Virus record (IMG/VR): IMGVR_UViG_3300021375_000017
Coordinates: 28,002-92,001 of that record
From: a virus
DNA length: 64,000 bases
Reading direction: 5' to 3' (one strand)
Part shown: positions 1-64,000 of the stretch, piece by piece
Layout of the letters: every line of letters starts with the position of its first letter
How positions within the stretch are numbered: the stretch's first letter is position 1
Notes under the pieces: model-generated
Told to the model about the DNA's origin: nothing
Database searches by the model: none
Seen by the model: the letters and a program-made list of their open reading frames with translations, nothing else
Made by a program: the position numbers and the translations under genes

Positions 1-378
1 GGTACTTTGCCTAAGGCAGACGGTAACCCCTATGCTACAGAGAAAGGAGCATTCCGCAATCACCCTTGCACCAAGTGGGCAAACGAGACTGTAGCAAACT
101 CTAGATGGTTACTTGCTCATGGTATTGCATTATGTGAAGAGTATTTCAATCGATATGGGAAATGCCATACTTGCTTCAAGACTCTCCTTGCTGCTGATGA
201 AATCATTCCTTATGTGAAATGGGATGGTCATACTCCTTTTGTTCGTGCAATGCCTGAGGAGTTCAAGTTTGATGATAGTATTGACACACTCACTGCTTAC
301 AAAATGTACATTGCATCTAAACCATGGGTGAAAGATAACTATCTTCGTCTCCCTGATCGTAAACCTGAATGGATATGA
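1..378 (+). CDS. conserved phage protein of unknown function (5' truncated)
   Basis: The frame is open at the window edge, so the gene starts upstream; the TTG at position 7 need not be the start. At least 125 residues are present. The N-terminal part carries HPCTKWANET, NSRWLLAHG and CEEYFNRYGKCHTC, and the end reads RKPEWI. This pattern (NHPC.KW, W.L.H, RYGK.H) matches my memory of a phage family of unknown function. Its stop overlaps the next start (ATGA), suggesting coupled translation in the run leading to gp44. Confidence 0.7.
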   Translation, partial: GTLPKADGNPYATEKGAFRNHPCTKWANETVANSRWLLAHGIALCEEYFNRYGKCHTCFKTLLAADEIIPYVKWDGHTPFVRAMPEEFKFDDSIDTLTAYKMYIASKPWVKDNYLRLPDRKPEWI

Positions 379-527
379 AAACTACATTAACTGTTAGTGA
401 CGATGGAATCCTTACATTTCCTGACGATCTGATGAAAGAACTTGGATGGAAAGAAGGTGATCTACTACAATGGATTGACAACAATGATGGTTCTTTCTCT
501 CTAGTAAAAAATGACGAAACACTTTAA
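375..527 (+). CDS. AbrB/MazE-like small protein, 50 aa
   Basis: Fifty codons that start in an ATGA overlap with the preceding stop. The product has the swapped-hairpin AbrB/SpoVT/MazE pattern: TLTVSDDGILTFPDDLM, then KELGWKEGDLLQW, then a closing FSLVK strand. The family binds DNA as dimers and often forms the antitoxin half of a toxin-antitoxin pair. No MazF-like toxin is next to it, so a regulator or orphan antitoxin role is inferred. It overlaps the next gene by 17 bases. Confidence 0.6.
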   Translation: MKTTLTVSDDGILTFPDDLMKELGWKEGDLLQWIDNNDGSFSLVKNDETL

Positions 528-720
528 ACAAACTTGTGACAAACCATATGATCGTCATGATTATAAAATGGTGTACTCAAACAATCAATCTGTGGTGGTA
601 GATTCATGGGAACAAGTTCGACAAATTTGGTGGGAAACTCCATCAGAATTTCAATCTCATATTGAAGTGTTGGATAAAATTAATATCCGTCCCAAACACA
701 TGACCAAAGGATTTGTATGA
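511..720 (+). CDS. hypothetical protein, 69 aa
   Basis: A small soluble protein with no signal peptide or membrane segment. Notable segments are YKMVYSNNQSVVVDSWEQ and VRQIWWETPSEF. It overlaps the AbrB-like gene at its start and the next gene by ATGA at its end, so it belongs to one tightly packed transcription unit that leads into gp44. Function not recognised. Confidence 0.6.
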   Translation: MTKHFKQTCDKPYDRHDYKMVYSNNQSVVVDSWEQVRQIWWETPSEFQSHIEVLDKINIRPKHMTKGFV

Positions 721-908
721 TCATTGATTATGATCACAACCAAGTACCAGTTCCACAAGAAATAGTTGATTTTTGTGACCACTTCACCTATAATGCTGAA
801 CGTGATGAACTGAGGTACCTTGATTGTGTCTATATGCATATGGGGTATTATGGTGGTGACCCTACACAACTTGAACAGATGAGACAACGTATTTTACCTA
901 TTTTTTGA
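717..908 (+). CDS. hypothetical protein, 63 aa
   Basis: Begins in an ATGA overlap with the preceding stop and ends 7 bases before gp44. Acidic, soluble and rich in aromatic residues (YMHMGYYGGDPTQLEQM). Function not recognised. The position suggests co-expression with the clamp-loader genes. Confidence 0.55.
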   Translation: MIIDYDHNQVPVPQEIVDFCDHFTYNAERDELRYLDCVYMHMGYYGGDPTQLEQMRQRILPIF

Positions 909-915
909 ATTTATT

Positions 916-1860
916 ATGAACAATGATTTTTTGTGGTGCGAGCGTTACAGACCACAGACCATTGATGAATGTATCCTCCCTGAGGCTACAAAGAAAACCT
1001 TTAAAGAATTTCTAGATAAGGGTGAGGTTCCTAATCTTCTTCTTTCTGGTCCTCCTGGTGTAGGTAAGACCACTGTCGCTAAAGCCCTTTGTAATCAACT
1101 TGGAGTAGATTCCTATGTCATCAACGGATCCGATGAAGGTAGATTTCTTGACACTGTACGGAATCAGGCCAAGAACTTTGCTTCGACCGTATCACTTTCG
1201 TCAGATGCAAAACACAAAGTCATCATCATTGACGAAGCTGATAACACAGGGAACGATGTACAACTCCTCTTACGGGCAAACATTGAGACGTTTTATAACA
1301 ACTGTCGATTCATCTTCACCTGCAATTATAAAAACAAAATCATCGAACCCCTACATTCTAGGTGTGCCGTCATTGACTTTGGAATCAAGGGAAAAGAACG
1401 ACAGGAAATTGCAGCAGGATTCTTCAAACGTCTCCAAGAAATCCTGGATGCAGAAGGTATTAAATATGATAACAAGGTCTTGGTAGAACTCATCAACAAA
1501 CACTTCCCTGATTGGCGTCGTGTTCTGAATGAGTGTCAAAGGTATTCCACTAGTGGTAGTATTGACTCTGCTATTCTTGCATCATTCTCTGACGTATCTG
1601 TAAATGACCTCATCAAAAACCTCAAAGAAAAGAACTTCTCCGAAGTTCGCAAGTGGGTTGTTTCTAACCTGGACAATGATGCTAGTGTCCTTTTCCGTCG
1701 TATTTACGATGCTCTTGTTGTATCCCTTGAAAACAATAGTATTCCTGCTGCTGTGTTGGTTCTTGCTAAGTATCAGTATCAAATGGCATTTTGTACGGAC
1801 CAGGAGATAAATATGCTTGCTTGTTTGACTGAAATAATGGTGGAGTGCGAGTTCCGTTAA
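916..1860 (+). CDS. gp44: sliding clamp loader large subunit (gp44-like AAA+ ATPase)
   Basis: A 314-residue AAA+ ATPase. Walker A GPPGVGKT is at residues 45-52, Walker B IIIDEAD at 103-109, and the SRC arginine-finger motif at 148-150. In T4, four gp44 and one gp62 load the gp45 clamp at primer-template junctions. The length and the order gp44, gp62, regA fit T4-like phages, although a small Sm-fold-like gene sits between gp44 and gp62. The N-terminal WCERYRPQTIDE is typical of clamp loaders. Confidence 0.96.
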   Translation: MNNDFLWCERYRPQTIDECILPEATKKTFKEFLDKGEVPNLLLSGPPGVGKTTVAKALCNQLGVDSYVINGSDEGRFLDTVRNQAKNFASTVSLSSDAKHKVIIIDEADNTGNDVQLLLRANIETFYNNCRFIFTCNYKNKIIEPLHSRCAVIDFGIKGKERQEIAAGFFKRLQEILDAEGIKYDNKVLVELINKHFPDWRRVLNECQRYSTSGSIDSAILASFSDVSVNDLIKNLKEKNFSEVRKWVVSNLDNDASVLFRRIYDALVVSLENNSIPAAVLVLAKYQYQMAFCTDQEINMLACLTEIMVECEFR

Positions 1861-1877
1861 TTAACTAATAAAAAACA

Positions 1878-2168
1878 ATGAATGTAAAACTATTTCGTAT
1901 TATCACTGGTGAAGAAGTGATTGCAGAACTTCTTTCTGAAGATGACTCAACTGTGACTCTTCAGAATGGTCTAGTTGTTCTCCCTTCAGGACAGAGTGTT
2001 GGGTTTGCTCCATGGGCAATGGTGATTGATAAGGATCAACCTGAGATCACGGTAAGTAGAACACACATCGTATACATCGCTGAGGTTGATGAAGGTATCA
2101 CCAAGAAGTATAATGAAGTATATGGAAGTAAACTGGTAACACCAGACAAAAAGAAATTGATTCTTTAA
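1878..2168 (+). CDS. small Sm-fold-like phage protein (paralogue A)
   Basis: Ninety-six residues starting MNVKLFRIITGEEVIAELL, the strand pattern of small Sm/LSm-like proteins (K-L...TGEEVIA). A central APW motif is followed by a C-terminal part ending in a YNEVY helix. The proteins at 5499 and 5806 share the same layout (K-L..L.....VIA, then PW), so this is one of three related copies near the polymerase genes. An RNA- or protein-binding role is only an inference from the fold resemblance. Confidence 0.6.
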   Translation: MNVKLFRIITGEEVIAELLSEDDSTVTLQNGLVVLPSGQSVGFAPWAMVIDKDQPEITVSRTHIVYIAEVDEGITKKYNEVYGSKLVTPDKKKLIL

Positions 2169-2171
2169 ATT

Positions 2172-2552
2172 ATGGAACTTAAGGACTGGTTGAACTCAAT
2201 TAATTTTACCAAGGAGAATCTGATTAAAGATGAACCTTCTTTGGCAAAAGACTATCCACCATACATCATCAATCGTTGTCTCTCTGGACACATGGATTGT
2301 ATTATGTTTGCCAACGAGATGAACAAGTACAGTTTTTTAGATAAAGATATGCAATATGAATTTTATCTAAATATATTGAGAAAGAGGAAGAGATTCTCTC
2401 CCTGGCTCCGCAAAGATAAGATCTCAGATTTAGAGATTGTGAAACGTTACTATGGTTATAGTAATGAAAAGGCTTCTCAGGCTTTGAAAATTTTATCCAA
2501 TGAGCAACTTAATTTTATTAAACAACGACTTGAAACTGGTGGAAAAAAATGA
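2172..2552 (+). CDS. gp62: clamp loader small subunit (gp62-like)
   Basis: 126 residues, matching the short gp62 of cyanomyoviruses. Segments YPPYIINRCLSGHMD and MNKYSFLDKDMQYEFYLN are typical: phage gp62 proteins carry a PYIINR...DCI..AN.MN block. It has no Walker motifs, as expected for the non-catalytic subunit. It lies between gp44 and regA as in T4 and overlaps regA by ATGA. Confidence 0.88.
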   Translation: MELKDWLNSINFTKENLIKDEPSLAKDYPPYIINRCLSGHMDCIMFANEMNKYSFLDKDMQYEFYLNILRKRKRFSPWLRKDKISDLEIVKRYYGYSNEKASQALKILSNEQLNFIKQRLETGGKK

Positions 2553-2992
2553 CACAGACTGTTGAGCCTCAGGTTGATTGGTCAAGAGACCAAATGGTAG
2601 AGGTTAGGCTAAATGAACCTGATGATTTCTTAAAAGTTCGTGAGACTCTGACCCGTATTGGGGTTGCCTCTAGAAAAGAAAAGAAACTTTACCAATCCTG
2701 TCATATTCTACATAAGCAAGGTAAATACTATATCGTACACTTTAAGGAGTTATTTGCCCTTGATGGTAAATACGCTAATCTTACTGTTAATGATGTTCAG
2801 CGTAGGAACCGTATTACTCGCTTGCTTGTTGATTGGGGCTTGATAGATGTTGTCATCGAAGAATCAATTCAAGATATTGCACCATTGAATCAAATCAAAG
2901 TACTCCCTTACAGAGAGAAGACAGAGTGGATTCTAGAACAGAAGTATAATATTGGTAAGAAGAATAATATCAAGGTTGGCCAACCTGAATAA
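2549..2992 (+). CDS. regA: RegA translational repressor
   Basis: 147 residues. RegA binds initiation regions of early phage mRNAs and represses their translation. Seen here: VEVRLNEPDDFLKVRETLTR near the N-terminus and CHILHKQGKYYIVHFKELF in the core, both RegA-like, with the expected position after gp62 (T4 order 44-62-regA). Its start overlaps the gp62 stop. A hairpin terminator follows about 50 bases downstream. Confidence 0.92.
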   Translation: MTQTVEPQVDWSRDQMVEVRLNEPDDFLKVRETLTRIGVASRKEKKLYQSCHILHKQGKYYIVHFKELFALDGKYANLTVNDVQRRNRITRLLVDWGLIDVVIEESIQDIAPLNQIKVLPYREKTEWILEQKYNIGKKNNIKVGQPE

Positions 2993-3041
2993 ATAAGACT
3001 GAGACTCCTTTCGTGCGGTCTCTACAAAAGTCGGAACACCC

Positions 3042-3077
3042 AAAGACCTCTTGTCTCTTGACAGGGGTCTTTTTTTA
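3042..3077 (+). terminator. Rho-independent terminator after regA
   Basis: An imperfect stem AAGACCTCTTGTC / GACAGGGGTCTT around a TCTT loop, followed by seven T. It closes the clamp-loader/regA unit. The same bases also form the -35 and spacer of a promoter. Confidence 0.75.
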
Positions 3078-3086
3078 TGTTATACT
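3058..3086 (+). promoter_or_regulatory. host-type early promoter overlapping the regA terminator
   Basis: TTGACA at 3058-3063, a 17-base spacer and TATACT at 3081-3086. The -35 lies in the terminator loop and 3' arm, and the T-tract is the spacer. It would drive the SF2 helicase gene at 3159. Confidence 0.65.
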
Positions 3087-3087
3087 G

Positions 3088-3095
3088 TATAAATA
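3088..3095 (+). promoter_or_regulatory. T4-type late promoter (TATAAATA)
   Basis: An exact TATAAATA two bases after the early -10, giving an early/late tandem upstream of the helicase gene. Confidence 0.6.
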
Positions 3096-3158
3096 AATTC
3101 GTTCTCCATGAAAAGAACTTAATTGCTTCTTGATTGGAAATTAAAAAAGAGGTAAACC

Positions 3159-4853
3159 ATGATTACACCAGAGGTGTATGAAGAATTTCGTACAGATGTT
3201 CTTAGCGTAATTAATAATCAAGAAATTTTTACATTAGCAAAAATAAAAGTTTTTATCAAACAAATGGCCGCTGGCAAGTCATGGTTCCAAGGTAAAGAAT
3301 TGTCGCCAGAGTTATATAAAGTATTTTGTAATCAAAAGTTTAATATTCGCGTAGCACCAAAAAACGAAACATGTAACGATGGTATCTTTGAAAAGGAAAC
3401 CGTTGTGGATGGTAAAAAATATAAGTACAGGGACATCACCCACATTAAAGATTCTTTGATGATGGATGAGTTTTTGTCTGATTGTTTTGACACAGATAAT
3501 ATCTATATTTTTTCAATCACTCATGCTAAATTTGGAATTTATTTTGAATGTTTTCTCAGATATGCCCTGTGTACAGTCCTGTGGATTGAAGAAGTTCATG
3601 AGTGTTTAGCAGTAGGTGATCCCGGATCAACTGCATATCAATATGGGACAGGATATAATACTCCATTTGATGCAAAGGTTGCATTGAGATTTAGAGAATG
3701 GATGAAAATTAATGGAAGAGTATTAGCGTTCACTGCTACTCCAACCCTGCATCAGCAAGAGTATGATGAATATATTATTGATGGTGGTATAAAAACAGAT
3801 CAAAAATTCTCTGATTTATTCTATAAGTGTAATGAACTTACAAATCTAGATTCTTTAATCCCTAACCAAGCTTGGGTGGATAAAACTATTCGATATAACC
3901 TTGTTTATAGAAAGACACAGGAATGTGTTGACCCGCATGTAGGAACTATGATTGATAGTTTATTAAACAGGGAATCTGAGTTAGAAGAACAAAAAAAAGT
4001 AGATCCCAATGTTCAATCAAAACTTACATCTCTGATTCGATGTGGTCAGGGTGGTGGAGCCTGGGGATGCCCTATTCATAAAGGTCCATTTGGTGGATCC
4101 GGCAAAAGAGATCCAATTGAACATGATATTGGAATGGTTCAAATTGTTGGAAAGCATCTTCAACAAAGAGGATTTGATTGTAATTCTCGTATGATTGCTA
4201 CTCTTCAGGAATCTGGTAGTGGTGGTAATAGAATCTGGAATTTAAATGGAGAGGTAGTCGAAAAGAAATTGTCATGGGAAGATGTGAAGAATCGTTTAAA
4301 TGATAATGATGATCTACTCCGACACTTAATTGTTGTAAATCGTGGTGGATCTGGAATTAATGTTTATAATATTGGAGCAATTTTTATTGCTTCTGTTAGA
4401 GATGCTCTTTGGTCCAGGGAACACATCCCATGTCAAGTTTTGGGAAGAGGTGTACGTTGTAATTGGGGATATGGAAATATTGGAAGAAAATATAATAACG
4501 ATTTGCGTAATTTTATCCCTGTCAAACAACTTGAAGGTAATATTGAAACTACTGTCGAAGTAATTAAAACAGCAAATAAATTAGATATTTGGTACCCTAG
4601 AGGACTTACCGACAGGGGTAGTAAAACTAAAGTTGATGTATGGGAAGATTCAGTTACTATTTTTAGACGTGACTATTGTAATTCTATACAAGATGGATAT
4701 TCTTGGTTACATGATCAAACCGGAACTAAACCCTCAATGATTGAAAGTGCATTACCTTTACCGGGGAAACTTCTGTGTCCACATTGTGGAAACCCAGTTT
4801 ATTATTCTGGAGATAAAACGGGTGATGGAACACTATTACCATTCTTTGAATAA
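3159..4853 (+). CDS. SF2-type helicase-like protein with C-terminal zinc-knuckle remnant
   Basis: 564 residues. Motifs in order: a degenerate P-loop MAAGKS (36-41), a DExH-like box IEEVHE (143-148), the SAT-like FTATPT (191-196), and motif VI QVLGRGVR (426-433). The second RecA-like lobe includes HLIVVNRGGSGINVYN. Near the end is one CPHC pair without a clear partner pair. The motif set supports a DNA/RNA translocase resembling type III restriction or repair helicases. It differs from the replicative gp41 and I cannot place it in a named phage family. It is flanked by its own early and late promoters and a late promoter behind it, so it looks like an inserted unit. Confidence 0.65.
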   Translation: MITPEVYEEFRTDVLSVINNQEIFTLAKIKVFIKQMAAGKSWFQGKELSPELYKVFCNQKFNIRVAPKNETCNDGIFEKETVVDGKKYKYRDITHIKDSLMMDEFLSDCFDTDNIYIFSITHAKFGIYFECFLRYALCTVLWIEEVHECLAVGDPGSTAYQYGTGYNTPFDAKVALRFREWMKINGRVLAFTATPTLHQQEYDEYIIDGGIKTDQKFSDLFYKCNELTNLDSLIPNQAWVDKTIRYNLVYRKTQECVDPHVGTMIDSLLNRESELEEQKKVDPNVQSKLTSLIRCGQGGGAWGCPIHKGPFGGSGKRDPIEHDIGMVQIVGKHLQQRGFDCNSRMIATLQESGSGGNRIWNLNGEVVEKKLSWEDVKNRLNDNDDLLRHLIVVNRGGSGINVYNIGAIFIASVRDALWSREHIPCQVLGRGVRCNWGYGNIGRKYNNDLRNFIPVKQLEGNIETTVEVIKTANKLDIWYPRGLTDRGSKTKVDVWEDSVTIFRRDYCNSIQDGYSWLHDQTGTKPSMIESALPLPGKLLCPHCGNPVYYSGDKTGDGTLLPFFE

Positions 4854-4905
4854 AACCGAATAAAAATCTACGGAGTTCACTACCCCGTTTTTTTGTTTTT
4901 TCTGT

Positions 4906-4913
4906 TATAAATA
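4906..4913 (+). promoter_or_regulatory. T4-type late promoter upstream of hsp20
   Basis: An exact TATAAATA 58 bases before the hsp20 start. It follows a weak ACGG/CCGT hairpin and T-run (about 4869-4896) that may end the helicase transcript. Confidence 0.6.
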
Positions 4914-4971
4914 ATGAGTGAACGCCTTCGGGGTTCACACAATCAAATCTCGCTTATTTAAGGAGAAGTAC

Positions 4972-5403
4972 ATGACCAATCTCATGAAGTATAATGCTGC
5001 CGACCTGGACAAATTCATGGACAGGATTACGCGCAACACAATTGGAATGGATGACTACATTGATAGAATCCTAAGAGGTCAAGAAACATCAAACTATCCT
5101 CCATACAACCTCATTCAAGTCAGTGACACAGAATCACAACTAGAGTTAGCTTTGGCAGGATTCAAACCAGAAGAAGTCAATGTCTACACAGAAGAAGGAA
5201 AACTTTTCGTCGAAGGAAAACGAGAAGAATCCACAGAGAAAACAACATTCGTCCACAGAGGAGTGGCTGCAAGATCTTTCACCAGAGCTTGGACACTGGC
5301 AGAGGATACGGAAGTTGGATCAGTTAAATTTGAGAATGGGCTCTTAACGATTTCTATGAAGAGGATTGTTCCAGAACATCATCAACGTAAGAACTGGTTC
5401 TAA
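4972..5403 (+). CDS. hsp20: Hsp20 small heat-shock protein
   Basis: 143 residues with an alpha-crystallin domain (about 38-135): PPYNLIQVSDTESQLELALAG opens it, followed by EEVNVYTEEGKLFVEGKRE, then AARSFTRAWTLAED and ENGLLTISM. Small heat-shock proteins hold unfolded proteins and are near-universal in cyanomyoviruses. The start was set at the ATG with AGGAGAAG just upstream; an upstream in-frame ATG at 4918 lies only 5 bases after the late promoter box. Confidence 0.93.
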   Translation: MTNLMKYNAADLDKFMDRITRNTIGMDDYIDRILRGQETSNYPPYNLIQVSDTESQLELALAGFKPEEVNVYTEEGKLFVEGKREESTEKTTFVHRGVAARSFTRAWTLAEDTEVGSVKFENGLLTISMKRIVPEHHQRKNWF

Positions 5404-5423
5404 ATAGAACGTATCGTCGCCGC

Positions 5424-5465
5424 AGAGGGGTAACTGGCACAATCCAGTGACAACCCCTCTTTTTT
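5424..5465 (+). terminator. Rho-independent terminator after hsp20
   Basis: Perfect AGAGGGGT / ACCCCTCT outer stem with an inner ACTGG / CCAGT stem, followed by six T. The 3' arm and T-tract double as the spacer of the next promoter. Confidence 0.85.
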
Positions 5466-5475
5466 ATGTTATAAT
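5447..5475 (+). promoter_or_regulatory. early promoter overlapping the hsp20 terminator
   Basis: GTGACA (5447-5452), a 17-base spacer formed by the terminator 3' arm and T-tract, then TATAAT (5470-5475). It would drive the Sm-like genes and gp43. Confidence 0.7.
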
Positions 5476-5498
5476 TTATAAGAGGTATATTGTAAAAG

Positions 5499-5870
5499 AT
5501 GACTGTTAAACTATTACTATTGAAGTCTGGAGAAGACGTTATCGCAGACGTAAAAGAGATGTGTGTTGGTGATGAGGAAAAACCTACAGTGGTTGGTTAT
5601 TTTCTTAGATACCCTTGTCGAGTAAAATTGGTTGGACAAGATACGGATCATAAGGGAGATAAACAGCACCCGTTTAGAATGCAACTTACTCCATGGATGC
5701 CCCTAAGTAAAGATGAAATGATTCCTGTTGTTGCAGATTGGGTTGTCACTGCAACTGAACCAATTGATGAACTAAAAGAAGCTTACGAAAAAGGAGTAGA
5801 GAAAAATGAAAATAGAAAACTTGAAACTACTGTCACTGACGGATCAGAGACTGATCCTGACACAGATTGA
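5499..5870 (+). CDS. small Sm-fold-like phage protein (paralogue B)
   Basis: 123 residues starting MTVKLLLLKSGEDVIADVKE, closely parallel to the 1878 protein (K-L...SGE-VIA), with a matching L-TPWMPL motif mid-protein. The C-terminal tail is charged and threonine-rich. It is the first gene after a strong early-type promoter and overlaps the next gene by 65 bases. Molecular function unknown. Confidence 0.65.
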   Translation: MTVKLLLLKSGEDVIADVKEMCVGDEEKPTVVGYFLRYPCRVKLVGQDTDHKGDKQHPFRMQLTPWMPLSKDEMIPVVADWVVTATEPIDELKEAYEKGVEKNENRKLETTVTDGSETDPDTD

Positions 5871-6072
5871 AGAGGTCTCAGCAGACCTGGGTGAACCAGA
5901 CTGTAAACTGATAGAACCTTTTATTCTTAATGCCAGTACAATGACACTATCCCCATGGTTTGTTGACATCACAAATCAGAATGAGTTTATGATTCATTCT
6001 GAAAAGATTTTGACAATTATGGAACCTAACAGTAAACTGAAAGTGATGTATGAGGACTTACTTAAGGAATGA
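5806..6072 (+). CDS. small Sm-fold-like phage protein (paralogue C)
   Basis: 88 residues. After a short lead it shows KLLSLTDQRLILTQIEEV, then KLIEPFIL, LSPWFVD and a closing YEDLL helix, the layout of the two Sm-like relatives but without the Gly-Glu pair. GGAG lies about 10 bases before the ATG inside the previous gene, which supports the 65-base overlap. It overlaps gp43 by ATGA. Function unknown. Confidence 0.6.
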   Translation: MKIENLKLLSLTDQRLILTQIEEVSADLGEPDCKLIEPFILNASTMTLSPWFVDITNQNEFMIHSEKILTIMEPNSKLKVMYEDLLKE

Positions 6073-8609
6073 ATTTCTATACAAACATACAGATGATTGG
6101 AAATCAATTCCTTGTTCGTGGTTATGAGGACGGAAAGAGAGTTCACTATCGTGATACCAACTATCGTCCAACTCTGTATGTTAACTCTAAAGTCCCCACA
6201 AAATACAAAACTCTGGAAGGTGAATATGTTGAGGAAATTCAACCTGGAACAGTAAAGGACTGTAGAGACTTTTATAAGAAGTATGATGAGATCGAGAACT
6301 TCAAGATCTATGGTAATGAGAGATATATCTACCAATACATTTCTGACAAGTATCCTCAGGATGAGATAAAGTTTGACATCAAGAAGATGAGACTTTTGAC
6401 TATCGATATTGAGGTCTCATCAGAAGAGGGATTTCCTGACCCAGAACATTGTTCTGAGGAGATGTTGACCATCTCTATTCAGGATTATGCAACTAAGAAA
6501 ATTACAACTTGGGGCAGAAAACCATATACCCCTAGTCAGGACAATGTGACCTATCATTATTATCCTGAAGAAAGAGAAATGCTTGGTGCATTCATTGATT
6601 GGTGGATGAATGACTATCCTGATGTTGTGACTGGGTGGAATACCCGTCTGTACGACATCCCATATATCTGTGGAAGGATCGATAGGGTTCTGGGTGAGAG
6701 GGCCCTTAGGAATCTGTCTCCATGGGGTCTAGCGACCAAGAGAGAGACTTGGATCAATGGCCGTATGTTTTATATCTACGATATTGGTGGTATCACTGAC
6801 CTAGACTATCTGGAGTTGTATAAGAAGTTTACTTATGTGAATCGTGAGTCTTACCGACTGGACTTCATTGCAGAGGTTGAACTTGGTCAAAAGAAATTAG
6901 ACCACTCTGAGTTTGATACATTCAAAGACTTCTATACTGGTGATTGGAAAAAGTTTGTAGATTACAACATCGTTGACGTGGAACTTGTTGACCGTATGGA
7001 AGACAAGATGAAACTGATTGAGTTGGTTATCACCATGGCATACGATGGTAAGGTAAACTTTGGTGACCCAATGTTCCAAGTTAGATTGTGGGACACCATT
7101 ATCTACAACTATTTGAAGAAGAGGAATATTGTTATTCCTCCAAGGATCAATACTGATAAGAGTGAAAAGTTTGCTGGGGCCTATGTAAAGGAACCCAAAC
7201 CAGGTGTATATGATTGGGTTGTAAGTTTTGACTTGAACTCACTTTATCCGCATTTAATTATGCAATACAATATCTCACCTGAGACACTTCAGGAAGAGAA
7301 GCACCCATCAGTTACCATTCAAAAGATTCTTGATGAGAAACTTGATTTTCAGATGTATAAGGACTATGCGGTCTGTGCCAATGGTGCAATGTACCGTAAA
7401 GATGTGAAAGGTTTCCTACCTGAACTGATGGAGAAGATGTATGCTGAACGTAAGGCATTCAAGAAGGAGATGTTGAAGTCTAAACAGAAACTGGTTGACA
7501 TTGAATCAAAACTGAAGACCAATAAGGATCCAGTTCTCCGTAGACAGAGAGAACAAACCATCAAAGATATTGCTAAGTTCAATAACTTTCAGATGGTGAG
7601 AAAGATTTGTTTGAACTCTGCCTACGGTGCAATTGGTAATGCATACTTTAGATATTTCAAACTTGCCAATGCAGAAGCGATTACGATGTCAGGTCAGACA
7701 TCTATTCGTTGGATTGAAAATCATATGAATGAATATCTAAATAACTTACTTTCAACAGAAGATGTAGATTATGTCATCGCATCTGACACCGATTCAATCT
7801 ATCTTAACTTTGGACCTATTGTTGATAAATTTCTTGGTGATAAAGTTAACGATACGAGCAAGGTTGTTTCTATCATTGACAAAGTCTGTCAAGAGAAACT
7901 GGAACCGTTCATCGAAACATCTTATCAAAATCTTGCGACGTATGTAAACGCATACGATCAGAAGATGCAGATGAAACGGGAGAACATTGCAGACCGTGGA
8001 ATTTGGACTGCAAAGAAGAGATACATTCTCAATGTATGGGATAGTGAAGGTGTTAGGTATGAAGATCCTAAACTTAAGATCATGGGTATTGAGGCAGTCA
8101 AGTCATCCACTCCAGCACCCTGTAGGAGTATGATTAAGGATGCTCTCAAACTAATGATGAATGGAACAGAAGATGATGTGATTGAGTATATTGATAAGTG
8201 TAGAAGTGACTTTAAGAAACTTCCCATTGAAGCTATTTCTTTCCCTAGATCTGTTTCTGATGCCCAGAAGTATAAGGCACATGCAACGATCTACTCAAAG
8301 GGAACTCCTATTCATTGTCGTGGTGCCCTATTGTTCAATCACTACATAAAAGAAAAGAAGTTAACAAACAAATATTCACTTATCAATAACGGTGAAAAGA
8401 TTAAATTTTGTTATCTTAAAAAACCAAATATCATCCATGAGAATGTGATCTCATTTATTTCAGAGTTTCCAACAGAGTTGGGACTTGACCAATATGTGGA
8501 TTATGACTTACAATTTGAAAAGGCATTCTTAGAACCTCTCAAGGTCATTCTTGATGCCATTGGATGGAATGTAACTAAGATAAATACTTTAGAAAGTTTT
8601 TTTATGTAA
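6069..8609 (+). CDS. gp43: DNA polymerase (gp43, family B)
   Basis: 846 residues; the replicative polymerase with 3'-5' exonuclease. Exo I is TIDIEV in the N-terminal third. Polymerase motif A is DLNSLYP (about 388-394), motif B is KICLNSAYGAIGN (about 510-522), and motif C is DTDSIYL (about 573-579). It is uninterrupted: no intein or intron is visible. The final codons lie next to a late-promoter-like GATAAATA that serves the following endonuclease gene. Confidence 0.98.
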   Translation: MNFYTNIQMIGNQFLVRGYEDGKRVHYRDTNYRPTLYVNSKVPTKYKTLEGEYVEEIQPGTVKDCRDFYKKYDEIENFKIYGNERYIYQYISDKYPQDEIKFDIKKMRLLTIDIEVSSEEGFPDPEHCSEEMLTISIQDYATKKITTWGRKPYTPSQDNVTYHYYPEEREMLGAFIDWWMNDYPDVVTGWNTRLYDIPYICGRIDRVLGERALRNLSPWGLATKRETWINGRMFYIYDIGGITDLDYLELYKKFTYVNRESYRLDFIAEVELGQKKLDHSEFDTFKDFYTGDWKKFVDYNIVDVELVDRMEDKMKLIELVITMAYDGKVNFGDPMFQVRLWDTIIYNYLKKRNIVIPPRINTDKSEKFAGAYVKEPKPGVYDWVVSFDLNSLYPHLIMQYNISPETLQEEKHPSVTIQKILDEKLDFQMYKDYAVCANGAMYRKDVKGFLPELMEKMYAERKAFKKEMLKSKQKLVDIESKLKTNKDPVLRRQREQTIKDIAKFNNFQMVRKICLNSAYGAIGNAYFRYFKLANAEAITMSGQTSIRWIENHMNEYLNNLLSTEDVDYVIASDTDSIYLNFGPIVDKFLGDKVNDTSKVVSIIDKVCQEKLEPFIETSYQNLATYVNAYDQKMQMKRENIADRGIWTAKKRYILNVWDSEGVRYEDPKLKIMGIEAVKSSTPAPCRSMIKDALKLMMNGTEDDVIEYIDKCRSDFKKLPIEAISFPRSVSDAQKYKAHATIYSKGTPIHCRGALLFNHYIKEKKLTNKYSLINNGEKIKFCYLKKPNIIHENVISFISEFPTELGLDQYVDYDLQFEKAFLEPLKVILDAIGWNVTKINTLESFFM
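8579..8586 (+). promoter_or_regulatory. late-promoter-like GATAAATA inside the gp43 3' end
   Basis: Matches the NATAAATA form of the T4-like late promoter and lies about 30 bases before the GIY-YIG start. An imperfect pairing, TGCCATTGG (8555-8563) with CCATGGGCA (8617-8625), could enclose it and cover the ATG at 8619, but it needs two bulges. Confidence 0.4.
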
Positions 8610-8612
8610 AGT

Positions 8613-9299
8613 ATGACCATGGGCAAATATTATACTTATGCCTATTTGCGTGAAGATGGAACTCCTTATTATATCGGTAAAGGATTAAAAAACAGGAAAT
8701 CTAAAAAGCATTTTAGAAGAAATGGAAAAGTATTTTCTCCTCCATCAGAAGATAAAATAATTATTCTCAAACAGAATTTAACTGAAAAAGAAGCATTTAA
8801 GCACGAAATTTATATGATTTCCGTTTTGGGTAGAAAAGATTTGGGGACTGGTATTTTGAGAAATTTGACTGAAGGTGGTGAAGGGAGTAGTGGATATAAA
8901 CACTCCGATGAATTTAAATCTAAAATTAGAAAAGTTCAGAGTGGTAGAGTTATTTCCAATACAACTAAAGAAAAAATGAGAAATGCAAATCTTGGAAAAG
9001 TTTTATCTGATGAACATAAAAAAAAGATTGGAGAATCGCAAGGGGGGAAAGTTGTAAATGAGGAGGTTAGAAAAAAAATAAGTAATACACTAAAAGGAAA
9101 AAAACATAGTCCAGAAAGAATTAATAATATAAGAAAGGGAATGGGATGTGAAACTTATAAATTCATTTCCCCAGAAGGTAAAATAATTGAAGTTGATAAT
9201 ATGACGCAATTCTGCTATGATAGAAATCTACAGCAAAGTTGTATGTCAAACATCTGGAACAATAAAAGAAACTTTCATAAAGGATGGAAAAAAGCATAA
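8613..9299 (+). CDS. GIY-YIG homing endonuclease (free-standing, NUMOD3 repeats)
   Basis: 228 residues. The N-terminal nuclease domain shows YYTYAYLREDGTPYYIGKG, with the conserved HEIYMISVLGRKDLG and LTEGGEGSSG blocks. The C-terminal half is repeated NUMOD3-like DNA-binding motifs (SDEHKKKIGES, SPERINNIRKG). An alternative start is the ATG at 8619. It sits between gp43 and uvsX as an insertion and ends in a TAATG overlap with uvsX. It is closely similar to the gene at 56873. In T4 relatives (seg genes) such enzymes spread by cutting homologous sites in co-infecting phage DNA; the target here is unknown. Confidence 0.9.
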   Translation: MTMGKYYTYAYLREDGTPYYIGKGLKNRKSKKHFRRNGKVFSPPSEDKIIILKQNLTEKEAFKHEIYMISVLGRKDLGTGILRNLTEGGEGSSGYKHSDEFKSKIRKVQSGRVISNTTKEKMRNANLGKVLSDEHKKKIGESQGGKVVNEEVRKKISNTLKGKKHSPERINNIRKGMGCETYKFISPEGKIIEVDNMTQFCYDRNLQQSCMSNIWNNKRNFHKGWKKA

Positions 9300-10216
9300 T
9301 GGACTTTTTATCAGATATTGTAAAAGAGATTGGAGATGACTTTACCAAACTTGCTGCCGACATCGATGACACTGAGACATATGTGGACACAGGTTCGTTC
9401 GTTCTTAACGCTCTTGTATCTGGGTCTATCCGTGGTGGTGTATCTGGGAATAAAATTACTGCAATTGCTGGCGAAAGTTCTACTGGAAAGACTTTCTTTT
9501 CACTCGCAGTGGTCAAGAACTTCTTGGATACTAATCCCGATGCATATTGCCTTTATTTTGATACTGAGGCAGCAGTTAATAAGTCACTACTAGTAAGTCG
9601 TGGCATTGATCTGAATCGACTAGTTGTTGTTAATGTCGTTACCATTGAGGAGTTTAGGAGTAAGGCTCTCAAGGCGGTAGACATGTATTCAAAAAAACCT
9701 GAAGATGAACGTAAACCTTGTATGTTTGTGTTAGATTCTTTAGGAATGCTTTCTACAGAGAAAGAAATCACTGATGCCCTCAATGAGAAACTTGTCCGTG
9801 ATATGACAAAATCTCAGTTGATTAAAGGGGCTTTCAGAATGTTGACTCTTAAATTGGGTCAAGCCAAAATACCAATGATTGTAACCAATCACACCTATGA
9901 TGTCATCGGAGCTTATGTTCCTACAAAGGAAATGGGTGGGGGTTGTTTAGTTGCGGGAACTAAGATACAAACAGAAAATGGTTCTATTCCTATTGAATCT
10001 ATTCAAGTTGGTGACAAAGTGAGAACTATGTTTGGTTATTCATCAGTTACTGACACTTTCCATTTCACCGATAAAGATGTTTATGAATTGGAATTGGAAG
10101 ATGGAGAAACTATTAGATGTTCTGGCGAACATAAGTTTTTAGTAGATACTGGAGATGGTTATGAATGGAAATCCGTTACTGAGTTATTACCTTCAGATAC
10201 TATCAAATCTATGTGA
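9299..10216 (+). CDS. uvsX: UvsX recombinase N-part fused to N-terminal half of a split intein
   Basis: The first 215 codons are UvsX/RecA (GESSTGKT Walker A at 58-65) and end at TKEMGGG. Cys-1 of an intein follows at 9944: CLVAGTKIQT (block A), then about 90 residues including CSGEHKFLV (block B), then a stop. The rest of intein and UvsX is encoded separately at 10890. The joined extein, GGG then SGLKYAAS, restores the usual UvsX sequence of 336 residues. The start is the ATG at 9299 overlapping the upstream stop. Active recombinase would need trans-splicing. Confidence 0.93.
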   Translation: MDFLSDIVKEIGDDFTKLAADIDDTETYVDTGSFVLNALVSGSIRGGVSGNKITAIAGESSTGKTFFSLAVVKNFLDTNPDAYCLYFDTEAAVNKSLLVSRGIDLNRLVVVNVVTIEEFRSKALKAVDMYSKKPEDERKPCMFVLDSLGMLSTEKEITDALNEKLVRDMTKSQLIKGAFRMLTLKLGQAKIPMIVTNHTYDVIGAYVPTKEMGGGCLVAGTKIQTENGSIPIESIQVGDKVRTMFGYSSVTDTFHFTDKDVYELELEDGETIRCSGEHKFLVDTGDGYEWKSVTELLPSDTIKSM

Positions 10217-10221
10217 AAGTT

Positions 10222-10258
10222 GGTTCTGGACTAAATAATAATAATTGAGTCCAGAACC
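10222..10258 (+). promoter_or_regulatory. perfect inverted repeat enclosing a late-promoter-like TAAATA
   Basis: GGTTCTGGACT (10222-10232) pairs exactly with AGTCCAGAACC (10248-10258). The 15-base loop carries TAAATA repeats starting at 10232. The HNH start codon begins at the next base. Transcripts from upstream would form the hairpin; one starting inside it would lack the 5' arm. Confidence 0.65.
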
Positions 10259-10930
10259 TTGTTTTTATCCAATAAGTATACTGATTGTTATTTCCGTATT
10301 ATTAATAAGGCAAATCTTAGGAAACTTCCTCAAATTACTGAATGTCATCATATTATACCTAAATCATTAGGTGGAGGAGAAGAACCAGAAAACAAAGTAT
10401 ATCTAACACCAAGAGAACATTTTGTCTGTCATCATCTTCTTCTGAAGATGTTAGAGGGAAAATCAAAACAGAAAATGTGTTATGCTTTTTATAGAATGAA
10501 CTCCAGTAATAATGGAGTTAGGTGTGAAAATCTCAATTCTTATGATAGAATAAGAGAACACTACTCTCATCTCACTTCTGGAGTAAATAACCCATTTTAT
10601 GGGAAGGGGCATTTTGGATATTCTAACCCAATGTCCAAACCTGAGGTTCGGGAGAAACATAAACAAATAGTTTCTTCACCTGAACATAGAAAGATGATGA
10701 GTGATAAAATGTCTGGTGAAAATAATCCATTTTACGGAAGAACTCATTCAGATGAAACCAAGAAACATCTTTCTGAGTTGGCGTCTCAGAGAACAGGTGA
10801 AAACTCTTCCCGTTATGGGAAGAAACACAGACGAGTTGTTTGTGAACACTGCCAAAAAGAAATTACTTACCCAATGTATAAGAGGTGGCATGGAACGAAT
10901 TGTAAAGTCTATCAAGAAAATAAAGACTGA
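10259..10930 (+). CDS. HNH homing endonuclease in the uvsX split-intein gap
   Basis: 223 residues if the TTG at 10259 is used, giving a family-like NKYTDCYFRIINKA start. The HNH core is ECHHIIPKSLGGGEEPENK with TPREHFVCHHLL. NUMOD3-like repeats follow (NPFYGRTHSDETKKHLSE), then a C-terminal zinc-binding CEHCQKE...HGTNC. It lies between the two intein half genes in the same direction and overlaps the C-half gene by 41 bases. It probably mobilises the whole interrupted-gene cassette by cutting intein-free uvsX. Confidence 0.88.
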   Translation: MFLSNKYTDCYFRIINKANLRKLPQITECHHIIPKSLGGGEEPENKVYLTPREHFVCHHLLLKMLEGKSKQKMCYAFYRMNSSNNGVRCENLNSYDRIREHYSHLTSGVNNPFYGKGHFGYSNPMSKPEVREKHKQIVSSPEHRKMMSDKMSGENNPFYGRTHSDETKKHLSELASQRTGENSSRYGKKHRRVVCEHCQKEITYPMYKRWHGTNCKVYQENKD

Positions 10931-11366
10931 GGATGTTTATGACATCACAGTTGAAGGAGAACATCATTATATTCTTGGTAATGGTGTCGTGTCTCACAAT
11001 TCTGGCCTTAAGTATGCAGCGTCTACAATCATCTATCTCTCAAAGAAAAAGGAAAAGGATGGAACAGAAGTGGTCGGCAATCTTATCAAGGCTAAGACTG
11101 CTAAGTCGCGTTTAAGTAAAGAGAATAAAGATGTTACTATACGTCTCTATTACGATGAACGTGGTCTTGATAGGTATTACGGTCTCTTAGAACTTGGAGA
11201 ACTTGGTGGACTATGGAAAAACGTTGCAGGACGTTATGAGATGGATGGTAAGAAAGTCTATGCTAAGGCCATCCTGAAAGAACCTGAGACTTATTTTACA
11301 CCTGAAGTGATGGAAAAACTAGATGAAATCGCAAAAGAACAATTCTCTTATGGTTCGTCATTATGA
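10890..11366 (+). CDS. uvsX: C-terminal intein half fused to UvsX C-part
   Basis: Starts at the ATG behind AAGAGG inside the HNH gene. Residues 1-37 are the intein C-half, containing DVYDITVEGEHHYILGNG (block F) and ending VVSHN. Splicing would join at Ser+1 (11001). The remaining 121 residues, from SGLKYAASTIIYLSKKK, are the UvsX C-terminal part. The intein N-half (90 aa) plus this 37 aa gives a normal minimal split intein. Without splicing, UvsX lacks its C-terminal third. Confidence 0.92.
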   Translation: MERIVKSIKKIKTEDVYDITVEGEHHYILGNGVVSHNSGLKYAASTIIYLSKKKEKDGTEVVGNLIKAKTAKSRLSKENKDVTIRLYYDERGLDRYYGLLELGELGGLWKNVAGRYEMDGKKVYAKAILKEPETYFTPEVMEKLDEIAKEQFSYGSSL

Positions 11367-11865
11367 TGTTGTTCCAGAGTCATACTGTAAAAAACTAATT
11401 GAGATATTTGAAAACTCCTCTAATCAGGAGTTTATCAATAATGATCACAAACCATGTTTCAGTCAGGTTAATCTGAGTAAAGAAAATCCTGAAATGGTCA
11501 GACAAATCATTCCCATTATTAAAGGTGTACATACTCTGTATAAGAAGGAAACCAAATCTTATTTTCTTCCAGAGTTAAATGCCCTTGAAGAACTTAGGAT
11601 TAAAAGATACCTTCCTAATGGTGAGGAAAGGTTTGATGAACATGTAGACGTGACTGACTATCCCTCATCAAGAAGGTCAGTTGCATTTTTATTTTATCTG
11701 AATACTAATGATGGTAATACAGTTTTTTCTAAACAGAAGTTGAACATTAAACCAAAGTGTGGTAGGGTAGTAGTATTCCCTCCTACATGGGAATATCCTC
11801 ATGCAAGACTCCCCCCAACAACTAGTAACAAATACATCATGAGTACATATATTCACTATGGATAA
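11350..11865 (+). CDS. 2OG-Fe(II) oxygenase
   Basis: 171 residues with a prolyl-4-hydroxylase-like double-stranded beta-helix. Iron ligands are H98-V-D100 (ERFDEHVDV) and H151 (YPHAR); K161 is a possible 2-oxoglutarate ligand. Such genes are common in cyanomyoviruses; the substrate is not known. The ATG chosen overlaps the uvsX end by 17 bases. It ends with an overlap into gp41. Confidence 0.85.
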   Translation: MVRHYDVVPESYCKKLIEIFENSSNQEFINNDHKPCFSQVNLSKENPEMVRQIIPIIKGVHTLYKKETKSYFLPELNALEELRIKRYLPNGEERFDEHVDVTDYPSSRRSVAFLFYLNTNDGNTVFSKQKLNIKPKCGRVVVFPPTWEYPHARLPPTTSNKYIMSTYIHYG

Positions 11866-12490
11866 GGTTGAATTTTTAGTTCTGAAAAATCTAATACACA
11901 ATGAAAAATACTTGAGAAAGGTTCTTCCATTCATTAAAGAAGAATATTTTGATGATACTAAATATAAGGTAATCTTCGACGAGATCTCTACCTTTACTGC
12001 TGAGTATAACGAACTCCCTACAAAAGAGATTCTCAATATTGAGATTGAAAAGAGAAGAGATATTAATGAGGACTCTTATAAACAGATTTCTCATGTAGTT
12101 AATTGTCTTGAGGACGATGTTGTAGAGTTTGATTGGTTGGTTAACACTACTGAGAAGTGGTGTCGTGACCGTGCCATTTATCTTGCCTTGATTGAATCCA
12201 TTCAGATTGCTGATGGAGGAGATGTCAAGAAGGCACCAGATGCCATTCCATCTATTCTGTCTGATGCTCTGGCAGTTAGTTTTGACAACCATGTAGGACA
12301 TGATTACCTTGAAGATTATGAATCACGATACGAGTCTTATCACAGGAAGGAGGAGAGAATTGAATTCGATCTCGACTATTTTAACAAAATCACGAAAGGT
12401 GGGCTCCCTAACAAAACTCTTAACATCGCACTTGCTGGTTGCGTTCATCCAGAAACTAAAGTTAAAATTAGATTTAAGAAGATTTCTTGA
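11858..12490 (+). CDS. gp41: gp41 replicative helicase N-part with very short intein N-fragment
   Basis: The first 194 residues are the gp41 N-terminal region up to TLNIALAG. An intein Cys follows at 12440 (CVHPETKVKIRF), and translation stops after only 16 intein residues. The rest of the intein and the helicase are encoded from 13177. The break falls inside the Walker A loop: ALAG joined to TGVGKS restores GTGVGKS, so neither half can bind ATP normally before splicing. The last 17 bases overlap the reverse-strand HNH gene. Confidence 0.92.
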   Translation: MDKVEFLVLKNLIHNEKYLRKVLPFIKEEYFDDTKYKVIFDEISTFTAEYNELPTKEILNIEIEKRRDINEDSYKQISHVVNCLEDDVVEFDWLVNTTEKWCRDRAIYLALIESIQIADGGDVKKAPDAIPSILSDALAVSFDNHVGHDYLEDYESRYESYHRKEERIEFDLDYFNKITKGGLPNKTLNIALAGCVHPETKVKIRFKKIS

Positions 12491-13142
12491 TTATGGAATT
12501 TGGTGCTGGTTCTCCAGTTCCAAATTTCCATCCTTCGTTTAATTTAGTATCAATATTTTCTGGTAGTATTCTTTTCCATCCCTTTGTTCCTGGTAAGTAC
12601 ATTACCTTTTTTCCTTTATGTGCTTTACCTCCAAGAGATGCTCTTTGTTGTCTTCCTTGATTAGACGCCCAGTAATTGAATTCTTTAGATGCTCTTTGCT
12701 TTCCTCCAAAAGATGCTCTTTCCTTTCTACCTTCTTCTGTACTCCAGTAATAAAAATTTTTAATGTTATCTTTTAAATATTCTTGTTTTTGAGTTTCCAT
12801 TCCTTTGACCATCCATTCTTTTCTTTCATCTATTGGAACAGAAAAGAAACCAATCTTATTATCTCTACAAAATTCCCCAATTATTTTTCTATATTGTGGA
12901 GATAAGTTTGCTCCTAACATTTTCATAGACCTTAAGTCATTTGGATTTTTGTATATTTTCCATAACAAATAATGTGCTATGATATGTTCTCTAACATTTA
13001 GGTATGTAAGGTTACAATCATCATCTGTTCCTCCCATATGTTTAGGAACAACATGATGTTCGTGTAGTCCTGAATATTTTTTATAATCTTCTTTTCTTGA
13101 CTTATTGCCTTTGCATAAGTTAGAATAGATACGATCAAACAT
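12474..13142 (-). CDS. HNH homing endonuclease, antisense, in the gp41 split-intein gap
   Basis: 222 residues on the reverse strand between the two gp41 pieces. HNH core: HEHHVVPKHMGGTDDD and NVREHIIAHYLLW. The middle holds degenerate repeats (GRKERASFGGK, GRQQRASLGGK) typical of DNA-binding tails of this family, and the end has KGWKRILPENID. It is a family relative of the HNH in uvsX. Opposite orientation means it cannot be read from the gp41 transcript; a reverse-strand TATAAATA lies 22 bases before its start. Confidence 0.88.
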   Translation of the reverse strand: MFDRIYSNLCKGNKSRKEDYKKYSGLHEHHVVPKHMGGTDDDCNLTYLNVREHIIAHYLLWKIYKNPNDLRSMKMLGANLSPQYRKIIGEFCRDNKIGFFSVPIDERKEWMVKGMETQKQEYLKDNIKNFYYWSTEEGRKERASFGGKQRASKEFNYWASNQGRQQRASLGGKAHKGKKVMYLPGTKGWKRILPENIDTKLNEGWKFGTGEPAPNSIIKKSS

Positions 13143-13164
13143 TCCCTGTCCCTGCTACTGCTAT

Positions 13165-13172
13165 TATTTATA
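13165..13172 (-). promoter_or_regulatory. late promoter for the antisense HNH gene
   Basis: The reverse strand reads TATAAATA exactly, 22 bases before the ATG (13142). No enclosing hairpin is visible here, unlike the sense-oriented endonuclease genes. Confidence 0.6.
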
Positions 13173-13176
13173 TAAA

Positions 13177-14352
13177 ATGTGGATTGAAAAAGAAACAACA
13201 ATTGCTGAAATCAAAACATTACTTGATAATGGATATGAAGTAGAAGTTGATTCTCCCGATGGATATGTTCCAGTTAATTTCTTTATTAACAAAGGAATGT
13301 ATGATGAATATGTTTTGAGAATCGATGGCATTGATGAACTTATAAGATGCAATGCCAATCATTTATTTCAGACATCTTTGGGGTGGATGAGTGCATCGCA
13401 TCTTTATAAAAAATATAAAATAATGCATTTTTTAACCGAGAGTGGTTATAAACTTGGTAGTGTATTTAAAACAGGAAATCAAATACCTATTGTTGATATT
13501 AATGTAAATCATCCAAATCACAGGTATTATACTAATGGAGTTTCTTCTCATAATACTGGCGTCGGGAAATCTCTATTCATGTGCCATGTGGCTAGCTCCG
13601 TCTTGCTCCAAGGGAGGAACGTTCTCTACATTACAATGGAGATGGCAGAAGAGCGCATTGCTGAAAGAATTGATGCGAACCTCTTGAATGTAAATATCCA
13701 GGAAATTGTTGACCTTCCAAAACAAATGTTTGAAACAAAGGTTACAAACCTGGCACAAAAGACTCAAGGTCACCTAATTATTAAGGAGTATCCTACTGCC
13801 TCTGCTCATGCTGGACACTTCAAATCACTTCTTAATGAACTTGCACTTAAGAAGTCATTTCGACCTGATATTATTTTCATTGATTACCTTAATATATGTT
13901 CTTCCGAAAGATATCGCGGAAATAGCACTGTCAATTCATATTCATATATTAAAGCAATTGCTGAAGAACTTAGAGGACTTGCTGTTGAAGCAAACGTCCC
14001 TATCATATCTGCCACTCAGACCACTCGTTCTGGTTATGGTAGCTCTGACGTTGAGCTTACTGACACTAGTGAGTCCTTTGGTCTCCCTGCTACTGCTGAT
14101 CTTATGTTTGCCCTTATTTCGACTGAAGAGTTGGAATCGTTGGGACAAATACTTGTAAAGCAATTGAAGAATAGGTATAATGATTACTCTGTCCATAGAC
14201 GTTTTGTTGTTGGTATTGATCGTGCCAAGATGAGATTATATGATTGTGAACAGTCTGCACAGGATGACCTTCTTGACAATGGTAAGGAAGAAGAGTACAA
14301 TAATGATGAACAAGAAAAACCTAAAAAATCATTTAGTGGATTTAAATTTTAA
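13177..14352 (+). CDS. gp41: long intein C-fragment fused to gp41 helicase C-part
   Basis: Residues 1-126 are the larger part of the split intein: CNANHLFQTS is block B and IPIVDINVNHPNHRYY with GVSSHN is the C-terminal block. The extein starts at Thr+1 (13555) with TGVGKS and runs 265 residues through RecA-like helicase motifs (ITMEMAEERIAERIDA; DIIFIDYLN; ISATQTTRSG). N- and C-exteins sum to 459 aa, near T4 gp41 (475 aa). No clear Shine-Dalgarno precedes this ATG. Confidence 0.92.
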   Translation: MWIEKETTIAEIKTLLDNGYEVEVDSPDGYVPVNFFINKGMYDEYVLRIDGIDELIRCNANHLFQTSLGWMSASHLYKKYKIMHFLTESGYKLGSVFKTGNQIPIVDINVNHPNHRYYTNGVSSHNTGVGKSLFMCHVASSVLLQGRNVLYITMEMAEERIAERIDANLLNVNIQEIVDLPKQMFETKVTNLAQKTQGHLIIKEYPTASAHAGHFKSLLNELALKKSFRPDIIFIDYLNICSSERYRGNSTVNSYSYIKAIAEELRGLAVEANVPIISATQTTRSGYGSSDVELTDTSESFGLPATADLMFALISTEELESLGQILVKQLKNRYNDYSVHRRFVVGIDRAKMRLYDCEQSAQDDLLDNGKEEEYNNDEQEKPKKSFSGFKF

Positions 14353-14756
14353 TGACTGTAAATACTGAAGCATATCTTGAATTTGTCAATGCCGTCACCT
14401 CACAACAAAGTAAAGATCACGAAGCATTCCTCTATCGTCTTCAAGAATTGGAAGGCCAAGAGTTTCCTACCGAGCGACTGTTTACTGCTGCTGTAGGAAT
14501 GTCTGCTGAGGCAGGTGAGTTTACTGAAGTTGTCAAGAAGATCGTCTTCCAAGGTAAACCAGTAAATGAAGAAAACTTATTTCATCTGAAACGTGAACTT
14601 GGTGATATTATGTGGTATGTTGCTCAAGCGTGTATGGGTCTTGATACGACCATTGATGAAATTATTGAGATGAATGTTGAGAAACTGAAGTCTCGTTATC
14701 CTGGTGGAGAATTTTCCGTAAAACATTCCGAAGTCCGAAAGGAAGGTGATGTATGA
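14352..14756 (+). CDS. mazG: MazG-like nucleotide pyrophosphohydrolase
   Basis: 134 residues with the all-alpha MazG fold pattern: SAEAGEFTEVVKKIVFQ followed by KRELGDIMWYVAQACMGL, supplying the Glu/Asp metal ligands. Cyanophage MazG is proposed to hydrolyse NTPs or dNTPs; early suggestions of ppGpp hydrolysis are disputed. Start overlaps the gp41 stop by one base and the stop overlaps the next gene by ATGA. Confidence 0.9.
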   Translation: MTVNTEAYLEFVNAVTSQQSKDHEAFLYRLQELEGQEFPTERLFTAAVGMSAEAGEFTEVVKKIVFQGKPVNEENLFHLKRELGDIMWYVAQACMGLDTTIDEIIEMNVEKLKSRYPGGEFSVKHSEVRKEGDV

Positions 14757-15448
14757 CCTACGACTTCTCATTTGCACATTCACCTGAAGGATTTGATAAT
14801 CATATCAACGATAGTATTCGTGGATATTCAAACCTCCTAGAAGATACTGTATCGTTCTCTCGATACTTTGTGGAGGATCATACTAAAGTTGTTGATGTTG
14901 GATGTTCAACTGGTAAACTTACCAAGATGATTATTGACAACAATCCTAATCGTCAGTACGCACATTATGTGGGTGTAGAACTTGCTGGTAGTTTTTATGA
15001 TGATCTTGAGGAACGTCATATAGAGGTTCGTAAAGAATACCCTGGTGCATTGTTAGAATGGGTTCGTGGTAATGTCACTAACTATGAGTTCAAGAACTGT
15101 TCTCTAGTAACATCACTGTTTACTCTACAGTTTATGCCCAAGACTACCAGACAAGATACGATCAATAAGATCTATAATGGTCTCAATGAAGGTGGTGCAT
15201 TTATCTTTGCTGAGAAGTTGATGTGTGAGAATGCATTCTTTCAAGAACTTCTTACCTTTAATCATTATGATTACAAGAGAAAGACTTTCAGTGCAGAACA
15301 AATCATGGATAAGGAGAAACAACTTCGTGATATGTTGAAACCTAATACATGGTCTGAACTAAGAGATATGGTGATGACTGCGGGGTTCAAAGACTGTCAG
15401 ATCTTCTGGAGAAACCATCAGTTCGTTGGAGTTATTGCAATTAAGTAA
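14753..15448 (+). CDS. class I SAM-binding protein resembling CmoA
   Basis: 231 residues. The SAM-binding motif I is VVDVGCSTGKLT. The whole layout (SIRGYSNLLEDTVSFSRYFV, then TSLFTLQFMPKTTRQ, LNEGGAFIFAEKLM, HYDYKRKTFSAEQI, and a C-terminal FVGVIAIK) parallels bacterial CmoA, which makes carboxy-SAM for tRNA wobble-uridine modification. No CmoB is seen nearby, so the reaction is uncertain; a plain methyltransferase is possible. It overlaps neighbours at both ends. Confidence 0.72.
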   Translation: MTYDFSFAHSPEGFDNHINDSIRGYSNLLEDTVSFSRYFVEDHTKVVDVGCSTGKLTKMIIDNNPNRQYAHYVGVELAGSFYDDLEERHIEVRKEYPGALLEWVRGNVTNYEFKNCSLVTSLFTLQFMPKTTRQDTINKIYNGLNEGGAFIFAEKLMCENAFFQELLTFNHYDYKRKTFSAEQIMDKEKQLRDMLKPNTWSELRDMVMTAGFKDCQIFWRNHQFVGVIAIK

Positions 15449-16845
15449 TGTGTGGAATTATTGGTGGATTTGATATTCCACAAATTGAAAAAGGTTTGAA
15501 CTCTATTATTCATAGGGGACCAGATAACCAACAGATTGTCCAAATGGAGAACATCTATTTTGGACATGTTCGTTTGTCTATTATTGATACTAGTAATGAG
15601 TCAAATCAGCCATTTGTTTATGGTGACACCACCATGATCTTCAATGGTACCATTTGGAACTATCGTGAGTTAAGAGAAGAATTGAATATTGAAACAAAGA
15701 CTTCAGGTGACACTGAGGTACTTTGTGCTATCTTGGATAGGTATGGTATTGAAGGATTGAATAAAGTTCAAGGAATGTTTGCCATTGCATTTACTCAAGG
15801 AGACGGTTCTATTACTATTGTGAGAGACCGTCATGGTGAAGTTCCTCTTCATTACTCTCTCCTTACAGGTCTCTTTCCATCATTCTCTTTCTGTTCAGAG
15901 ATCAAAGGTCTTTTGGCAATGGGGGAGATTGGTAAAACAGTTAAAATGTTAGAACCCGGATCATTTATTAAGGTTTCCTCTGATTACTCTGTAAAAGAGG
16001 GGTATTGGTATAACGTCAGAGAACATATCGAAGATACTTCTACATGGAACTTTAATGATTCTAAAGCGATGGTTTATAGAAACATTGTGATGGGTTCATT
16101 TGAAAGAACTGTTGCCGATGTTCCTGTTGCATGCTTACTCTCTGGTGGTATTGATTCTGCTATCACAACTCTCATTGCATCTAAACACATCCCAAACTTG
16201 GTGACATATACTGCAGTCCATGATGAGAACTCAAAAGATTTAAAGTCTGCTAGAAAAGTTGCTAAATATTTGGGAGTTGAACTCCGAGAAGTTATAGTTC
16301 AACCACCTACCATCGATGATGTTAATGATGTTATCAATACCATTGAGATGCCATATAAGGCCCAAGTAGAGATTGGATATCCTTGTATTCAACTTGCAAA
16401 AAGAATCCATGAAGATGGTTTTAAGGTGATTATGTCAGGTGAAGGTAGTGACGAACTCTGGGCATCCTATGGTATGAGTTACCATGGTATTAAGGATAAA
16501 GGTTGGACTGACTATAGAATAGGACTCTTTGGTTCACAACATCGTAAAAATTTCACAAGATGTAATAAGATTTTTATGAAGTATGGTATTGAATGTAGAC
16601 TACCTTTTTTAAACACTCAGTTAGTAGAGACTGCACTTGGTCTCAGTCAAGATACTGTTTGGGACGGTAAAGCTAGACCTAAAGCAATTCTCCAAGAGGC
16701 TTTCAGAGGTCAACTCCCAGATGATATTGTTGATAGAAAGAAGGTAGCATTTCAGGATGGTATGGGAATCAAATCTCTTTACGAAGACATTGTAGATTCT
16801 CCAAAAACATATTACACTAAACACTATAAGAAACAGTTCTCATGA
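15448..16845 (+). CDS. asnB: asparagine synthetase (glutamine-hydrolysing)
   Basis: 465 residues. Class II amidotransferase domain with catalytic Cys2 (MCGIIGGFD) and HRGPDNQQ, then a PP-loop synthetase domain with SGGIDS at 232-237 and SGEGSDELWASYG. It converts aspartate to asparagine with glutamine as nitrogen donor. It is shorter than bacterial AsnB (about 550 aa) but keeps both active sites. Overlaps both neighbours, so co-expressed with mazG and the methyltransferase genes. Confidence 0.93.
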   Translation: MCGIIGGFDIPQIEKGLNSIIHRGPDNQQIVQMENIYFGHVRLSIIDTSNESNQPFVYGDTTMIFNGTIWNYRELREELNIETKTSGDTEVLCAILDRYGIEGLNKVQGMFAIAFTQGDGSITIVRDRHGEVPLHYSLLTGLFPSFSFCSEIKGLLAMGEIGKTVKMLEPGSFIKVSSDYSVKEGYWYNVREHIEDTSTWNFNDSKAMVYRNIVMGSFERTVADVPVACLLSGGIDSAITTLIASKHIPNLVTYTAVHDENSKDLKSARKVAKYLGVELREVIVQPPTIDDVNDVINTIEMPYKAQVEIGYPCIQLAKRIHEDGFKVIMSGEGSDELWASYGMSYHGIKDKGWTDYRIGLFGSQHRKNFTRCNKIFMKYGIECRLPFLNTQLVETALGLSQDTVWDGKARPKAILQEAFRGQLPDDIVDRKKVAFQDGMGIKSLYEDIVDSPKTYYTKHYKKQFS

Positions 16846-18011
16846 AACTCCCCTACAAATTACAAGATGTTTATGACGGTGAAGCTCAACAGAAGTTCAC
16901 TGTCATTTCTACGTTCGCTGGTGGAGGTGGTTCGTCCACTGGTTATCGTCTTGCAGGTGGTAAGATCCTCTGTATCAATGAGTTTGTAGAAGAGGCAAGA
17001 AATACTTATTCCGAGAATTATCCATCTACTACTATTTTACCTGGTGATATTAAGGAGTTGACAGGTAAAGACTTCCTTGAAGCCACTGGTCTCAAACAAG
17101 GAGAACTTGATATTCTTGATGGTTCACCACCATGTTCTGCATTCTCTGTTGCAGGTTCAATGTGTCATAACATCTATGAAGAAGAGAGGGTAGACTTATT
17201 TGGAAACACCTACACCACTAGAGTTAGTGGTAAACATTCTGATGGTTGGGGAAAGACAAAAACTTATTCTGACGGTAAACAAGTTGAAAATATTGAAGAT
17301 TTGTTTTTTGAATATATCCGTATAGCAAAAGACATTCAACCAAAAGTAATTGTTGCAGAGAATGTCAAAGGATTGACTGTTGGTGAAGCTAAAACATACT
17401 ATGCAAAGATTACAAATGCATTTACAGAAATTGGATACCTAGTCACTTCTAAAGTAATGAAAGCATCAAATCATGGTGTGGGACAAGGACGGGAGAGACT
17501 TATCTTTATTGGAGTTCGTGAAGATATTGCAGATAAGATCGGAATGTTGATTACTGGAGTCAATAGTATATTTCCCAGACCTTCAAAAGAATCAACTACA
17601 ATTTCTGATATCATTGATGGTGTTGAGAATAATTCTGAAGATGTTAAAACTCTTACTGAAAAGTTGGTAAGTAGTAACATATACAAAAATGTTATCAGTA
17701 AGATGCCCAAGAATCCAGATAAAGTTTTGACTGGTATGGACTATCACCCTAAAGGACATTGTTTTAATACAAAGAGAGTCTCTTTAAAAAAACCATCTCC
17801 AACTCTTACTGCTAGTGGTGGTTTGATTCATTGGAACGAAGATCGTCCATTGACTGTTCCAGAACTTAAACGTATTCAATCACTTCCTGATGACTTTGTT
17901 TTGACTGGTACATATTCTCAACAGTCTGAAAGAGTGGGTAGAATGGTTCCACCTCTGATGATGAAAGCAATAGCAGAAAACATTTACAAAGAAGTCCTAT
18001 CTAAACTATAG
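16842..18011 (+). CDS. cytosine-C5 DNA methyltransferase
   Basis: 389 residues. Motif I STFAGGGGSSTGYRLAG, motif IV GSPPCSAFS with catalytic Cys98, motif VI ENV (173-175), motif VIII QGRERLIFIG (from 215), and the C-terminal GRMVPPLMMKAIA (motifs IX/X region). No partner restriction enzyme is adjacent, so it is an orphan enzyme, plausibly protecting phage DNA from host or competitor nucleases. Recognition sequence unknown. Confidence 0.93.
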   Translation: MKLPYKLQDVYDGEAQQKFTVISTFAGGGGSSTGYRLAGGKILCINEFVEEARNTYSENYPSTTILPGDIKELTGKDFLEATGLKQGELDILDGSPPCSAFSVAGSMCHNIYEEERVDLFGNTYTTRVSGKHSDGWGKTKTYSDGKQVENIEDLFFEYIRIAKDIQPKVIVAENVKGLTVGEAKTYYAKITNAFTEIGYLVTSKVMKASNHGVGQGRERLIFIGVREDIADKIGMLITGVNSIFPRPSKESTTISDIIDGVENNSEDVKTLTEKLVSSNIYKNVISKMPKNPDKVLTGMDYHPKGHCFNTKRVSLKKPSPTLTASGGLIHWNEDRPLTVPELKRIQSLPDDFVLTGTYSQQSERVGRMVPPLMMKAIAENIYKEVLSKL

Positions 18012-18022
18012 AAACTCTTCAA

Positions 18023-18030
18023 TATAAATA
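18023..18030 (+). promoter_or_regulatory. late promoter for the structural-type gene block
   Basis: An exact TATAAATA. An in-frame ATG starts right at its 3' edge (18031) and could not be translated from this promoter, which favours the ATG at 18061 for the next gene. Confidence 0.7.
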
Positions 18031-18060
18031 ATGATAATAGAAGTTGTTAGAACTAAAACC

Positions 18061-19533
18061 ATGTCGGATATGAGTAATCTGTACAGAGCTTATTCAGCTG
18101 TACACAGTTCTGAAGTTAGTGATCAGTTGAGTGAGTCTAGAGATCTCATTTCTGATATGCAGTTCAACCAACTGAACTCCTCTGATCTTCAGGAAGTTGC
18201 TGAAGAGATTCTGGAAGAGATGTTTGAACTTAGTCTTGATATTGAACAATCTTCTGATATCATTGCTGATATTTTGAGTGAGGCACTGAAGACCAGTCAG
18301 TCTGACCTCAAGTCACAAAAGATTGACTATATTGGAGAAGCATTTGATGCTGCTCTTGAGAATGGTCATACTGTAGAAAGATTCCTTGGTTATAGAAGGT
18401 CTAAGAAAGTTCAGGAGAACTTCCACAATACTTCCAACGAAGATCGTAGTAGTAAGAGACTTCACGAAGCCCTGATTGCTCAAGAGAGAAAGAACATCAA
18501 AGAAGGTATTCTTTCCCTGATTGAGAAGAAGACAAAAGATTCTTCTTACCTTGAGACCAACATGAAGAAGAGAGCGGAGAATAATGAGAAGGCCCGTAAG
18601 GACATGGAGAAGATGGGTTCAATGAAGAACCCCCAACTTGAAGAGTTCTCTCAAATCAGAAAAGATTGGAGTAGTGCCTACTCTTCCATCTATGAGAAGA
18701 TGGATCCTGTTGGTCAGGAAGATGGTGACATCGATAATGATGGTGATGAGGATAAGTCTGATAAGTATCTTGCTAATCGTCGTAAGGCCATTGGTAAGTC
18801 TATGGGTAAGAAAGGTAAGTGTGAGAAGTGTGGTAAAGATCCCTGTGAGTGTGATAAGAAAGAAGTAGAAGAAGGTTACAAGGAACTTCCTAAGAACAAG
18901 ATGTTCCGTAAGGCAGGTAACCTAGGACGTGAAGCGATCAGTACTCCTATTGATCCTGAGAAGCGTCAAAAGGCATATGATCGTTCTAAGAAAATCGTTA
19001 AGACTCTCAACAAAGCAAACGAAGAAGTCCAACAGGTTGATGAAGCAATCACCAGCGAAAAGGGTAAAGAAAAAATGAAGAAGATGATTGATGCTCGCAC
19101 CACTGATTCTGGTAGAGCAAAGCCAGGTAAAGGTCAAAACGTTAAAGACATTAGGCACATTGGTCGTGCTAATGTTGATGGGTATGGTGGTACACCTTCC
19201 AATCTAAAGGTTGCCAAGAACCCAGTAAAATCTAACTTCACTGGTCTCAATAGTGGAACCGGCAACAAAGCAGCAAAAAGAGCAGCAGCACTAAAGAAAG
19301 AAGAAGTAACATTCTCTGAAGCTGAACTGAAAGCCATTCAGACAAAGGTTGATGCATGGGATGTTGAAGAAGGTTATCAGCGTAATCCCGAGAAGGGAGA
19401 GGCTCAAGCAAGAAAGTCTGAAACTTCTGGTCAAAAGACAGAGAGAAATGTCCGTGATAGACTGAAGACTATGGATCCTAAGAAGGCTGAAGCAATGAAG
19501 AAACAGATGAGAGCTGTTGGTTTAAGTGTTTGA
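18061..19533 (+). CDS. predicted virion-associated protein, helical, with Ca- and Zn-type motifs
   Basis: 490 residues from the ATG at 18061. Acidic helical N-terminal half (SDLQEVAEEILEEMFELSL); then an EF-hand-like DGDIDNDGDEDKSDKY, a Cys cluster CEKCGKDPCEC, and a lysine-rich C-terminal half. Late promoter control and resemblance, as I recall it, to other cyanomyovirus proteins with the DNDGD...YLxNRRKAIGK motif support a virion or head-assembly role. Exact function not recognised. Confidence 0.6.
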   Translation: MSDMSNLYRAYSAVHSSEVSDQLSESRDLISDMQFNQLNSSDLQEVAEEILEEMFELSLDIEQSSDIIADILSEALKTSQSDLKSQKIDYIGEAFDAALENGHTVERFLGYRRSKKVQENFHNTSNEDRSSKRLHEALIAQERKNIKEGILSLIEKKTKDSSYLETNMKKRAENNEKARKDMEKMGSMKNPQLEEFSQIRKDWSSAYSSIYEKMDPVGQEDGDIDNDGDEDKSDKYLANRRKAIGKSMGKKGKCEKCGKDPCECDKKEVEEGYKELPKNKMFRKAGNLGREAISTPIDPEKRQKAYDRSKKIVKTLNKANEEVQQVDEAITSEKGKEKMKKMIDARTTDSGRAKPGKGQNVKDIRHIGRANVDGYGGTPSNLKVAKNPVKSNFTGLNSGTGNKAAKRAAALKKEEVTFSEAELKAIQTKVDAWDVEEGYQRNPEKGEAQARKSETSGQKTERNVRDRLKTMDPKKAEAMKKQMRAVGLSV

Positions 19534-19548
19534 TATCTCGGAGTCCCG

Positions 19549-21582
19549 ATGAAAGACGTATTTAAATTTCTAAAGGACTCTAGAAAACTCCTGGAGTCCA
19601 CAACCTCTGAGAGGGCGGCTGAACTTGGTTACGAATATCGTGCCCGTGGAGTTTGGGGTGACCCAAGAACCAATAAGAGATATAGGACTGATGGTAATCG
19701 TTTCGTAGAGATTGACGAACCTAAAAAACAAGAAAGAGATCCTAAGGAAAAGGAACCCAAAACACTTTCCCAATTCAAGAAAGATGTTCCTCAACAGAAA
19801 CAACCTGAAGAGGAAGTACCTTCTGTTGCAAATCAGATGGATAGAGTTGTTCCTGGTGGACCAACTGAAACTGCAATAAGTTCAGGTGACCAGAAGACTG
19901 TTGAAAAACAACTCTCTCGTGGTAGAGAGAATGTTCAAAGTCCTGAGAGAAAGAAGCAAGTTGCTCAACAAGCATCTGATATTATTGCACAGTTACAAGC
20001 AGAGAAAGAGGCCGAAGAGAAGGCTGAACTGGAGGCAGAAGCACAGGCTCAGGCAGAATTAGAAAATCAAGAACCAGTAGAACCAGAAAAAGGTCCAGAG
20101 GATTTTAGGACTATTGATGATGTAGTTGCAGAGAAAGAAGAAGAGATTGACTATAATGATGATGAAGAAGCCTTTGAACAAGAGTATGAAGCATATGAAA
20201 AAGAAGCAGCAGAGATGATGAAGTCTCTGACTGACCGTCAAAAAAAGATGATGGAGAAAAAGTTTGCTTCTTTCACAGAAAGTTTGAAGAAGATTCCTTC
20301 TGCAACAGATAAGAAATCATTCCTTCAGTCAATGGCTCATGCAAAGTCATTTGAAGGTCGTGTGAATGCTGGTGCTGGTAAGAATAACCTTGGTTATGCT
20401 GACATTCAGAACTTAATGGCCAATCGTGATCGTTTATTGGAAGGTTATGGTGATGGATCTCCAGAACAAATCAAAAAGTTTGTACAATCTGTAAGAGCTA
20501 TTAAGGTATCTGATGAATTTGTAGATGCTTCTTTTGAAGTTCTTCCTGATGCGTTCAAAAAATCACTAAGTGGTAAGGGTCAAGTAACAACTGACAAGTA
20601 TGTGTCTGACGATAAGGCACATAAAGATATGCATTATCTTGGTAGAAATGAAGATGGTACTGCCAGAAGAGGTCCTGCTAGTAATAAAGACAGAGCAAAG
20701 TTGATGTGGAGAATCTACCTAGAACAGGGTGGACGTGATGCATACACAGGTCTTCCTCTAGACCTCCAAGCCATGGACCTAGAACATGTTCGTGGGTTCA
20801 ACAATAAAGATGGTGGAAAACCTGGTAAGGTAGAGTGGGAACAAAGAGAGAATGATGATAACATGACTCTTATTAATTCCAATGTCAACCAACAGAAGGT
20901 AGACCTTTCAATGGAGGAATTCTTTAAGAAGAAGGTTGACCCTAATAAGGACAAAGGAGAAGCTGACTTTGGTGGTATTGAAAAACTATTTGACAAACAA
21001 AACCAGATTGGTACTGTTGGAGATGAGTTAGCACAAACACTTCTTGGTGAAGGTGGTAAGGGATTGGCCGAGGGTGTATCAAGAGAAATTCTTGATGAAC
21101 ACTTTGCATCTGATGACAATAGTTACAATAGTCTGAGAGAAGAGTTCCGTAAGGTAGCAACTACACCAAAAGATAAGGCAAAGGCTGCTGGTATGAAGTC
21201 TAAACTTGGTAAGACACTTCTTAAAGCAACTGGTCTTGCTCGTGGTATTACTGATAAGAGTGGTAGAAGAACTGTTGCACTACAAGAAAATGTATATCGT
21301 GGTTTCTTGAAGTCCATGGCAAATGCAAAACCTGCAGACCGTCAAAAATATATGGATGGTTGGGCAGAGGCTATCAAACAGGGTAATGAGGAGAGAGAAC
21401 CAAAGGCAGTTAACCGTAAGTTACTTGAACTTGGTTTGATTGATGAGGACATCCTGAATGATAAGAAATTAGGTAAAGTTTTTAAAGAAGAATACGATGA
21501 AACTAGGAGAACATCTAAAACATATGGTAGGATGTTTATATCCAAGTACCACAAGGATAATAAATACTTCTATGGAATCTGA
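19549..21582 (+). CDS. large protein with internal HNH nuclease domain, probable virion or internal protein
   Basis: 677 residues. The N-terminal ~50 residues resemble the N-terminus of the next gene product (SERAAELG...VWGDPR...RT). A long acidic coiled-coil-like region follows (EKEAEEKAELEAEAQAQ). An HNH-type nuclease domain lies around residues 390-460: DAYTGLPLDLQAMDLEHVRG then DDNMTLINSNVNQ. The C-terminal part is helical. It follows a late-promoter block with only 15 bases spacing. A nuclease ejected with DNA or one used in head maturation are both possible. Confidence 0.6.
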   Translation: MKDVFKFLKDSRKLLESTTSERAAELGYEYRARGVWGDPRTNKRYRTDGNRFVEIDEPKKQERDPKEKEPKTLSQFKKDVPQQKQPEEEVPSVANQMDRVVPGGPTETAISSGDQKTVEKQLSRGRENVQSPERKKQVAQQASDIIAQLQAEKEAEEKAELEAEAQAQAELENQEPVEPEKGPEDFRTIDDVVAEKEEEIDYNDDEEAFEQEYEAYEKEAAEMMKSLTDRQKKMMEKKFASFTESLKKIPSATDKKSFLQSMAHAKSFEGRVNAGAGKNNLGYADIQNLMANRDRLLEGYGDGSPEQIKKFVQSVRAIKVSDEFVDASFEVLPDAFKKSLSGKGQVTTDKYVSDDKAHKDMHYLGRNEDGTARRGPASNKDRAKLMWRIYLEQGGRDAYTGLPLDLQAMDLEHVRGFNNKDGGKPGKVEWEQRENDDNMTLINSNVNQQKVDLSMEEFFKKKVDPNKDKGEADFGGIEKLFDKQNQIGTVGDELAQTLLGEGGKGLAEGVSREILDEHFASDDNSYNSLREEFRKVATTPKDKAKAAGMKSKLGKTLLKATGLARGITDKSGRRTVALQENVYRGFLKSMANAKPADRQKYMDGWAEAIKQGNEEREPKAVNRKLLELGLIDEDILNDKKLGKVFKEEYDETRRTSKTYGRMFISKYHKDNKYFYGI

Positions 21583-21588
21583 TAAAAG

Positions 21589-22854
21589 ATGAAAAGTTTC
21601 TTTAGATTTATTACAGAAGCAAGAAGTACACCTGTATCTGAGAAGGCCAAGAAGCTTGGTTTAGTCAGTGATGGTAGTGGTGGATGGAAAGATAGAGCAG
21701 GTAAGACTGTTGCGAGAACAGTTGGTGGTGAACTTAAGTTTACTGATAGAGGAACATCATCAGTTCAGTCTGATGGTGGTCAACAACCCGTAGCACAACA
21801 GAGACAAGAAGTTCCTCAACAAAAGAGAGCGTCAACTGAAGAACCTACTGAGAGAAGAAGTGGTGGTGATGATGAGGAAGAAGGTGGAGATGGTAAAAGG
21901 ACTGGAGAAAATGCAACCCTAGTATTTGGTAGATTTAATCCCCCAACTGTAGGACATAAGAAACTTCTTGATGCAGCTCTTCAGATTTCAGGTGATGGTG
22001 ACCTGAGAATTTATCCTTCCAGATCGGTTGATCCTAAGAAAAATCCTTTAGAGACTGGTCAGAAGACAGAACTCATGAAGAAGATGTTCCCCGATCATAG
22101 TGATAATATTATTAATGATGAGAGTATCAAAACTATATTTGATGCATTGAAGTTGGCAAGTAATGATGGATTCTCAAATGTAAAAATTGTTGTAGGTTCT
22201 GATCGTGTTGCTGAGTTTGACAATCTAGCTCAGAAATACAATGGTAAACTATATGACTTTGAAGAGATTGAAACTATCTCTGCTGGAGAAAGAGATGAAG
22301 ATGCAGAAGGTGTTTCTGGAATGTCTGCCTCTAAGATGAGAAAGGCTGCAACAGAGAATGACTTTGAGACATTCAGAAAAGGTATTCCTGATACTTTGGA
22401 TGATACTGCAACAAAACAGATGATGAATACTGTTCGTAAAGCAATGCAGGTTCAGACAGAATCTTGGAGTCTATGGGAAATTGCTCCTAAGTTTGACTGG
22501 AAGAACTTGAGAGAGAACTATGTAACTGGTAAGATCTTTAAGATTAATCAGTTGGTAGAGAATTTGAATACAGGATTTGTAGGTAAGATTGTTCGTAGAG
22601 GAACTAACTATCTTATTTGTGTGACAGAAGATAATATTATGTTTAAGTCCTGGATCCGTGATCTCCGTGAATATGAAGAGAAGAAACCTGATACCCGTGT
22701 TGGAAGTCCTGGTTACTTTAAGTATGCTGCCAAGATGACACCTGGTTTTGATAAAGGAGATAAGACCAATCTTCAACCTGGCGGAAAACCTTACAAAGGC
22801 CCTAAGACAAATATCAAGGAATTCATAAATAGATACAAAAGTAGAAATCTCTGA
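21589..22854 (+). CDS. nucleotidyltransferase-like protein (HxGH superfamily) with structural-type tail
   Basis: 421 residues. After a ~50-residue N-terminal module shared with the previous gene and a low-complexity linker comes a cytidylyltransferase/NMNAT-like domain: GRFNPPTVGH (114-123) with its TVGH signature, IYPSRSVDPKKNPL, VVGSDRVAEF, and GMSASKMRKAA, the counterpart of the ISSTxxR motif. The C-terminal ~130 residues (ENLNTGFVGKIVRRG, SPGYFKYAAKM) look like late cyanophage proteins. Substrate unknown. Confidence 0.7.
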   Translation: MKSFFRFITEARSTPVSEKAKKLGLVSDGSGGWKDRAGKTVARTVGGELKFTDRGTSSVQSDGGQQPVAQQRQEVPQQKRASTEEPTERRSGGDDEEEGGDGKRTGENATLVFGRFNPPTVGHKKLLDAALQISGDGDLRIYPSRSVDPKKNPLETGQKTELMKKMFPDHSDNIINDESIKTIFDALKLASNDGFSNVKIVVGSDRVAEFDNLAQKYNGKLYDFEEIETISAGERDEDAEGVSGMSASKMRKAATENDFETFRKGIPDTLDDTATKQMMNTVRKAMQVQTESWSLWEIAPKFDWKNLRENYVTGKIFKINQLVENLNTGFVGKIVRRGTNYLICVTEDNIMFKSWIRDLREYEEKKPDTRVGSPGYFKYAAKMTPGFDKGDKTNLQPGGKPYKGPKTNIKEFINRYKSRNL

Positions 22855-22859
22855 GATTC

Positions 22860-23402
22860 ATGAAAAGGAAAAATAAATTCTCGGATTGGAGAGAAGACCT
22901 GATTGAAGTTGCTGGTATTCCTGAACAGGAACCAAAGACTGATACTGATTCTGAGAAAGAGATTACTGAGAAGAAGATAAAGAATAAGATTGTAATTAAT
23001 CCCTCAATGAAGGAAGCCTTTGAAGAAATTGGTGGTACACTTCTTGAAGTTACAGAACTTGATGAGAAGATGGACATGAAGAAGGCTGATATGGGAGATG
23101 TCATTGACGACTTCTATAAGTCTGATGCTCCTCAGTTCAAAGGTAAGTCAAAGAAAAAAAGACGTGAGATGGCCATTGCAGCCAAGTTGAATACTGAAGC
23201 CATGAGTGTAGTTGATCAGATGAAAGCATCTGCAGAGTATTGGAAAAAGAATCCTCGTAAGGATTACAAAGCTGGTGATGGTGTCAAGAGAAATGAACGT
23301 GACGCTAGAGTCAATGCAGCAAGAAAGCCTAAAGATACAAGAACTTCACAACAAAGGATGAATGATGCTGTTGGAAAATCACGTGTAGGAGAGAGTGATT
23401 GA
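22860..23402 (+). CDS. predicted virion-associated protein, 180 aa
   Basis: A charged, mostly helical protein starting MKRKNKFSDWREDLIEVAG. It contains KSKKKRREMAIAAKLNTEA and a basic C-terminus with DTRTSQQRMNDAVGKS. It is in the late block directly after the nucleotidyltransferase-like gene. No enzymatic motif is visible; a structural or packaged role is inferred from context. Confidence 0.55.
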   Translation: MKRKNKFSDWREDLIEVAGIPEQEPKTDTDSEKEITEKKIKNKIVINPSMKEAFEEIGGTLLEVTELDEKMDMKKADMGDVIDDFYKSDAPQFKGKSKKKRREMAIAAKLNTEAMSVVDQMKASAEYWKKNPRKDYKAGDGVKRNERDARVNAARKPKDTRTSQQRMNDAVGKSRVGESD

Positions 23403-23423
23403 TATATAGAGTATAGATACCCA

Positions 23424-23636
23424 ATGAGGTTTATCATGCTCACATTCCTACTCCCACTTGCATCCAAAATTATTTCTGATGCTGTCAACAAAATTCCAGA
23501 AAATGAAGAACTGGGTGAGAAACTTGTTGAGATCTGTCTTGCTATTCTTTCTAAGGCAGTTAAGTTGACCAAGACTGATATGGATGACCAACTTCTTGAA
23601 GTTGTAACCAAGGCAATTAAGAACAGAGAAGAGTAA
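23424..23636 (+). CDS. hypothetical helical protein, 70 aa
   Basis: A small protein with a hydrophobic N-terminal helix (MRFIMLTFLLPLASKII) followed by amphipathic helices (EKLVEICLAILSKAVKLT). The N-terminus could be a membrane anchor. Last gene of the block started at 18023. Function not recognised. Confidence 0.5.
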   Translation: MRFIMLTFLLPLASKIISDAVNKIPENEELGEKLVEICLAILSKAVKLTKTDMDDQLLEVVTKAIKNREE

Positions 23637-23664
23637 AAACCTGAGATATAGTCTCTCTAGTTTT

Positions 23665-23672
23665 TATAAATA
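23665..23672 (+). promoter_or_regulatory. late promoter (TATAAATA)
   Basis: An exact match 33 bases before the structural gene at 23705. Confidence 0.65.
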
Positions 23673-23704
23673 TTTCTATCTAACAAAGTTTATTAGGAAA
23701 AGAC

Positions 23705-24463
23705 ATGGCACTTTGGGGAAATAATGACAATGTAGATAGCGTAGGTGCTGTCGTCCTAGATTATGATACTGGTGTTGTTACTGGAACCGGTACTTCTTTT
23801 GGCCAGACCGGATCTGCTCAAGAGGGTGATGTACTCCGTTTTGGCACTAAGGCAACTACTTACTTTGGTGATGCAGTAATCGTTTCGATTGCATCTACCG
23901 TCCAATGTACTATTGGTTCTACTGCAGGTCTTTCTGGTGCCGCTATTGCCGGTGTACAGTTCGGAGTATCACAACTTCCAAAATATACTATTCTTGACAA
24001 TACATACAGTGAAACAAGAGCAGAAAATACATCTTTACTTGCAATTGTAAATACTTCGACCAGTACTATAGCAGTTGGTGGAACCACATTGATTCCTGTA
24101 ACTTCTGCTGAGGGAATCATTGTCGGAGATAGTCTTGAGGGTCCAACGTTCTCATCAACTTTAATTTCTGTTGTAGCTGATACACAACTGACTCTTGCAA
24201 GTGCTATTGGTGCAGGTGCTACCGTTAGTGCTGGTGCTGCACTCACAGTCAGTAGAGCACAAGGTGGGTATGATGCATTTGTTTACGGTACTAATGAAGT
24301 TTCGACTGAAGCTGAAACAGGTACTCAATATGAACTAACTCATGGTGGTTGGGTTGGTGTTACAACTTATACTGATAATGAAGGTAATTTGAGAGTTAAG
24401 AAAGAAACTCTGGTCGCAATGTCTGGTATTACCACAGGCGGAACAGACTACCACACTCCCTGA
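23705..24463 (+). CDS. predicted virion structural protein, beta-rich, 252 aa
   Basis: A glycine/threonine/valine-rich protein with repeated beta-strand patterns (GDVLRFGTKATTYFGDAVI, TTLIPVTSAEGIIVGDSL, DTQLTLASAIGAG) and few charged residues, typical of decoration, fibre or tail-surface proteins. It starts MALWGNNDNVDS, has no signal peptide, and sits directly behind a late promoter. I recognise it as a common cyanomyovirus structural type but cannot assign a T4 number. Confidence 0.65.
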   Translation: MALWGNNDNVDSVGAVVLDYDTGVVTGTGTSFGQTGSAQEGDVLRFGTKATTYFGDAVIVSIASTVQCTIGSTAGLSGAAIAGVQFGVSQLPKYTILDNTYSETRAENTSLLAIVNTSTSTIAVGGTTLIPVTSAEGIIVGDSLEGPTFSSTLISVVADTQLTLASAIGAGATVSAGAALTVSRAQGGYDAFVYGTNEVSTEAETGTQYELTHGGWVGVTTYTDNEGNLRVKKETLVAMSGITTGGTDYHTP

Positions 24464-24469
24464 TAAGTA

Positions 24470-24862
24470 ATGATTTTCAATGAATTGAACGAAGGGAATT
24501 TCCTTCTCTTTGCTATTAAATATTATGAAAATCCTCAGGCCTTAACAAAGGAGGATTTTAATAAAGACTTGAATCACTTCAAGTATATTAAGAGACTCCT
24601 GAAAAGATATAAGAATAGCGGTGAACTAAAGATACACTTACTGATAAATCACTTTATCATATTGTATAATATCTTTGGTGATGCCGCTACTCCTATGTTG
24701 TTTTATAAAATTGAAAAAGATCTGTGGACAACTGTAAAAACATTCATTGTTTTTATGGACAAACTACCTGAGTATCCTCATACTTATATTCATGATATTG
24801 AGATGGATCAAACATGCCTAGAAGAACTGGAGCGAGTTACCAATGGACAAGGACAAGATTGA
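24470..24862 (+). CDS. conserved cyanomyovirus protein, 130 aa, unknown function
   Basis: A helical protein starting MIFNELNEGNFLLFAIKYYE, with DLNHFKYIKRLLKRYK and a hydrophobic core LLINHFIILYNIFGDAA. I recall the pattern (NFLLFA..YY.NP, F..DL..FKYIKRL..RY, N..I..YN.FG) as conserved in T4-like cyanophages. It lies seven bases after a structural gene and overlaps the next by 20 bases. Function unknown. Confidence 0.6.
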   Translation: MIFNELNEGNFLLFAIKYYENPQALTKEDFNKDLNHFKYIKRLLKRYKNSGELKIHLLINHFIILYNIFGDAATPMLFYKIEKDLWTTVKTFIVFMDKLPEYPHTYIHDIEMDQTCLEELERVTNGQGQD

Positions 24863-25166
24863 TAAGTTTGTAGATGCATTTCGTTCAGCAATGTATAATG
24901 AGTTCAGTGTCAATGAGGAAGGCATGGTGGCAAATCCTCCTGGGGGATCTGGTGGATTTAGTGGTTCCTCCGCTGCTGCTGGTCCTACTGCTGGTTACGA
25001 CCCCGTTATGAAATTGGATGGTAGAAATAAGTATGTTAGAAAGGCTATCAAAGATTTGATGGATAGGAAACAGAAGAGAGTAGATAAGAAGGCTAAGAAA
25101 AAAGCATTAGAATTTAACCCATACTTCAAACCCTTCAATGGATCAGGTAAAGGTAGCTCTAATTGA
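24843..25166 (+). CDS. hypothetical protein with Gly/Ser linker and basic tail, 107 aa
   Basis: A short acidic helical start (DKDKIDKFVDAFRSAMYNEF), a Gly/Ser-rich middle, then a lysine-rich helix (DLMDRKQKRVDKKAKKKALE). It resembles small late proteins that contact nucleic acid or capsid, but there is no definite motif. Overlaps both neighbours. Confidence 0.5.
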   Translation: MDKDKIDKFVDAFRSAMYNEFSVNEEGMVANPPGGSGGFSGSSAAAGPTAGYDPVMKLDGRNKYVRKAIKDLMDRKQKRVDKKAKKKALEFNPYFKPFNGSGKGSSN

Positions 25167-25509
25167 GCAAAAATTAGATGATCTTAAACCTATCATCGTC
25201 AAATTGGACAAAGCAATTGAGAAATTATCTGAGGTAAATATATCAGTTAGCAGGATGCTTGCTGTCCATGAAGAGCGAATATCAAAACAAGAAGAGATTG
25301 ACATTGTACTCTTTGCAAAAATTGACAAACTCCGTGATAAAATGGACGCAGATCATGACAGTGTGCTGCAAAGACTACGTGGACTAGAGAAACGTGTCTG
25401 GATGGCAGTTGGTGGATTGGCAGTACTGTCATTCATCGTATCACCAATGATGCAGAACATGTTGACACCACTACCCATACCCACTACAATGGTAAGAGGT
25501 TCTTCCTGA
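25138..25509 (+). CDS. coiled-coil protein with C-terminal membrane segment (XhlA-like)
   Basis: 123 residues: about 80 residues of heptad-like helix (IEQKLDDLKPIIVKLDKAIE, IDKLRDKMDADHDSVLQ), then RVWMAVGGLAVLSFIVSPMM, a single transmembrane helix near the C-terminus. This layout resembles XhlA-type holin-associated or haemolysin-like proteins. A lysis role is inferred only; other membrane scaffolds look the same. Confidence 0.5.
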   Translation: MDQVKVALIEQKLDDLKPIIVKLDKAIEKLSEVNISVSRMLAVHEERISKQEEIDIVLFAKIDKLRDKMDADHDSVLQRLRGLEKRVWMAVGGLAVLSFIVSPMMQNMLTPLPIPTTMVRGSS

Positions 25510-25515
25510 TGACTA

Positions 25516-26505
25516 ATGGATTTTATTGATGTCAAATATATTCAACTTATATCATCAAGACTCCAGAAGTTCAAGAAGATAAAACCAAACCTGTATAACT
25601 GTCGTTGTCCTATCTGTGGGGACTCCCAGAAGGATAAGAAGAAGGCTAGAGGGTACTTCTACCGTATTAAGAATAATACCAACTACAAGTGTCATAACTG
25701 TGGGTTGAACATATCATTCAATAACTTCCTGAAACAGTTTGATGAACCTACTCATAAAGAATATATCTTTGAAAAGTTTAAAGGTAATCATACCGGGAAG
25801 AATTATCCAGTAGAACAACCAAAAGATATCTTTAAAAGGGTTGAGAGTTCTAAACCAACCTTTAAGAAAAAGGTAAAGATTGACTTACCTAATGCCTTTG
25901 ATGTTAATGTGTCAAAAGAGTATCTCCATAACAGAGCCATCTTTGATGGAAATTTTTACTATGCAGAAAACTTTCAGGTGTTTGTAAATACTCTGAAACC
26001 AGGGTCATTTACAAATACCAAATATGGTGAGAAAAGAATTGTGATTCCTCTTGTTAGGGATGACAAACTTATTGGTGTGCAGGGAAGAGCACTCTCCTCA
26101 AACCCTGTTAAATACTTAACCATTATGTTGGAAGAGGATGAACTCAAGGTGTATGGCCTTGATACAATTGACAAGGAGAATCCAATTTATGTCACAGAAG
26201 GACCATTTGACTCCACTTTCTTATCCAACGCTATTGCTATGTGTGGTAGTGATGTTGACCTCAGCACTATTGATTATCAATTCATATACGTCTATGACAA
26301 CGAACCAAGAAACAAACAAATCGTTGATCGAATCTCAAAACAAATTGATAGTGGGGAAAGGATAGTCATATGGCCATCTAACATTAAGGAGAAAGACATT
26401 AATGATATGATCCTATGTGGTCATAATGTGAAAGAGGTGGTAGAGAAGAACATCTATCAAGGATTAGAAGCAAAACTTAAGTTTACAACCTGGAAGAGAG
26501 TATGA
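25516..26505 (+). CDS. gp61: DNA primase (gp61-like)
   Basis: 329 residues. N-terminal zinc-binding domain with CRCPICGD and YKCHNCGLNI, then a TOPRIM-like core: IVIPLVRDDKLIGVQGRAL, PIYVTEGPFDSTFLSNA and YVYDNEPRNK. It works with gp41 to make primers for lagging-strand synthesis. Only 6 bases from the upstream gene, and overlaps nrdA by ATGA. Confidence 0.92.
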   Translation: MDFIDVKYIQLISSRLQKFKKIKPNLYNCRCPICGDSQKDKKKARGYFYRIKNNTNYKCHNCGLNISFNNFLKQFDEPTHKEYIFEKFKGNHTGKNYPVEQPKDIFKRVESSKPTFKKKVKIDLPNAFDVNVSKEYLHNRAIFDGNFYYAENFQVFVNTLKPGSFTNTKYGEKRIVIPLVRDDKLIGVQGRALSSNPVKYLTIMLEEDELKVYGLDTIDKENPIYVTEGPFDSTFLSNAIAMCGSDVDLSTIDYQFIYVYDNEPRNKQIVDRISKQIDSGERIVIWPSNIKEKDINDMILCGHNVKEVVEKNIYQGLEAKLKFTTWKRV

Positions 26506-28802
26506 GCAACGGTATCAAGGTACAAAAAAGAAATGGTGATGTAGAGAAACTAGACCTGGACAAAATGCATCTCATGGTTGATGAGGCATGTAAAGATCTT
26601 GCAGGAGTCTCAGCATCACAGGTAGAGATGACATCTGGTATTCAGTTCTACGATGGTATTACTACTGATGAGATTCAAGATATTCTTATCCGTAGTGCCA
26701 GTGACCTGATTGATTTGGAACATCCAAACTATCAGTTCGTTGCTGCACGTCTTCTTCTATTCACTCTTCGTAAGCAAGTCTTTCAGAATAAGAAAGGTGA
26801 TGCTCCTGGGTTGAGGGAACATATTGAGAAGTGTGCATATAATGATCATTACGATAAACAGATTTTTGAAAAGTATTCTCTTGAAGAGATTGATAAGGTA
26901 AATACTTTTATCTACCATGATCGTGACATGTTGTTTACCTATGCTGGTCTTCGCCAGGTAGTTGACAAGTATCTGGTTCAAGATCGTAGTACTGGGGAAG
27001 TGTTTGAGACCCCTCAGTTCATGTATATCATGATTGCCCTTACCATCTTTCAGGATTACCCAAAGGAGACCCGTCTTGACTACGTCAAAAGATACTACAA
27101 CGCAATCTCCAAACATCGACTCAACATCCCCACACCAATCATGGCGGGAGTTAGAACACCACTTAGACAATTTGCTTCTTGTGTTCTTGTTGATGTTGAT
27201 GACTCCCTCGATTCTATCTTTAGCTCTGATATGGCTATTGGCAGATACGTTGCACAAAGGGCGGGTATCGGTATCAACGCAGGTAGAATCCGTGGCATCA
27301 ACGCTAAAATCAGAGGTGGAGAAGTGCAGCACACAGGTGTTGTTCCTTTCCTTAAAAAGTTTGAATCAACTGTACGATGCTGCACGCAAAATGGGATTCG
27401 TGGTGGATCAGCAACAGTCCACTTCCCCATCTGGCACCAAGAAATAGAAGATATTATTGTTCTCAAGAACAATAAGGGTACAGAAGACAACCGAGTGAGG
27501 AAACTTGACTACTCAATCCAAATTTCAAAGATTTTCTACGAACGTTTCATTGCGAATGGAGAGATTAGCTTATTCTCACCGCATGACGTACCGGGCTTGT
27601 ATGATTCCTTTGGTACTGATAGGTTCGATGACCTATATGTTGGTTTTGAACGAGATGAGTCTATTCCAAGAAAGACTATCGGAGCACAAGAACTCTTTCT
27701 AGATCTTCTGAAAGAGAGAGCAGAGACTGGTCGTATCTACATTATGAATATCGACCACTGTAATAGTCACTCTTCCTTCAAGGACAAGGTGAACATGAGT
27801 AACCTGTGTCAAGAGATTACACTTCCGACAGACCCTATCAATCACATTGATGATGTTGTTGGTGAGATTGCTTTATGTATTCTGTCTGCAGTTAATGTGG
27901 GCAAGATTCGTTCTGATGAGGAACTTGAAGATTTGTGTGATCTTTCAGTCCGTGGTTTAGAAGAACTGATAGACTATCAGGAGTATCCTGTAAGGGCCGC
28001 AGAGATAGCTACAAAGGCCCGTAGATCCCTTGGTGTAGGTTTCATTGGTCTTGCACACTATCTGGCTAAACTGGGGCATAATTACGACAGTCAAGAGGCA
28101 TGGGATGCCGTTCATCAACTCTCAGAATCCTTCCAGTATTATCTTTTGAAGTCTTCAAATGAACTTGCTAAAGAAAAAGGACATTGTGAATATTTTGGTA
28201 GAACGAAGTATGCAGACGGGATCCTTCCTATTGACACATACAAGAAGGACGTGGACGAAGTTTCATCACAGGAGTTACAGCATGATTGGGAGAGTCTACG
28301 ATCATCTATATCCACCCACGGACTTAGACACTCAACACTGTCTGCTCAGATGCCATCAGAAAGCAGTTCCGTTGTGTCAAACGCAACAAATGGAATTGAG
28401 CCACCTAGAGACTATCTGTCCATTAAGAAAAGCAAAAAGGGTCCGCTTAAGCAGATTGTTCCACAGTATGGTTCTCTTAAAAACAACTATACTCTTCTTT
28501 GGGACATGGCTTCTAATCGTGGTTATATCAATGTTGTAGCAGTGATGCAGAAGTTCTTTGACCAAGCCATCAGTGGTAACTGGTCTTATAACCCTGAGAA
28601 CTACCCTGATAATGAGGTTCCAGTCTCTGTAATGGCACAAGACTTCTTGACAACATACAAGTTGGGATGGAAGACTAGTTATTATCAGAATACATATGAT
28701 ATCAAGACTGATGAAGCACCAGAAGAAACTCCCGAACTTCAAAATCTCCTAAATGATATTATGGAGTCCGATGAGGACGATTGTGAAAGCTGTAAAATTT
28801 AG
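26502..28802 (+). CDS. nrdA: ribonucleotide reductase class Ia, large subunit
   Basis: 766 residues. N-terminal ATP-cone-like VQKRNGDVEKLDLDKMH; active-site features FASCVLVDVDDSLDS and NLCQEITLPTDP; the C-terminal barrel signature PSESSSVVSNATNGIEPPR; and a CxxC tail (DCESCKI) for redox relay. With NrdB it makes deoxyribonucleotides for phage DNA synthesis. It is uninterrupted here. Confidence 0.97.
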   Translation: MSNGIKVQKRNGDVEKLDLDKMHLMVDEACKDLAGVSASQVEMTSGIQFYDGITTDEIQDILIRSASDLIDLEHPNYQFVAARLLLFTLRKQVFQNKKGDAPGLREHIEKCAYNDHYDKQIFEKYSLEEIDKVNTFIYHDRDMLFTYAGLRQVVDKYLVQDRSTGEVFETPQFMYIMIALTIFQDYPKETRLDYVKRYYNAISKHRLNIPTPIMAGVRTPLRQFASCVLVDVDDSLDSIFSSDMAIGRYVAQRAGIGINAGRIRGINAKIRGGEVQHTGVVPFLKKFESTVRCCTQNGIRGGSATVHFPIWHQEIEDIIVLKNNKGTEDNRVRKLDYSIQISKIFYERFIANGEISLFSPHDVPGLYDSFGTDRFDDLYVGFERDESIPRKTIGAQELFLDLLKERAETGRIYIMNIDHCNSHSSFKDKVNMSNLCQEITLPTDPINHIDDVVGEIALCILSAVNVGKIRSDEELEDLCDLSVRGLEELIDYQEYPVRAAEIATKARRSLGVGFIGLAHYLAKLGHNYDSQEAWDAVHQLSESFQYYLLKSSNELAKEKGHCEYFGRTKYADGILPIDTYKKDVDEVSSQELQHDWESLRSSISTHGLRHSTLSAQMPSESSSVVSNATNGIEPPRDYLSIKKSKKGPLKQIVPQYGSLKNNYTLLWDMASNRGYINVVAVMQKFFDQAISGNWSYNPENYPDNEVPVSVMAQDFLTTYKLGWKTSYYQNTYDIKTDEAPEETPELQNLLNDIMESDEDDCESCKI

Positions 28803-28815
28803 ACTAGAGGCGTAA

Positions 28816-30006
28816 ATGCAGTACGATTTCGTAGCAAGTAAAGAGTATAATAATGATAATAAGACTATTCAGGGAATGACAGTCTTCAATACCGAACAGG
28901 TCAATACCAAGAAACAACCAATGTTTTTTGGTAAACCACTTGGTATTCAAAGATATGATTCGTACAAGTATCCAGTTTTTGAGAAACTAACAACTCAACA
29001 ACTGGGGTATTTCTGGAGACCAGAGGAAGTTTCTCTCCAGAAAGATAGAGCAGACTATCAATTACTTCGTCCAGAACAGAAACATATCTATACTTCTAAC
29101 CTGAAGTACCAGATTATGTTGGACTCTGTTCAGGGTCGTGGCCCTGGTATGGCATTCATTCCTTACTGTTCCTTACCTGAATTGGAAGCTTGTATGGAAG
29201 TCTGGGGATTTATGGAGATGATCCATAGCCGTTCCTACACATACATCATTAAGAATGTGTATCCTGATCCTAGTGATATCTTTGATCATATTATCAATGA
29301 CCCACGTATCCTTGAAAGGGCTTCAAGTGTTACTGAGTCCTATGATGACTTTATTAATAGTGCCCAACAATGGGGTAACGGTAATATGTGGAAAGAAGAT
29401 TTCCGTGACACATATGCATCCAAAGAAGATATCAAAAATGTCAAAAGAAAACTCTATAGAGCAGTTGCAAACGTAAATATTCTTGAGGGTATCAGGTTCT
29501 ACGTTAGTTTTGCTTGTTCTTTCGCCTTTGGTGAACTTAAACTCATGGAAGGATCTTCCAAAATCATTTCACTAATTGCAAGAGATGAGAACCAACACCT
29601 AGCCATTACTCAGAATATCCTGAACAAGTGGAAAGATGGTGATGATCCTGAGATGAAACAGATTGCCAAGGAAGAAGAAGAGTGGGTCTACGCAATGTTT
29701 GACCGTGCAGTAAACGAAGAGAAGAAGTGGGCAGACTATCTGTTCCGTGATGGATCAATGATTGGTTTGAACGATGTTCTTCTTCAAAGATATGTTGAGT
29801 GGATTGCTAATCGCCGTATGAAGGCTATTGGTTTGAAACCTGTGTATGATGTTGCTGCTAAGAACAATCCTCTTCCCTGGACACAACATTGGATCTCTTC
29901 TAAGGGTCTTCAGGTTGCGCCCCAGCAAACTCAAGTGCAGTCGTATGTGGTTGGTGGAATTAAACAAGATGTCAGTAAAGATACATTTTCTGATTTTAAA
30001 CTTTAA
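28816..30006 (+). CDS. nrdB: ribonucleotide reductase class Ia, small subunit
   Basis: 396 residues. Di-iron ligand regions include LPELEACMEVWGFMEMIHSR (E and ExxH) and ARDENQHLAIT (ExxH-type second pair). The C-terminal tail ends DVSKDTFSDFKL, as needed to dock to NrdA. Thirteen bases downstream of nrdA and uninterrupted. A GIY-YIG endonuclease gene follows immediately. Confidence 0.97.
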   Translation: MQYDFVASKEYNNDNKTIQGMTVFNTEQVNTKKQPMFFGKPLGIQRYDSYKYPVFEKLTTQQLGYFWRPEEVSLQKDRADYQLLRPEQKHIYTSNLKYQIMLDSVQGRGPGMAFIPYCSLPELEACMEVWGFMEMIHSRSYTYIIKNVYPDPSDIFDHIINDPRILERASSVTESYDDFINSAQQWGNGNMWKEDFRDTYASKEDIKNVKRKLYRAVANVNILEGIRFYVSFACSFAFGELKLMEGSSKIISLIARDENQHLAITQNILNKWKDGDDPEMKQIAKEEEEWVYAMFDRAVNEEKKWADYLFRDGSMIGLNDVLLQRYVEWIANRRMKAIGLKPVYDVAAKNNPLPWTQHWISSKGLQVAPQQTQVQSYVVGGIKQDVSKDTFSDFKL

Positions 30007-30011
30007 TTGAC

Positions 30012-30063
30012 TTTAAGACTGAAATGTAGTATTATATAAATATTATTAGAGTTCAGTCTTAAA
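30012..30063 (+). promoter_or_regulatory. perfect 12-bp inverted repeat enclosing a TATAAATA late promoter
   Basis: TTTAAGACTGAA (30012-30023) pairs exactly with TTCAGTCTTAAA (30052-30063); TATAAATA is at 30035-30042 in the loop. The GIY-YIG ATG begins at the next base (30064). Readthrough mRNA would fold the arm against the start codon; late mRNA would lack the 5' arm. Confidence 0.8.
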
Positions 30064-30684
30064 ATGAATAATTATATTCTTTATTATTACTTAAGGGAGG
30101 ACTTCGGTTCCCCCTTTTATGTTGGTTATGGAAAACCGAGAAGAATTAATTCCAGACACTCTAGAAGAAATGGTGCTGAAATTTTACCACATAGAGAGAG
30201 GAGATGGATTGTAAAATCTGGTTTATCTAAAGAAGAAGCAATAGAACTTGAGATAAAACATATAGCACTCTGGAAAAGAGAATGTGATGGTGGTGTATTG
30301 TTAAATCAAAATCTTGGTGGAGAAGGAAAACCTGGAGGACAAAAAACAAAAGGTTTTAGTGGTAGAAAGCACACTGAAGAAGCAAAGAAAAAAATAAGTG
30401 AAAAAGTTGCAGGAAAAAATAATCCAAGTTATGGTGTTCCTTGTAGTAAAGAACGAAAAAGAAAAATAAGTGAAAGAGCAAAAGAAAGATTTGCCGAAGG
30501 ATTTAAATCTCCTTCATCAGTAACTTATCTTTTAACAAGTCATTCTAAAGAAAAATTTAAGGTATTTGGAGAACTTAAAAAGTTTTGTAAGTCTCAAAAT
30601 ATTTCATACGCAACGATGCGCGCAGCAATTCTTTATGATAGAAAAGGTCCTAGAAGAAATGGATGGAGTATTGAGAAAATTTAG
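30064..30684 (+). CDS. GIY-YIG homing endonuclease downstream of nrdB
   Basis: 206 residues. The nuclease motif appears as YYYLREDFGSPFYVGYGKP; the family block EEAIELEIKHIALWKRE and NLGGEGKPGG follow. NUMOD3-like repeats (HTEEAKKKISEKVAG, SKERKRKISERAK) lead to a C-terminal DNA-binding FKVFGELKKFCKSQNI. More diverged from the 8613 and 56873 genes than those are from each other. Inserted between nrdB and a small conserved gene. Confidence 0.88.
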   Translation: MNNYILYYYLREDFGSPFYVGYGKPRRINSRHSRRNGAEILPHRERRWIVKSGLSKEEAIELEIKHIALWKRECDGGVLLNQNLGGEGKPGGQKTKGFSGRKHTEEAKKKISEKVAGKNNPSYGVPCSKERKRKISERAKERFAEGFKSPSSVTYLLTSHSKEKFKVFGELKKFCKSQNISYATMRAAILYDRKGPRRNGWSIEKI

Positions 30685-31072
30685 GATATCATTACCAGAA
30701 GATAAGTGTGTGATAAAACTTCAGGAATATTGTAAGTTTTCTTATACTCTTTTAAAAGTTCCTGTAGTATCTAAGCCTTTATGCGCTGGCGCAAACTGCC
30801 ACAATAATGTAAATCATTATGGGAATACTTATGGTGGAGAAAAAATAAGCGGTTATTATTTAATTACAGATATTGATGATGAAACTTATGGATGTGCTAT
30901 ATACCATAGTATTTGGAAAAATACTTATGGAGACTTAATAGACATAACACCATTTGATGATGGAAGAGAATATAATATGTTTTCTGTGTTGGATGATACC
31001 GATTATTACTCTGGAGTTGTTTATGATGGAAAAGATTATAAATTATTAGAACCCGGACTTAATATTGTTTAA
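30659..31072 (+). CDS. hypothetical protein, 137 aa, with CAGANC and HYGG-type motifs
   Basis: Overlaps the endonuclease end by 26 bases, and its start is uncertain (ATG 30659; GTG 30668 or TTG 30671 also fit). Core: PLCAGANCHNNVNHYG, YGGEKISGYYLI, IYHSIWKNTYGDLIDITP, and a late FSVLDD. The order (C...N V..., GGE...GY, HS.W....G.L.DITP) resembles a family of proteins of unknown function seen in viruses and bacteria. The endonuclease insertion may have replaced its original upstream region. Confidence 0.6.
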   Translation: MDGVLRKFRISLPEDKCVIKLQEYCKFSYTLLKVPVVSKPLCAGANCHNNVNHYGNTYGGEKISGYYLITDIDDETYGCAIYHSIWKNTYGDLIDITPFDDGREYNMFSVLDDTDYYSGVVYDGKDYKLLEPGLNIV

Positions 31073-31073
31073 G

Positions 31074-31627
31074 ATGTCAAAAAAGACACGTTCTCAGGAT
31101 TCCAACTCTAAGGTTAAGGCCAAGAGACAGGATGATTGGTGGTTCCATGAGGAGCCACTAAATACCACAGATACAATGGATATGTGTGTGATTACGAAAA
31201 TCCGTGGTTGTTTCAAGGACAACCTTTTCTATCTGAGGATATTGGTGATTCTTTCGGCTTTGTCTATAGGATTACAAACCTCAAGAATGGTAGAAAATAC
31301 ATCGGGCGAAAGTACTTTTGGTCCAAACGAAAGCCTAGAGCTACAGTTAAGAACAAGTCAAGGCGAAGAGTTACAACTGAAAGTGACTGGAAAAAATACT
31401 ACGGAAGTTGTCCAGAGCTTAAGGACGATCTTACAAAGTATGGAAAGGAATCTTTTAGTAGAGAGATCATCTCACTCCATGTAACACTGGGAAAGGTAAA
31501 CTTTGAGGAGACCCGTCAGTTGTTTCTGAATGAGGTTCTGTCCCAAAAGTTGACAGATGAGACTCCTTTGTATTATAATTCCAACATCCTTGGTCGGTAC
31601 TACCGCAAGGATTATTTTAACAAGTAA
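31074..31627 (+). CDS. GIY-YIG nuclease-domain protein, apparently frameshifted
   Basis: The first frame (from 31074) encodes RQDDWWFHEEPLNTTDTMDM; the second, from the GTG at 31184, encodes CDYENPWLFQG, then FGFVYRITNLKNGRKYIGRKY (GIY-YIG core) and NILGRYYRKDYF. The frames meet at (TG)4 at 31183-31190; removing one TG gives a continuous 183-residue protein, TMDM running into CDYENPW. So this is either a genuine 2-bp slip, a sequencing error or a coupled pair. It lacks NUMOD repeats and looks like a resident gene rather than a homing insert. Confidence 0.65.
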
Positions 31628-31641
31628 ACTGATTTGGATTA

Positions 31642-32265
31642 ATGATTAAGAAAATTTTTATGGGGTTGGTTAGTGTCACTACCCTTACTACAGCATGTGT
31701 GGCATCAACAAACCTTGATAAAGAGCTTAATGACATTACAGGAACTGCTCCTACCATAGAAGGTGTAGAGGAAACACCTACAGAGGAATTGGTAAAGGTA
31801 GAAAAAACCTGGAACTGTCCTACATGTTCTCCCAATGAACAATATGTTCTTAAGAAACTTCAGGAATATACTAAAATTAGTGATCGTAATGCTCTTGCAA
31901 CGATCATGGGAAACATTAAATCAGAATCAAACTTTCGTGCCAACATCTGTGAAGGTGGTGCCCGTGTCTCCTACACTGAATGTAAGTCTGGTGGATTTGG
32001 ATTGATTCAGTGGACTAGTATCGGACGGTATAAAGGTCTCGGAAATTTCTGTGCTAGATATCAGTGTGATCCTAGTAGTTTAGAAGGTCAAGTTCGTTGG
32101 ATGGTTAATGAACCAATCTTCCAACGTGTCCTCCCTGAGTTTGAAGGACATGGAGATACTATTCCTCAGTATATGTCACATGCATATTACTGGTTAGGAT
32201 GGGGGATCAAAGGATATCGTGAACAGTATGCATATGATTATAGTAAGAAAATGGTATTGATATAA
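31642..32265 (+). CDS. exported lysozyme-like protein, probable lipoprotein
   Basis: 207 residues. N-terminal signal MIKKIFMGLVSVTTLTTAC with a near-consensus lipobox. After a linker, residues from about 55 show the phage tail lysozyme-like fold: VLKKLQEYTKISDRNALATI, GNIKSESNFRANICEGG, SGGFGLIQWTS and WMVNEP, with a catalytic-type Glu in KSESNF. It would cut peptidoglycan from the periplasmic side, at lysis or after secretion. The lipoprotein form is unusual for an endolysin. Confidence 0.7.
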   Translation: MIKKIFMGLVSVTTLTTACVASTNLDKELNDITGTAPTIEGVEETPTEELVKVEKTWNCPTCSPNEQYVLKKLQEYTKISDRNALATIMGNIKSESNFRANICEGGARVSYTECKSGGFGLIQWTSIGRYKGLGNFCARYQCDPSSLEGQVRWMVNEPIFQRVLPEFEGHGDTIPQYMSHAYYWLGWGIKGYREQYAYDYSKKMVLI

Positions 32266-32274
32266 CTGAGTCAC

Positions 32275-32303
32275 TTGACAAAGACCTCAGAGTAGTCTAT
32301 ATT
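32275..32303 (+). promoter_or_regulatory. early promoter for the tRNA cluster
   Basis: TTGACA (32275-32280), a 17-base spacer, TATATT (32298-32303). About 75 bases upstream of the first tRNA. Confidence 0.65.
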
Positions 32304-32339
32304 ATAAGGGTGGTTGAGAGACCACTGCGGTGATCCCCT

Positions 32340-32374
32340 TGGTAGTTCAGGATTAGCGGCGATAGGAACTACCA
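32340..32374 (+). other. strong stem-loop upstream of tRNA-Arg
   Basis: TGGTAGTTC (32340-32348) pairs perfectly with GAACTACCA (32366-32374) around a 17-base loop; a smaller TGGT...ACCA hairpin lies at 32311-32324. No T-run follows. Possibly a processing signal in the tRNA precursor. Confidence 0.4.
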
Positions 32375-32377
32375 CTT

Positions 32378-32450
32378 GCCCCGTTAGCTCAGGAGACAGA
32401 GCACGTTCCTTCTAAGAATGCGGTCGGGGGTGCGAATCCTCCACGGGGCG
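32378..32450 (+). tRNA. tRNA-Arg (anticodon TCT)
   Basis: Acceptor GCCCCGT/ACGGGGC (7 bp). Anticodon stem CGTTC/GAATG with loop CTTCTAA gives TCT (reads AGA/AGG). T-stem GGGGG/CCTCC with one G-T pair and loop TGCGAAT. Length 73, no CCA encoded. AGA codons are frequent in this phage (many R codons in the window are AGA), which fits a codon-supply role. Confidence 0.9.
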
Positions 32451-32454
32451 TCAT

Positions 32455-32527
32455 TGACCTATAGCTCAGTTGGTAGAGCGCGGAACTGTTAATTCTGTTG
32501 TCCTAGGTTCGAGTCCTAGTGGGTCAG
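32455..32527 (+). tRNA. tRNA-Asn (anticodon GTT)
   Basis: Acceptor TGACCTA/TGGGTCA with one T-G pair; D-arm AGCTCAGTTGGTAGAGC; anticodon stem CGGAA/TTCTG with loop CTGTTAA gives GTT; T-arm CTAGG-TTCGAGT-CCTAG. Four bases after tRNA-Arg, so likely one precursor. Confidence 0.92.
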
Positions 32528-32542
32528 TTGTTTTTTATTTTT

Positions 32543-32749
32543 ATGAGTCTTCCAGAATATTCATTTGGTGGTCGTCCAGTAGAGTCCACGAATCTCCTTC
32601 TACTTATTAGTGAGATGGAGGGTACATATCAACACCTTAAGTACATGGGGTTTGAGGATGATATGAATACTCTTGATGAGATGAAGAAGAGATACTACAA
32701 ACTTTATTTTAGAACAAAGAAGAATGAAGCCATTCAAAATTCTAACTGA
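32543..32749 (+). CDS. conserved small protein, 68 aa
   Basis: Starts at MSLPEYSFGGRPVESTN just after the tRNAs (an in-frame GTG at 32519 lies inside tRNA-Asn and is rejected). A helical remainder, TLDEMKKRYYKLYFRTKK, follows. Overlaps the oxygenase gene by 26 bases. Function not recognised. Confidence 0.6.
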   Translation: MSLPEYSFGGRPVESTNLLLLISEMEGTYQHLKYMGFEDDMNTLDEMKKRYYKLYFRTKKNEAIQNSN

Positions 32750-33299
32750 CGATTACTTTGTAGGAAACTTTGGATCTGTTGATGCCTCTGATGAAGTATT
32801 AAGATGCTGTAAAAGAAATTTTCCTGATGATGATAAACTAGATTCTGGAGCACTTCGTGGCGAATCAGTGGTAGATGAGAGACTTAGGAAATGTAAGACC
32901 AAAGGTATTAGTATAAGTCAAGTCAACTTTATTGAACAAGGACTGAGGAAGGCTATCATCTATATTAATGATATGAAGTGGAAGATGGATCTTAAACATG
33001 AGTGGGAGTCATCTATACAATACACTAGGTATATTGGTAAAGGAGATTTTTATGGTTGGCACAAAGACAACTCTGAATCTGCAAGTAGTATAGGTGATAG
33101 GAGACTTTCTATTGTGTATTGTTTAAGTTATGAGAAAGATTATACTGGTGCAGAGTTTGAAATAAAGGAAAGTAATGGTAATATATACAGAAGAAAGTTT
33201 GATTATGGAGACTTTATTGTCTTCCCTTCAGACAAACTACATAGAGTGAATCCTTTAAAGTCTGGAAACAGAACAACCTTAGTTGGTTGGTACATGTAG
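32724..33299 (+). CDS. 2OG-Fe(II) oxygenase (prolyl-4-hydroxylase-like)
   Basis: 191 residues. Iron ligands H113-K-D115 (YGWHKDN) and H173 (DKLHRV); R183 (NRTTLVGW) is the expected 2-oxoglutarate binder. A different subfamily from the one at 11350 (PiuC/P4H-like spacing). Substrate unknown; cyanophages often carry several such enzymes. Confidence 0.87.
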   Translation: MKPFKILTDDYFVGNFGSVDASDEVLRCCKRNFPDDDKLDSGALRGESVVDERLRKCKTKGISISQVNFIEQGLRKAIIYINDMKWKMDLKHEWESSIQYTRYIGKGDFYGWHKDNSESASSIGDRRLSIVYCLSYEKDYTGAEFEIKESNGNIYRRKFDYGDFIVFPSDKLHRVNPLKSGNRTTLVGWYM

Positions 33300-33322
33300 A
33301 GTCCATTTATCATACAAAAATT

Positions 33323-33985
33323 ATGAAAAAATTATTTGCTGCACTATTGTCATCAGTGGTTCTTACTACTCCAGTGATGGCTGACCCTGAAGTGAAGGGT
33401 TGGAAGACACATGACTCTATGGGATGTATGTTGCTTGGGGAATGTACTGATGATATTCAACAAGTCAGATCAATTAGAGACATTCAAAAGTATTATCCTA
33501 GTGATAGTTATAGTAATGTCGCTTCTGAGTTTGATTCAATTGTCCGGGCCCTTGATCAGATCGGAGTTAAAGTTTTTCTAGCGGATGAGAAATACTTTCC
33601 ACCAGGTCATAGGGGTGTATATCATACAGTAACTAACAACTTTTTCCTCAACACTAACTTCATGCACAAAGAAGGTGTATTGATGAGTGTGATGAGACAT
33701 GAAGGTTGGCATGCTGCTCAAGACTGTATGGCAGGAACCATTGATAACAGTATGATTGCTATCATTCTTCCAGAAGAAGAGATTCCTGCTATCTGGAGAG
33801 AGATGGCAGAGAGAACATATCCGGCATCAGCAGTACCATGGGAATCTGAAGCAGGTTGGGCAGGTAGAACTGAAGCAGTAACCGCAAATGCACTTGCCGC
33901 ATGTGCTAGGGGTTCTATGTGGACAGAGTATGAACCTACCCCAATGACGAGGGAATGGTTAGTTGAGAATGGATATATCAAATGA
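33323..33985 (+). CDS. exported zinc-metallopeptidase-like protein
   Basis: 220 residues from the ATG at 33323, which gives a clean signal peptide (MKKLFAALLSSVVLTTPVMA, cut before DPE). A zincin motif HEGWH is at residues 126-130 (MRHEGWHAAQDC). Four or more cysteines suggest periplasmic disulfides. A third zinc ligand cannot be fixed by eye; ESEAGWAGRTEA downstream is a candidate region. It may act on cell-envelope proteins or carry a non-enzymatic role. Confidence 0.62.
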   Translation: MKKLFAALLSSVVLTTPVMADPEVKGWKTHDSMGCMLLGECTDDIQQVRSIRDIQKYYPSDSYSNVASEFDSIVRALDQIGVKVFLADEKYFPPGHRGVYHTVTNNFFLNTNFMHKEGVLMSVMRHEGWHAAQDCMAGTIDNSMIAIILPEEEIPAIWREMAERTYPASAVPWESEAGWAGRTEAVTANALAACARGSMWTEYEPTPMTREWLVENGYIK

Positions 33986-34021
33986 TTAAAGAATTTACTT
34001 TAGTAAAGAGGTTATACTATC

Positions 34022-34270
34022 ATGTTGGTAGTAAGATGCAAACAATGTAACACGGAGATCCATAGCACTAACAAAACACAGTCGTGCGGATGTCCTAACA
34101 TGATGACAGTCATTGGAGAAAAGATTTCTGCAGTTGACTTAAACAAAGTCATCATGTTAAATTCACAGAAGAACACTAAACAAAAAGATGTTCTGTCTTC
34201 TCAAGACTTGATGTATCAAGAGGAGAGAAGAAGCCGAAAGGTAAAAAAACTTGATTTTGAAATTAGGTGA
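34022..34270 (+). CDS. small zinc-ribbon-like protein, 82 aa
   Basis: Two Cys groups near the N-terminus (VVRCKQCNTE, SCGCPN) indicate a compact zinc site; the rest is charged and helical (YQEERRSRKVKKLDF). Such small proteins are frequent in cyanophages. A DNA or protein adaptor role is only a guess. Confidence 0.55.
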   Translation: MLVVRCKQCNTEIHSTNKTQSCGCPNMMTVIGEKISAVDLNKVIMLNSQKNTKQKDVLSSQDLMYQEERRSRKVKKLDFEIR

Positions 34271-34272
34271 TT

Positions 34273-34434
34273 ATGTCTCATAACTGTATTACCGAAAAAC
34301 AGTGTCAGGAGATGATCGATAAAGCAATCGATAAACACAACAAAACTGCCTCACTCATTAGTGCTTGTATAGGTTCAGTATTACTGTTCTTCTATGCTCA
34401 AGGACTCTTGATTGTGGTAGGATTGTGGAAATAA
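34273..34434 (+). CDS. small single-pass membrane protein, 53 aa
   Basis: Starts two bases after the previous stop. A hydrophilic N-terminus (TEKQCQEMIDKAIDKHN) is followed by one transmembrane helix (ASLISACIGSVLLFFYAQGL). Function not recognised. Confidence 0.55.
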   Translation: MSHNCITEKQCQEMIDKAIDKHNKTASLISACIGSVLLFFYAQGLLIVVGLWK

Positions 34435-34456
34435 TAATCATATACATATTACAAGA

Positions 34457-34624
34457 ATGAAATTTTATTCCGTGGAACACTGGCAAGAGAACTGGGAAGA
34501 ACTAATCTCAAAGGTTGAGAATGGTGAGTCAATAGGAATAACAAATGGAAAACATAGAGCAGTGATGGTTCCTGCAGATGAAGAAATTATAAGAATTCAT
34601 ACTGAACATAATGACGCGTCGTAA
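34457..34624 (+). CDS. Phd/YefM-like antitoxin family protein, 55 aa
   Basis: The sequence SVEHWQENWEELISKVENGE followed by SIGITNGKHRAVMVPADEE matches the N-terminal DNA-binding fold of Phd/YefM antitoxins (helix, then ENGE...I...A..ML). The usual C-terminal toxin-binding tail is very short. No toxin is adjacent. It overlaps the next gene by 14 bases. May act as a repressor or as a neutraliser of host toxins. Confidence 0.6.
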   Translation: MKFYSVEHWQENWEELISKVENGESIGITNGKHRAVMVPADEEIIRIHTEHNDAS

Positions 34625-34958
34625 GAATAGATCATATAAAAGAGTCACAGATGATCGTGAACCAATCACAATCAAACATTCTGATATATGTTATCCAGGG
34701 GCTATCAAAGAGAAACAGGTAGATGATGCTGATACTTCTTATCCTGGTATTGTCATCAAATACGATACTGGATATCTGTTGGAAGATGGTGTTCATAGGA
34801 TAACCAAACTTCAACGTGAAGGTATCTATGAATCTCTTTTCTATGTGGTGACAGTGGAAGAATATAAGACTGGTCTGGTAGAGATGGTCTGTGGTTCTAA
34901 TCGTGTCACACTAGGAGAATGGAGCCATAACAAATTAAACTCACAAACTCATGGGTAA
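34611..34958 (+). CDS. hypothetical protein, 115 aa, possible ParB-like fold
   Basis: Basic N-terminus (TRRKNRSYKRVTDDREP), then YLLEDGVHRITKLQREG, a DGxHR..AL-like motif as in ParB/sulfiredoxin-type nuclease folds, and FYVVTVEEYKTGLVEM. Weak assignment. It overlaps both neighbours. Confidence 0.5.
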   Translation: MTRRKNRSYKRVTDDREPITIKHSDICYPGAIKEKQVDDADTSYPGIVIKYDTGYLLEDGVHRITKLQREGIYESLFYVVTVEEYKTGLVEMVCGSNRVTLGEWSHNKLNSQTHG

Positions 34959-35553
34959 GTCAAGAACAATTTCAAAAATAAACTGGTCTTGGGATTATGG
35001 AAAGGTTGTAAGTGAAATAACTTGTACTGATGGTATAACCCAAATCAGAAATAATGATAAGAGACCACCAACATATCCTGCCCATGATATCGCACATTTC
35101 ATATGTGGATTTCATGAGGACTATGACTGGGATTATTTGTGGGATCAACATTCAGAATCTCTAATAAATGTCAGACTTGCAGAATATAATGCTGTCTTTA
35201 TTGAGAATCTTCTTTACTTTTATATAACAAACAAATATAAAAATAGTCCATGGACCATATTACAACTGGCAGAACCAATAAAGAAACACTTGAACTGGTT
35301 TGTTAAGGACTATTATAAATTTATCACACCAGAACTAAAACTTAGAAAAATATTTTTATCCAAACTAGATGAAAATATAGTCTGTCAACACTATCAGACT
35401 TATCATGATGTCTGTCTACTCCAGTTAAAAACTCCTCCTGGTGAGGATGTGCGAGATATTAAACTGGCACTTACTATGGACTCAAGTCTTGACCAGAAGA
35501 ACACAGAGGTGTATGATTATATCATTGAGATGAAGAGCATCTTGGGGAATTAG
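34951..35553 (+). CDS. hypothetical protein, 200 aa
   Basis: A soluble, aromatic-rich protein with TYPAHDIAHFICGFHEDYDW (two His and Asp that could bind metal), ESLINVRLAEYNAVFIENLL and a helical C-terminus. Its last 10 bases form the 5' acceptor strand of a tRNA gene. Function not recognised. Confidence 0.55.
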   Translation: MGKSRTISKINWSWDYGKVVSEITCTDGITQIRNNDKRPPTYPAHDIAHFICGFHEDYDWDYLWDQHSESLINVRLAEYNAVFIENLLYFYITNKYKNSPWTILQLAEPIKKHLNWFVKDYYKFITPELKLRKIFLSKLDENIVCQHYQTYHDVCLLQLKTPPGEDVRDIKLALTMDSSLDQKNTEVYDYIIEMKSILGN

Positions 35554-35616
35554 CAATCTGGTGAATGCACCGAGCTCATAATTCGGTTAAGGTGGGTTCG
35601 GTCCCCACATTCCCTA
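35544..35616 (+). tRNA. tRNA with CAT anticodon (Met or Ile2)
   Basis: Acceptor GGGGAAT/ATTCCCT (one G-T at the end); D-stem GCA/TGC with GG in the loop; anticodon stem CCGAG/TTCGG with loop CTCATAA gives CAT; T-stem GTGGG/CCCAC, loop TTCGGTC (G at the usual A58). The first 10 bases overlap the end of the preceding coding region. Whether it is tRNA-Met or a lysidine-modified tRNA-Ile cannot be told by eye. Confidence 0.82.
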
Positions 35617-35645
35617 TTGACATTTCGGTGTCAAACCCTTATAAT
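35617..35645 (+). promoter_or_regulatory. perfect-consensus sigma70-type promoter
   Basis: TTGACA (35617-35622), 17-base spacer, TATAAT (35640-35645). It begins at the base after the tRNA discriminator. The -35 also pairs with TGTCAA in the spacer, a potential small hairpin. Confidence 0.85.
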
Positions 35646-35667
35646 ACTAAGGTCAACAAACAAGCAA

Positions 35668-35883
35668 ATGACTATCACTTCTAAGTTCAAAAAGGATCTT
35701 CAGACTCTACGTGGGGCTGCAAATGGGGACTTCTTCCTGGATGTAAAGAACCCAAAACTTTTTAAAAAAGTTCGTAAGTATTATGATAACAATGGAGTAG
35801 TATTTTCTGGTGATCCTTTGGATGATTATGATATTCTCATCGATTGTATTGCTGCAGATCTAGAAACTGTTGAGGTTGGTTGA
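35668..35883 (+). CDS. small conserved protein, 71 aa
   Basis: Starts at MTITSKFKKDLQTLRGA, 23 bases after the -10; a longer in-frame TTG start at 35617 lies in the promoter and is rejected. It contains DFFLDVKNPKLFKKVRKYY and an acidic end. First gene behind a strong early promoter, so probably made soon after infection. Function not recognised. Confidence 0.6.
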   Translation: MTITSKFKKDLQTLRGAANGDFFLDVKNPKLFKKVRKYYDNNGVVFSGDPLDDYDILIDCIAADLETVEVG

Positions 35884-36140
35884 TTGTGAAGGTGACTACA
35901 AAACCAACTGTTCTTCTGGAACAGTTTCCCTATCGGTATATTCAGGTCGGTGTATTAGAAATCAATGGTAAACCTGATTGTAGAATTCAGAAAGTGGATT
36001 CATATACCGGTCGTTATAAAGACATTTATCTTTGCGACAACGAAATGCAACTGATGACTGCAATGGAAGATTTTGAATACACTCGCTGGCTTGATCCGGA
36101 TGGGGTTCCTTGTTATGTTAGAGACTCGGTAGGTCGTTAA
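35880..36140 (+). CDS. hypothetical protein, 86 aa
   Basis: Starts with TTG overlapping the previous stop (TTGA); a GTG at 35886 is an alternative. A beta-rich protein with FPYRYIQVGVLEINGKP, SYTGRYKDIYLCDNE and EYTRWLDPDGVPCYV. Followed by about 80 bases with no clear gene, then a terminator. Function not recognised. Confidence 0.5.
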   Translation: MIVKVTTKPTVLLEQFPYRYIQVGVLEINGKPDCRIQKVDSYTGRYKDIYLCDNEMQLMTAMEDFEYTRWLDPDGVPCYVRDSVGR

Positions 36141-36220
36141 AGTGTCCTGGTGGAGTCAATAGACCCTTATGGTTTCTTGTTTCCATCTAAAGAACAAGTG
36201 GCGTGCATGAAAGACCTCTG

Positions 36221-36254
36221 AAGGGGATCCTAACAAGGGATCCCCTTTTTTTTC
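36221..36254 (+). terminator. strong Rho-independent terminator
   Basis: AAGGGGATCC (36221-36230) with GGATCCCCTT (36238-36247) around TAACAAG, then nine or more T. It ends the unit started at 35617. A late-like TCTAAATA follows at 36253-36260. Confidence 0.9.
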
Positions 36255-36285
36255 TAAATAGGTATAGTTACTAATCTTTGGTAAA

Positions 36286-36594
36286 ATGACATACAAAGGT
36301 ACGGCAGGTAAGTCTGCAAGTGGAGCATCTATGTCAAAGTATGATGTGGAAGTAGAAGCTAGACTTCAGGCACTAGAGTCAGAAACACATACAAAACCAA
36401 CTGGTGCAACACACGCAAAAATTGAAGAGAGACTGGCTGCTCTTGAAGCAGCAGTGACAGAACTTAAGTCTACATCAGCTGTCTCTGCACCATCTGGTAG
36501 TGTTGAAGCACTTATTAAAAGACTGAATGATATTCCTGCAATCACAGAACATTGTACTAAAGATGCTGATGGTGTCAGAAGACTTAAGGTGTGA
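36286..36594 (+). CDS. small coiled-coil protein, 102 aa
   Basis: An N-terminal Gly/Ser/Lys stretch, then repeated acidic heptads (VEVEARLQALESETH, KIEERLAALEAAVTELKS) and a C-terminal ALIKRLNDIPAITEHC. No enzymatic motif. Could be a small structural or oligomerisation protein. Precedes the glycan gene cluster. Confidence 0.55.
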   Translation: MTYKGTAGKSASGASMSKYDVEVEARLQALESETHTKPTGATHAKIEERLAALEAAVTELKSTSAVSAPSGSVEALIKRLNDIPAITEHCTKDADGVRRLKV

Positions 36595-36600
36595 TATAAT
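36572..36600 (+). promoter_or_regulatory. possible promoter of the glycan cluster
   Basis: GTGTCA, 17-base spacer, TATAAT (36595-36600), inside the 3' end of the preceding gene. The -35 is a weak match. Confidence 0.4.
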
Positions 36601-36622
36601 AAATTAGTTGTAGTAAAAAATT

Positions 36623-37678
36623 ATGAGTAAATATAATAAGACTGCACTAGTGCTTGGTGCAGGTGGTTTTATTGGTAGTCACATGGTAAAGAGACTACGT
36701 GCAGAAGGATACTGGGTTCGTGGAGTTGATCTCAAGAACCCAGAGTTCACTTCGACTGAAGCAAACGAATTCATTCGAGGAGACTTGCGTGAAGCTGACT
36801 TTGTTCGTCGTGTTCTTCGGTTCAAAGGATATCAAGGGAACTTCTATCATAGTGTTCCTGAAAGACTTCATCTTCCTTTTGATGAGATCTATCAGTTTGC
36901 TGCTGATATGGGTGGTGCAGGTTTTGTTTTCACTGGTGAGAACGACGCAGACATCATGCACAACTCTGTAACTATTAATCTTAATGTTCTTGAATCGCAG
37001 CGTCAATTAAATGACTATAAACAGGTCAATAGAACTAAAATTTTCTACTCTGGTTCTGCTTGCATGTATCCAGAGCACAATCAACTCGATCCAGATAAAC
37101 CTGATTGTCGTGAAGAATCCGCATATCCAGCAGCACCAGACTCAGAATATGGATGGGAGAAACTCTTCTCCGAACGACTATACCTATCTTATAATCGTAA
37201 TCATGGTATTCCTGTTCGGGTTGCTAGGTATCACAATATCTTCGGACCAGAAGGAACCTGGCAAGGTGGAAGAGAGAAGGCTCCAGCTGCTATCTGCAGG
37301 AAAGTTGCTAACCTCCCGCCACAAGGTGGAGCCATCGAAGTGTGGGGAGATGGTTTACAGACTCGTTCCTTCTTGTTCATTGATGAATGCATCGAAGCGA
37401 CTAGAAGAATGATGGACTCTGACTTCATTGGACCAGTGAATATTGGTTCTGAAGAGATGGTGACTATCAATCAACTTGTAGACATTACCGCGAGAGTAGC
37501 AGAGAAGGAAGTTACTAAGATTCATATTGATGGACCTCTAGGTGTTCGCGGTCGTAACTCTAACAATGATCTCATTCGTGAGAAGTTGAGTTGGAATTAT
37601 GAGATGACACTTGAAGAAGGTATCCGGTACACATATTACTGGATTAATGAACAGACCAATATACAGGAGACAAAATAA
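36623..37678 (+). CDS. GDP-mannose 3,5-epimerase-like NAD-dependent epimerase
   Basis: 351 residues of the short-chain dehydrogenase fold. NAD site VLGAGGFIGSHMVKRL; catalytic GSACMYPE (Cys), YGWEKL (Tyr/Lys) and GGREKAPAAICRK (Lys), the set used by GDP-mannose 3,5-epimerase; then WGDGLQTRSFLFIDEC. Length and motifs match plant-type GME closely. Product would be GDP-L-galactose or GDP-L-gulose. First gene of a run of eleven overlapping glycan genes. Confidence 0.88.
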   Translation: MSKYNKTALVLGAGGFIGSHMVKRLRAEGYWVRGVDLKNPEFTSTEANEFIRGDLREADFVRRVLRFKGYQGNFYHSVPERLHLPFDEIYQFAADMGGAGFVFTGENDADIMHNSVTINLNVLESQRQLNDYKQVNRTKIFYSGSACMYPEHNQLDPDKPDCREESAYPAAPDSEYGWEKLFSERLYLSYNRNHGIPVRVARYHNIFGPEGTWQGGREKAPAAICRKVANLPPQGGAIEVWGDGLQTRSFLFIDECIEATRRMMDSDFIGPVNIGSEEMVTINQLVDITARVAEKEVTKIHIDGPLGVRGRNSNNDLIREKLSWNYEMTLEEGIRYTYYWINEQTNIQETK

Positions 37679-38391
37679 TGGCTGGTATCACACATAGTCA
37701 GATTAAAAATCTGATGGCAGGCAGAGATAAAATTACTATATTTGAAATTGGTTGTGCAGATGGTAGAGACACTAAAAAGTTTCTGAATACTTTTGGTCCC
37801 GAACTTACCATCTACACCTTTGATCCTGAACCTATTAATGAGGTATTTGTAACACAACTTGGTCAGAAAGATGCATTTGGTGGTGGCAATGACCAACTGG
37901 CAAATGATGATAGGCATATCTTCCATCCTTATGCGATGTGTGATTATAAAGGAACCATCACATTTAACAGGTCTCAAAACTTAGATGGACCTGGACAAGG
38001 TGAAAATTGGGGTAGATACTCTGGTTCGATTCACCGTCCTGTAACTCACTTAGAAAGTCCTAAGTACGGTAAACGATGGGCTGCATGTATTTTTGAGGAA
38101 ACTGTAGAAGCAAAATGTTCTTCAATTGACATTTTCTGTGAAGAAAATGGTATTGATCATGTTGATTTTGTATGGATGGACACTCAGGGAGCAGAAAGAG
38201 ATGTTCTCAAAGGTGCTCAGAGAATGCTCCCAAACATCGATTATATCTATACTGAGTACTATGATGAAGAGATGTATAAAGATTGTGCAGGATTAGAAGA
38301 GATCAAATCTCTTCTTCCTAACTATGTTCTTGAGCACAATTGGAGATGTGATGATGCTGATGGTGGTGATGTTCTAATGAGGAGAATATGA
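37678..38391 (+). CDS. FkbM-family SAM methyltransferase
   Basis: 237 residues. IFEIGCADGRDTKKFL is the SAM loop; later CSSIDIFCEENGIDHVDFVW and MDTQGAERDVLKGAQ are the FkbM signature. FkbM enzymes O-methylate sugars or other small hydroxyls. It overlaps both neighbours, fitting sugar methylation in this cluster. Confidence 0.87.
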   Translation: MAGITHSQIKNLMAGRDKITIFEIGCADGRDTKKFLNTFGPELTIYTFDPEPINEVFVTQLGQKDAFGGGNDQLANDDRHIFHPYAMCDYKGTITFNRSQNLDGPGQGENWGRYSGSIHRPVTHLESPKYGKRWAACIFEETVEAKCSSIDIFCEENGIDHVDFVWMDTQGAERDVLKGAQRMLPNIDYIYTEYYDEEMYKDCAGLEEIKSLLPNYVLEHNWRCDDADGGDVLMRRI

Positions 38392-39239
38392 AGGTATTGA
38401 TTCTCGGTTCCAGCGGTCAGATCGGAGCATATTTAACTGAGTACCTTAGTGGTAAGTGTCATGAAGTATTTGAGTATGATATTGTCAACACAGAAGATCA
38501 AGACCTTACACAGATTCCAAACCTTGCATTAGAACATCTGATCAAGGAATCGGACTTTGTGTTCTTTCTTGCCTTTGATGTTGGTGGTTCTAGGTATCTG
38601 AAGAAGTATCAACACACTTTCAAGTTCATTGACAACAATGCCAGGATGATGGTAAGTGTCTTTGGTCTTCTAGAGAAGTATAAAAAGAGATTTGTGTTTG
38701 CATCTTCACAGATGAGTAACATGAGTCACTCTCCTTATGGTGTGATGAAGAGAGTTGGTGAACTCTATACCAAAACATTGAACGGTCTTCTTGTTAAGTT
38801 CTGGAATGTTTATGGTATTGAGAAAGACATGGACAAGGCTCATGTTATCACTGACTTTATCAAGAGGGGATTTGAAGAGGGTCAGTTTGAGATGTTGACT
38901 GATGGTACAGAACAGCGTCAGTTCTTATATGCTGAGGATTGTTGTGAAGCATTGGAGACAGTAATGGAAAACTATACTGACTTCAAACCAGAAGATCCAC
39001 TTCATATTACATCATTCCATTCAGACTCTATTAATCATATTGCTGGTATTATCCAAGGTCAGTTCAACTTAATTGGTAGGGATGATGTAAGAATCACACC
39101 TGGTGTTGCAAAAGATACTGTTCAACTTGATAAGAGGAATGAGGCCGACAACTACATACTAGGTTGGTGGGTACCAAAGACAGGAATTGACGTAGGTATC
39201 TCAAAAGTGTTTAACGAAATGAAGAAGAATTATGAATAG
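38388..39239 (+). CDS. NAD-dependent sugar epimerase/dehydratase
   Basis: 283 residues, SDR fold. NAD loop VLILGSSGQIGAYLTEYL; SSQMSNMSHSPYGVMKRVGE supplies Ser and Tyr-x3-Lys; EQRQFLYAEDCCEAL is the usual C-terminal SDR signature. Substrate not determinable: UDP- or GDP-hexose is likely. Starts in an ATGA overlap. Confidence 0.85.
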   Translation: MKVLILGSSGQIGAYLTEYLSGKCHEVFEYDIVNTEDQDLTQIPNLALEHLIKESDFVFFLAFDVGGSRYLKKYQHTFKFIDNNARMMVSVFGLLEKYKKRFVFASSQMSNMSHSPYGVMKRVGELYTKTLNGLLVKFWNVYGIEKDMDKAHVITDFIKRGFEEGQFEMLTDGTEQRQFLYAEDCCEALETVMENYTDFKPEDPLHITSFHSDSINHIAGIIQGQFNLIGRDDVRITPGVAKDTVQLDKRNEADNYILGWWVPKTGIDVGISKVFNEMKKNYE

Positions 39240-39948
39240 ACAACAGGTGCTGGCAGTAGCAACTTCATCAGATCTTGGATCAAATGCAAACGTATTGTGT
39301 GAGTTTATAGGTAAGAAAAAAGACTCTACCTTTGTTGACCTTGGTGTTCGTGATGGTTTTTCTTCTGCCCTTCTTTCTTTGAACTCTAAGAAGAATAACA
39401 ATAAGATCTATGGTGTCGATGTAAACTTCAATAACTTTAGATCTGAACTTGTAGATGGCCAGAACTATCTACAACTAGAAGGTGATAGTTCCACTATTGG
39501 TAAGTATGCTGACCTTGAAGACTTGAAAGAGATTGACTTCTTGTTTGTTGACTCTCTTCATGTTAGAGAACAGGTTCTTTGTGAACTTCATTACTGGGTT
39601 CCTCGTTTGAAGGAAGGTGGTACTGTCGCATTCCATGATTCTCATTGGCCAGAAGGTAAAAGAGACCAGACTGGTGGCAAGTCTTGGAACCGTGTTGATG
39701 ATGCCATTAGAGAGTTCTTTGGTTTAGATGTTCTTGAAGACTATGAAGATGACAACCTTGAGGTTACGTGTTATCCTCCTAGCTGGGGTATGACGTTTGT
39801 CACACTCAAGACTAAAAACTTTGAGAGTATTGTGAAAGATTGGAATAAAGTTTTCAGTACCCGTAATGACTTGATTTCAGTATTTTGGAACAAGGAAAAT
39901 GTTGGAGATAGGACAATTGAATTGGAGATGAGTTATGAAGCTAATTGA
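39232..39948 (+). CDS. class I SAM methyltransferase
   Basis: 238 residues. TFVDLGVRDGFSSALLSL is motif I, IYGVDVNFNNF motif II, IDFLFVDSLHVREQVLCELH the Asp-His active region, and GGTVAFHDSHWPEG the closing motif. Resembles methyltransferase-24/cephalosporin hydroxylase-like O-methyltransferases. Likely acts on a sugar or an amino acid in this cluster. Confidence 0.8.
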   Translation: MNRQQVLAVATSSDLGSNANVLCEFIGKKKDSTFVDLGVRDGFSSALLSLNSKKNNNKIYGVDVNFNNFRSELVDGQNYLQLEGDSSTIGKYADLEDLKEIDFLFVDSLHVREQVLCELHYWVPRLKEGGTVAFHDSHWPEGKRDQTGGKSWNRVDDAIREFFGLDVLEDYEDDNLEVTCYPPSWGMTFVTLKTKNFESIVKDWNKVFSTRNDLISVFWNKENVGDRTIELEMSYEAN

Positions 39949-40816
39949 TGTTTTTAATTTTTCACATGAACCTATTGAACTTTTAGAGATGAGACTGAGG
40001 ATTGTGTATCCTCATGTCGATCTCATCTGTATCAATGAAAATGCCACTACCTATACTGGTATTGAACGTGAACTACAATTTGAGAAGCATAAAGAACATC
40101 TAGATTTTTATTTTGGTGATAAGATTGTTCATCGTGTAATTGATACCAGAGAACGTAATCTAGACTTCACCACATTCCAACAGGAGTATCATACTAATAG
40201 AGATAAATCACATCCTACTAGACCTGCTACAAGAGGTCTTCCAGAACGTTGGCATCGTTCAATGTATGGTCGAGATTGTCTTATTGAATCTCCTTTAGAG
40301 GTTGCTGAGGATGAGGACATTATCATTCAGAGTGATTTGGATGAGATTCCTAACCCTGAGTTTCTGAAAGAAGCAAAAGAGATTGTGGAAGATGGTTACA
40401 TGTATACGTGTATCCAGAAGTTCTATATGTGTCATGTGAATAGACTCCAAACTGACAAGGGTAAGGATGTTGATGATTGGAGAGGTTCACAGTTTAGTAC
40501 ATTCAAGTATCTGAAAGAACATGGTGGTTTTAATGATTGTAGGAATCTTCCTCACGAACACGAATACACAATCGATAATGGAGGGTGGCACTTTAGCTTC
40601 CTTGGAGGAGAGGACAAGATCAAACAGAAACTCAATGGTTATGGTCACCAAGAACATAACCATGACGGTGTGAAGAACTCTCTTGGTTCTAACATCACAG
40701 ATAACCAGGATATTCTTGGTAGAACCTGGATGGGAACAAGAATTGTTCCTCTTGATAATGATCTCCCTGACGAGATTGTAAATAACCCAGAACGCTATAA
40801 GGAGTTCATTGCATGA
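39935..40816 (+). CDS. glycosyltransferase family 17-like
   Basis: 293 residues. DVFNFSHEPIELLEMRLRI opening, IIQSDLDEIPNPEF (DxD-type metal site), and GGWHFSFLGGEDKIKQKL, all typical of GT17 (relatives of beta-1,4-N-acetylglucosaminyltransferase III). It would transfer GlcNAc or another sugar from a nucleotide donor. Overlaps neighbours by 4-14 bases. Confidence 0.85.
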   Translation: MKLIDVFNFSHEPIELLEMRLRIVYPHVDLICINENATTYTGIERELQFEKHKEHLDFYFGDKIVHRVIDTRERNLDFTTFQQEYHTNRDKSHPTRPATRGLPERWHRSMYGRDCLIESPLEVAEDEDIIIQSDLDEIPNPEFLKEAKEIVEDGYMYTCIQKFYMCHVNRLQTDKGKDVDDWRGSQFSTFKYLKEHGGFNDCRNLPHEHEYTIDNGGWHFSFLGGEDKIKQKLNGYGHQEHNHDGVKNSLGSNITDNQDILGRTWMGTRIVPLDNDLPDEIVNNPERYKEFIA

Positions 40817-41772
40817 TTACATCTGAAATATATTATGGATCTGGTATTGGAAACCAGATTTGGCACTACGTTGTTACCAGACTCATTGCAGAGAAGAATG
40901 GTTATAAGTATGGGATCATGGGTAAAGATAGGTGGAAAGGTCAAGCCTTTATGCATATCGACTTTGGTGAAGAAGTAGTAGGTGGTTCAGGTCCAGAAGG
41001 AGGACCACCTGAGAGTCTTCCAGAAGGTATCACAAACTATTATAAAGAACACTTCCTACGTCACCCTGTGACTAATGGAAACGTAGGTCTTCCTGATCCT
41101 AACCTTCTCAATGTTCCTGATGGAACTAAGATTGAAGGAACCATGCAGAGGATGTCATATGTTGATGAATTTCGTGAAAAGATCTGTGAATGGTTATCTT
41201 ATTCTGAGGAATTGAGTTTCCCTGAATATACTGATAAAGATTCTTGTGTCATTCAGTTTCGTGGTGGTGATTACCTGACTGGTAACTCTGCACTTCCTCC
41301 ATCGTATTATGAAATGGCGATGGATAATATGAGGAGGGTGACCAATAATACAAAGTTGAAGTTCTATGTTGTTACTGATGATCCCACTAACGCAGCAAAG
41401 TATGTTCGTGGTGCAGAGGTTATTGGTTCTGCCATCACTAAAGAGAAAGACCCATATCAAGGAAGTATAGGATGGTATAAGTATCCTGGTGGTCCTATTG
41501 GTATTGATTATGCTATTCTCAATCAAGCAGAGAATGTGATTATCAGTTCATCTACCTTTGCCTTCTGGCCAGTATGGACTAACACTAATGCAGAGAATGT
41601 AATCGCTCCCAAGTATTGGTTTGATTGGAACAACTCTGATGGTTGGTGGAGACCTTCTGAAGCTATTGTTGATGACTGGTTCTGGATGGACAGGACAGGT
41701 GATATTGACAATGGTGTAGACTGTAAGAAACAGTTTGACAAATACAAAGAAACTAATAACTTGTATCAATGA
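40813..41772 (+). CDS. GT11-type glycosyltransferase (alpha-1,2-fucosyltransferase-like), copy 1
   Basis: 319 residues. GNQIWHYVVTRLIAEKNGYK is the GT11 opening, CVIQFRGGDYL the conserved H/RxGGDY-type motif, FYVVTDDPTNAAKYV and NVIISSSTFAFWPVW the donor-site region. GT11 enzymes normally use GDP-L-fucose; since this cluster carries a GME-like enzyme, GDP-L-galactose is a candidate donor. The copy at 43303 is closer to the family consensus. Confidence 0.85.
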   Translation: MITSEIYYGSGIGNQIWHYVVTRLIAEKNGYKYGIMGKDRWKGQAFMHIDFGEEVVGGSGPEGGPPESLPEGITNYYKEHFLRHPVTNGNVGLPDPNLLNVPDGTKIEGTMQRMSYVDEFREKICEWLSYSEELSFPEYTDKDSCVIQFRGGDYLTGNSALPPSYYEMAMDNMRRVTNNTKLKFYVVTDDPTNAAKYVRGAEVIGSAITKEKDPYQGSIGWYKYPGGPIGIDYAILNQAENVIISSSTFAFWPVWTNTNAENVIAPKYWFDWNNSDGWWRPSEAIVDDWFWMDRTGDIDNGVDCKKQFDKYKETNNLYQ

Positions 41773-42446
41773 TTGATCTACCTAATGTAACACTTATTTG
41801 TGTTTCCAGTGTGAATTTTGAACAGACCCTGTATGCCTTTCAAAAGAGTATGCAGGGTATTCGTTTTGGTGCTGTGAAACTTGTATCAGATCAGGATCGT
41901 CCTGACTTTGAGGAAACAGGTATCACTGTAGAGAAGTGTCCAAAGATTACTTCGATTGATGAATACAGTCACTACATGATATATGATCTACAGAAACATG
42001 TAGACACAACTCACTGTATTACTATCCAGGCTGACGGGTTTATTATCAACCCTGAGAAGTGGGATCCATTGTGGTTAGAGTACGATTATATTGGAGCACC
42101 ATGGGAACACTCTGACGGGGCATACATTGACCCTTGGGGAGGACACCAGAGAGTTGGTAATGGTGGATTCACTCTCCGCTCTAAGAAACTCCTAGAGGTT
42201 CCTAACAATGCTTATGTCCACTTTGATGTGAACTGGGGCAACTTCTACAAACACATGGACGCAAATGATACCGCAGAGGATGGATGTATCTGTGTCCATA
42301 ACAGACATATATACGAAGTATTAGGTTGTAAGTTTGCTCCTGTAACTGTTGCCGCCAGGTTTGCCCATGAGAAACCTGTTCCAGAAACCAGAGGTATCAC
42401 ACCTTTCGGATTCCATTATCATCTTCCTCCAGGAACTGTATTATGA
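41769..42446 (+). CDS. DUF5672-like putative glycosyltransferase
   Basis: 225 residues. LPNVTLICVSSVNFEQTLYA, TTHCITIQADGFIINPEKW, YDYIGAPWEHSDG and RVGNGGFTLRSKKLLE match the DUF5672 pattern (QxDxxx...W, D.IGAPW, VGNGG.SLRS). The family is believed to hold GT-A glycosyltransferases; donor unknown. Confidence 0.8.
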   Translation: MIDLPNVTLICVSSVNFEQTLYAFQKSMQGIRFGAVKLVSDQDRPDFEETGITVEKCPKITSIDEYSHYMIYDLQKHVDTTHCITIQADGFIINPEKWDPLWLEYDYIGAPWEHSDGAYIDPWGGHQRVGNGGFTLRSKKLLEVPNNAYVHFDVNWGNFYKHMDANDTAEDGCICVHNRHIYEVLGCKFAPVTVAARFAHEKPVPETRGITPFGFHYHLPPGTVL

Positions 42447-43306
42447 AAATTATTATTTGGGGACACTACCCTCTCCATAGTTCGACACATGGATATATTC
42501 ACGACACATATTTCAAAGCATTTGAAAGTCTTGGTTATGATGTAATGTGGGTCTCTAATGAAGACCATCTCATAGACTATGCAGGTACTGTCTTCTTTGT
42601 AGAGGACTCTCAGAAGTCTGCAATGCCTGTTAGACCTGACTGTAAATACATCACTCACCACGTAGACACCAAATACTTAACAGACCGTGGGGTTCCCTTT
42701 GAGAACGTTCTTAAACTAGGTAACTGTATTCGTAATACAGTTCATTTTGAAAAGGTTGAAGACCTATGCCATTGGGATGAGTCAACTAGAACTCTCTATC
42801 AAACATGGGGAACTGATCTTCTTCCCAATGAGATCAACGTTGATGAACCTACAAAGTTTGACGAAAGTAATCGATACATCAATTACATTGGTATGATGTA
42901 TGAACAAGGTCCATATTGGATTCAATACTTTGCACACTGTGCAGAAAAGAATGGTAAAGAAGTCAAACTCTACACACAGTCTGTGTCTCATCAAGAGAAT
43001 CGTATGTTGATTCGAAACTCATTTATCTGTCCTGACTTCAGAAGTGATTGGCATCTACAGTGTGGTTATATTCCTTGTAGGATTCAGAAGAATATTAGTT
43101 ACGGAAGAGTTCAAGGAACTAACTCTCCATTTATCAAAGAGGCCTTTGGTGACTACGTGGTTTATGGTGGAACACCAGAAACTCTTTACCATAACTTGAT
43201 TGATACAGAAAGAGGTGGTAAGATCAATATGAAGGAGGCAATGCAGTTCATTAAAGACAAGCATACCTACATTAATCGAATCAACAATATTCTAAAGTTC
43301 TTATGA
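42443..43306 (+). CDS. putative GT-B-type glycosyltransferase
   Basis: 287 residues starting KIIIWGHYPLHSSTHGYIHD, then YFKAFESLGYDVMWVS, NYIGMMYEQGPYWIQYF, and SYGRVQGTNSPFIKEAF, the kind of donor-binding segment seen in GT-B enzymes. No exact family is recognised. Its place between two sure glycosyltransferases supports the call. Confidence 0.65.
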   Translation: MKIIIWGHYPLHSSTHGYIHDTYFKAFESLGYDVMWVSNEDHLIDYAGTVFFVEDSQKSAMPVRPDCKYITHHVDTKYLTDRGVPFENVLKLGNCIRNTVHFEKVEDLCHWDESTRTLYQTWGTDLLPNEINVDEPTKFDESNRYINYIGMMYEQGPYWIQYFAHCAEKNGKEVKLYTQSVSHQENRMLIRNSFICPDFRSDWHLQCGYIPCRIQKNISYGRVQGTNSPFIKEAFGDYVVYGGTPETLYHNLIDTERGGKINMKEAMQFIKDKHTYINRINNILKFL

Positions 43307-44094
43307 TTGGTTTTAATCACCTTGGTATTATTGGAAGACTGGGTAACCAGATGTTCCAATATGCAGCACTCCGTGGTATTGCTAATACTCACGGTTATGA
43401 GTTCACTATTCCTGAAAGTGACTTCAATGATGAGTGGAATGACCATCAACTTTTTGATGCATTTAACCTTCCACATCTAAAGAGTAAAGGAAGAGTTTCT
43501 GACAAGTTTGTACAAGAAAGACAGTTCAATTATGATTCTGAAATGGTTGAACAGTGTCCTGATGATATTAGTCTTTATGGATACTTTCAGACAGAGAGAT
43601 ACTTCTCACACATTGCAGACTCTATCAAAGAGGACTTCACATTCAAGAAAGATGTAGTCACAAACTGTAAAGAAGTTATGGAGGAACTCTCAGAACCCAT
43701 TGCACTTCATGTCCGTAGGACTGACTATGTGGAGAAGTCACAAGACCATCCACCTTGTAGTCTAGAGTATTATCATATAGCACTAAAACGTTTCAATGAA
43801 AAGAGACCTGTTGTTATCTTTACTGATGATGTGCAGTGGTGCAAAGACCAGGACATCTTTGCACCTGATCGTTTCCTTATCTCAGAGACAGGAAACAATG
43901 TGTATGATTTGTGCCTTATGACTCTATGTACTGATTATATCATTGCAAATTCTTCATTCTCTTGGTGGGGTGCATGGTTGAGTCAGAATCCTGATCCAGA
44001 AGTTATTGCTCCTAAGACTTGGTTTGGTTCTACTGGATATACTGCAAAGAATAATACTGTAGATATTATCCCTAATCGTTGGACTCAAATTTGA
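43303..44094 (+). CDS. GT11-type alpha-1,2-fucosyltransferase-like enzyme, copy 2
   Basis: 263 residues. GRLGNQMFQYAALRGIANTH, IALHVRRTDYVEKS, PVVIFTDDVQWCKD and ADYIIANSS-type YIIANSSFSWWGAWLS are the classic GT11 motifs. Would add an L-fucose-like sugar (possibly L-galactose) in alpha-1,2 linkage. It is a diverged paralogue of the gene at 40813. Confidence 0.9.
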   Translation: MIGFNHLGIIGRLGNQMFQYAALRGIANTHGYEFTIPESDFNDEWNDHQLFDAFNLPHLKSKGRVSDKFVQERQFNYDSEMVEQCPDDISLYGYFQTERYFSHIADSIKEDFTFKKDVVTNCKEVMEELSEPIALHVRRTDYVEKSQDHPPCSLEYYHIALKRFNEKRPVVIFTDDVQWCKDQDIFAPDRFLISETGNNVYDLCLMTLCTDYIIANSSFSWWGAWLSQNPDPEVIAPKTWFGSTGYTAKNNTVDIIPNRWTQI

Positions 44095-44849
44095 TGACTA
44101 AACTTTCTATTGCTATCCCAACCTATGAGATGAATGATAAAGGTGCAGAATATCTCACAGAGTTGTTTGAGACTATTAAGTTCCAAACATTTCAAGATAT
44201 TGAAGTTTGTGTATCTGACCACTCACAGGATGATAGTATTCTAGATGTTTGTGGTGAGTATGCAAACTACTTTACTATTCAATACTACAAGAATGAAGAG
44301 AAGAGAGGTAATGGTCCAGCCAATACTAACTCTGCTGTAGAGATGTGTAGTGGTGACATTACTAAGATTATCTTTCAGGATGACTTACTTATTAGTTCTA
44401 TTGCACTTCAAAGAATTGTAGAGACTTATGAGGAACAAAACTGTAAGTGGTGTTTCAATGGGTTCTTACACACCAGTAACGGTAGAGAACACTTCCGACC
44501 AATGATCCCTAAATGGACACCGGAAATGTTAGAAGGTCGTAATCTTCTTGGTAGTCCTTCTAGTGTTTCTTTTATTACTAAAAAGTTTCTACCATTCGAT
44601 GAAGAATTAGTATTACTTATGGATACTGAATTCTATCACAGAATGAGATATGATCATGGTATGCCATATATCATTGAAGAGTATTTAACATCAAATAGAG
44701 AGCATGATAATCGTGTTAGTTCTTCGACTGTTAAATATAATGCTAGGGTAGAACACCCTGAAGGTCCTTGGTTAGTTAATACCGAAGAACTTAATTATGT
44801 TATTGACAAACATTTAGAAACAAGAAAGTATCCAGATGAAAAAGTTTGA
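44094..44849 (+). CDS. family 2 glycosyltransferase
   Basis: 251 residues from the ATG overlapping the upstream stop. GT-A fold: LSIAIPTYEMNDKGAEYL, DIEVCVSDHSQDDSI, GNGPANTNSAVEMCSG, IIFQDDLLI (DxD region), and a late DTEFYHRMRYDHG. Inverting transferases of this family build polysaccharides or glycolipids. Confidence 0.9.
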   Translation: MTKLSIAIPTYEMNDKGAEYLTELFETIKFQTFQDIEVCVSDHSQDDSILDVCGEYANYFTIQYYKNEEKRGNGPANTNSAVEMCSGDITKIIFQDDLLISSIALQRIVETYEEQNCKWCFNGFLHTSNGREHFRPMIPKWTPEMLEGRNLLGSPSSVSFITKKFLPFDEELVLLMDTEFYHRMRYDHGMPYIIEEYLTSNREHDNRVSSSTVKYNARVEHPEGPWLVNTEELNYVIDKHLETRKYPDEKV

Positions 44850-45663
44850 TTTATCAAGGGCAACCTTTATTATCCCAATCAGAATAGAATCTGATGACAG
44901 ATTGAGGAATGTAATCACCTCAGTCTGTTTTTTATTGTCTAATTTTGATACTAATGTAATTATCAAAGAGGTTGATAAGACCTCTGTATTTCACGAGAAA
45001 GCACTCCCACAGATCAAAGATTTTTGTGAGGACATTAGTGACCTAACTCATGTGTTTGAACAGTCAGACTCACCTTCTTTTCATAGACAGAAGGTTCTGA
45101 ATGATATGATTATGATGTCCACCACACAAGTGGTTGTGAATTATGATTGTGATATTATCCTTCCCATTGCTTCTTACATGCAAGCATATGATAGGATTGT
45201 AACTGGATCATCTGATGTTGTTTATCCCTATGGTAGTGGTAACTTCCAACTTCAAGTATTTGGAGATGACCAAGTTGTTACTAACTTTCTTGTGAATGAG
45301 TTTGACTTCTCTGCATTCAAAGATGTATTAAAAGTCTATGATGCAAAGTATGGATTTGTTCAGTTCTTCAATAGAGGTGTCTATATTGAAGGTGGATTAG
45401 AGAATGAAAACTTTGTTGCATATGCCCCAGAGGATGTTGAAAGACATTATAGATACACTACACTGGGATACAGTGTTTCTAGAATCAATGATGTAATCTA
45501 TCACTTAGAACATTCTAGGTCTCCAAACTCATGGTTTAATAACCCGTTCATGCATTCAAATAATGTTGAATGGGAAAAGATTCAGAGGATGGACAAAGAA
45601 ACTCTAAAGGAATATATCACTAGTCAAGATTATTATAAGGTGAGAATTGATGGACAAAAATAA
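44836..45663 (+). CDS. GT2-like galactosyltransferase-type enzyme
   Basis: 275 residues. ATFIIPIRIESDDRLRNVI opens a GT-A fold; SPSFHRQKVLNDMIMMSTT, VVVNYDCDIILPI (DxD), and GFVQFFNRGVYIEGGLENE followed by YAPEDVERHYRY resemble the N-terminal and GGxxxED regions of galactosyltransferase/chondroitin-synthase families. Overlaps both neighbours. Confidence 0.78.
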   Translation: MKKFDLSRATFIIPIRIESDDRLRNVITSVCFLLSNFDTNVIIKEVDKTSVFHEKALPQIKDFCEDISDLTHVFEQSDSPSFHRQKVLNDMIMMSTTQVVVNYDCDIILPIASYMQAYDRIVTGSSDVVYPYGSGNFQLQVFGDDQVVTNFLVNEFDFSAFKDVLKVYDAKYGFVQFFNRGVYIEGGLENENFVAYAPEDVERHYRYTTLGYSVSRINDVIYHLEHSRSPNSWFNNPFMHSNNVEWEKIQRMDKETLKEYITSQDYYKVRIDGQK

Positions 45664-46438
45664 GGCAGTATTCAAACTCAAAAATATTGGCCCAATCTAT
45701 TGTATCAATCTCGATGATCAACCTGAAAGATGGGAATACATGGAGAACCAATTTAAGTATTGGGAGATTGAAAACTACACTAGAGTCTCTGCGTATGATG
45801 GTAGAGAGGATGACCTAAGTGAGATACTCAAGGGTCGTTATCCAGACATGATGAGTTCTGGTGAGATTGGTTGTACTACATCTCACTTGAAAGCAATCAA
45901 ACAATTTTATGATTCAGGTGAACCCTATGCAATCATGATGGAAGATGATTGTGAACTTGATTTGGTAAGGTTCTGGAACTTTACTTGGCAAGACTTCTAT
46001 GCCAAGATTCCTTATGACTGGGATGTGTGTCAAATTGCAATTATATGTACAGGAGATATTCATATCAAAGTTCACAAGAGGTTTGTGAATGAGTTCTCTA
46101 CTGCATGTTATTTGATCACACGTCATCATGCAGAGAAATTAATTCGTCTTCATTGTAGAGGTGACAAGTACAAACTGGACAATGGTGTCAGACCACGTCC
46201 AGTTGCTGATGACCTGGTGTATAACTCAGGTAACACCTACGCCCTTCCACTCCTTCTGTATAAGACGGAACTGGGTTCAAGTATTCATCCTGACCATGTT
46301 GATGCATTCCACAAAGGAAATTATCAAGCTCAGATGAATTTCTGGAGTCAGAAGGGAGCACAGATGTCCATCAACGAACTGATGGAGTTTGATCCTTACC
46401 TGGGTCGGGTATCTGATCCAACACAACAAAAGGGTTGA
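45647..46438 (+). CDS. family 25 glycosyltransferase
   Basis: 263 residues. YCINLDDQPERWEYMENQF, SSGEIGCTTSHLKAIKQFY and AIMMEDDCELD are the defining GT25 motifs (LPS beta-1,4-galactosyltransferase and related). Last gene of the glycan cluster; a new early/late promoter pair overlaps its stop. Confidence 0.92.
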   Translation: MMDKNKAVFKLKNIGPIYCINLDDQPERWEYMENQFKYWEIENYTRVSAYDGREDDLSEILKGRYPDMMSSGEIGCTTSHLKAIKQFYDSGEPYAIMMEDDCELDLVRFWNFTWQDFYAKIPYDWDVCQIAIICTGDIHIKVHKRFVNEFSTACYLITRHHAEKLIRLHCRGDKYKLDNGVRPRPVADDLVYNSGNTYALPLLLYKTELGSSIHPDHVDAFHKGNYQAQMNFWSQKGAQMSINELMEFDPYLGRVSDPTQQKG

Positions 46439-46470
46439 CAAGATCACACTCTTATGATATATTATAAATA
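46435..46470 (+). promoter_or_regulatory. tandem early (TTGACA-TATATT) and late (TATAAATA) promoter
   Basis: TTGACA 46435-46440, 17-base spacer, TATATT 46458-46463, and TATAAATA 46463-46470 overlapping the -10. It would express the barrel gene at 46616 in both phases, as for psbA. Confidence 0.72.
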
Positions 46471-46475
46471 TACTG

Positions 46476-46594
46476 GTGTTAGGGGTTATCTTAACACTAA
46501 GTAATAAAACCAATCTCCGCAAACTTGAGTAAGGTTTTATATGATAAATCAGAGACAAGTCGAGTCTCTTAACATCCGTAGGTTAATCTCTACG
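46476..46594 (+). promoter_or_regulatory. structured 5' leader of the first barrel gene
   Basis: Four small perfect stems in a row: GTGTTA/TAACAC (46476-46497), AAAACC/GGTTTT (46507-46538), AGAGAC/GTCTCT (46551-46569), CGTAG/CTACG (46577-46594). May stabilise the mRNA or tune translation. Confidence 0.45.
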
Positions 46595-46615
46595 AGAAAA
46601 AAAGGTAAAACAAAA

Positions 46616-46987
46616 ATGTTCAAATCTGTATTCGCAGCAACTGCTGCTCTGTCCATGTCCACTGGCGCTGCTTTCGCTGGACCCTACGTCAATGTAGAAG
46701 CTAATTCTGGTTGGACCGGTTCTGATTACGGTGGTACCGCAACCGATCTTCACGTTGGCTACGAAGGTGAATTCGGTGAGAGTGCTTCTTACTACGTCCA
46801 AGGTGGTGCAACTATCGTCAGTCCTGATGGTGCTGAAAGCGACACTGTTCCTTCTGGTAAGGCAGGTCTCGGTCTTGCACTGACTGATGCTCTCGGTGCT
46901 TATGGCGAAGTCTCCTTCGTTGGTAGTGGCGACAGTGACATCGATCGCGGTTATGGTACCAAGTTGGGTCTGAAGTACAGCTTCTGA
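46616..46987 (+). CDS. predicted small outer-membrane beta-barrel protein (copy 1)
   Basis: 123 residues from the ATG at 46616. Signal peptide MFKSVFAATAALSMSTGAAFA, then GPYVNVEANSGWTG and alternating strands (HVGYEGEFGESASYYVQGGA, AGLGLALTDALGAYGEVSF) ending in LGLKYSF. A C-terminal Phe with alternating hydrophobics is the recognition signature for outer-membrane barrel assembly. Upstream in-frame ATG at 46541 lies in the structured leader and is rejected. Related to 47204. Role unknown: porin, receptor masking or a virion component. Confidence 0.65.
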   Translation: MFKSVFAATAALSMSTGAAFAGPYVNVEANSGWTGSDYGGTATDLHVGYEGEFGESASYYVQGGATIVSPDGAESDTVPSGKAGLGLALTDALGAYGEVSFVGSGDSDIDRGYGTKLGLKYSF

Positions 46988-47010
46988 TATTGTTACTAAA
47001 ATAACACATT

Positions 47011-47036
47011 AGACCTCCTTCGGGGGGTCTTTTTTT
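47011..47036 (+). terminator. Rho-independent terminator
   Basis: AGACCTCC with GGGGGGTCT around a short loop, then about seven T. Separates the first barrel gene from the Pho-box unit. Confidence 0.85.
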
Positions 47037-47100
47037 ATGGGCAGTTTTTGAAAGAGTTAAATTTTATTTAAGTGTGTATATATACCGAGGTTTGTTTATC

Positions 47101-47154
47101 TTTAAATCATCTTAACTTCATTTTAAAGACAAACCCTGAAGACCCTGTTACAAT
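47101..47154 (+). promoter_or_regulatory. Pho-box-like repeats and -10 element
   Basis: TTTAAATC (47101-47108), CTTAACTT (47111-47118) and TTTAAAGA (47122-47129) repeat at 10-11 base spacing; the middle one fits the cyanobacterial PhoB repeat (PyTTAAPyPyT/A). A -10-like TACAAT follows at 47149-47154. Cyanophage pstS genes are known to respond to host PhoB; this fits. Confidence 0.7.
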
Positions 47155-47203
47155 AAAAAAGTCTTCAACGGACAAACCCAAAAACATTACAAAGGAATTT
47201 TAA

Positions 47204-47563
47204 ATGAAACAAATTGCACTTGCCGTCCTGACATTAACTGCACTGGCGACACCTGCTATGGCTGGTCCCTATGTTGAATCCAAGTCTGAGTTCAAAGGAA
47301 CTGATGAAGATTTTGGTAAGCAAGTCCACCAAGGACGTATTGGATATGAGTGGAAGACTGGAAACTTTGCTCCATACATCGAAGGTGGTGCTGGAGTATC
47401 TGTTCCCGATGGTGGAGAACAAGAAGGTTTTACTGCACTTGAACTCGGTAGTAAAGTAAAGATCACTGATAATTTCAGTGCTTATGGTAAGTGGGAAAAC
47501 ATCTTCCAAGAAGATTCTACCCGTGATTGGAAAGTAGAAGTCGGCACCAAGTACAAGTTCTGA
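47204..47563 (+). CDS. predicted small outer-membrane beta-barrel protein (copy 2)
   Basis: 119 residues. Signal peptide ending ATPAMA, then GPYVESKSEFKGTDED, repeated strand patterns (GRIGYEWKTGNFAPYIEGGA, ALELGSKVKITDNFSAYG) and a terminal VGTKYKF with Phe last. Same design as the gene at 46616 (GPYV after the signal, GGAG/VSVPDG core). It is the first gene behind the Pho-box-like element and sits 10 bases from pstS, so a phosphate-starvation pore is an attractive inference. Confidence 0.65.
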   Translation: MKQIALAVLTLTALATPAMAGPYVESKSEFKGTDEDFGKQVHQGRIGYEWKTGNFAPYIEGGAGVSVPDGGEQEGFTALELGSKVKITDNFSAYGKWENIFQEDSTRDWKVEVGTKYKF

Positions 47564-47573
47564 TAGAAAATAA

Positions 47574-48533
47574 ATGAAACTCAAAGCAATCGCAGCAACT
47601 GCAGTAACCATTCCTCTTATGGTTGCCTGTGGTGGAGTTAAGGAAACATTTCAACTAAGTGGTGCAGGTGCTACCTTTCCTGCTCCTCTCTATAACTCCT
47701 GGTTCCAACGAATGGCGCAGGAGACTGGTAACCAAGTAAACTATCAAGCAGTTGGTAGTGGATCTGGTGTCCGTCAGTATGTTGCTGGTACAGTTGACTT
47801 TGGTGCCAGTGATGGTGCTGTAAGTGATGAGAAGCAAACCATTCCGATGATCCACATCCCTATGACTGGTGGTGCTATTGTTCCTGCTTACAATATGCCT
47901 GGTTGTGATGTTAAGATGACTCAGACACAACTTGCTGATGTATATCTTGGTAAGATTACTAACTGGTCTACCTTTGGATGTGAAAGTAAAACTATTGTTC
48001 CTGTCTTCCGTTCTGATGGTAGTGGCACCACAAAAGGTTTCACTAACTCACTATCAGCATTCTCTCCTGAATGGAAAGAGAATGTTGGCACAGGTAAGGC
48101 AGTAAAATGGCCTGTTGGTATCGGTGGTAAAGGTAACTCTGGTGTTGCCGCACAAGTGAGGCAAGTTACTGGTTCTATTGGTTACCTAAATTATGGTTAT
48201 GTTGTAAACAGTGACTTCCAACAGGTTGCTCTACAGAACAAGGCAGGTAATTATGTCACAGCAAATGCTAAAACATCTGCAGCAGGTCTATCAAAGATCG
48301 TCCTGGACGATCAGCTTCGTGGTGCTGATGCTAACCCTGCTGGTGCCAATGCATATCCTATTGTCTCTCTGACATGGATTCTTGCTTACCCTGAATCCAA
48401 ACCAGGAGTAAAAGAGACTCTTCGATATATGTTGAGTCCTGAAGCACAATCTATCTCTGACTCACTAGGTTATGTTCCTCTTCCAGAGGACCTTCGACAA
48501 AGAGCACTAGGTGCTGTTGATACTATCAACTAA
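47574..48533 (+). CDS. pstS: phosphate-binding protein PstS
   Basis: 319 residues. Lipoprotein-type signal with MVACGG, then the PstS pattern: LSGAGATFPAPLYNSWF, VGSGSGVRQYVAG, DFGASDGAVSD, VFRSDGSGTTKGF and GSIGYLNYGYV, which carry the phosphate-binding Ser/Arg/Asp residues. It feeds the host Pst transporter. A known phosphate-stress gene of cyanophages, here linked to a Pho-box-like element. Confidence 0.96.
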   Translation: MKLKAIAATAVTIPLMVACGGVKETFQLSGAGATFPAPLYNSWFQRMAQETGNQVNYQAVGSGSGVRQYVAGTVDFGASDGAVSDEKQTIPMIHIPMTGGAIVPAYNMPGCDVKMTQTQLADVYLGKITNWSTFGCESKTIVPVFRSDGSGTTKGFTNSLSAFSPEWKENVGTGKAVKWPVGIGGKGNSGVAAQVRQVTGSIGYLNYGYVVNSDFQQVALQNKAGNYVTANAKTSAAGLSKIVLDDQLRGADANPAGANAYPIVSLTWILAYPESKPGVKETLRYMLSPEAQSISDSLGYVPLPEDLRQRALGAVDTIN

Positions 48534-48541
48534 ATTTACAC

Positions 48542-48567
48542 AGGACAGTTGAAAGACTGTCCTTTTT
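48542..48567 (+). terminator. Rho-independent terminator after pstS
   Basis: AGGACAGT / ACTGTCCT perfect 8-bp stem around TGAAAG plus neighbours, then six T. Confidence 0.88.
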
Positions 48568-48639
48568 TGATGGGCCCCCAGATGATGGTATGATGCAACC
48601 AGTATATCAAGGTGTAAGGTCTCATTAGAGTCCCTTTTT

Positions 48640-48647
48640 AATAAATA
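48640..48647 (+). promoter_or_regulatory. late-promoter-like AATAAATA
   Basis: Matches NATAAATA, 21 bases before the membrane protein gene at 48669. Confidence 0.4.
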
Positions 48648-48668
48648 AATTAACACCGCTTTCATCAA

Positions 48669-49091
48669 ATGCCAGAGGAAGTTGCCAAGAAGGAAGAACC
48701 CAAAAAGAAGGGTATTCTGGGGAAAATAAAGGAGGCAACTGATGACAAAGAAGAACAGATTGCTATTTTGTCTACTTTTGTTAGGCTTGGTATCCTTGTT
48801 TGGAGTGGCGGAATACTCACACTCGCTTATATTAAACTACCCCCTGCACTGGGAATCCCCGAGCAGAAACTAGATCCTACTTTTATCGCAAGTGTCTTTA
48901 CTGGGGTGCTTGCGACTTTTGGTGTTCAGGCAGCAAAGAAAGCAGGTGAAAGTGGTAAAGGTAATGATAATGGAGTTACTAAACAAGATATGGAAAGATT
49001 GATTGAGGCAGCATCACAAACTGCTCCTTCACAGACAATTAGAATTGAACAAGTACCTGTTGTAATATCTGCGGTAGAACCTAAAGGTTAA
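48669..49091 (+). CDS. membrane protein with two transmembrane segments, 140 aa
   Basis: Lysine-rich N-terminus (KKEEPKKKGILGKIKEATDD), two hydrophobic helices (LSTFVRLGILVWSGGILTL; FIASVFTGVLATFGVQAA), and a soluble C-terminal tail. The two-helix layout resembles small phage holins but is not diagnostic. Conserved in cyanomyoviruses as far as I recall. Function not established. Confidence 0.6.
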   Translation: MPEEVAKKEEPKKKGILGKIKEATDDKEEQIAILSTFVRLGILVWSGGILTLAYIKLPPALGIPEQKLDPTFIASVFTGVLATFGVQAAKKAGESGKGNDNGVTKQDMERLIEAASQTAPSQTIRIEQVPVVISAVEPKG

Positions 49092-49285
49092 TGTGTACCA
49101 TCATTAATTATGGAATTGCTTTCTTCCAAGTAGTAATTATGAATTGTGTACAACCAGTCAATTGGCAGTACTGTTATCGTGTGGATCAATGGTTGGTCCA
49201 GGATCTTCAGTATGCATGGGAATTAAAGACAGGTAAGGTTCATCCCTATCAGACTGAAAAAGAATACCTAGAAAGTTTTAAGTAA
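49091..49285 (+). CDS. small conserved protein, 64 aa
   Basis: Start overlaps the upstream stop (TAATG); an ATG at 49139 giving MNCVQPVNWQYCYRVDQW is an alternative. Aromatic-rich, no signal peptide. The second form matches my memory of a cyanophage small protein. Function unknown. Confidence 0.5.
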   Translation: MCTIINYGIAFFQVVIMNCVQPVNWQYCYRVDQWLVQDLQYAWELKTGKVHPYQTEKEYLESFK

Positions 49286-49352
49286 GGATCTCATAACAAA
49301 CCACCATTCCTAAGGAACACCACTATAATAGATAATGTAGTTGGCAATCAAC

Positions 49353-49484
49353 ATGACTTTATCTCACGTATTACTTTGGATATCAATCCCATTTGTAATC
49401 ACTACAGTACTGTTTGGATTTTACAAAGGGGAGAACGTTTATTATGAATCAGATAAGTATGACGGGAATGGAACAGCACATTAA
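49353..49484 (+). CDS. small membrane protein, 43 aa
   Basis: One transmembrane helix (VLLWISIPFVITTVLFGFY) and a polar C-terminus (ENVYYESDKYDGNG). Overlaps the next gene by 41 bases. First of a run of very small genes. Function unknown. Confidence 0.5.
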   Translation: MTLSHVLLWISIPFVITTVLFGFYKGENVYYESDKYDGNGTAH

Positions 49485-49668
49485 AGTTCGTTATGAATTT
49501 GCCATGAGTTCATTTGCTAGAATGTATGGAGTCAAGAATGTACTAAACTCACAAACTATACCAACCTTCTGTAGAGAGTGGGCTATTGATGATGAAAAAA
49601 ATATACCAACAGGAACATTAACAACAGTTGATTTCTATTTTAGAGACTTATGGATGAGGGACAATTAA
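49444..49668 (+). CDS. small soluble protein, 74 aa
   Basis: Starts at MNQISMTGMEQHIKVRYEF behind GGGGAG. Soluble, helix-rich, contains FARMYGVKNVLNSQTIPTF. Function not recognised. Overlaps both neighbours. Confidence 0.5.
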   Translation: MNQISMTGMEQHIKVRYEFAMSSFARMYGVKNVLNSQTIPTFCREWAIDDEKNIPTGTLTTVDFYFRDLWMRDN

Positions 49669-49733
49669 TTGTAATTAGTTTTTATACTTTCATTGGATTA
49701 TTTTTATTTGTACTTTCTTTAATTTCAGAATAA
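49650..49733 (+). CDS. putative tiny membrane protein, 27 aa
   Basis: MDEGQLIVISFYTFIGLF followed by LFVLSLISE: a single hydrophobic helix with short polar ends. Overlaps the previous gene by 19 bases and shares its stop with the next start (TAATG). Its reality rests on the tight stop-start chain. Confidence 0.4.
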   Translation: MDEGQLIVISFYTFIGLFLFVLSLISE

Positions 49734-49819
49734 TGACACACTATATTACAGCAATGCTAATACTAACTTCAATAACATCATTTGTTTTATGGGGACTTAA
49801 TAATGCGTATCCATCATGA
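49733..49819 (+). CDS. putative tiny membrane protein, 28 aa
   Basis: MTHYITAMLILTSITSFVLW plus a polar tail. Single hydrophobic helix. Chained to the neighbours by TAATG and ATGA overlaps. Confidence 0.4.
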   Translation: MTHYITAMLILTSITSFVLWGLNNAYPS

Positions 49820-49905
49820 TTAGTGGTCTTTTTGTATTCTCATTCATCATACTACTGGTTAGTGGTATGGAATTAACATGGTCAGTTAAACAAGGAAAAA
49901 AATGA
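49816..49905 (+). CDS. putative tiny membrane protein, 29 aa
   Basis: MISGLFVFSFIILLVSGMEL then a basic tail (TWSVKQGKK), following the positive-inside pattern. Overlaps the next gene by ATGA. Confidence 0.42.
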   Translation: MISGLFVFSFIILLVSGMELTWSVKQGKK

Positions 49906-50063
49906 TACTACAGTTTGCTAGGTTTTGTGGGACTGTACTAAACAACCCATACGGATTAGGATTCCTATCATCTATTTTAATTTTGGTTCCCATCGTGGGA
50001 ATGTGGGCAGTTCATAAATATCAGTGGGAACACTGGGAACCTTTTACGAGGAAACATAAATGA
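49902..50063 (+). CDS. small membrane protein, 53 aa
   Basis: A short amphipathic start (QFARFCGTVLNNPYGLG), one transmembrane helix (FLSSILILVPIVGMWAV), then a Trp-rich basic tail. Overlaps both neighbours by 4 bases. Function unknown. Confidence 0.5.
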   Translation: MILQFARFCGTVLNNPYGLGFLSSILILVPIVGMWAVHKYQWEHWEPFTRKHK

Positions 50064-50269
50064 ATCCAGTAATATTAATCGGTTACTTCACACCGCTGGT
50101 TATTATTTTTATAGTATTGAAACTTTCTATATGGGTATCTGCTGTCAACGACGAAAAAAATTATGTCGGAAAAGAACCCTTTAGAAAACGAGGACCCTAT
50201 ACTATGGAGGCGTATATAGATGTTGACGCAGAGGAAGAAGAATATGGAGATCGCACAGACTATAGATAA
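50060..50269 (+). CDS. small membrane protein, 69 aa
   Basis: An N-terminal transmembrane helix (PVILIGYFTPLVIIFIVLKL) followed by a soluble acidic tail. Preceded by GAGG. Function unknown. Confidence 0.5.
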   Translation: MNPVILIGYFTPLVIIFIVLKLSIWVSAVNDEKNYVGKEPFRKRGPYTMEAYIDVDAEEEEYGDRTDYR

Positions 50270-50393
50270 TGCTCTTTATCAACACTATACAATTGAACAA
50301 GGAAAACCTGTACCAAATTGGAGGTATATAAAAGACCAAGATTGGTGGTGTGAATACCTTAAAAATCTAGGAATAGATCCAAGAAATCCATGA
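50244..50393 (+). CDS. small soluble protein, 49 aa
   Basis: Starts at MEIAQTIDNALYQHYTIEQ behind GAGGAAGAAG, overlapping the previous gene by 26 bases. Contains WRYIKDQDWWCEYLKNLG. Function unknown. Confidence 0.45.
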   Translation: MEIAQTIDNALYQHYTIEQGKPVPNWRYIKDQDWWCEYLKNLGIDPRNP

Positions 50394-50587
50394 ACGAAGA
50401 AGAGGATTATGACTACACAATAAGTGTAAGAATAGAAGATATAAAACTCATGCATCACTGTGTGAAAGAAACTATTAAGTATTGGCCAGGAGCTCCAGCC
50501 AGACCCTATGAAGAACAAGAACAGTTATGGGCTCTAAGAGATAACTTATTTAAAATAATACTTGAAGACCAATTTGAGAATTCATGA
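50390..50587 (+). CDS. small acidic protein, 65 aa
   Basis: Starts in an ATGA overlap. ISVRIEDIKLMHHCVKETI and a C-terminal helix with LWALRDNLFKIILE. Function unknown. Confidence 0.5.
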   Translation: MNEEEDYDYTISVRIEDIKLMHHCVKETIKYWPGAPARPYEEQEQLWALRDNLFKIILEDQFENS

Positions 50588-50739
50588 AATTATTACTACA
50601 TCCACATACTAATGTAAGCGATCCTGTGTGGTCGGTCATTTTTATGGTCTTTCTTTCTCTTTGTATGGCTGGTTATAGTATCTACTATATACTAGGAGTT
50701 GATGAAAAGAAAGTTGAGAAGACAATTAGATATAGATAG
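50584..50739 (+). CDS. small membrane protein, 51 aa
   Basis: One transmembrane helix (VWSVIFMVFLSLCMAGYSIY) with a basic C-terminus. ATGA overlap with the previous gene. Function unknown. Confidence 0.5.
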   Translation: MKLLLHPHTNVSDPVWSVIFMVFLSLCMAGYSIYYILGVDEKKVEKTIRYR

Positions 50740-50785
50740 AGAAGAACTTATGAAAAGGATTACGGAAGATGCAAAAACTAATTAA
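50702..50785 (+). CDS. putative tiny basic protein, 27 aa
   Basis: MKRKLRRQLDIDREELMKRI: a short charged helix, overlapping both neighbours. Possibly spurious. Confidence 0.25.
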   Translation: MKRKLRRQLDIDREELMKRITEDAKTN

Positions 50786-51026
50786 TGTTTTAGCACTATT
50801 GTCGTTTGCAGGAACTGCATCTATTGTAGGTGGTGGCACATATGTTTATCTCAATAAGGATTCTATTATTGAGAATGTAAAGGGACAAGTTGCGAGTGCT
50901 GCAGCCGAAGCAATTTCTGGAGCACTTCCTGGTATGTTGGATTCTACAATGCCAGAACTTCCTGGTGTTACTGGCGACGCAATTCCATCACTTCCTACCA
51001 CCACTGGTCCAGCACTTCCATTCTAA
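50769..51026 (+). CDS. small anchored protein, 85 aa
   Basis: N-terminal hydrophobic helix (INVLALLSFAGTASIVGGGT), an Ala-rich amphipathic section, and a Pro/Leu-rich tail with repeated LPG/LPT units ending ALPF. It precedes the Pro-rich gene at 51033, and the two may work together. Function unknown. Confidence 0.5.
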   Translation: MQKLINVLALLSFAGTASIVGGGTYVYLNKDSIIENVKGQVASAAAEAISGALPGMLDSTMPELPGVTGDAIPSLPTTTGPALPF

Positions 51027-51032
51027 CAGTTG

Positions 51033-51833
51033 ATGGATATTCCAAACATCAGAACAAACACTATACCCACTAATAGTATACCTATTAATAGTATAAAAAT
51101 TTTACCAGTTAGAAGTGTTTTAAATGATGTACCTTCAATACAAACTTATGATCCACCGGTTACGGTTCAGGTAGGTACTCCCATTGTTGATATACCTGGT
51201 TGTGTTGAGGCACATGAATCTAATAATCCGTTAAACGAAAACCTTGACGATTCAAGAGGAATACTAACATATTGTGATGGAAATGTACCGTCATTCAATC
51301 CACCTAATTATACACCAAATCAAACATTACCCACCAGACCTTCTACGGTAGACACCAGGTTTAATGAACCGGATACAAAAATAGAATCACCAAGAACAGA
51401 TTCTTCATCAACTGCACCGACAGTTAAATGTCCCACACCTGTTCAAGAAACAAGAGAACCTGTTGGAACGTATCTTAATGGATATAAAGAGAAAGTAATT
51501 GCCTATGAGTTGATCGATGGCACTTGTATCAGAATTACAGAACCTGTACCAATTATAGAACAAGTTATCTCTGGTCTTCCTAGTGGTGGTCAGGTAATGC
51601 AGGTTGGTGGTATTACAGTGATCGCAACTACATCTGCACTATTAGCAAAACCGTTGGTCGATATACTATTGAAAGTAATCAAACCAACGGTAAAGAAAGT
51701 TCTAAAGAAGATTTCCACTATTCGGGGGAAACAACTGAAGACCTTGTCTGTAAAGGAACGCCAAGCAGAGCAGCGGGATCGGAATCAAGCGATTGCAAAG
51801 TTGAAGTCTGTGAAGGCGAAGGTGAAGAAGTAG
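51033..51833 (+). CDS. proline-rich protein with C-terminal membrane-like and basic segments, 266 aa
   Basis: The N-terminus repeats NTIPTNSIPINSIKI. The middle is Pro/Thr-rich with a few Cys, followed by VIATTSALLAKPLVDILLK (a possible membrane helix) and a strongly basic helical tail. The first 100 residues look extended, like a fibre or linker protein. Its last 116 bases overlap the reverse-strand gene at 51718 tail to tail. Confidence 0.55.
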   Translation: MDIPNIRTNTIPTNSIPINSIKILPVRSVLNDVPSIQTYDPPVTVQVGTPIVDIPGCVEAHESNNPLNENLDDSRGILTYCDGNVPSFNPPNYTPNQTLPTRPSTVDTRFNEPDTKIESPRTDSSSTAPTVKCPTPVQETREPVGTYLNGYKEKVIAYELIDGTCIRITEPVPIIEQVISGLPSGGQVMQVGGITVIATTSALLAKPLVDILLKVIKPTVKKVLKKISTIRGKQLKTLSVKERQAEQRDRNQAIAKLKSVKAKVKK

Positions 51834-52500
51834 GTCTAGGGATAGAATGACGATGTTGTGGAACAACAGTAACATTTTGAACTACTACATCAGCACAGAT
51901 TTTATAGTAAGGACTTTTGGGATGAAAACTAATACCAGATTTCATTAACTCACCACAGTTCTTGAGTCTTGCAATCTCAAAGTCCAATCTTTTGTTGGCT
52001 GTGATTTGTTGTTGTAATTCTATTTGAGTTTGTGCTGCTAACTTACATTGGTCTTGAAGAGTTTTGTCTAAAGGACGAGACCAAGTAACAGAAAATCCAA
52101 GACCTAAATTATAATTATCTTTTTGACCAGTTCTTACAGGAACCTCATACACAACTCTTCCTGGATTATCTGGAATACCATCACCAATGTCATTACCATC
52201 CTCATCAAAACGACCCTCAAAGTCTGTCATGTCATATACAGGATCATTATAATATGGTTCCCAAGGTAATGACCTGGAGACTGCTCCAGTAACGTATGGT
52301 GTAACATTCATTGTGGGACCTTGACACTGAATACCTCCCCCGTAGGTGTTTGTAATATAAGGTCCCTGGAGGACTTGGATGGCTTGGTTGGTAACTGAAC
52401 CAGAACTATTAGCAACAGGGGCAGCAGTAGCACTGACACCTCCAACAGACTCTGCAAGAACCTTTGTAGGTGATAAGAAACCAATTAAACATACTCCGAT
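51718..52500 (-). CDS. exported structural-type protein with non-ATG start
   Basis: The frame stays open upstream to an ATG at 52665, but the clean signal peptide, GVCLIGFLSPTKVLA, starts right at 52500, where the upstream stop reads TAATC rather than the usual TAATG; so the start is probably ATC, or an unseen upstream codon. The mature part includes LQGPYITNTYGGGIQCQGP, LGLGFSVTWSRPLDKTLQ and a helical Gln-rich segment. Third gene of a reverse-strand group of exported proteins. Start confidence is low. Confidence 0.55.
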   Translation of the reverse strand: MGVCLIGFLSPTKVLAESVGGVSATAAPVANSSGSVTNQAIQVLQGPYITNTYGGGIQCQGPTMNVTPYVTGAVSRSLPWEPYYNDPVYDMTDFEGRFDEDGNDIGDGIPDNPGRVVYEVPVRTGQKDNYNLGLGFSVTWSRPLDKTLQDQCKLAAQTQIELQQQITANKRLDFEIARLKNCGELMKSGISFHPKSPYYKICADVVVQNVTVVPQHRHSIPRPTSSPSPSQTSTLQSLDSDPAALLGVPLQTRSSVVSPE

Positions 52501-52943
52501 TACTGGGAAAAAATGGAAATTGTGTCGGTTACTGACTCTACTACTGTTTCTCTTTGTATTATTGTTTGGTTTTGAAGACCAGGTCCGCTGTATGTTTCTG
52601 TATATTGAAAGGCTCCTCCTGGAAGAGTCTGAGAGAAACTTGGTCTGTTTGATAATCCTACCCATCGTGAAGTCACTCCTTCAATTTCATTAACAGTTGA
52701 TGATGTTGCAGGTCTCAATTCACCTGCTGCAGTAATACCACTTCCAGTCACAGAGTATTCATATCCTGTTCTGTAATCCATCGAATTGATGGTTTCTTTG
52801 ATGTTTTGTGTCGTCTCTGTGTGACTTGTCATACTTCCTTGCGTAAAGTTGGGCACGACTGGCACTGCACCAACAGGTTGAAGCAGTCCATGTATAATGC
52901 CCAAGATTAAACCAAAACCAATAGACTCTTTTAGTCTAGACAT
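52500..52943 (-). CDS. exported/membrane-anchored structural-type protein, 147 aa
   Basis: N-terminal hydrophobic segment (GFGLILGIIHGLLQPVGAV), then a Ser/Thr-rich mature region with EYSVTGSGITAAGEL and AFQYTETYSG. These segments echo TYSVSGSNITASTL and AFSFTETNF in the 52952 product, so the two are diverged paralogues. Role unknown; late expression suggests a virion or envelope role. Confidence 0.6.
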   Translation of the reverse strand: MSRLKESIGFGLILGIIHGLLQPVGAVPVVPNFTQGSMTSHTETTQNIKETINSMDYRTGYEYSVTGSGITAAGELRPATSSTVNEIEGVTSRWVGLSNRPSFSQTLPGGAFQYTETYSGPGLQNQTIIQRETVVESVTDTISIFSQ

Positions 52944-52951
52944 GATTTAAA

Positions 52952-53446
52952 TCAACGAATAGTTACTTCAGTTACGAATTGTCCTGTGGCAGTAGTGCCA
53001 GCTCCACCAGCAGTAAGAGTCATAACACCCGCAGAATCGATAGTACCCGCAAGAGTTCCTGCAGTTCCACCAATCTGAGTTGTAGAATCTCCATAAAGAT
53101 TTGGAGAGTCAAATTGACCAGAAGTCAATGCCACTTGTGTGGTCGTGGTAGTGTCGCCAATAAAATTAGTCTCTGTAAAACTAAATGCTTCACCAGAGTT
53201 AGTAACAGCATAACTTCCTGCACTAATTGTAGCTGGAGCAGTAGCAGAACTACCAGTTAATCCACCCAAGGTGGAAGCAGTAATATTAGATCCAGAAACA
53301 GAATAAGTAGAACCAAGTCTTGTGGACTGAATAGCTGGTCCTTCAACGGTCAATTGAACACTAGAAGAATGTCTAGAAGTAAGTTCACCAGCAGATACAC
53401 TTCCGGTAGTCATCATTAACATAATAAAAGGTAAGAACCTTTTCAT
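52952..53446 (-). CDS. exported beta-rich protein, 164 aa
   Basis: Signal peptide MKRFLPFIMLMMTTGSVSAG. The mature part is Thr/Ser/Gly-rich with regular strands (TYSVSGSNITASTLGG, AFSFTETNFIGDTTTT), like secreted or surface proteins. First gene of the reverse-strand group, behind a GATAAATA late-type promoter. The next gene is its paralogue. Confidence 0.62.
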   Translation of the reverse strand: MKRFLPFIMLMMTTGSVSAGELTSRHSSSVQLTVEGPAIQSTRLGSTYSVSGSNITASTLGGLTGSSATAPATISAGSYAVTNSGEAFSFTETNFIGDTTTTTQVALTSGQFDSPNLYGDSTTQIGGTAGTLAGTIDSAGVMTLTAGGAGTTATGQFVTEVTIR

Positions 53447-53472
53447 TTGTTATCGAACTCATACACTGTTTT

Positions 53473-53499
53473 TATTTATCTAAAGGTGATCTATAAATA
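53473..53499. promoter_or_regulatory. divergent late promoters
   Basis: Reverse strand GATAAATA (53480-53473) serves the exported-protein group; forward strand TATAAATA (53492-53499) serves the gene at 53533. Twelve bases separate them. Confidence 0.6.
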
Positions 53500-53532
53500 T
53501 ACTTACTGTATAGGAATGAACAGTTTAATATA

Positions 53533-53790
53533 ATGTCCGATAAAGAGCTATCTGACCTGTCATTTAACAGGAAAGAATGTCCCAAGTGCGGTGCTGTATG
53601 GTTAAATGGTAATCATATATGGAGAACAGGTATTAATGGAAATGAAGACACTCTTCATAACTTAGTCTGTTCAAAAGCAAATGATCCTCAATGTATTAAT
53701 AGAAAATACAAAAAAGGATTTGTCTATGAAAACGCTGACTCTTGGGAAAAGAGATCAGTATTTATTGGTAACTGGAATCCTAATGAGTAA
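53533..53790 (+). CDS. small zinc-ribbon-like protein, 85 aa
   Basis: Cys pairs at ECPKCGAVWLNGNHIW and NLVCSKANDPQC suggest a zinc site. Remainder: KKGFVYENADSWEKRSVFIG. Starts 34 bases after a TATAAATA. Function unknown. Confidence 0.55.
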   Translation: MSDKELSDLSFNRKECPKCGAVWLNGNHIWRTGINGNEDTLHNLVCSKANDPQCINRKYKKGFVYENADSWEKRSVFIGNWNPNE

Positions 53791-53944
53791 AAATCAAGTG
53801 AAGAAAGAAGAACTTAAAGTAAAAGTTCTAAAACTTAAAGACGAAGTATATAACGAACCAAAAACAGTTTGGCAAAAAGAAAAAGATCTAGCCCATAAGT
53901 ATCTTAATAAGGTGTTAGATATTCTAGAAGAATATAGATACTAG
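53783..53944 (+). CDS. small charged helical protein, 53 aa
   Basis: Starts at MSKNQVKKEELKVKVLKLKD overlapping the previous stop; helical with a YRY end. An in-frame ATG at 53681 would add 34 residues overlapping the previous gene and is rejected. Last gene before psbA. Confidence 0.5.
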   Translation: MSKNQVKKEELKVKVLKLKDEVYNEPKTVWQKEKDLAHKYLNKVLDILEEYRY

Positions 53945-54015
53945 TTCTTATGAACCCGGACAAGCCTAATCCTACAGGGATTGAGCCAGTCTGTCAAGTG
54001 GCTTTAGAAAAAGGG

Positions 54016-54049
54016 TTGACAGACACCTGGGAATGGTTTATTATAAATA
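54016..54049 (+). promoter_or_regulatory. psbA promoter: early TTGACA-TATTAT overlapping late TATAAATA
   Basis: TTGACA 54016-54021, 17-base spacer, TATTAT 54039-54044, and TATAAATA 54042-54049. A ~165-base leader follows. Supports psbA expression across the infection. Confidence 0.78.
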
Positions 54050-54213
54050 AGTCGAGAGGTTACGGAATCAACACATTCCTTTACTGTTCGTAACACTCCT
54101 CAAACCGAGACCTATAGGGTGTATAAATCACGTCTCTCATATCCCCGGCTGAGGGTGCTGGGGAAATAGTAACTCCACCATTCCCTGATGGTCTTACTTT
54201 TTTGTTCAAAACA

Positions 54214-55290
54214 ATGGCTACAACTCTTTCAAGACAACAAACATCCCCATGGCAGAATTTCTGTGAGTGGGTAACTTCAACAAACAATCGTCTTTATGTC
54301 GGCTGGTTCGGTGTGCTCATGCTCCCGACACTGCTTGCAGCAACAATCTGCTTCATCGTTGCCTTCATCGCTGCTCCGCCTGTTGACATAGACGGCATCC
54401 GTGAACCCGTTGCTGGTTCACTCATGTATGGTAACAACATCATCTCTGGTGCAGTTGTTCCTAGTTCAAACGCAATTGGTCTTCACTTCTACCCCATTTG
54501 GGAAGCAGCATCTTTGGATGAATGGCTTTACAATGGTGGTCCTTTCCAACTGGTAGTCTTCCACTTCCTTATCGGCATCTATGCATATATGGGACGTGAG
54601 TGGGAACTTTCCTACCGCTTGGGCATGAGGCCCTGGATCTGTGTAGCATACTCTGCTCCAGTAGCAGCAGCATCTGCTGTATTCCTCGTCTACCCCTTCG
54701 GTCAAGGTTCATTCTCCGACGCTATGCCACTTGGCATCTCTGGTACGTTCAACTACATGTTGGTCTTCCAATCAGAGCACAACATCCTGATGCATCCCTT
54801 CCATATGGCGGGTGTAGCAGGTGTCTTCGGTGGTTCACTGTTCTCCGCCATGCACGGCTCACTGGTGACCTCTTCCTTGGTTCGTGAAACAACCGAGACC
54901 GAGTCACAGAACTATGGTTACAAGTTTGGTCAAGAAGAAGAGACCTATAACATCGTCGCAGCCCATGGTTACTTCGGTCGTTTGATCTTCCAATACGCAT
55001 CATTCAACAACTCCCGTTCCTTGCACTTCTTCCTTGCTGCATGGCCTGTTGTTGGCATCTGGTTCACCGCTCTTGGTGTTTCTACGATGGCTTTTAATCT
55101 CAACGGTCTGAATTTTAATCAGAGCATTCTGGATAGTCAGAACCGTGTTGTTAATACCTGGGCCGACGTGTTGAACCGTGCCGGTCTTGGTTTAGAAGTG
55201 ATGCACGAAAGAAATGCTCATAATTTCCCACTTGACCTCGCCGCAGCAGAAAGTACTCCTGTAGCACTTACTGCTCCTACTGTTGGTTGA
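54214..55290 (+). CDS. psbA: photosystem II D1 protein
   Basis: 358 residues from the ATG at 54214 ([15 protein letters not shown]); the upstream TTG is rejected. Five transmembrane helices; [19 protein letters not shown] holds the P680 ligand His; the C-terminal [14 protein letters not shown] retains the Mn-cluster His/Glu/Asp set. A 15-residue extension, [15 protein letters not shown], follows the predicted CtpA cleavage site after LDLA. It replaces photodamaged host D1 during infection. No intron is present. Confidence 0.98.
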
Positions 55291-55316
55291 GTTAGTTAGA
55301 AAAACTGAATAACAAG

Positions 55317-55342
55317 AAAGAGACCTTTGGGTCTCTTTTTTT
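55317..55342 (+). terminator. Rho-independent terminator after psbA
   Basis: AAAGAGACC / GGTCTCTTT perfect stem around TTT, then more T. Confidence 0.9.
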
Positions 55343-55375
55343 TGTGTATAGATATATTTCACGGGTGATCAGACA

Positions 55376-55405
55376 TTGGAACAATAATGGAAATAATGAT
55401 ATAAT
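55376..55405 (+). promoter_or_regulatory. possible talC promoter
   Basis: TTGGAA (55376-55381), an 18-base spacer, and TATAAT (55400-55405), 28 bases before the talC start. Confidence 0.45.
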
Positions 55406-55432
55406 ACATAATGAAGTTCTTCAAAAACAATC

Positions 55433-56092
55433 TTGAAAATATTTTTAGATACTGCAGACCTTGATATGATCACTCCTGCGTATGAGACTGGTCTCATTGA
55501 TGGTGTCACAACAAACCCCACACTCATTCTAAGGAGTGGTAGAACCCTTCAAGAGGTTGCACAGGAACTCTCAGGTCTCCTGGCATTAGAAAGTATCTCT
55601 ACAGAGGTTGTAGCGGATACTTCAGGAGAGATGTTGAACCAGGCCCAAGAGTTTATTACTATCTCTCCAGCAATAACCATCAAAGTTCCTTGTACTGTTG
55701 AAGGACTGAAGGCGTGTAAGGAATTATCTAAAGTTGGTGTAAAAACTAATGTCACCCTTGTCTTCTCAGTTGCACAAGCAATCTTAGCAGCAAAGGCAGG
55801 AGCAACTTATATCTCCCCATTCATTGGTAGATGGGAAGATAATTCAGTTGATGGTTTGGAATTGATTCAGAAGATTAGGAAGGTCTATAACCAACTCAAT
55901 GCAACAGGTCTTAAGACACCTCAAATTTTAGGAGCATCAATTCGTGATGTGAGACAGGTAGAGAAATGTGCAGAGTATGGTGCAGACGTTGTTACCATTC
56001 CTCCTATCGTATTTTGGAAGATGTATAAGAACGTTATGACTGACAAAGGACTGGAACAGTTTCAAAAAGATTGGGAAGATGCAAACAAGTAG
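55433..56092 (+). CDS. talC: transaldolase (TalC-type)
   Basis: 219 residues with a TTG start giving the family N-terminus MKIFLDTADLD. Schiff-base Lys84 in ITIKVPCTVEGL; substrate motifs GVTTNPTLIL and GATYISPFIGRWED. Diverts hexose/pentose carbon toward the pentose phosphate pathway, supporting NADPH and ribose supply for phage DNA. Present in nearly all cyanomyoviruses. Confidence 0.96.
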   Translation: MKIFLDTADLDMITPAYETGLIDGVTTNPTLILRSGRTLQEVAQELSGLLALESISTEVVADTSGEMLNQAQEFITISPAITIKVPCTVEGLKACKELSKVGVKTNVTLVFSVAQAILAAKAGATYISPFIGRWEDNSVDGLELIQKIRKVYNQLNATGLKTPQILGASIRDVRQVEKCAEYGADVVTIPPIVFWKMYKNVMTDKGLEQFQKDWEDANK

Positions 56093-56180
56093 AAACACTC
56101 ATTGACTTCTATTGTAAAGAAATATAAAGATACACTTAAGTCACTAAAGGGTCTTATGGACACCTGAATAACCGTCCACC

Positions 56181-56205
56181 ACCTCCTTGACGGGGGTGGT
56201 TTTTT
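56181..56205 (+). terminator. terminator after talC
   Basis: ACCACCTCC...GGGGGTGGT hairpin with TTGAC in the loop, then six T. Confidence 0.82.
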
Positions 56206-56215
56206 ATTGTATAAT
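56187..56215 (+). promoter_or_regulatory. early promoter overlapping the talC terminator
   Basis: TTGACG (56187-56192), 17-base spacer made of the terminator 3' arm and T-tract, TATAAT (56210-56215). Drives the gene at 56237. Confidence 0.75.
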
Positions 56216-56236
56216 AATCTCATACACATCAGACCC

Positions 56237-56671
56237 ATGTCCTACGAAGCAACTGTTGAATTCAAATTTGATGCCACCTACACTCATGATTATAGTCGTG
56301 GGTTTGGTTCTACCATTGATGACGACTTCATTCCAGAAGAACACTTTGTAATCACTGCACCTGCTGCTGACCTCAGTGCCCGACAATACTTCAAACTATT
56401 TGAGAAGTTTATGTTGGCAGTTGGTATGACTCCTCATAACATTCGTGAGGGTGCTATGTCTTTGGTCTTGAATGAATGGGTCAATGATGCAGACCAACGT
56501 AAAATCTGTGAGGAGTATGAAGTCACAAGGAATGAAGACCTCCATGAAAAGTTTAAGGAATGGAAGGAACGTGATGAAGAGATTGAGTCCATTCGCAATT
56601 CGCAAATAACGAATGACATTGACTCTGCAAATGGTGTAGCATGTGTTGATGGAACTTTTAATGAGGTTTGA
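56237..56671 (+). CDS. conserved hypothetical protein, 144 aa
   Basis: Starts at MSYEATVEFKFDATYTHDYS, 22 bases after the -10 (the in-frame ATG at 56207 is inside the promoter). Helical C-terminal half with KFKEWKERDEEIESIRNSQ. An acidic protein; function not recognised. Overlaps the next TTG start. Confidence 0.58.
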   Translation: MSYEATVEFKFDATYTHDYSRGFGSTIDDDFIPEEHFVITAPAADLSARQYFKLFEKFMLAVGMTPHNIREGAMSLVLNEWVNDADQRKICEEYEVTRNEDLHEKFKEWKERDEEIESIRNSQITNDIDSANGVACVDGTFNEV

Positions 56672-56778
56672 CCTATGGGTATGATATTGACACTGGTAAA
56701 GAAGAAGTCATTCCTATGGATGAGGACTTTATGAACCGATTGCAAGACCTGGTAAAAGATGTGGAGTTAGACGATTAG
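56668..56778 (+). CDS. small acidic protein with TTG start, 36 aa
   Basis: A TTGA overlap with the previous stop starts MTYGYDIDTGKEEVIPMDED, then DFMNRLQDLVKDVELDD. Coding-like composition and clean coupling support it. Function unknown. Confidence 0.45.
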   Translation: MTYGYDIDTGKEEVIPMDEDFMNRLQDLVKDVELDD

Positions 56779-56798
56779 TAATGGGGCAGCAAAGTCGG

Positions 56799-56862
56799 GT
56801 AGGGGTATTTGGCTTGCGTAAGTCCCCATTTTATTCTATAATATAAATAGTAATACCCCTAC
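56799..56862 (+). promoter_or_regulatory. perfect 11-bp inverted repeat enclosing TATAAATA
   Basis: GTAGGGGTATT (56799-56809) pairs exactly with AATACCCCTAC (56852-56862). TATAAATA lies at 56842-56849. The GIY-YIG start is 10 bases past the 3' arm. Third such device in the window. Confidence 0.78.
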
Positions 56863-56872
56863 TAAAAGAACA

Positions 56873-57619
56873 ATGTATTATACTTACGCATACCTGCGGG
56901 AAGATAAAACTCCTTATTACATTGGAAAAGGCAAAGGCGATAGAATTTATAAAAAAAGCAATAGGGAAATTAAACCACCAAAAGATAGGACAAGAGTAAT
57001 TTTTCTAAAACAAAACCTCACTGAAGAAGAAGCATTTAAACATGAAAAATATATGATTGCCGTGTTTGGTAGGAAAGATTTAGGAAATGGTATTCTTCGC
57101 AACAGGACTGATGGTGGAGAAGGAAATAGTGGGTTGATTCATAGTCAAGAATCAAAAAGAAAAATAAGTGAAGCAGTAAAGGGAAAAAATCATCCTCTAT
57201 ATGGAATATCTCCTTCAAAAGAAACGAGGAAAAAAATGAGTAATTCTTTGAAGGGAAGAATAATCTTTCCAGAATGGAGAGAAAAAATGAGTAAATCTCA
57301 TATTGGAAGACCAGGAACTTATGGATTTGATGGAAAGTTTCATAGTCAAGAAACTAAACAAAAATTGAGACAAATAAATCTTGGTAGAAAACATTCTGAA
57401 GAAACTAGAAGAAAAATAAGTGAATCGCATAAATGCTCAAATCATTATCAATATGGAAAACCTCTTTCAGAAGAAACAAAGAAGAAATTAAAAGAAATAA
57501 ATATTGGAAAAAATAATCCAAATTATGGAAAACACTGGTGGAACAATGGACATATTTCCAAACTTAGTATAGAATGTCCTGGAAATGGTTGGATTCGTGG
57601 TAGAATTGCAAATAGATAG
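56873..57619 (+). CDS. GIY-YIG homing endonuclease, NUMOD3 repeats
   Basis: 248 residues. Nuclease: MYYTYAYLREDKTPYYIGKG, KHEKYMIAVFGRKDLGNGIL, TDGGEGNSG. Six or so NUMOD3-like repeats follow (SKETRKKMSNSLKG, SEETRRKISESHK). C-terminus has KHWWNNGHISKLS. Closest relative in the window is 8613. It sits directly upstream of the gene at 57634, whose ribosome site (AGGAGG) overlaps its stop. Confidence 0.9.
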   Translation: MYYTYAYLREDKTPYYIGKGKGDRIYKKSNREIKPPKDRTRVIFLKQNLTEEEAFKHEKYMIAVFGRKDLGNGILRNRTDGGEGNSGLIHSQESKRKISEAVKGKNHPLYGISPSKETRKKMSNSLKGRIIFPEWREKMSKSHIGRPGTYGFDGKFHSQETKQKLRQINLGRKHSEETRRKISESHKCSNHYQYGKPLSEETKKKLKEINIGKNNPNYGKHWWNNGHISKLSIECPGNGWIRGRIANR

Positions 57620-57633
57620 GAGGTAATTTTACT

Positions 57634-58029
57634 TTGGGAATGTTTGATTATCTGAGAAGTTCTTATGATTTAGGCGAGCAGTTTACCAATACTCGTCTTC
57701 ACACAAAAGACATAGAAGAGCATGGAATAGGTGGCACAATGACTCAATACTGGTTGTCTCCTGATGGACAACTATATTGGATTGATTACTCTCATACTGC
57801 TGACTTTGTTGAATTCAAAGAAGGTGATGAAGGATACACTGAAAAGAATTCCTGGACAAACTTCCAGTGGATTCCAAACGGAACCCGTGGTAGAGTGAGA
57901 CCAACGAACCTCACCAAATACATCACCGTGTATCCTGAAAGTTGGGATGGTGAGTGGGAACACTGGCCTGAGTGTCGTATCCATTTTAAAGGAGGTGTCC
58001 TACAAGATTATGAAAACTCTTATCTATGA
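57634..58029 (+). CDS. conserved phage protein (MGMFDY family), 131 aa
   Basis: A TTG start 11 bases after AGGAGG yields MGMFDYLRSSYDLGEQ, a start I recall from a widespread phage/bacterial family of unknown function. Contains HTKDIEEHGIGGTMTQYWLS and ESWDGEWEHWPECRIHFKGG. First of a run of small genes after the endonuclease insertion. Confidence 0.65.
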   Translation: MGMFDYLRSSYDLGEQFTNTRLHTKDIEEHGIGGTMTQYWLSPDGQLYWIDYSHTADFVEFKEGDEGYTEKNSWTNFQWIPNGTRGRVRPTNLTKYITVYPESWDGEWEHWPECRIHFKGGVLQDYENSYL

Positions 58030-58038
58030 GGAAGTAAA

Positions 58039-58203
58039 ATGACTAAAGAAGAAAAACTCTTGAATTATATTCAAGATAATATTGATGATTGGACTAACGA
58101 AGCAATTTACGATTATAACCTGTATGGTGTGGTTGATTACGAAACTGCTAAAAAGTTAATTCTTTTTGGTGCTAGTACTATTGCTTATGAGAGGGACACT
58201 TGA
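58039..58203 (+). CDS. small protein, 54 aa
   Basis: Starts MTKEEKLLNYIQDNIDDWTN behind GAGG. Helical and acidic. Followed by a hairpin. Function unknown. Confidence 0.5.
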   Translation: MTKEEKLLNYIQDNIDDWTNEAIYDYNLYGVVDYETAKKLILFGASTIAYERDT

Positions 58204-58212
58204 AGAACTGGC

Positions 58213-58249
58213 ACAGGGATGCTCCAAGTGTCCCTGTATTGACTTTTTT
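58213..58249 (+). terminator. possible terminator with overlapping TTGACT
   Basis: ACAGGGA / TCCCTGT stem (58213-58237), then ATTGAC and six T. TTGACT (58239-58244) with an 18-base spacer reaches TAGACT (58263-58268), a weak promoter. Confidence 0.5.
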
Positions 58250-58328
58250 GAGGGTGTTGGGTTAGACTTGGGAAAATGTTTTGAACAGATTATCTACCAC
58301 CGCACACTGAACTCTTTGCATTATACAA

Positions 58329-58487
58329 ATGACTAACGAACAAATTGAAATGCTCCGCCTTCTTATTCAAGATGAGATTGAAATTGCTGGAGTTGGAGTT
58401 GAAGGTATGGAAGATGGTGTCTGGGACTTTATGGATAGTCAATTAGACAAACGATGGAAAGAGTTTCAGGAGAGTTTCAATGACTGA
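58329..58487 (+). CDS. small acidic protein, 52 aa
   Basis: MTNEQIEMLRLLIQDEIEIA then a Trp-containing C-terminal helix. Overlaps the next gene by 8 bases. Function unknown. Confidence 0.5.
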   Translation: MTNEQIEMLRLLIQDEIEIAGVGVEGMEDGVWDFMDSQLDKRWKEFQESFND

Positions 58488-58689
58488 ACACAAGATTGAC
58501 TACAAGATTAAATACAAACCTCAATTCCCAGAACCTTCTAATTGGCAGTGTTATTTGTATGGAAACAGACCTGGAGGATGGGGATTGGTATACTGTCCAG
58601 AAAAAGGAAAAGTACCAAATCGTTTTGTGAGATTTATGATGAGAATTTGTTTTGATTGCTATTGGGTAAAGAAGGACAACAATGACTGA
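58480..58689 (+). CDS. small protein, 69 aa
   Basis: Basic and aromatic: YKIKYKPQFPEPSNWQCYLY, GWGLVYCPEKGK, MMRICFDCYW. Overlaps both neighbours by 8 bases (ATGACTGA). Function unknown. Confidence 0.5.
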   Translation: MTEHKIDYKIKYKPQFPEPSNWQCYLYGNRPGGWGLVYCPEKGKVPNRFVRFMMRICFDCYWVKKDNND

Positions 58690-58822
58690 AAAAGAAGGAC
58701 AACTTTACTTTGTTATATCTGAATGGTGGGATCAAGTTTTCACATCAGGAGATAGCAAAGACGTGAGCATCCGTACACTTGTAGAATACATTATGGAACT
58801 GGAGGATGAAGATGATGATTGA
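58682..58822 (+). CDS. small acidic protein, 46 aa (WWDxVF family)
   Basis: MTEKEGQLYFVISEWWDQVF followed by SIRTLVEYIMELED. Closely parallels the N-terminal half of the gene at 59540 (LYDVIADWWDEVF...DLVKSISEIDD), so the two are local paralogues. Confidence 0.55.
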   Translation: MTEKEGQLYFVISEWWDQVFTSGDSKDVSIRTLVEYIMELEDEDDD

Positions 58823-59048
58823 TTATGACAAGTTTAAGCAAATGTTTCTTCAGGGTGCTGCTTTCAGTATTGGTATTGTAGGCATTGCAATCATCTGTAT
58901 TGTTATGCTCTCTGGTGGTGAAGATGAAACACTCATGAAACCACATGCCGAAGTAGTTGACACCTACAAAGGATGTGATATAGTAAGATGGTCTACGAGT
59001 AAAATGGCTGAGTATAAGTATTTCCTCTACTGTGAGAAAAACAAATGA
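58806..59048 (+). CDS. small membrane protein, 80 aa
   Basis: One transmembrane helix (SIGIVGIAIICIVMLSGG) and a C-terminal domain with two Cys (YKGCDIVRW, YFLYCEKN). Overlaps both neighbours. Function unknown. Confidence 0.52.
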   Translation: MKMMIDYDKFKQMFLQGAAFSIGIVGIAIICIVMLSGGEDETLMKPHAEVVDTYKGCDIVRWSTSKMAEYKYFLYCEKNK

Positions 59049-59359
59049 CGTATTTTAAATACATCACAGATCATCTGCTTCGTGCTTGGGTTCAGTCCTG
59101 GACTTATAACTTCAGGATTTGGGCAGACCTAATGACCAATAACTATGAGACATATGCTAATCCTTATGGTGAAAGTCCAGAACGAGAATGTTATGAATGG
59201 TTCTGGGCATCTATCAATATGGATGAGACATACCCTAAAGAGTTCCTTGAATATCTTCAGCAGATGGTAGATGATATTGATAGTGGTAAAGTGAAGACAT
59301 ATCCTATGGATGATGTTCTTAAAATATGGACAGAAGATGCACAAAAGTATTATGACTGA
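59045..59359 (+). CDS. hypothetical protein, 104 aa
   Basis: Aromatic-rich and helical: YITDHLLRAWVQSWTYNFRI and ERECYEWFWASINMDETYP. ATGA overlap upstream. Function unknown. Confidence 0.5.
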   Translation: MTYFKYITDHLLRAWVQSWTYNFRIWADLMTNNYETYANPYGESPERECYEWFWASINMDETYPKEFLEYLQQMVDDIDSGKVKTYPMDDVLKIWTEDAQKYYD

Positions 59360-59540
59360 CAACTGGAAGAAATGGACTATCTGGACTTCCATTTATGTTT
59401 TTGATTATTGTGTGTTTTCTTGGAGAAATCACATGTGGCCACATCTTGATGGATACGCAGATGAAGGTATGATGAAAACACTTTTCTGGCATTACCTAAA
59501 CTACGGCAATACTACAATCTACTATGAATGGGACAACTGA
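59352..59540 (+). CDS. small aromatic-rich protein, 62 aa
   Basis: Start at MTDNWKKWTIWTSIYVFDYC overlapping the previous stop; ends sharing a base with the next ATG. Possibly membrane-associated. Function unknown. Confidence 0.48.
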   Translation: MTDNWKKWTIWTSIYVFDYCVFSWRNHMWPHLDGYADEGMMKTLFWHYLNYGNTTIYYEWDN

Positions 59541-59827
59541 TGACTGATTACGAACAAAAACTCTATGATGTGATTGCTGATTGGTGGGATGAAGTGTTTG
59601 TTGTCAATCCACCATCAGTAGATCGTGATGGTGAGTATATGGATAAGAACCCTACCATCATTGACCTTGTAAAATCTATCAGTGAGATAGATGATTGGGA
59701 TAAACCAATCCCAGAAGGTGTTGATCCTTACAATTTAACTGGAAGAGATCCAACACGTTCTGTATGGAAGAATGGTAAACGCCCTTCCCCAGATTATTAC
59801 GAAATATGGTATACAAAAGAACAATGA
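59540..59827 (+). CDS. WWDxVF-family protein, 95 aa
   Basis: Start at MTDYEQKLYDVIADWWDEVF (TGATG overlap). The N-terminus matches the smaller paralogue at 58682; the C-terminus adds PYNLTGRDPTRSVWKNGKRP. Function unknown. Confidence 0.52.
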   Translation: MTDYEQKLYDVIADWWDEVFVVNPPSVDRDGEYMDKNPTIIDLVKSISEIDDWDKPIPEGVDPYNLTGRDPTRSVWKNGKRPSPDYYEIWYTKEQ

Positions 59828-60144
59828 CACACAACCTCCCAGATAAAGATGATGCTCCATGGTTGAATACAACTCTGGATGGATTCAATGAAGAACTTGC
59901 ATTAAAATCTCTTGGAATTGATCGTGAAACTTTTGGACAGAAACCTTGGAATGAAGGTGATTTAGATTATGAAGCACCAAATGGTGATCACATCAAGAAC
60001 TATCCTGATGTCACCCGTGTAGAGGTGATTGGTAGTGATGGACGTGAGTATGTTCGTTATGAATGTTCTAACGTTCAGGTGTCACTACAGGATGACGGAC
60101 AAACAATCAAAGTATTTCTATTTTCTACCTATGACAATCCCTAA
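59824..60144 (+). CDS. conserved hypothetical protein, 106 aa
   Basis: Start at MTHNLPDKDDAPWLNTTLDG in an ATGA overlap. A mixed alpha/beta protein with TRVEVIGSDGREYVRYECSN and VSLQDDGQTIKVFLF. Function unknown. Confidence 0.5.
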   Translation: MTHNLPDKDDAPWLNTTLDGFNEELALKSLGIDRETFGQKPWNEGDLDYEAPNGDHIKNYPDVTRVEVIGSDGREYVRYECSNVQVSLQDDGQTIKVFLFSTYDNP

Positions 60145-60514
60145 TTTCAAATCCCGACATGATTGGGAAGCATTTACATCAATGTTTGATGCACGTTGGC
60201 ATTGTAAGAAAGCATTGCTAGATCGTGTCAAAGATGATCTCTATCCCAAATATAGATGGGAAGAACTCAATGCAGGAACACTTGAAGTGATCAATGACAT
60301 CACACAATCTCTGTTGTATGATGTAGAGCACACATTCAAAGAAGAGCATCCAGAGTATAAGACTGAGGATGATGAATGTTTTATCCCTCGTTCTTCATTC
60401 AAGGAGAATGTAACAGAAGCTCTTCTGGAAGCAAACCAGAAGTTCTGGAACTCTGCTAACGAATGCCCTCCATGTGACACTCTGCATGTAAAGAATGTGA
60501 TAAAGCAAGAGTGA
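60131..60514 (+). CDS. hypothetical protein, 127 aa, C-terminus altered by HNH insertion
   Basis: Start at MTIPNFKSRHDWEAFTSMF. Helical, with NDITQSLLYDVEHTFKEEH. The last ~15 codons (from about 60470) read across bases that, in another frame, encode ACKECDKARVKARH, part of the HNH protein, so the natural end was probably replaced when the HNH sequence arrived. Its stop overlaps the HNH GTG start (GTGA). Confidence 0.5.
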   Translation: MTIPNFKSRHDWEAFTSMFDARWHCKKALLDRVKDDLYPKYRWEELNAGTLEVINDITQSLLYDVEHTFKEEHPEYKTEDDECFIPRSSFKENVTEALLEANQKFWNSANECPPCDTLHVKNVIKQE

Positions 60515-60840
60515 AGGCAAGACATCAAGCAAACCCAGAACGCACAAGAAATAATGATCTGAAAAGAAACTATGGTATAACTCTTGAAGAACATACAAAA
60601 ATGTATGAAGAACAAAATGGACGATGTGCTATTTGTGGTAATGAAGGTAATGGTAAGTGGAAAAAGTTATGTGTAGACCATTGTCACACCACTGGTAAGA
60701 TTAGAAAACTACTCTGCAACAACTGTAACACCGCACTGGGGCTGGTAGGAGACAATGTAGATACCCTTCAGAAGATGATTGAGTATCTTGCTGCTGCTGA
60801 GTCTACACCTGTAGCACTCGTAGCACCATCTGTAGGATGA
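60511..60840 (+). CDS. HNH endonuclease (endonuclease VII-like) ending in a D1 C-terminal peptide
   Basis: 109 residues from a GTG start. NYGITLEEHTKMYEEQNGRC, CAICGNEGNGKWKKLCVDHC, HTTGKIRKLLCNNCNTALGL is the endonuclease VII-like HNH core with zinc Cys. The frame is open back to 60478, encoding an extra CKEC half of a zinc finger, so the N-terminus is truncated. The last 17 residues, [17 protein letters not shown], match the D1 C-terminus from psbA at 15 of 17 positions. Either a psbA-homing relic or a functional tail. Confidence 0.85.
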   Translation: MKARHQANPERTRNNDLKRNYGITLEEHTKMYEEQNGRCAICGNEGNGKWKKLCVDHCHTTGKIRKLLCNNCNTALGLVGDNVDTLQKMIEYLAAAESTPVALVAPSVG

Positions 60841-60858
60841 TATGCCTGATGGTAGTCT

Positions 60859-60887
60859 TCACCACTCCCTTGACGGGGGTGCTTTTT
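60859..60887 (+). terminator. terminator after the HNH gene
   Basis: CACTCCC / GGGGGTG (one T-G pair) around TTGAC, then six T. Confidence 0.72.
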
Positions 60888-60898
60888 TATTGTATAAT
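60870..60898 (+). promoter_or_regulatory. early promoter overlapping the terminator
   Basis: TTGACG (60870-60875), 17-base spacer including the T-tract, TATAAT (60893-60898). Nearly identical in design to the one at 56187. Drives the gene at 60930 and the purine genes. Confidence 0.75.
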
Positions 60899-60929
60899 GA
60901 CCACAGATAAAACTAACCAAGAATGTCAT

Positions 60930-61163
60930 ATGTCATATGAATACGGATCAAAAGAATTCTATGCAGAACAATTTGCTGATTTGATTGCAGATGTTCAACA
61001 TGACTCGCCAGAATTTAGTGACAATCTAGTTGCTGGCTTCTTGCTTGCCCTTGATGACTGGCGTCAGTATCACGTCAAGCAAATTCTAGAACTAGACAGA
61101 GTTGAATTTAAACTCAATGACCAAAATAGTGACCACATGACAAACACCCCAGATGAAATTTAA
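60930..61163 (+). CDS. small conserved protein, 77 aa
   Basis: Start at MSYEYGSKEFYAEQFADLIA (earlier in-frame ATGs fall in or at the promoter). Acidic, helical; contains SDNLVAGFLLALDDWRQYH. Overlaps purS by 11 bases. Function unknown. Confidence 0.55.
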   Translation: MSYEYGSKEFYAEQFADLIADVQHDSPEFSDNLVAGFLLALDDWRQYHVKQILELDRVEFKLNDQNSDHMTNTPDEI

Positions 61164-61434
61164 AGCATTAGTATTCATCCGTCTACGATCACAGGTTGAT
61201 GACTCTCCAGGTAATGCTGTGAGAGATGGTAGTAAGCGATTGTCTGAGCTGAATATCAAGAAACTTAGACTTGGTAAGGTAATTGATATTTGGTTGGAAG
61301 CACCGACCAGAGAGTATGCAGTGAAAGAAATTGAAATGCTTTCTGATCGTTTCTATGCCAACACAGTCATGGAAGATTGGGACTATGAATTGACTGAGAT
61401 TGAAAGTTTCCCCAAAGGTATTGACAATGGATGA
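61153..61434 (+). CDS. purS: PurS subunit of FGAM synthase
   Basis: 93 residues. FKALVFIRLRSQVDDSPGNA, LNIKKLRLGKVIDIWLEAP and EMLSDRFYANTVMEDWDYEL match PurS, which bridges the PurQ and PurL subunits. Purine synthesis genes are common in cyanomyoviruses. Followed by purC and purM, with small genes in between. Confidence 0.85.
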   Translation: MKFKALVFIRLRSQVDDSPGNAVRDGSKRLSELNIKKLRLGKVIDIWLEAPTREYAVKEIEMLSDRFYANTVMEDWDYELTEIESFPKGIDNG

Positions 61435-61621
61435 TTTTAACGCACCAGGATCCAATAAGAGTTGGATGGACGATGGTTTCAAGAAGTATGCTGCTGAATG
61501 GCAACTCAATAATATTGAGAAACTATTAGATGCTAAGGTAGAACGCTGTCATGTATACAACAGCGACGACCGAGATGTAGTATACAATCAAATTACTATT
61601 ACATACAAACAGGAGGACTAA
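61427..61621 (+). CDS. small protein, 64 aa
   Basis: Start at MDDFNAPGSNKSWMDDGFKK in an 8-base overlap with purS; stop shares a base with the purC ATG. Ends with YNQITITYKQED. Function unknown. Confidence 0.5.
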   Translation: MDDFNAPGSNKSWMDDGFKKYAAEWQLNNIEKLLDAKVERCHVYNSDDRDVVYNQITITYKQED

Positions 61622-62319
61622 TGGAAGTAATTGTAGAAGGAAAGGTAAAAACAGTATATCAAGGTGACGATGCTGATCGTGTCATCATTGAGTATCACGA
61701 TAAAGTGACTGCAGGGAACGGAGAGAAGGAAGATCATCCTTTAGGAAAAGGATCTCTCTGTTGCAGTATCTCATCTGTTATCTTTGAGAAACTTACTAAA
61801 GAAAATATTCCAACCCATTACATTGATATGGTTGGTGCTAATAAGATGATCTGTAAGAAGGTAGAGATTGTTCCACTAGAAGTTATTTGTAGGAATCGTG
61901 CTGCTGGATCTATTGTTCGTGAGACAACTCTCAAGGAAGGTTATCCTCTTCCTCATCCTATTGTAGAATTCTTCTTAAAAGATGATAGTAAGCATGACCC
62001 TTTACTTACACCAGATCGTGTGCGTTTGATGGGATATGATCCTGAACCTTTCATTGAGATGACACTAAGGATTAATGATTACCTTCGTCAGATGTTCTAC
62101 ATCATGGGTATTGATCTTGTAGATTTTAAAATTGAGTATGGATATACTGCTCATGGTGAGTTACTACTTGCCGATGAGATCAGTCCTGATAGTATGAGAC
62201 TATGGAAGATTGGTAGTGACGAAAGATTTGATAAAGATCTATTCAGAAACGATGAAGGTGATATTGTCCCTGCCTATCGTGAGATCCTTGACCGACTACA
62301 ACCCCTTGCAATTCAATGA
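61621..62319 (+). CDS. purC: SAICAR synthetase
   Basis: 232 residues. Starts EVIVEGKVKTVYQGDD; GKGSLCCSISSVIFEKL, EVICRNRAAGSIVRE, LLLADEISPDSMRLWKI and DKDLFRNDEGD are classic PurC motifs covering ATP and CAIR binding. Catalyses the Asp addition step to form SAICAR in purine synthesis. AGGAGG precedes the start. Confidence 0.95.
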   Translation: MEVIVEGKVKTVYQGDDADRVIIEYHDKVTAGNGEKEDHPLGKGSLCCSISSVIFEKLTKENIPTHYIDMVGANKMICKKVEIVPLEVICRNRAAGSIVRETTLKEGYPLPHPIVEFFLKDDSKHDPLLTPDRVRLMGYDPEPFIEMTLRINDYLRQMFYIMGIDLVDFKIEYGYTAHGELLLADEISPDSMRLWKIGSDERFDKDLFRNDEGDIVPAYREILDRLQPLAIQ

Positions 62320-62576
62320 CTGAAGAACAACTTGACAAGATCCGTTTTAGATTTGGTGGAGACTGGTATGATACTTGGTGGTTAGCAATCAGTGAAAGGT
62401 TTGATTCATTAAACTCATTAGCATCGTGGGAACCAAGTTTCTTTGATCTCATCAATAAAGGATGGTTAGATATGTACTACATACCCCCAAAGAAACAAAC
62501 TCAAGAAGAGTATATTAAATCCTTCCTTAACTCCAACCCATACTATAACGAGAAGTATTACGGATATGAAACATGA
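62316..62576 (+). CDS. hypothetical protein, 86 aa
   Basis: ATGA overlap with purC. Aromatic-rich: FRFGGDWYDTWWLAISERF and EPSFFDLINKGWLDMYY. Overlaps the next gene by 4 bases. Function unknown. Confidence 0.5.
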   Translation: MTEEQLDKIRFRFGGDWYDTWWLAISERFDSLNSLASWEPSFFDLINKGWLDMYYIPPKKQTQEEYIKSFLNSNPYYNEKYYGYET

Positions 62577-62803
62577 AACTAATTAAGTTCACCCGTGATT
62601 GTGATTTTGGACAAGATTGGTATGTCCAAGTATTATTCACCAAACGATGGGCACTTTTTCAAGCATCAGCACATTGGTATGAGTATCCTGTTTGGCCTTT
62701 TCTTCAAATCCAATCTGGTATGGGCAATCTAATTTCTATTTTGTTTAGTTTCTATAAGTTTGGATTCAATATTGGATTACTGGAACGCACTTGGAGATTT
62801 TAA
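62573..62803 (+). CDS. hypothetical protein, 76 aa
   Basis: ATGA overlap upstream. TRDCDFGQDWYVQVLFTKRW and ALFQASAHWYEYPVWPFLQI; ends LLERTWRF. Compact beta/aromatic protein; function unknown. Confidence 0.5.
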   Translation: MKLIKFTRDCDFGQDWYVQVLFTKRWALFQASAHWYEYPVWPFLQIQSGMGNLISILFSFYKFGFNIGLLERTWRF

Positions 62804-62805
62804 TA

Positions 62806-63039
62806 ATGACCATCAAAGAAAAAAAGACCCTACTTAAGAAACTTGAAACTGCCTATAAAACTTGTTTTGATTGTGGACACAAGTATGGAGTTTATTCTGT
62901 AGGTTGTTCATCTGTTTATGAATCAAAGTGTGGTGTATGTGGTGAGACAAAACCTATTACAGAAACCCGAGACTTTGGTTTCTTCAGTAGTACAATACGC
63001 AAACTTAAAAAAGAGATTAATGAAACACGAAATCCCTGA
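62806..63039 (+). CDS. small zinc-ribbon-like protein, 77 aa
   Basis: Start at MTIKEKKTLLKKLETAYKTC. Two CxxC pairs (TCFDCGH and CGVCGETKP) flank YGVYSVGCSSVYES, a likely zinc ribbon. Overlaps the next gene by 20 bases. Function unknown. Confidence 0.55.
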   Translation: MTIKEKKTLLKKLETAYKTCFDCGHKYGVYSVGCSSVYESKCGVCGETKPITETRDFGFFSSTIRKLKKEINETRNP

Positions 63040-63289
63040 TATCATTAGAAAGAATTCTTTTGATTGCTTCAAGAGTTTGAATGAAGCAGAACGTGCTGTT
63101 GTTATGTTTGGTGAGGATGAGTATCGTAAGTCATTAGACCTTGATAATGATGATGCTCCCTGTTGGAAGATACCTAGTGGAGAGTCAACTACCTTTGTTG
63201 GTTGGAACCCTATGTGTATCCCAACGATGGATTACATAGTATGGAAACTACAAAACCGTGAGAAAATTATTAAAGGAGAAATTTACTGA
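63020..63289 (+). CDS. hypothetical protein, 89 aa
   Basis: Start at MKHEIPDIIRKNSFDCFKSL; includes SGESTTFVGWNPMCIPTMD. Its stop overlaps the purM start by one base. Function unknown. Confidence 0.52.
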   Translation: MKHEIPDIIRKNSFDCFKSLNEAERAVVMFGEDEYRKSLDLDNDDAPCWKIPSGESTTFVGWNPMCIPTMDYIVWKLQNREKIIKGEIY

Positions 63290-64000
63290 TGGACTATAAA
63301 ACTTCTGGTGTTGACATCATTAAGGGACGATCTTTTGTAGATTATATCAAAGCACTGGCACCTAACATTGGTGGGTTCAATGGAATAATGGAAATCCCAT
63401 CGGGATATGAGAAACCTGTACTTGTATCTGGTGCTGATGGTGTCGGAACTAAAATTAATATCTGTAGGATTGCTAATGATTACACCACTATTGGTCAGGA
63501 TCTCGTTGCTATGTGCGTCAATGACGTTATATGTTCTGGTGCTAAACCATTATATTTTCTAGATTATATCTCTACCAAATCACTTGATGATAATGTCAGT
63601 GATATTGTGCGTGGAGTTGCCACTGGTTGTGCAATGGCTGGAATGGAATTACTAGGTGGAGAAACTGCCGAACATTTTAGAGCAAATGATTATGACCTTG
63701 CTGGTTTCTGCACTGGTATTGTAGAGAAGAACCAGATTATTGATGGTAGTGAAATGTGGCCGGGTGATGTAGTCATCGGTATTGAGAGTAGTGGTCTTCA
63801 TAGTAATGGATACACACTGGTCAATGATATGCTGTGGCGAAATTATATTTACTATAAGGAGATGCCGGAACTGTTGGTGCCAACCACCATCTATGCCCGT
63901 CTCATTCAGCACCTGTTGGACGAAGTTCCTATCCTAGGAATGGCACATATTACTGGAGGAGGACTGCCTGAGAACCTCCCACGATGCCTTCCAGAGCATC
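63289..64000 (+). CDS. purM: AIR synthetase (3' truncated by window edge)
   Basis: The first 237 codons of PurM: MDYKTSGVDIIKGRSFVDYI, LVSGADGVGTKINIC (ATP/Mg loop), GQDLVAMCVNDVICSGAKPL, and LLGGETAEHF, all family motifs. Forms AIR from FGAM in purine synthesis, directly after the PurS/PurC genes. GGAG is upstream of the ATG. The gene continues past the window. Confidence 0.95.
   Translation, partial: MDYKTSGVDIIKGRSFVDYIKALAPNIGGFNGIMEIPSGYEKPVLVSGADGVGTKINICRIANDYTTIGQDLVAMCVNDVICSGAKPLYFLDYISTKSLDDNVSDIVRGVATGCAMAGMELLGGETAEHFRANDYDLAGFCTGIVEKNQIIDGSEMWPGDVVIGIESSGLHSNGYTLVNDMLWRNYIYYKEMPELLVPTTIYARLIQHLLDEVPILGMAHITGGGLPENLPRCLPEH

What the first reader, a model, noticed from the sequence alone, without database searches (positions are those of the whole stretch)
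9299..11366. UvsX recombinase interrupted by a second, conventional split intein
UvsX ends at GGG followed by a 90-residue intein N-half and stop; a 37-residue C-half at 10890 ends VVSHN before Ser+1 and the UvsX C-part. So two consecutive core replication/recombination enzymes are each made as two polypeptides, with different split sites (after residue 90 versus after residue 16). This fits the 'fractured gene' arrangement described from marine metagenomes, but two in one replication segment is striking.
Basis: partly seen in the sequence, partly recalled or inferred. Interest (0 to 1): 0.82.

Follow-up and report, generated by a model that had tools for sequence, protein, structure and literature searches.

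The report
UvsX recombinase gene fractured by mobile intein
A marine cyanophage-like virus makes its DNA-recombination enzyme UvsX as two proteins that almost certainly stitch themselves together, because a selfish "homing" gene sits inside the self-splicing element that interrupts uvsX; this arrangement is a known kind, but relatives show the broken element jumping whole between phages and, once, recently healing back into one piece.

Summary
uvsX is broken after ...KEMGGG by a 90-residue intein N-half (9944-10216). A 37-residue C-half with its own ribosome site and ATG (10890-11000) precedes Ser+1 and the rest of UvsX. Between them lies an intact HNH/NUMOD3 homing-endonuclease gene (10259-10930), which the finding did not mention. 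Joining the two UvsX parts aligns without internal gaps to intact S-SM2 UvsX. This is a "fractured gene" as described from metagenomes in 2009.

Relatives add more. 23 of 25 IMG/VR contigs with this N-half are broken at the same place. Both halves and the endonuclease are under purifying selection. The whole cassette is 1,088/1,089 nt identical between phages whose flanking uvsX is only about 80% identical, so it moves as a unit. Two contigs differ from the window cassette by one clean 661-bp deletion that removes the endonuclease and fuses the halves into a contiguous mini-intein. They nest inside the fractured clade, so fracture is reversible. The same site is fractured in about 20 cultured T4-like phages, by GIY-YIG-type endonucleases. 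gp41 next door shows comparable states.

Splicing and homing were not measured. New member of a known kind; the refusion is the unusual part.

The parts
9299..9943 (+). UvsX N-extein, 215 aa, ends ...YVPTKEMGGG
   Evidence: Pfam RecA E 1.2e-9; 88% identical to S-SM2 UvsX residues 1-216
9944..10216 (+). Intein N-half, 90 aa plus TGA stop; Cys1, block B S60-G-E-H63
   Evidence: TIGR01445 above cut-off; dN/dS 0.03-0.25 against 10 relatives
10222..10258 (+). RNA hairpin (stem 10222-10232/10248-10258) ending directly at the HNH start codon; loop holds late-promoter-like CTAAATA
   Evidence: MFE z -4.4; loop TAAATA and most of the 3' arm invariant in 15 loci; 5' arm decayed in some
10259..10930 (+). 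Free-standing HNH/NUMOD3 homing-endonuclease-like ORF, TTG start (ATG at the same place in the L016-L026 group), 223 aa
   Evidence: NUMOD3 E 5.5e-15, HNH only 16.5 bits against a 21.4 cut-off; intact 222-224 aa in the window and 10 relatives, dN/dS 0.09-0.20
10880..10885 (+). Ribosome-binding site (AAGAGG) of the C-half gene
   Evidence: AAGAGGTGGCATG (AGGAGG in L022) conserved upstream of the IntC ATG in all loci that reach it; kept as coding sequence in contiguous L008
10890..11000 (+). Intein C-half, 37 aa, ends HN before Ser+1; overlaps the HNH 3' end by 41 nt
   Evidence: TIGR01443 E 2.4e-9; dN/dS 0-0.13
11001..11366 (+). UvsX C-extein, 121 aa plus stop
   Evidence: 87% identical to S-SM2 UvsX residues 210-334
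8613..9299 (+). Separate GIY-YIG-like NUMOD3 ORF just upstream of uvsX (neighbour, not part of the intein)
   Evidence: NUMOD3 match; full-length only in L002 and L004, which are identical to the window
11858..12490 (+). Neighbouring fractured gp41: N-extein plus 16-aa intein N-half
12474..13142 (-). Antisense HNH-like ORF in the gp41 break
   Evidence: no Pfam match; 35-100% identical relatives at the same break
13177..14352 (+). gp41 intein C-half (126 aa) plus gp41 C-extein
   Evidence: DnaB_C E 9.6e-17

Best explanation
uvsX carries a class-1 split intein whose two halves are translated as separate proteins, UvsX(1-215)-IntN and IntC-UvsX(216-336). They should associate and trans-splice, with Cys1 as first nucleophile, Ser+1 as acceptor and terminal Asn cyclising, to give full-length UvsX. 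The gene is split because a free-standing homing endonuclease gene occupies the intein's usual endonuclease-insertion point. The endonuclease presumably cuts uvsX alleles that lack the cassette, so that repair copies IntN-HNH-IntC as one unit. Loss of the endonuclease can leave a split intein (allele 2, L207/L208) or, if the deletion is in frame and removes the stop, a contiguous mini-intein (L008/L009). Shown: anatomy, conservation, selection, horizontal transfer of the cassette, and the contiguous derivative. Inferred: splicing, endonuclease cutting, timing of expression.
For: Both halves match curated intein models above cut-off, and the contiguous form reaches Pfam Intein_splicing E 7.6e-15. 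Catalytic residues are invariant in the aligned family. Joined exteins align without internal gaps to S-SM2 UvsX. 23 of 25 contigs are broken at the same place. Purifying selection acts on IntN, HNH and IntC. 9917-11005 differs at 1 of 1,089 sites from L003/L005 while flanking uvsX is 79-81% identical. L008/L009, from two metagenomes, equal the window IntN and IntC minus a clean 661-bp deletion of 10213-10873 that restores the frame, and nest in a supported clade of 12 fractured rows. The AF2 model of L008 (pLDDT 84.6) matches the gp41-1 intein, Foldseek E 5.3e-10, TM 0.90 by target. The same site is fractured with GIY-YIG-type endonucleases in cultured T4-like phages.
Against: No splicing or endonuclease activity was measured. 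The HNH domain itself is below Pfam's cut-off, and its target is unknown. A hairpin directly before the HNH ORF may limit read-through to the essential C-half. The direction split-to-contiguous rests on phylogenetic nesting and on the preserved ribosome site and ATG, not on observed ancestors. Interior branch order within the clade is poorly resolved.
Confidence: 0.93

Rival explanations
1. The two UvsX parts work as a non-covalent complex and the intein halves are passive tails, like genes-in-pieces NrdA of phage Aeh1, where an endonuclease gene splits an enzyme and the pieces assemble.
For: Such pieces-without-splicing cases exist in T4-like phages (PMC2988022).
Against: Intein catalytic residues and both halves are kept under strong purifying selection. 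The contiguous L008/L009 form would leave a 132-residue insert in UvsX unless it splices.
Confidence: 0.03
2. The break is mended at the RNA level (group I intron) or by recoding, not by protein splicing.
For: The HNH ORF and IntN share a reading frame, and intron-borne HNH genes are common in phages.
Against: No Rfam match in 8500-14500 even at E up to 1. Stops separate the ORFs. IntC has its own ribosome site and ATG, and intein motifs sit exactly at the extein junctions.
Confidence: 0.02
3. Assembly or sequencing artefact, or a decaying pseudogene.
For: The record is a single metagenomic fragment.
Against: Many contigs from many metagenomes and cultured phage genomes show it; HNH ORFs are intact in the window and 10 relatives; selection is purifying.
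Confidence: 0.01
4. For the evolutionary part only: contiguous L008/L009 is the older state and the HNH gene inserted recently into it.
For: Contiguous forms exist elsewhere in the family (L237/L238, L268, SCTP-2), and an endonuclease invading a contiguous intein is the usual model in the literature (PMC11766414).
Against: The HNH is at the identical site in divergent relatives (IntN 71-79%, HNH 72-94% identical), so it predates the L008/window split. L008 keeps the C-half's ribosome site and ATG inside its linker, is otherwise window-identical, and nests in the fractured clade.
Confidence: 0.12

Closest known systems
Fractured genes with split inteins from marine metagenomes (Dassa et al. 2009, 10.1093/nar/gkp095; paper not held here, known through citing papers)
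   Same: Conserved enzyme gene split by intein halves with a free-standing endonuclease gene between them
   Different: Here in cyanophage-like uvsX with an HNH/NUMOD3 gene; whether uvsX was among the 2009 loci could not be checked. Cassette-scale transfer and a contiguous derivative are shown here.
gp41-1 split intein (PDB 6qaz, cyanophage-like)
   Same: Conventional split point, class-1 chemistry; closest solved structure by sequence (E 6e-13) and fold
   Different: About 30% identity, different host gene
AceL NrdHF fractured gene (PMC7891396)
   Same: Fractured phage-like gene with a 98/48-residue split intein and an intervening endonuclease gene
   Different: Class 3 (no N-terminal nucleophile), GIY-YIG endonuclease
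Fractured uvsX in cultured T4-like phages (Escherichia ELT1 and SYGD1, Proteus Pm5461, Shewanella Thanatos-1, Salmonella SEA1, Vibrio EniLVp02)
   Same: Same extein site (TGG/GGG before Cys1), N-half, endonuclease gene, then a C-half with its own ATG
   Different: GIY-YIG-type endonucleases, Thr+1, intein about 40% identical; annotated as two recombination proteins or uvsX_1/uvsX_2
VidaL-type atypical split inteins (PDB 6vgv)
   Same: gp41 next door also has a very short N-half (16 aa)
   Different: The uvsX intein itself is conventionally split; VidaL is only a lower-ranked fold match, and the resemblance of the gp41 split is recalled, not tested

Membership tests
Fractured gene (Dassa 2009) | Conserved enzyme coding region interrupted by two intein halves at the extein junction | tested here: met
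   Joined exteins align without internal gaps to S-SM2 UvsX; intein models at both halves
Fractured gene (Dassa 2009) | Free-standing endonuclease gene between the halves | tested here: met
   Intact NUMOD3/HNH-like ORF 10259-10930 in the window and 10 relatives
Fractured gene (Dassa 2009) | Halves trans-splice | not testable with these tools
   Needs co-expression; supported only by conserved residues and selection
Class 1 intein | Cys1, block B His, penultimate His, terminal Asn, Cys/Ser/Thr+1 | tested here: met
   C1, H63, HN ends and Ser+1 all invariant; the block B Thr is Ser60 here
Conventional split intein | Break at the canonical endonuclease insertion point | tested here: met
   90/37 split; the AF2 model of contiguous L008 is an intein fold with the join at a lower-confidence stretch (block pLDDT 71) between two strands
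HNH homing endonuclease | HNH catalytic motif | tested here: inconclusive
   CHHIIPKSLGG...EPENKV...REHFVCHHL looks like HNH, but Pfam HNH is 16.5 bits against a 21.4 cut-off; NUMOD3 well above its cut-off
HNH homing endonuclease | Cuts cassette-free alleles and promotes its own transfer | tested here: inconclusive
   Transfer footprint seen; cutting not tested

The most novel reading that the evidence does not exclude
Fracture of this intein is reversible and endonuclease-linked: a mobile IntN-HNH-IntC cassette recently lost its endonuclease by one in-frame deletion and became a contiguous mini-intein in L008/L009, while relatives show every intermediate (empty, fractured with HNH, fractured with GIY-YIG, split without endonuclease, contiguous). 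Split inteins in T4-like phages would then be one phase of a homing cycle, not an endpoint.
Probability: 0.8. Interest if true: 0.65.

Novelty: new member of a known kind. Interest (0 to 1): 0.52.

Why it matters
It explains why core phage replication genes come in pieces, and gives a family in which the empty, fractured, HEG-less split and contiguous states of one intein can be compared, including a split/contiguous pair almost identical in sequence. That pair would let the cost of splitting be measured directly. Fractured uvsX also occurs in cultured phages listed with E. coli K-12 as host, so the question is testable at the bench. The halves are candidates for new split-intein tools.

Tried and rejected
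Group I intron or known RNA element: no Rfam match. Second uvsX copy: none in this record, nor in nine related records, which hold one UvsX set each. Intrinsic terminator before the HNH gene: the pattern scan did not call the hairpin and terminators were at chance level; the T-run is missing in the L016-L026 group, so terminator function is not claimed. Hairpin as a strictly conserved structure: its 5' arm is decayed in L016, L022 and L024. The IntC-plus-extein search was flooded by intein-free uvsX, so halves were searched separately. The exact deletion junction was found only in the two known contigs. L207/L208 first looked contiguous but is split without an endonuclease. L002 and L004 are identical to the window and are not counted as independent. 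Phages collection: no cultured marine cyanophage among the listed IntN hits. The Dassa 2009 paper is not held, and no held paper combines uvsX with 'split intein'. HNH ORF against PDB: nothing useful.

Full report
What is there. The window is bases 28,002-92,001 of a 92-kb IMG/VR virus record with T4-like replication genes and a psbA-like gene. uvsX starts at 9299 and runs to ...KEMGGG at 9943. A 90-residue intein N-half (CLVAGTKIQT...PSDTIKSM, TGA) follows to 10216. After a 42-nt spacer an HNH/NUMOD3-type ORF starts with TTG at 10259 and ends at 10930. The intein C-half starts at ATG 10890, inside the last codons of that ORF, behind AAGAGGTGGC, and ends ...GVVSHN at 11000, followed by SGLKYAAS... 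to 11366. Joining the UvsX parts gives 336 aa that align without internal gaps to the 334-aa intact UvsX of Synechococcus phage S-SM2, 300 identical. No other UvsX is in the record.

Is it an intein? TIGR01445 (27.0 vs 24.5 bits) and TIGR01443 (37.1 vs 15.6 bits) match the halves above cut-off. Pfam Intein_splicing matches each half below its cut-off, and the contiguous relative well above it (55.5 vs 35.8 bits). Cys1, the block B His, the final His-Asn and Ser+1 are invariant across the family. The block B Thr is Ser here. A model of the contiguous relative L008 (pLDDT 84.6) has an intein fold; its best match is the gp41-1 intein (Foldseek E 5.3e-10, TM 0.90 by target), which also leads the sequence search of the PDB.

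The relatives. IMG/VR holds 25 contigs with an N-half 71-100% identical. Two of these (L002, L004) are identical to the window. In 23 the N-half ends in a stop at about the same place and an HNH ORF follows; the C-half with its own ATG is present wherever the contig reaches it. In the window and ten relatives the HNH ORF is intact, 222-224 aa. Its start is TTG in the window's group and ATG at the same place in the L016-L026 group. dN/dS against the window is 0.03-0.25 for IntN, 0-0.13 for IntC and 0.09-0.20 for the HNH. So all three parts look functional.

It moves. Between the window and L003/L005, positions 9917-11005 differ at one site in 1,089, while uvsX on both sides is 79-81% identical. 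The whole cassette has been transferred recently between diverged phages, with almost no flanking DNA still shared. The intein and extein trees also differ.

It can heal. L008 and L009 (two metagenomes, 7 differences in 10 kb) have IntN and IntC identical to the window at the DNA level up to the junction, but bases 10213-10873 are missing, and the reading frame runs through ...IKSI-CIRGG-MERIVKS... to the end of UvsX. The ribosome site and ATG of the C-half survive as coding sequence in the linker. L008 lies within a supported clade (95/95) of 12 fractured rows, and the HNH is at the same place in much more diverged members, so deletion is the better-supported direction. The same UvsX also carries a second split intein ten residues upstream with an antisense HNH-like ORF. 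More distant contiguous forms at the same site are L237/L238, L268 and Salicola phage SCTP-2. A second cyanophage allele is fractured with its own HNH (L171, L201-L206), and L207/L208 of that allele is split with no endonuclease.

It is not confined to cyanophage-like contigs. Twenty-five records (about 20 phages, because several are GenBank/RefSeq pairs) of cultured T4-like phages carry a related N-half. In the ten inspected, uvsX is split at the homologous site, with a GIY-YIG-type or related endonuclease gene between the halves and a C-half that starts MK(I/L/V)K... and ends HN before Thr+1. They are annotated as two recombination proteins or uvsX_1/uvsX_2, and one C-half as a portal protein. 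Different endonuclease types have therefore occupied the same break.

gp41. The neighbouring helicase gene has its own intein, broken after residue 16, with an antisense HNH-like gene in the break. Among 79 loci it is mostly fractured, but contiguous in six (L123-L127, L129) and split with no long HNH match in the break in L159, L160, L164 and L179; L159 keeps a short tail of the endonuclease region. Both genes are fractured in L006, L012 and L018-L020 as well as in the window. Two fractures in one segment are thus recurrent.

Expression, inferred. A hairpin (z -4.4) ends exactly at the HNH start codon, with CTAAATA in its loop. Across 15 loci the loop and most of the 3' arm are invariant, while the 5' arm is lost in some. 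Five of six endonuclease ORFs in the window have TAAATA 27-32 nt upstream, against 9 of 65 other genes with it within 60 nt (Fisher p 0.0008, hand-picked gene list). This resembles the late-promoter and hairpin control of T4 homing endonucleases (PMC2988022), but is not shown to act so.

Verdict. The arrangement belongs to the fractured genes known since 2009 (cited in PMC7090010, PMC7891396 and PMC11766414); the original paper was not available. Trans-splicing is very likely but untested. The contiguous derivative and the cassette-scale transfer are the parts that go beyond a routine new member.

Noticed in passing
window 12440-13554; L123-L127, L129, L159, L160, L164, L179: The gp41 intein interconverts between fractured with an antisense endonuclease, split with none, and contiguous; in L159/L160 the C-half start codon appears to come from leftover endonuclease-region sequence.
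   Followed up: partly
window 60511-60840 and 54202-55290: A small HNH-like ORF ends in a psbA-like C-terminal tail ([16 protein letters not shown]) about 5.5 kb from the psbA-like gene; the tails are only 34/50 identical in DNA, suggesting another psbA allele as source.
   Followed up: partly
window upstream of 8613, 10259, 13142(-), 30064, 56873: Late-promoter-like TAAATA 27-32 nt upstream of five of six endonuclease ORFs.
   Followed up: partly
L003 6689-6968 and L005 7145-7424: A GIY-YIG remnant followed by a second copy of the UvsX C-terminus (residues 65-118 of the C-part, 76% identical) just before gp41, a possible footprint of endonuclease-driven transfer.
   Followed up: no
L008 3926-4967: A second, different split intein in the same uvsX, ten extein residues upstream of the contiguous one, with an antisense HNH-like ORF.
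   Followed up: partly
L013-L015 IntN to IntC: Mosaic cassettes: IntN 77% but HNH and IntC 93-98% identical to the window, implying a recombination point near the end of IntN.
   Followed up: no
L041 1790-2900: A distant fractured uvsX whose break holds a 356-codon open frame of unrecognised type.
   Followed up: no
L206 1854-2732; L199 (SCTP-2): A further intein in uvsX at the Walker A region.
   Followed up: no

What the first reader, a model, noticed from the sequence alone, without database searches (positions are those of the whole stretch)
11858..14352. gp41 helicase split by an intein cut at a very early, atypical position, inside the ATP-binding loop
Seen: gp41 stops 16 residues into an intein (C at 12440). 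The remaining 126 intein residues, including blocks B and the C-terminal blocks, are on a separate gene that also carries the helicase C-part. The two halves rejoin exactly in Walker A (ALAG + TGVGKS). Known: most natural split inteins divide near residue 100; a few environmental T4-like helicase and terminase sequences have short N-pieces like this. Inferred: phage replication depends on trans-splicing before gp41 can bind ATP.
Basis: partly seen in the sequence, partly recalled or inferred. Interest (0 to 1): 0.88.

Follow-up and report, generated by a model that had tools for sequence, protein, structure and literature searches.

The report
Split helicase rejoined by tiny intein
A T4-like cyanophage encodes its replication helicase in two genes, with a DNA-cutting gene wedged between them on the opposite strand, and very probably joins the two proteins with a self-splicing intein whose first half is only 16 residues; the mechanism is of a known kind, but related phages carry whole, split, nuclease-free and apparently rejoined versions of this intein, so its natural breaking and mending can be followed.

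Summary
gp41-N (11858-12490) ends 16 residues into an intein. gp41-C (13177-14352) begins with the other 126 intein residues, and the exteins meet at ALAG|TGVGKS in the P-loop, exactly as in intein-free relatives. This is a "fractured gene" with a VidaL-type atypically split intein, hence a new member of a known kind. Trans-splicing is inferred; it was not tested.

New here is a natural series at one site: no intein; contiguous intein; split with HEN in either orientation; split with decayed or deleted HEN (a 20-nt HEN remnant in L125); and contiguous inteins 97% identical to this one that carry 8 nt of HEN sequence, probably rejoined. Minus-strand inserts carry a T4-type late promoter for the HEN (45/49 versus 0/444 background windows) and usually a sigma70-like promoter for gp41-C. 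Synonymous divergence shows that the intein+HEN unit moved between phages recently relative to its host gene.

The parts
11858..12439 (+). gp41 helicase N-extein (194 aa), ending ...LNIALAG
   Evidence: PHROG 19, E 7e-46; contiguous in intein-free relatives
12440..12490 (+). N-intein, 16 aa CVHPETKVKIRFKKIS plus stop; the last codons and the stop lie in DNA shared with the HEN 3' end
   Evidence: aligned with VidaL N-intein
12474..13142 (-). HNH homing endonuclease gene (222 aa) filling the split, antisense to gp41
   Evidence: PHROG 655 homing endonuclease, E 9e-16; purifying selection dN/dS 0.10-0.21
13097..13126 (+). sigma70-like promoter (TTGACT-18 nt-TAGAAT) pointing at gp41-C, inside the HEN 5' coding end
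   Evidence: weak alone (shuffle p 0.09), supported by recurrence across divergent inserts
13165..13172 (-). T4/cyanophage late promoter TATAAATA for the HEN gene
   Evidence: 45/49 distinct minus-HEN regions versus 0/444 background windows; consensus NATAAATA in PMC2984593
13177..13554 (+). C-intein, 126 aa, with block-B-like NANH and terminal ..NHRYYTNGVSSHN
   Evidence: AlphaFold model of the 97% identical contiguous homologue matches VidaL 6vgv
13555..14352 (+). gp41 C-extein, starting T+1 GVGKS (rest of the Walker A loop), DnaB_C domain

Best explanation
This is a fractured replicative-helicase gene held together by a VidaL-type atypically split intein. An HNH homing-endonuclease gene inserted, on the opposite strand, into a mini-intein between its second and third beta strands. 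That cut the gp41 reading frame after 16 intein residues. The two gp41 proteins are made separately: gp41-N from the upstream operon, and gp41-C probably also from a sigma70-like promoter at the edge of the insert. They bind through the intein halves and splice in trans (Cys1, penultimate His, terminal Asn, Thr+1) to give an intact P-loop. The HEN, read late from its own TATAAATA promoter, presumably cuts intein-free gp41 alleles, so that the intein+HEN unit spreads by homing. Shown: anatomy, homology, selection on both halves and the HEN, mobility, promoter motifs. Inferred: splicing, promoter use, HEN target.
For: The halves rejoin exactly where about 75 intein-free relatives are continuous. 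Best solved match is VidaL 6vgv, aligned across the same split point. AlphaFold (pLDDT 94.9) of the 97% identical contiguous homologue L089 matches 6vgv with TM 0.87, and the split falls just after the residue 7-13 strand, the S1 site described for VidaL and PolB16. Cys1, terminal HN and T+1 are kept across the loci listed. dN/dS is 0.06-0.25 in IntC and 0.10-0.21 in the HEN. Window versus L087: dS is 0.12 in IntC and 0.24 in HEN, but 0.67 in C-extein and saturated in N-extein. Intein presence needs at least 8 changes on the extein tree. Late promoter 45/49 versus 0/444. In 11 of 14 insert representatives the sigma70-like score just before gp41-C exceeds every other window of the gap on that strand.
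Against: No splicing, expression or cleavage data exist for this phage. gp41-C has no clear Shine-Dalgarno sequence. The sigma70-like site is weak in the window itself (p 0.09) and absent in 3 of 14 representatives. There is no excess DNA identity next to the insertion site, so no co-conversion tract was detected.
Confidence: 0.88

Rival explanations
1. The two halves work as separate subunits without splicing, as in genes-in-pieces ribonucleotide reductase.
For: Such a case is known for a phage NrdA split by a HEN (cited in PMC10448857).
Against: Here the break lies inside the P-loop and both sides carry a complete, conserved intein with all splicing residues under purifying selection. Unneeded intein residues should decay. 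Some relatives carry the intein uninterrupted.
Confidence: 0.05
2. The split gene is a dying or defective allele in a replication-deficient phage, or a metagenome minority variant.
For: The contig is incomplete (92 kb) and comes from a metagenome.
Against: Identical arrangement in other assemblies (L082, L088), more than 80 related contigs, both exteins and both intein halves under purifying selection.
Confidence: 0.03
3. Assembly error joining two populations at 12490-13177.
For: None beyond the metagenomic origin.
Against: Same junctions in independent samples at 100% identity, and in divergent relatives with different exteins.
Confidence: 0.01
4. For the series: the 97% identical contiguous inteins (L089 group) are the ancestral, never-split form rather than rejoined ones.
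For: An AU test does not reject a tree with that group outside the split loci (p 0.32). With L154 as the only outgroup the two trees are equally likely.
Against: They sit in a 100/95 supported clade with window-like split loci, log-likelihood 12.65 better than the alternative. Their linker contains ATTTCTTG, the HEN 3' end, and it is one residue shorter than in the distant contiguous relatives.
Confidence: 0.25

Closest known systems
VidaL atypically split intein (PDB 6VGV/6VGW)
   Same: 16-residue N-intein, split just after the second beta strand, P-loop insertion in its relatives, same fold (TM 0.87) and same split point in alignment.
   Different: Only about 30% identical. VidaL belongs with UvsX-type inteins (SCTP-2 UvsX intein matches it at 1e-44). 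The present family sits in gp41 helicase with Thr+1.
Fractured genes (Dassa et al. 2009, NAR 37:2560; paper not held, known from citations and from memory)
   Same: Enzyme gene broken by a split intein with a free-standing HEN gene in between, mainly in phages.
   Different: HEN here is HNH/PHROG 655, not the Vsr-like family. Insert is antisense, with its own late promoter.
gp41-1 canonical split intein
   Same: Also in T4-like gp41 helicase.
   Different: Other site (SGY^S), canonical split of about 88/37 aa; weak similarity only. L090-093 carry both inteins in one gene.
PolB16 OarG and AceL-TerL atypical split inteins
   Same: Very short N-inteins (15 and 25 aa).
   Different: Different host genes; PolB16 is cysteine-less, AceL-TerL is split after the first helix.
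UvsX of Pseudomonas phage PA5oct and kin (cultured)
   Same: UvsX P-loop split intein with 17-aa N-intein, HEN-like gene between, C-part 36% identical.
   Different: Different host gene; the intervening 477-aa ORF looks Vsr-like (my reading; no PHROG hit).

Membership tests
Atypically split intein (VidaL-type) | N-intein of about 15-37 aa, ending just after beta strand 2 | tested here: met
   16 aa; strands 7-13 and 19-24 flank residue 16
Atypically split intein (VidaL-type) | Hint/intein fold | tested here: met
   Model of L089 homologue (97% to window) versus 6vgv TM 0.87, E 2.5e-12
Atypically split intein (VidaL-type) | Splicing residues: Cys/Ser 1, block-B His, terminal His-Asn, Cys/Ser/Thr +1 | tested here: met
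   C1, NANH, HN126, T+1; conserved in relatives
Atypically split intein (VidaL-type) | Halves associate and splice in trans | not testable with these tools
   Needs co-expression
Fractured gene (Dassa type) | Conserved enzyme gene broken by a split intein | tested here: met
Fractured gene (Dassa type) | Free-standing homing-endonuclease gene between the halves | tested here: met
   HEN 13142-12474 minus, PHROG 655
Fractured gene (Dassa type) | Vsr-like HEN (reported in about half of loci, recalled from memory; not obligatory) | tested here: not met
   HNH-type HEN instead
gp41-1 canonical split intein | Insertion at SGY^S and canonical split | tested here: not met
   Site ALAG^T; IntN 16 aa; the window reads TRSGYGSSD uninterrupted
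Homing element | Horizontal movement of intein+HEN | tested here: met
   dS of intein and HEN well below extein dS in several pairs; scattered presence on extein tree
Homing element | HEN cuts the intein-free allele | not testable with these tools
   Needs cleavage assay

The most novel reading that the evidence does not exclude
The gp41 P-loop site preserves a living cycle of intein breakage and mending: homing endonucleases of several types and both orientations fracture a mini-intein at its VidaL split point and bring the promoters that let both halves be made. Later HEN loss leaves either a stable HEN-less split intein (L125/126, L147, L132, L170/171) or, by in-frame deletion, a rejoined contiguous intein (L089 group), all while trans- or cis-splicing keeps an essential helicase working.
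Probability: 0.65. Interest if true: 0.75.

Novelty: new member of a known kind. Interest (0 to 1): 0.6.

Why it matters
How split inteins arise, and whether splitting is reversible, has been argued from a few scattered examples. Here one insertion site in one phage gene shows every stage in contigs only a few per cent apart in the intein, so split and contiguous versions (97% identical) can be compared directly in splicing assays. The family also supplies many new natural N-inteins of 14-20 residues, useful for protein semisynthesis; 14-residue ones (L026, L188, L109) would be shorter than the 15-residue record quoted in PMC10189870.

Tried and rejected
Co-conversion around the insertion site: DNA identity in 60-nt bins is no higher than in intein-free pairs of equal divergence. 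Pfam and NCBIfam gave no hit for the HEN or the N-half; PHROGs did. Intein-containing isolates: none with this gp41 intein in 50,697 phage records; nearest are PA5oct-like UvsX inteins at 36%. AU tests do not settle the polarity of the L089 contiguous group (p 0.51 with L154 as sole outgroup; p 0.32 with more outgroups). The primary papers on VidaL and fractured genes were not held. Two inserts my HEN queries missed (L191/192) turned out to hold another, unrelated HNH-like ORF.

Full report
Observation. ORF 11858-12490 (+) is the N part of a T4-like gp41 helicase and ends ...LNIALAG|CVHPETKVKIRFKKIS-stop. ORF 13177-14352 (+) starts with 126 residues of intein ending ..NHRYYTNGVSSHN and goes on TGVGKS.. 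as the helicase C part. PHROG 19 (DnaB-like helicase) is matched at positions 161-361 by the first and 362-595 by the second extein, so nothing of the helicase is missing at the junction. In about 75 relatives without an intein the same two parts are joined at exactly this residue. The break lies between G and T of the Walker A loop.

What lies between. Its 3' end overlaps the gp41-N 3' end by 17 nt, and the last N-intein codons after K14 are HEN-end DNA (ATTTCTTGATT...). In loci where extra genes separate the HEN from gp41-N, the HEN still ends ..EPAPNSK(V/I)KK or similar and the N-intein ends differently, so the variable tail after about residue 14 is set by whatever was inserted.

Not an artefact. 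L082 and L088, from other assemblies, have identical intein and HEN, and more than 80 further contigs share the split with divergent exteins. There is no second gp41 in the 92-kb contig. The nearest intact gp41 proteins among isolates, 80-84% identical, are from Synechococcus T4-like phages, so the host is probably a cyanobacterium.

What it works like. phmmer of the fused halves finds VidaL (6vgv) first, aligned through the split point. A model of the 97% identical contiguous homologue L089 (pLDDT 94.9) matches 6vgv with TM 0.87 and other inteins less well. The break after residue 16 falls in the loop between strands 7-13 and 19-24, the S1 site that PMC13014065 gives for VidaL and PolB16. That paper lists VidaL with a 16-aa N-intein; PMC10189870 calls the 15-aa PolB16 N-intein the shortest characterised. 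VidaL itself groups with UvsX-type inteins (1e-44 to the SCTP-2 UvsX intein), so the gp41 family is a distinct, about 30% identical relative. Both intein parts and the HEN are under purifying selection. Trans-splicing is therefore very likely, but no experiment on this phage exists.

Mobility. Between the window and L087, dS is 0.12 in the C-intein and 0.24 in the HEN, but 0.67 in the C-extein and saturated in the N-extein. Other pairs point the same way, though less sharply, and L003/L138 does not. On an extein tree intein presence needs 17 changes, at least 8 forced by well-supported branches (quick tree). The intein+HEN unit has therefore moved between phage lineages. I found no co-conversion tract, and cleavage of the empty allele is untested.

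Control signals. A late promoter NATAAATA (the S-PM2 consensus, PMC2984593) stands before the minus-strand HEN in 45 of 49 distinct regions, against 0 of 444 background windows; in the window it is TATAAATA at 13172-13165. On the other strand, 11 of 14 representative inserts have their best sigma70-like site in the 130 nt before gp41-C, better than any other window of the gap on that strand; L004 has a perfect TTGACA-17-TATAAT. The loci tested with a plus-strand HEN or no HEN show no such enrichment. In the window the site is TTGACT-18-TAGAAT at 13097-13126, weak on its own (p 0.09). From memory, Dassa et al. 2009 already noted control elements brought in with the endonuclease; the paper was not held.

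The series. Of 106 loci (near-duplicates included, so not frequencies): 79 split with HEN minus, 7 split with HEN plus, 12 contiguous, 8 scored without a recognised HEN. Of those 8, L191/192 hold another HNH-like ORF, leaving 6 truly HEN-less splits. L125/126 keep 20 nt of HEN end, and gp41-C now starts from an ATG inside that remnant. L147 has a stop/start overlap TAATG; in L132 the halves overlap by 11 nt in different frames. L111, L119, L127 and L128 have decayed HENs. L089-093 and L095 are contiguous, 97% identical to the window's C-intein, with linker ..AGGAAG-ATTTCTTG-GTGGATTG.., whose ATTTCTTG equals the HEN end. They sit in a 100/95 clade with window-like split loci, but the alternative is not rejected (AU p 0.32; p 0.51 with L154 as the only outgroup). 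I put 0.75 on rejoining.

Verdict. The finding is correct and well described, and its interpretation is sound but incomplete. As a thing it is a new member of a known kind (fractured gene, VidaL-type split intein). Its worth lies in the series around it, which makes the origin and reversal of intein splitting directly testable.

Noticed in passing
window 9284-11366: UvsX next door is a second fractured gene: N part with about 90 aa of canonical N-intein (9284-10216), an HNH/NUMOD3 HEN of the same PHROG 655 on the plus strand (10259-10930), and a C part within 10701-11366. The intein profile finds no other intein in the 92-kb contig.
   Followed up: partly
L090-L093: One gp41 gene carries two inteins: the contiguous VidaL-type intein in the P-loop and the gp41-1 canonical split intein at SGY^S.
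   Followed up: partly
L197 (Pseudomonas phage PA5oct, NC_071039) 1260-4266: Cultured jumbo phages have a P-loop-split UvsX with a 17-aa N-intein and a HEN-like gene between the halves; the record notes MS evidence for the C-part gene.
   Followed up: partly
L199 (LR756500) 644-3906: A PhoH-like ATPase is split in its P-loop by an intein with a short N part (CLYPDEKIKIYKMKSKNKINSKNQQE) and an endonuclease-like ORF between.
   Followed up: no
L002, L097, L099, L105, L109, L117, L131 and others, gap between gp41 halves: Extra phage genes (a recurring MDAQ.FRSLQEAYMEVVEN family, a SprT-like metallopeptidase) have accumulated between gp41-N and the HEN, so the split site acts as an insertion spot.
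   Followed up: no
L026, L188-190, L109, L129: N-inteins of only 14 residues (CVHPDTKIRVRIRK, CVHPDTLITVRVKK, CVHPETKVKIRFRK), shorter than the 15-aa PolB16 record; splicing untested.
   Followed up: no
L132: The halves overlap by 11 nt in different frames, and the P-loop reads TNVGKT instead of TGVGKS; a frameshift or coupled start could join or pair them.
   Followed up: no

What the first reader, a model, noticed from the sequence alone, without database searches (positions are those of the whole stretch)
30012..30066. Hairpin with embedded late promoter directly in front of a GIY-YIG start codon
A perfect 12-bp inverted repeat (30012-30023/30052-30063) holds TATAAATA in its loop and touches the ATG. 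An upstream nrdB readthrough transcript would carry the hairpin; a transcript from the internal late promoter starts after the 5' arm and would be free. T4 I-TevI, soc and lysozyme mRNAs use the same logic, so this looks like a conserved early-off/late-on translation switch.
Basis: partly seen in the sequence, partly recalled or inferred. Interest (0 to 1): 0.72.

Follow-up and report, generated by a model that had tools for sequence, protein, structure and literature searches.

The report
Late-only RNA lock on homing endonuclease
In front of a selfish DNA-cutting gene in a T4-like cyanophage lies a small RNA hairpin with a late promoter in its loop, a layout kept across many related viruses, which probably keeps the gene silent until late in infection.

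Summary
It is conserved. All 80 kept relatives of the gene sit behind nrdB; 40 distinct leaders keep the hairpin with covariation (89.4% of cells paired, 0/500 shuffles) and 38/40 keep TATAAATA. The T4-type early-off/late-on reading is therefore well supported by comparison, though no expression data exist and no Shine-Dalgarno is seen.

Two larger findings. (1) The gene is a homing cassette: relatives with an empty site show a 1,104-bp insert in the nrdB/small-ORF overlap. The overlap is duplicated, so both genes stay intact, and the last ~90 nt of nrdB resemble occupied sites, not the 99%-identical empty relative. (2) Inverted repeats bracketing late promoters mark homing endonucleases generally: 68/100 NUMOD3-type starts have arms of 11 bp or more, versus 2/216 other starts (one mis-sorted). 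A second architecture (MA01, S-CREM2 and others) adds a terminator between the arms, usually a second late promoter, and looks like a ~50-nt RNA whose loop is antisense to the endonuclease mRNA's 5' end.

The parts
29913..30006 (+). 3' end of nrdB, apparently donor-derived (co-converted): codes for the normal C-terminus but DNA diverged from the otherwise 99% identical empty relative
   Evidence: preceding 210 nt 99% identical to L132 (empty), last 90 nt 70%; best tail matches are occupied loci (89%)
29967..29975 (+). AAGATGTCA, left copy of the 9-nt repeat that bounds the insert
30007..30035 (+). sigma-70-like TTGACT-17-TATTAT overlapping the 5' arm (possible early promoter; not conserved in all relatives)
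   Evidence: 26 of 40 leaders
30012..30023 (+). 5' arm of the hairpin
30035..30042 (+). TATAAATA late-promoter octamer in the loop; predicted start of late RNA about 30048
   Evidence: 38 of 40 leaders; motif from PMC2984593
30052..30063 (+). 3' arm of the hairpin, touching the start codon
30064..30684 (+). GIY-YIG homing endonuclease with NUMOD3 motif (206 aa)
30659..31072 (+). second ORF of the cassette (137 aa, conserved, C/H-rich, function unknown); its start overlaps the endonuclease gene
   Evidence: no Pfam/NCBIfam/PDB match (the Pfam scan covered residues 5-137)
31071..31079 (+). AAGATGTCA, right copy of the 9-nt repeat; right end of the 1,104-bp insert
31073..31111 (+). displaced original nrdB 3' end (DVKKDTFSGFQL*), which is also the start of the overlapping downstream small ORF (ATG 31074, MSKKTRSQDSN...)
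56783..56835 (+). terminator-like hairpin before the second homing endonuclease; its loop carries the 5' arm GTAGGGGTATT (56799-56809)
56842..56849 (+). TATAAATA late octamer of the second endonuclease, between the arms
56852..56862 (+). 3' arm AATACCCCTAC, complementary to 56799-56809
56873..57619 (+). second NUMOD3 homing endonuclease (248 aa)

Best explanation
30012-30063 is a cis-acting timing lock on a homing endonuclease gene. Transcripts that run in from nrdB carry both arms and form a hairpin ending at the AUG, which hinders 30S loading. After the switch to gp55-type late transcription, RNA starts at about 30048 inside the loop, lacks the 5' arm, and presents an open 16-nt leader, so the endonuclease is made late. 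The lock travels with a 1.1-kb homing cassette inserted at an nrdB target site lying in the overlap of nrdB with a small downstream ORF. The cassette brings a replacement nrdB end, so nrdB remains complete and probably immune to recutting. Shown by sequence: hairpin, covariation, octamer, junctions, chimeric nrdB. Inferred: late start site, translational effect, cleavage of the empty allele.
For: Geometry exact. 80 of 80 kept relatives of the gene (116 found) sit behind an nrdB end. 40 distinct leaders: 17-pair helix 89.4% paired, 9 pairs with double changes, 0/500 shuffles reach the covariation score, sliding the partner destroys it; TATAAATA in 38/40. Exact hairpin in 46 contigs. Openness 0.25 to 0.55; over 91 endonuclease starts the medians are 0.27 to 0.58, versus 0.47 to 0.54 for 205 other starts. 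Empty sites L132/L134 define the junctions. Chimeric nrdB. Endonuclease and nrdB identities uncorrelated (r = 0.12, 52 loci; e.g. L047/L030 nrdB 71%, endonuclease 97%). Same logic published for T4 and Aeh1.
Against: No RNA or protein data. No Shine-Dalgarno at the T4-like position. The AUG itself is mostly unpaired in the model; the arm ends one base before it. A sigma-70-like promoter in 26/40 leaders could give early hairpin-free RNA. In the nrdB family one-sided changes are not clearly G.U rather than A.C, so that family alone does not separate an RNA hairpin from a DNA palindrome. Many loci are close relatives, so counts are not independent.
Confidence: 0.72

Rival explanations
1. DNA-level operator: the palindrome is a binding site by which the endonuclease (or another protein) represses its own late promoter, as I-TevI does.
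For: Stem sequence in the nrdB family is strongly conserved, not only its pairing; I-TevI autorepression is documented (PMC2988022 passage); one-sided changes in this family do not favour G.U.
Against: In other endonuclease families the spacing between arms ranges from about 39 to 61 nt and stems have unrelated sequences; there the non-Watson-Crick pairs are 8 G.U and 0 A.C among 22 distinct arm pairs, which favours pairing of the + strand RNA.
Confidence: 0.12
2. Overlapping early/late promoter: the region is simply a tandem host-type and late promoter, and the repeat is incidental.
For: TTGACT-17-TATTAT at 30007-30035, in 26/40 leaders; overlapping early and late promoters are reported for S-PM2 and RB49 (PMC2984593).
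Against: 14 of 40 leaders lack the -35/-10 while keeping hairpin and octamer; of 216 other starts with a late octamer only 2 have such a repeat, one a mis-sorted endonuclease and one low-complexity.
Confidence: 0.08
3. The hairpin protects or processes the nrdB 3' end.
For: It lies 6 nt after the nrdB stop.
Against: None of 80 empty nrdB relatives has it; it belongs to the cassette; no U-run follows; analogous repeats precede endonucleases that are not behind nrdB.
Confidence: 0.05
4. Chance repeat in A+T-rich DNA.
For: 0.4 repeats of this size are expected per window.
Against: Conservation and covariation in 40 distinct leaders.
Confidence: 0.02

Closest known systems
T4 I-TevI / I-TevII / I-TevIII leader hairpins with internal late promoter
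   Same: Early/middle read-through RNA carries a hairpin over the initiation region; a late promoter starts RNA after the 5' arm (PMC2988022 section 12, PMC3014915 passages)
   Different: Those genes are inside group I introns and hide a consensus Shine-Dalgarno about 8 nt upstream; here there is no intron and no such Shine-Dalgarno
T4 segB and Aeromonas phage Aeh1 mobE (free-standing endonucleases with leader hairpins)
   Same: Free-standing homing endonuclease, leader hairpin, late promoter; mobE also sits among nrd genes
   Different: Here the cassette interrupts the nrdB 3' end and supplies a replacement; Aeh1 mobE splits nrdA into two genes (PMC3653736 passage)
CfrI antisense RNA linking psbA and F-CphI in cyanophage S-PM2
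   Same: A cyanophage RNA tied to a homing endonuclease (PMC12197685 passage)
   Different: CfrI is a ~225-nt antisense RNA; the RNAs inferred here for the second architecture are ~50 nt, co-directional, and complementary only to the mRNA 5' end

Membership tests
T4-type hairpin-locked late homing endonuclease gene | Inverted repeat over the translation initiation region, stable as RNA | tested here: met
T4-type hairpin-locked late homing endonuclease gene | Late-promoter octamer placed so that late RNA lacks the 5' arm | tested here: met
   sequence only:
T4-type hairpin-locked late homing endonuclease gene | Upstream early/middle gene on the same strand without an intervening terminator | tested here: met
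   nrdB ends 6 nt before the arm; no terminator-like site between; its timing was not tested
T4-type hairpin-locked late homing endonuclease gene | Shine-Dalgarno about 8 nt upstream, sequestered by the hairpin | tested here: not met
   leader TTCAGTCTTAAA-ATG has none; the wider definition 'Shine-Dalgarno and/or AUG' (PMC3014915) is partly met
T4-type hairpin-locked late homing endonuclease gene | Reduced translation of long transcripts | not testable with these tools
   only predicted openness
Free-standing GIY-YIG homing endonuclease (Seg-like) | GIY-YIG domain and DNA-binding motifs | tested here: met
   NUMOD3 8.7e-12, PHROG homing endonuclease 5e-13, invariant Y/YVG/R/E/N residues (roles recalled); the Pfam GIY-YIG model itself did not hit and the fold search was weak
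Free-standing GIY-YIG homing endonuclease (Seg-like) | Mobility: occupied and empty alleles, co-conversion | tested here: met
Free-standing GIY-YIG homing endonuclease (Seg-like) | Cleavage of the empty allele | not testable with these tools
   none
Group I intron with endonuclease | Intron RNA structure and interrupted exon | tested here: not met
   no Rfam intron match; complete nrdB with stop upstream

The most novel reading that the evidence does not exclude
Late-promoter-in-inverted-repeat locks are a near-general accessory of mobile endonucleases in T4-like cyanophages, with stems replaced freely by compensatory change. Besides the compact hairpin of this finding there is a second, undescribed architecture: a first late promoter makes a ~50-nt terminated RNA whose 5' hairpin loop is antisense to the first ~11 nt of the endonuclease mRNA made from a second late promoter just downstream, so each endonuclease carries its own co-directional small-RNA regulator. 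The nrdB cassette adds a further trick: it inserts into the overlap of two genes and duplicates the overlap so that both survive.
Probability: 0.5. Interest if true: 0.8.

Novelty: new variant of a known kind. Interest (0 to 1): 0.64.

Why it matters
T4 taught that selfish endonucleases are held back until late infection by leader hairpins, from a handful of enterobacterial and Aeromonas examples. Here the layout recurs across many cyanophage endonuclease families with unrelated stem sequences, which argues for repeated selection on timing. It can be tested in cultured marine phages (MA01, S-CREM2, B23, S-B68). The nrdB cassette shows how a homing gene can enter an essential coding overlap without breaking either gene. 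The putative small RNAs would be a new way of restraining a selfish gene.

Tried and rejected
Group I intron: no Rfam match at gathering or relaxed thresholds in the region. Known RNA family for the second architecture: none in six loci. DNA-palindrome versus RNA test: uninformative in the nrdB family, favours RNA in the second architecture. An early permissive test of the local P1 stem (G.U allowed, flexible position) was worthless, since 98% of shuffles passed; a stricter fixed-offset test was used instead (34 of 38 versus 24% of shuffles). Nested RNA folding does not predict the lock for the window's second endonuclease: openness 0.71 with or without the 5' arm, because the 5' arm sits in the loop of another hairpin. 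Structure models: cargo protein pLDDT 33, useless; endonuclease pLDDT 61 with no significant PDB match. In one search my nrdB-stop finder misplaced the stop in some loci; the tail comparison was redone correctly, and the body identities came from MAFFT alignments. Loci L085-L126 were fetched by the hairpin pattern itself and were left out of the counts. In one search two of the 216 'other' starts had arms of 11 bp or more: L276 is an alternative start of an endonuclease and L027 is low-complexity. RN05-S (L215), one of five named relatives examined, has no such repeat. The accessibility sample excluded other genes with arms of 10 bp or more and starts less than 20 nt after the octamer. The one search count of 33 distinct arms includes variants of one stem.

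Full report
OBSERVATION. The inverted repeat, the octamer and their contact with the ATG are as described. The window is from a T4-like cyanophage: nrdA, nrdB and the following genes match Kyanoviridae, and the record is 92,001 bases long. By chance about 0.4 perfect repeats of 12 bp or more with short spacers are expected per window and 2 are seen. The repeat alone is therefore not decisive. Its placement is: of 20 NATAAATA sites in the window only the two in front of endonuclease genes are bracketed by arms of 11 bp or more.

CONSERVATION. A scan of viral contigs with the endonuclease found 116 relatives, of which 80 were kept. All 80 have an nrdB C-terminus just upstream and the same leader layout. 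Of 40 distinct leaders, 38 hold TATAAATA exactly; the two exceptions differ by one base. The 17-pair helix is 89.4% paired; 9 pairs show changes on both sides; 0 of 500 shuffles reach the covariation score; sliding the partner by one column drops pairing to about 50%. Relatedness inflates such counts, but several lineages carry independent compensations (L011, L063, L071). A sigma-70-like promoter overlaps the 5' arm in 26 of 40 leaders, while the hairpin and octamer persist without it in the others. The octamer, not the sigma-70 box, is thus the constant part. The late motif NATAAATA in cyanomyoviruses and the overlapping early/late promoters of S-PM2 are from PMC2984593 (passages).

MECHANISM. 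In the window the predicted openness of -18..+3 is 0.25 in the long RNA and 0.55 in an RNA starting at 30048. Over 91 endonuclease starts the medians are 0.27 and 0.58; over 205 other starts 0.47 and 0.54; over 35 starts of the resident SegE-like gene 0.38 and 0.46. The T4 logic is documented for e, soc, 49, I-TevI, I-TevII, I-TevIII, segB and Aeh1 mobE (PMC3014915 passages; PMC2988022 passages and sections 9 and 12). The difference here is the lack of a Shine-Dalgarno near -8: the arm fills -12 to -1 and would block the initiation region as such.

THE CASSETTE. A second nrdB C-terminus (DVKKDTFSGFQL*) lies at 31073-31111. Two relatives without the insert, L132 and L134, match the right flank from 31071 onward and match nrdB up to about 29912, with 9 nt (AAGATGTCA) at both ends of a 1,104-bp insert. 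The 210 nt of nrdB before the junction are 99% identical to L132, but the last 90 nt are only 70% identical to it and closest to occupied loci (L015, L006; 89%). This is the expected footprint of homing with one-sided co-conversion. Across 52 loci endonuclease and nrdB identity hardly correlate (r = 0.12), with pairs such as L047/L030 at 71% in nrdB and 97% in the endonuclease. None of the 80 closest nrdB relatives has the hairpin in the 90 nt printed after the stop. In named phages the best protein matches are below 60% identity in 50 of 50 records.

THE OVERLAP. In 78 of 80 empty nrdB genes an ATG lies inside the codons G-ATG-T of the C-terminus, and in 55 of 80 it opens an ORF of 25 codons or more, for example MLPKILSQDSNYDEWCE... 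of about 50 aa. The same ORF starts at the right copy in many occupied loci, directly after the stop of the cassette's second ORF. In L011, L028, L042 and L060 the right copy has lost the nrdB reading but keeps the small ORF. The insert thus separates two overlapping genes by duplicating the overlap. A strict pattern finds the second tail in 39 of 80 loci (one, L068, with an internal stop); 37 of these are 1,001-1,009 nt after the ATG. Some loci have lost it. I recall a comparable C-terminus replacement by mobile ORFs in fungal mitochondria; I did not read it here, and my searches listed nothing of the kind in phages.

A GENERAL RULE. The window's second endonuclease (56873-57619) has an unrelated repeat, GTAGGGGTATT/AATACCCCTAC, bracketing its late octamer. 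Of five named marine relatives examined, MA01, S-CREM2, B23 and S-B68 show long repeats bracketing a late or late-like octamer, RN05-S none. In all fetched loci, excluding those found by the hairpin pattern, 68 of 100 NUMOD3-type endonuclease starts have arms of 11 bp or more (82 of 100 at 9 bp or more), against 2 of 216 other starts, one of them mis-sorted. Seven of 47 other GIY-YIG-like starts have such arms, and all seven match endonuclease families; most of the remaining 40 are the resident SegE-like gene. These loci were gathered by similarity to two endonucleases, so families are over-represented.

SECOND ARCHITECTURE. In 42 leaders the arms are about 39-61 nt apart. Between them 34 of 42 have a terminator-like hairpin, and 38 of 42 have a second late-like octamer upstream of the 5' arm, against 0.012 expected. 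In most of these a local stem starts about 4 nt after that octamer and carries the 5' arm in its loop (34 of 38 versus 24% of shuffles). The 3' arm usually starts 4 nt after the second octamer, i.e. at the likely mRNA 5' end. Among 22 distinct arm pairs there are 253 Watson-Crick, 8 G.U, 0 A.C and 1 other, as expected for pairing of + strand RNA. L137 has a perfect TTGACA-17-TATAAT and a U-run terminator around its 5' arm. The simplest reading is a terminated ~50-nt RNA antisense to the endonuclease leader, but no RNA has been seen. The window's second endonuclease lacks the upstream late octamer, and nested folding does not predict a lock there. Rfam has no match in six such loci; searches for cyanophage small RNAs with endonucleases listed no such system, the nearest being CfrI (PMC12197685 passage).

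VERDICT. It is a T4-like device in a new setting, part of a homing cassette of unusual construction and of a much wider class.

Noticed in passing
window 56783-57619: A second NUMOD3 endonuclease has an unrelated inverted repeat around its late promoter, with the 5' arm in the loop of a terminator-like hairpin that contains GCGTAAGTCCCC, a motif shared (with small changes) with L137, L225, L257, L268 and L282.
   Followed up: partly
L137 2850-2970: Perfect sigma-70 promoter and U-run terminator flanking a ~50-nt stretch whose loop is complementary to the leader of the next gene, directly behind nrdB: a candidate early small RNA.
   Followed up: partly
window 30659-31072: Conserved C/H-rich second ORF of the cassette, no known family, found between the endonuclease and the duplicated overlap in the longer form of the element.
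   Followed up: partly
window 30095-30120: UUCG-loop, terminator-like hairpin with a T-rich tail inside the 5' coding part of the endonuclease gene.
   Followed up: no
window 34096-34159: Another perfect 12-bp inverted repeat (TAACATGATGAC) with a 40-nt spacer, not linked to a late octamer.
   Followed up: no
window 31184-31627: Resident SegE-like GIY-YIG gene, labelled NAD synthetase in PHROG 447 and several phage records; relatives with a late promoter lack long inverted repeats, whereas a NUMOD3-bearing copy (L042, minus strand) has one.
   Followed up: partly
window 54081-54177 and 36119-36212: PhotoRC-II and wcaG RNA motifs (Rfam), plus two tRNAs at 32378-32527.
   Followed up: no
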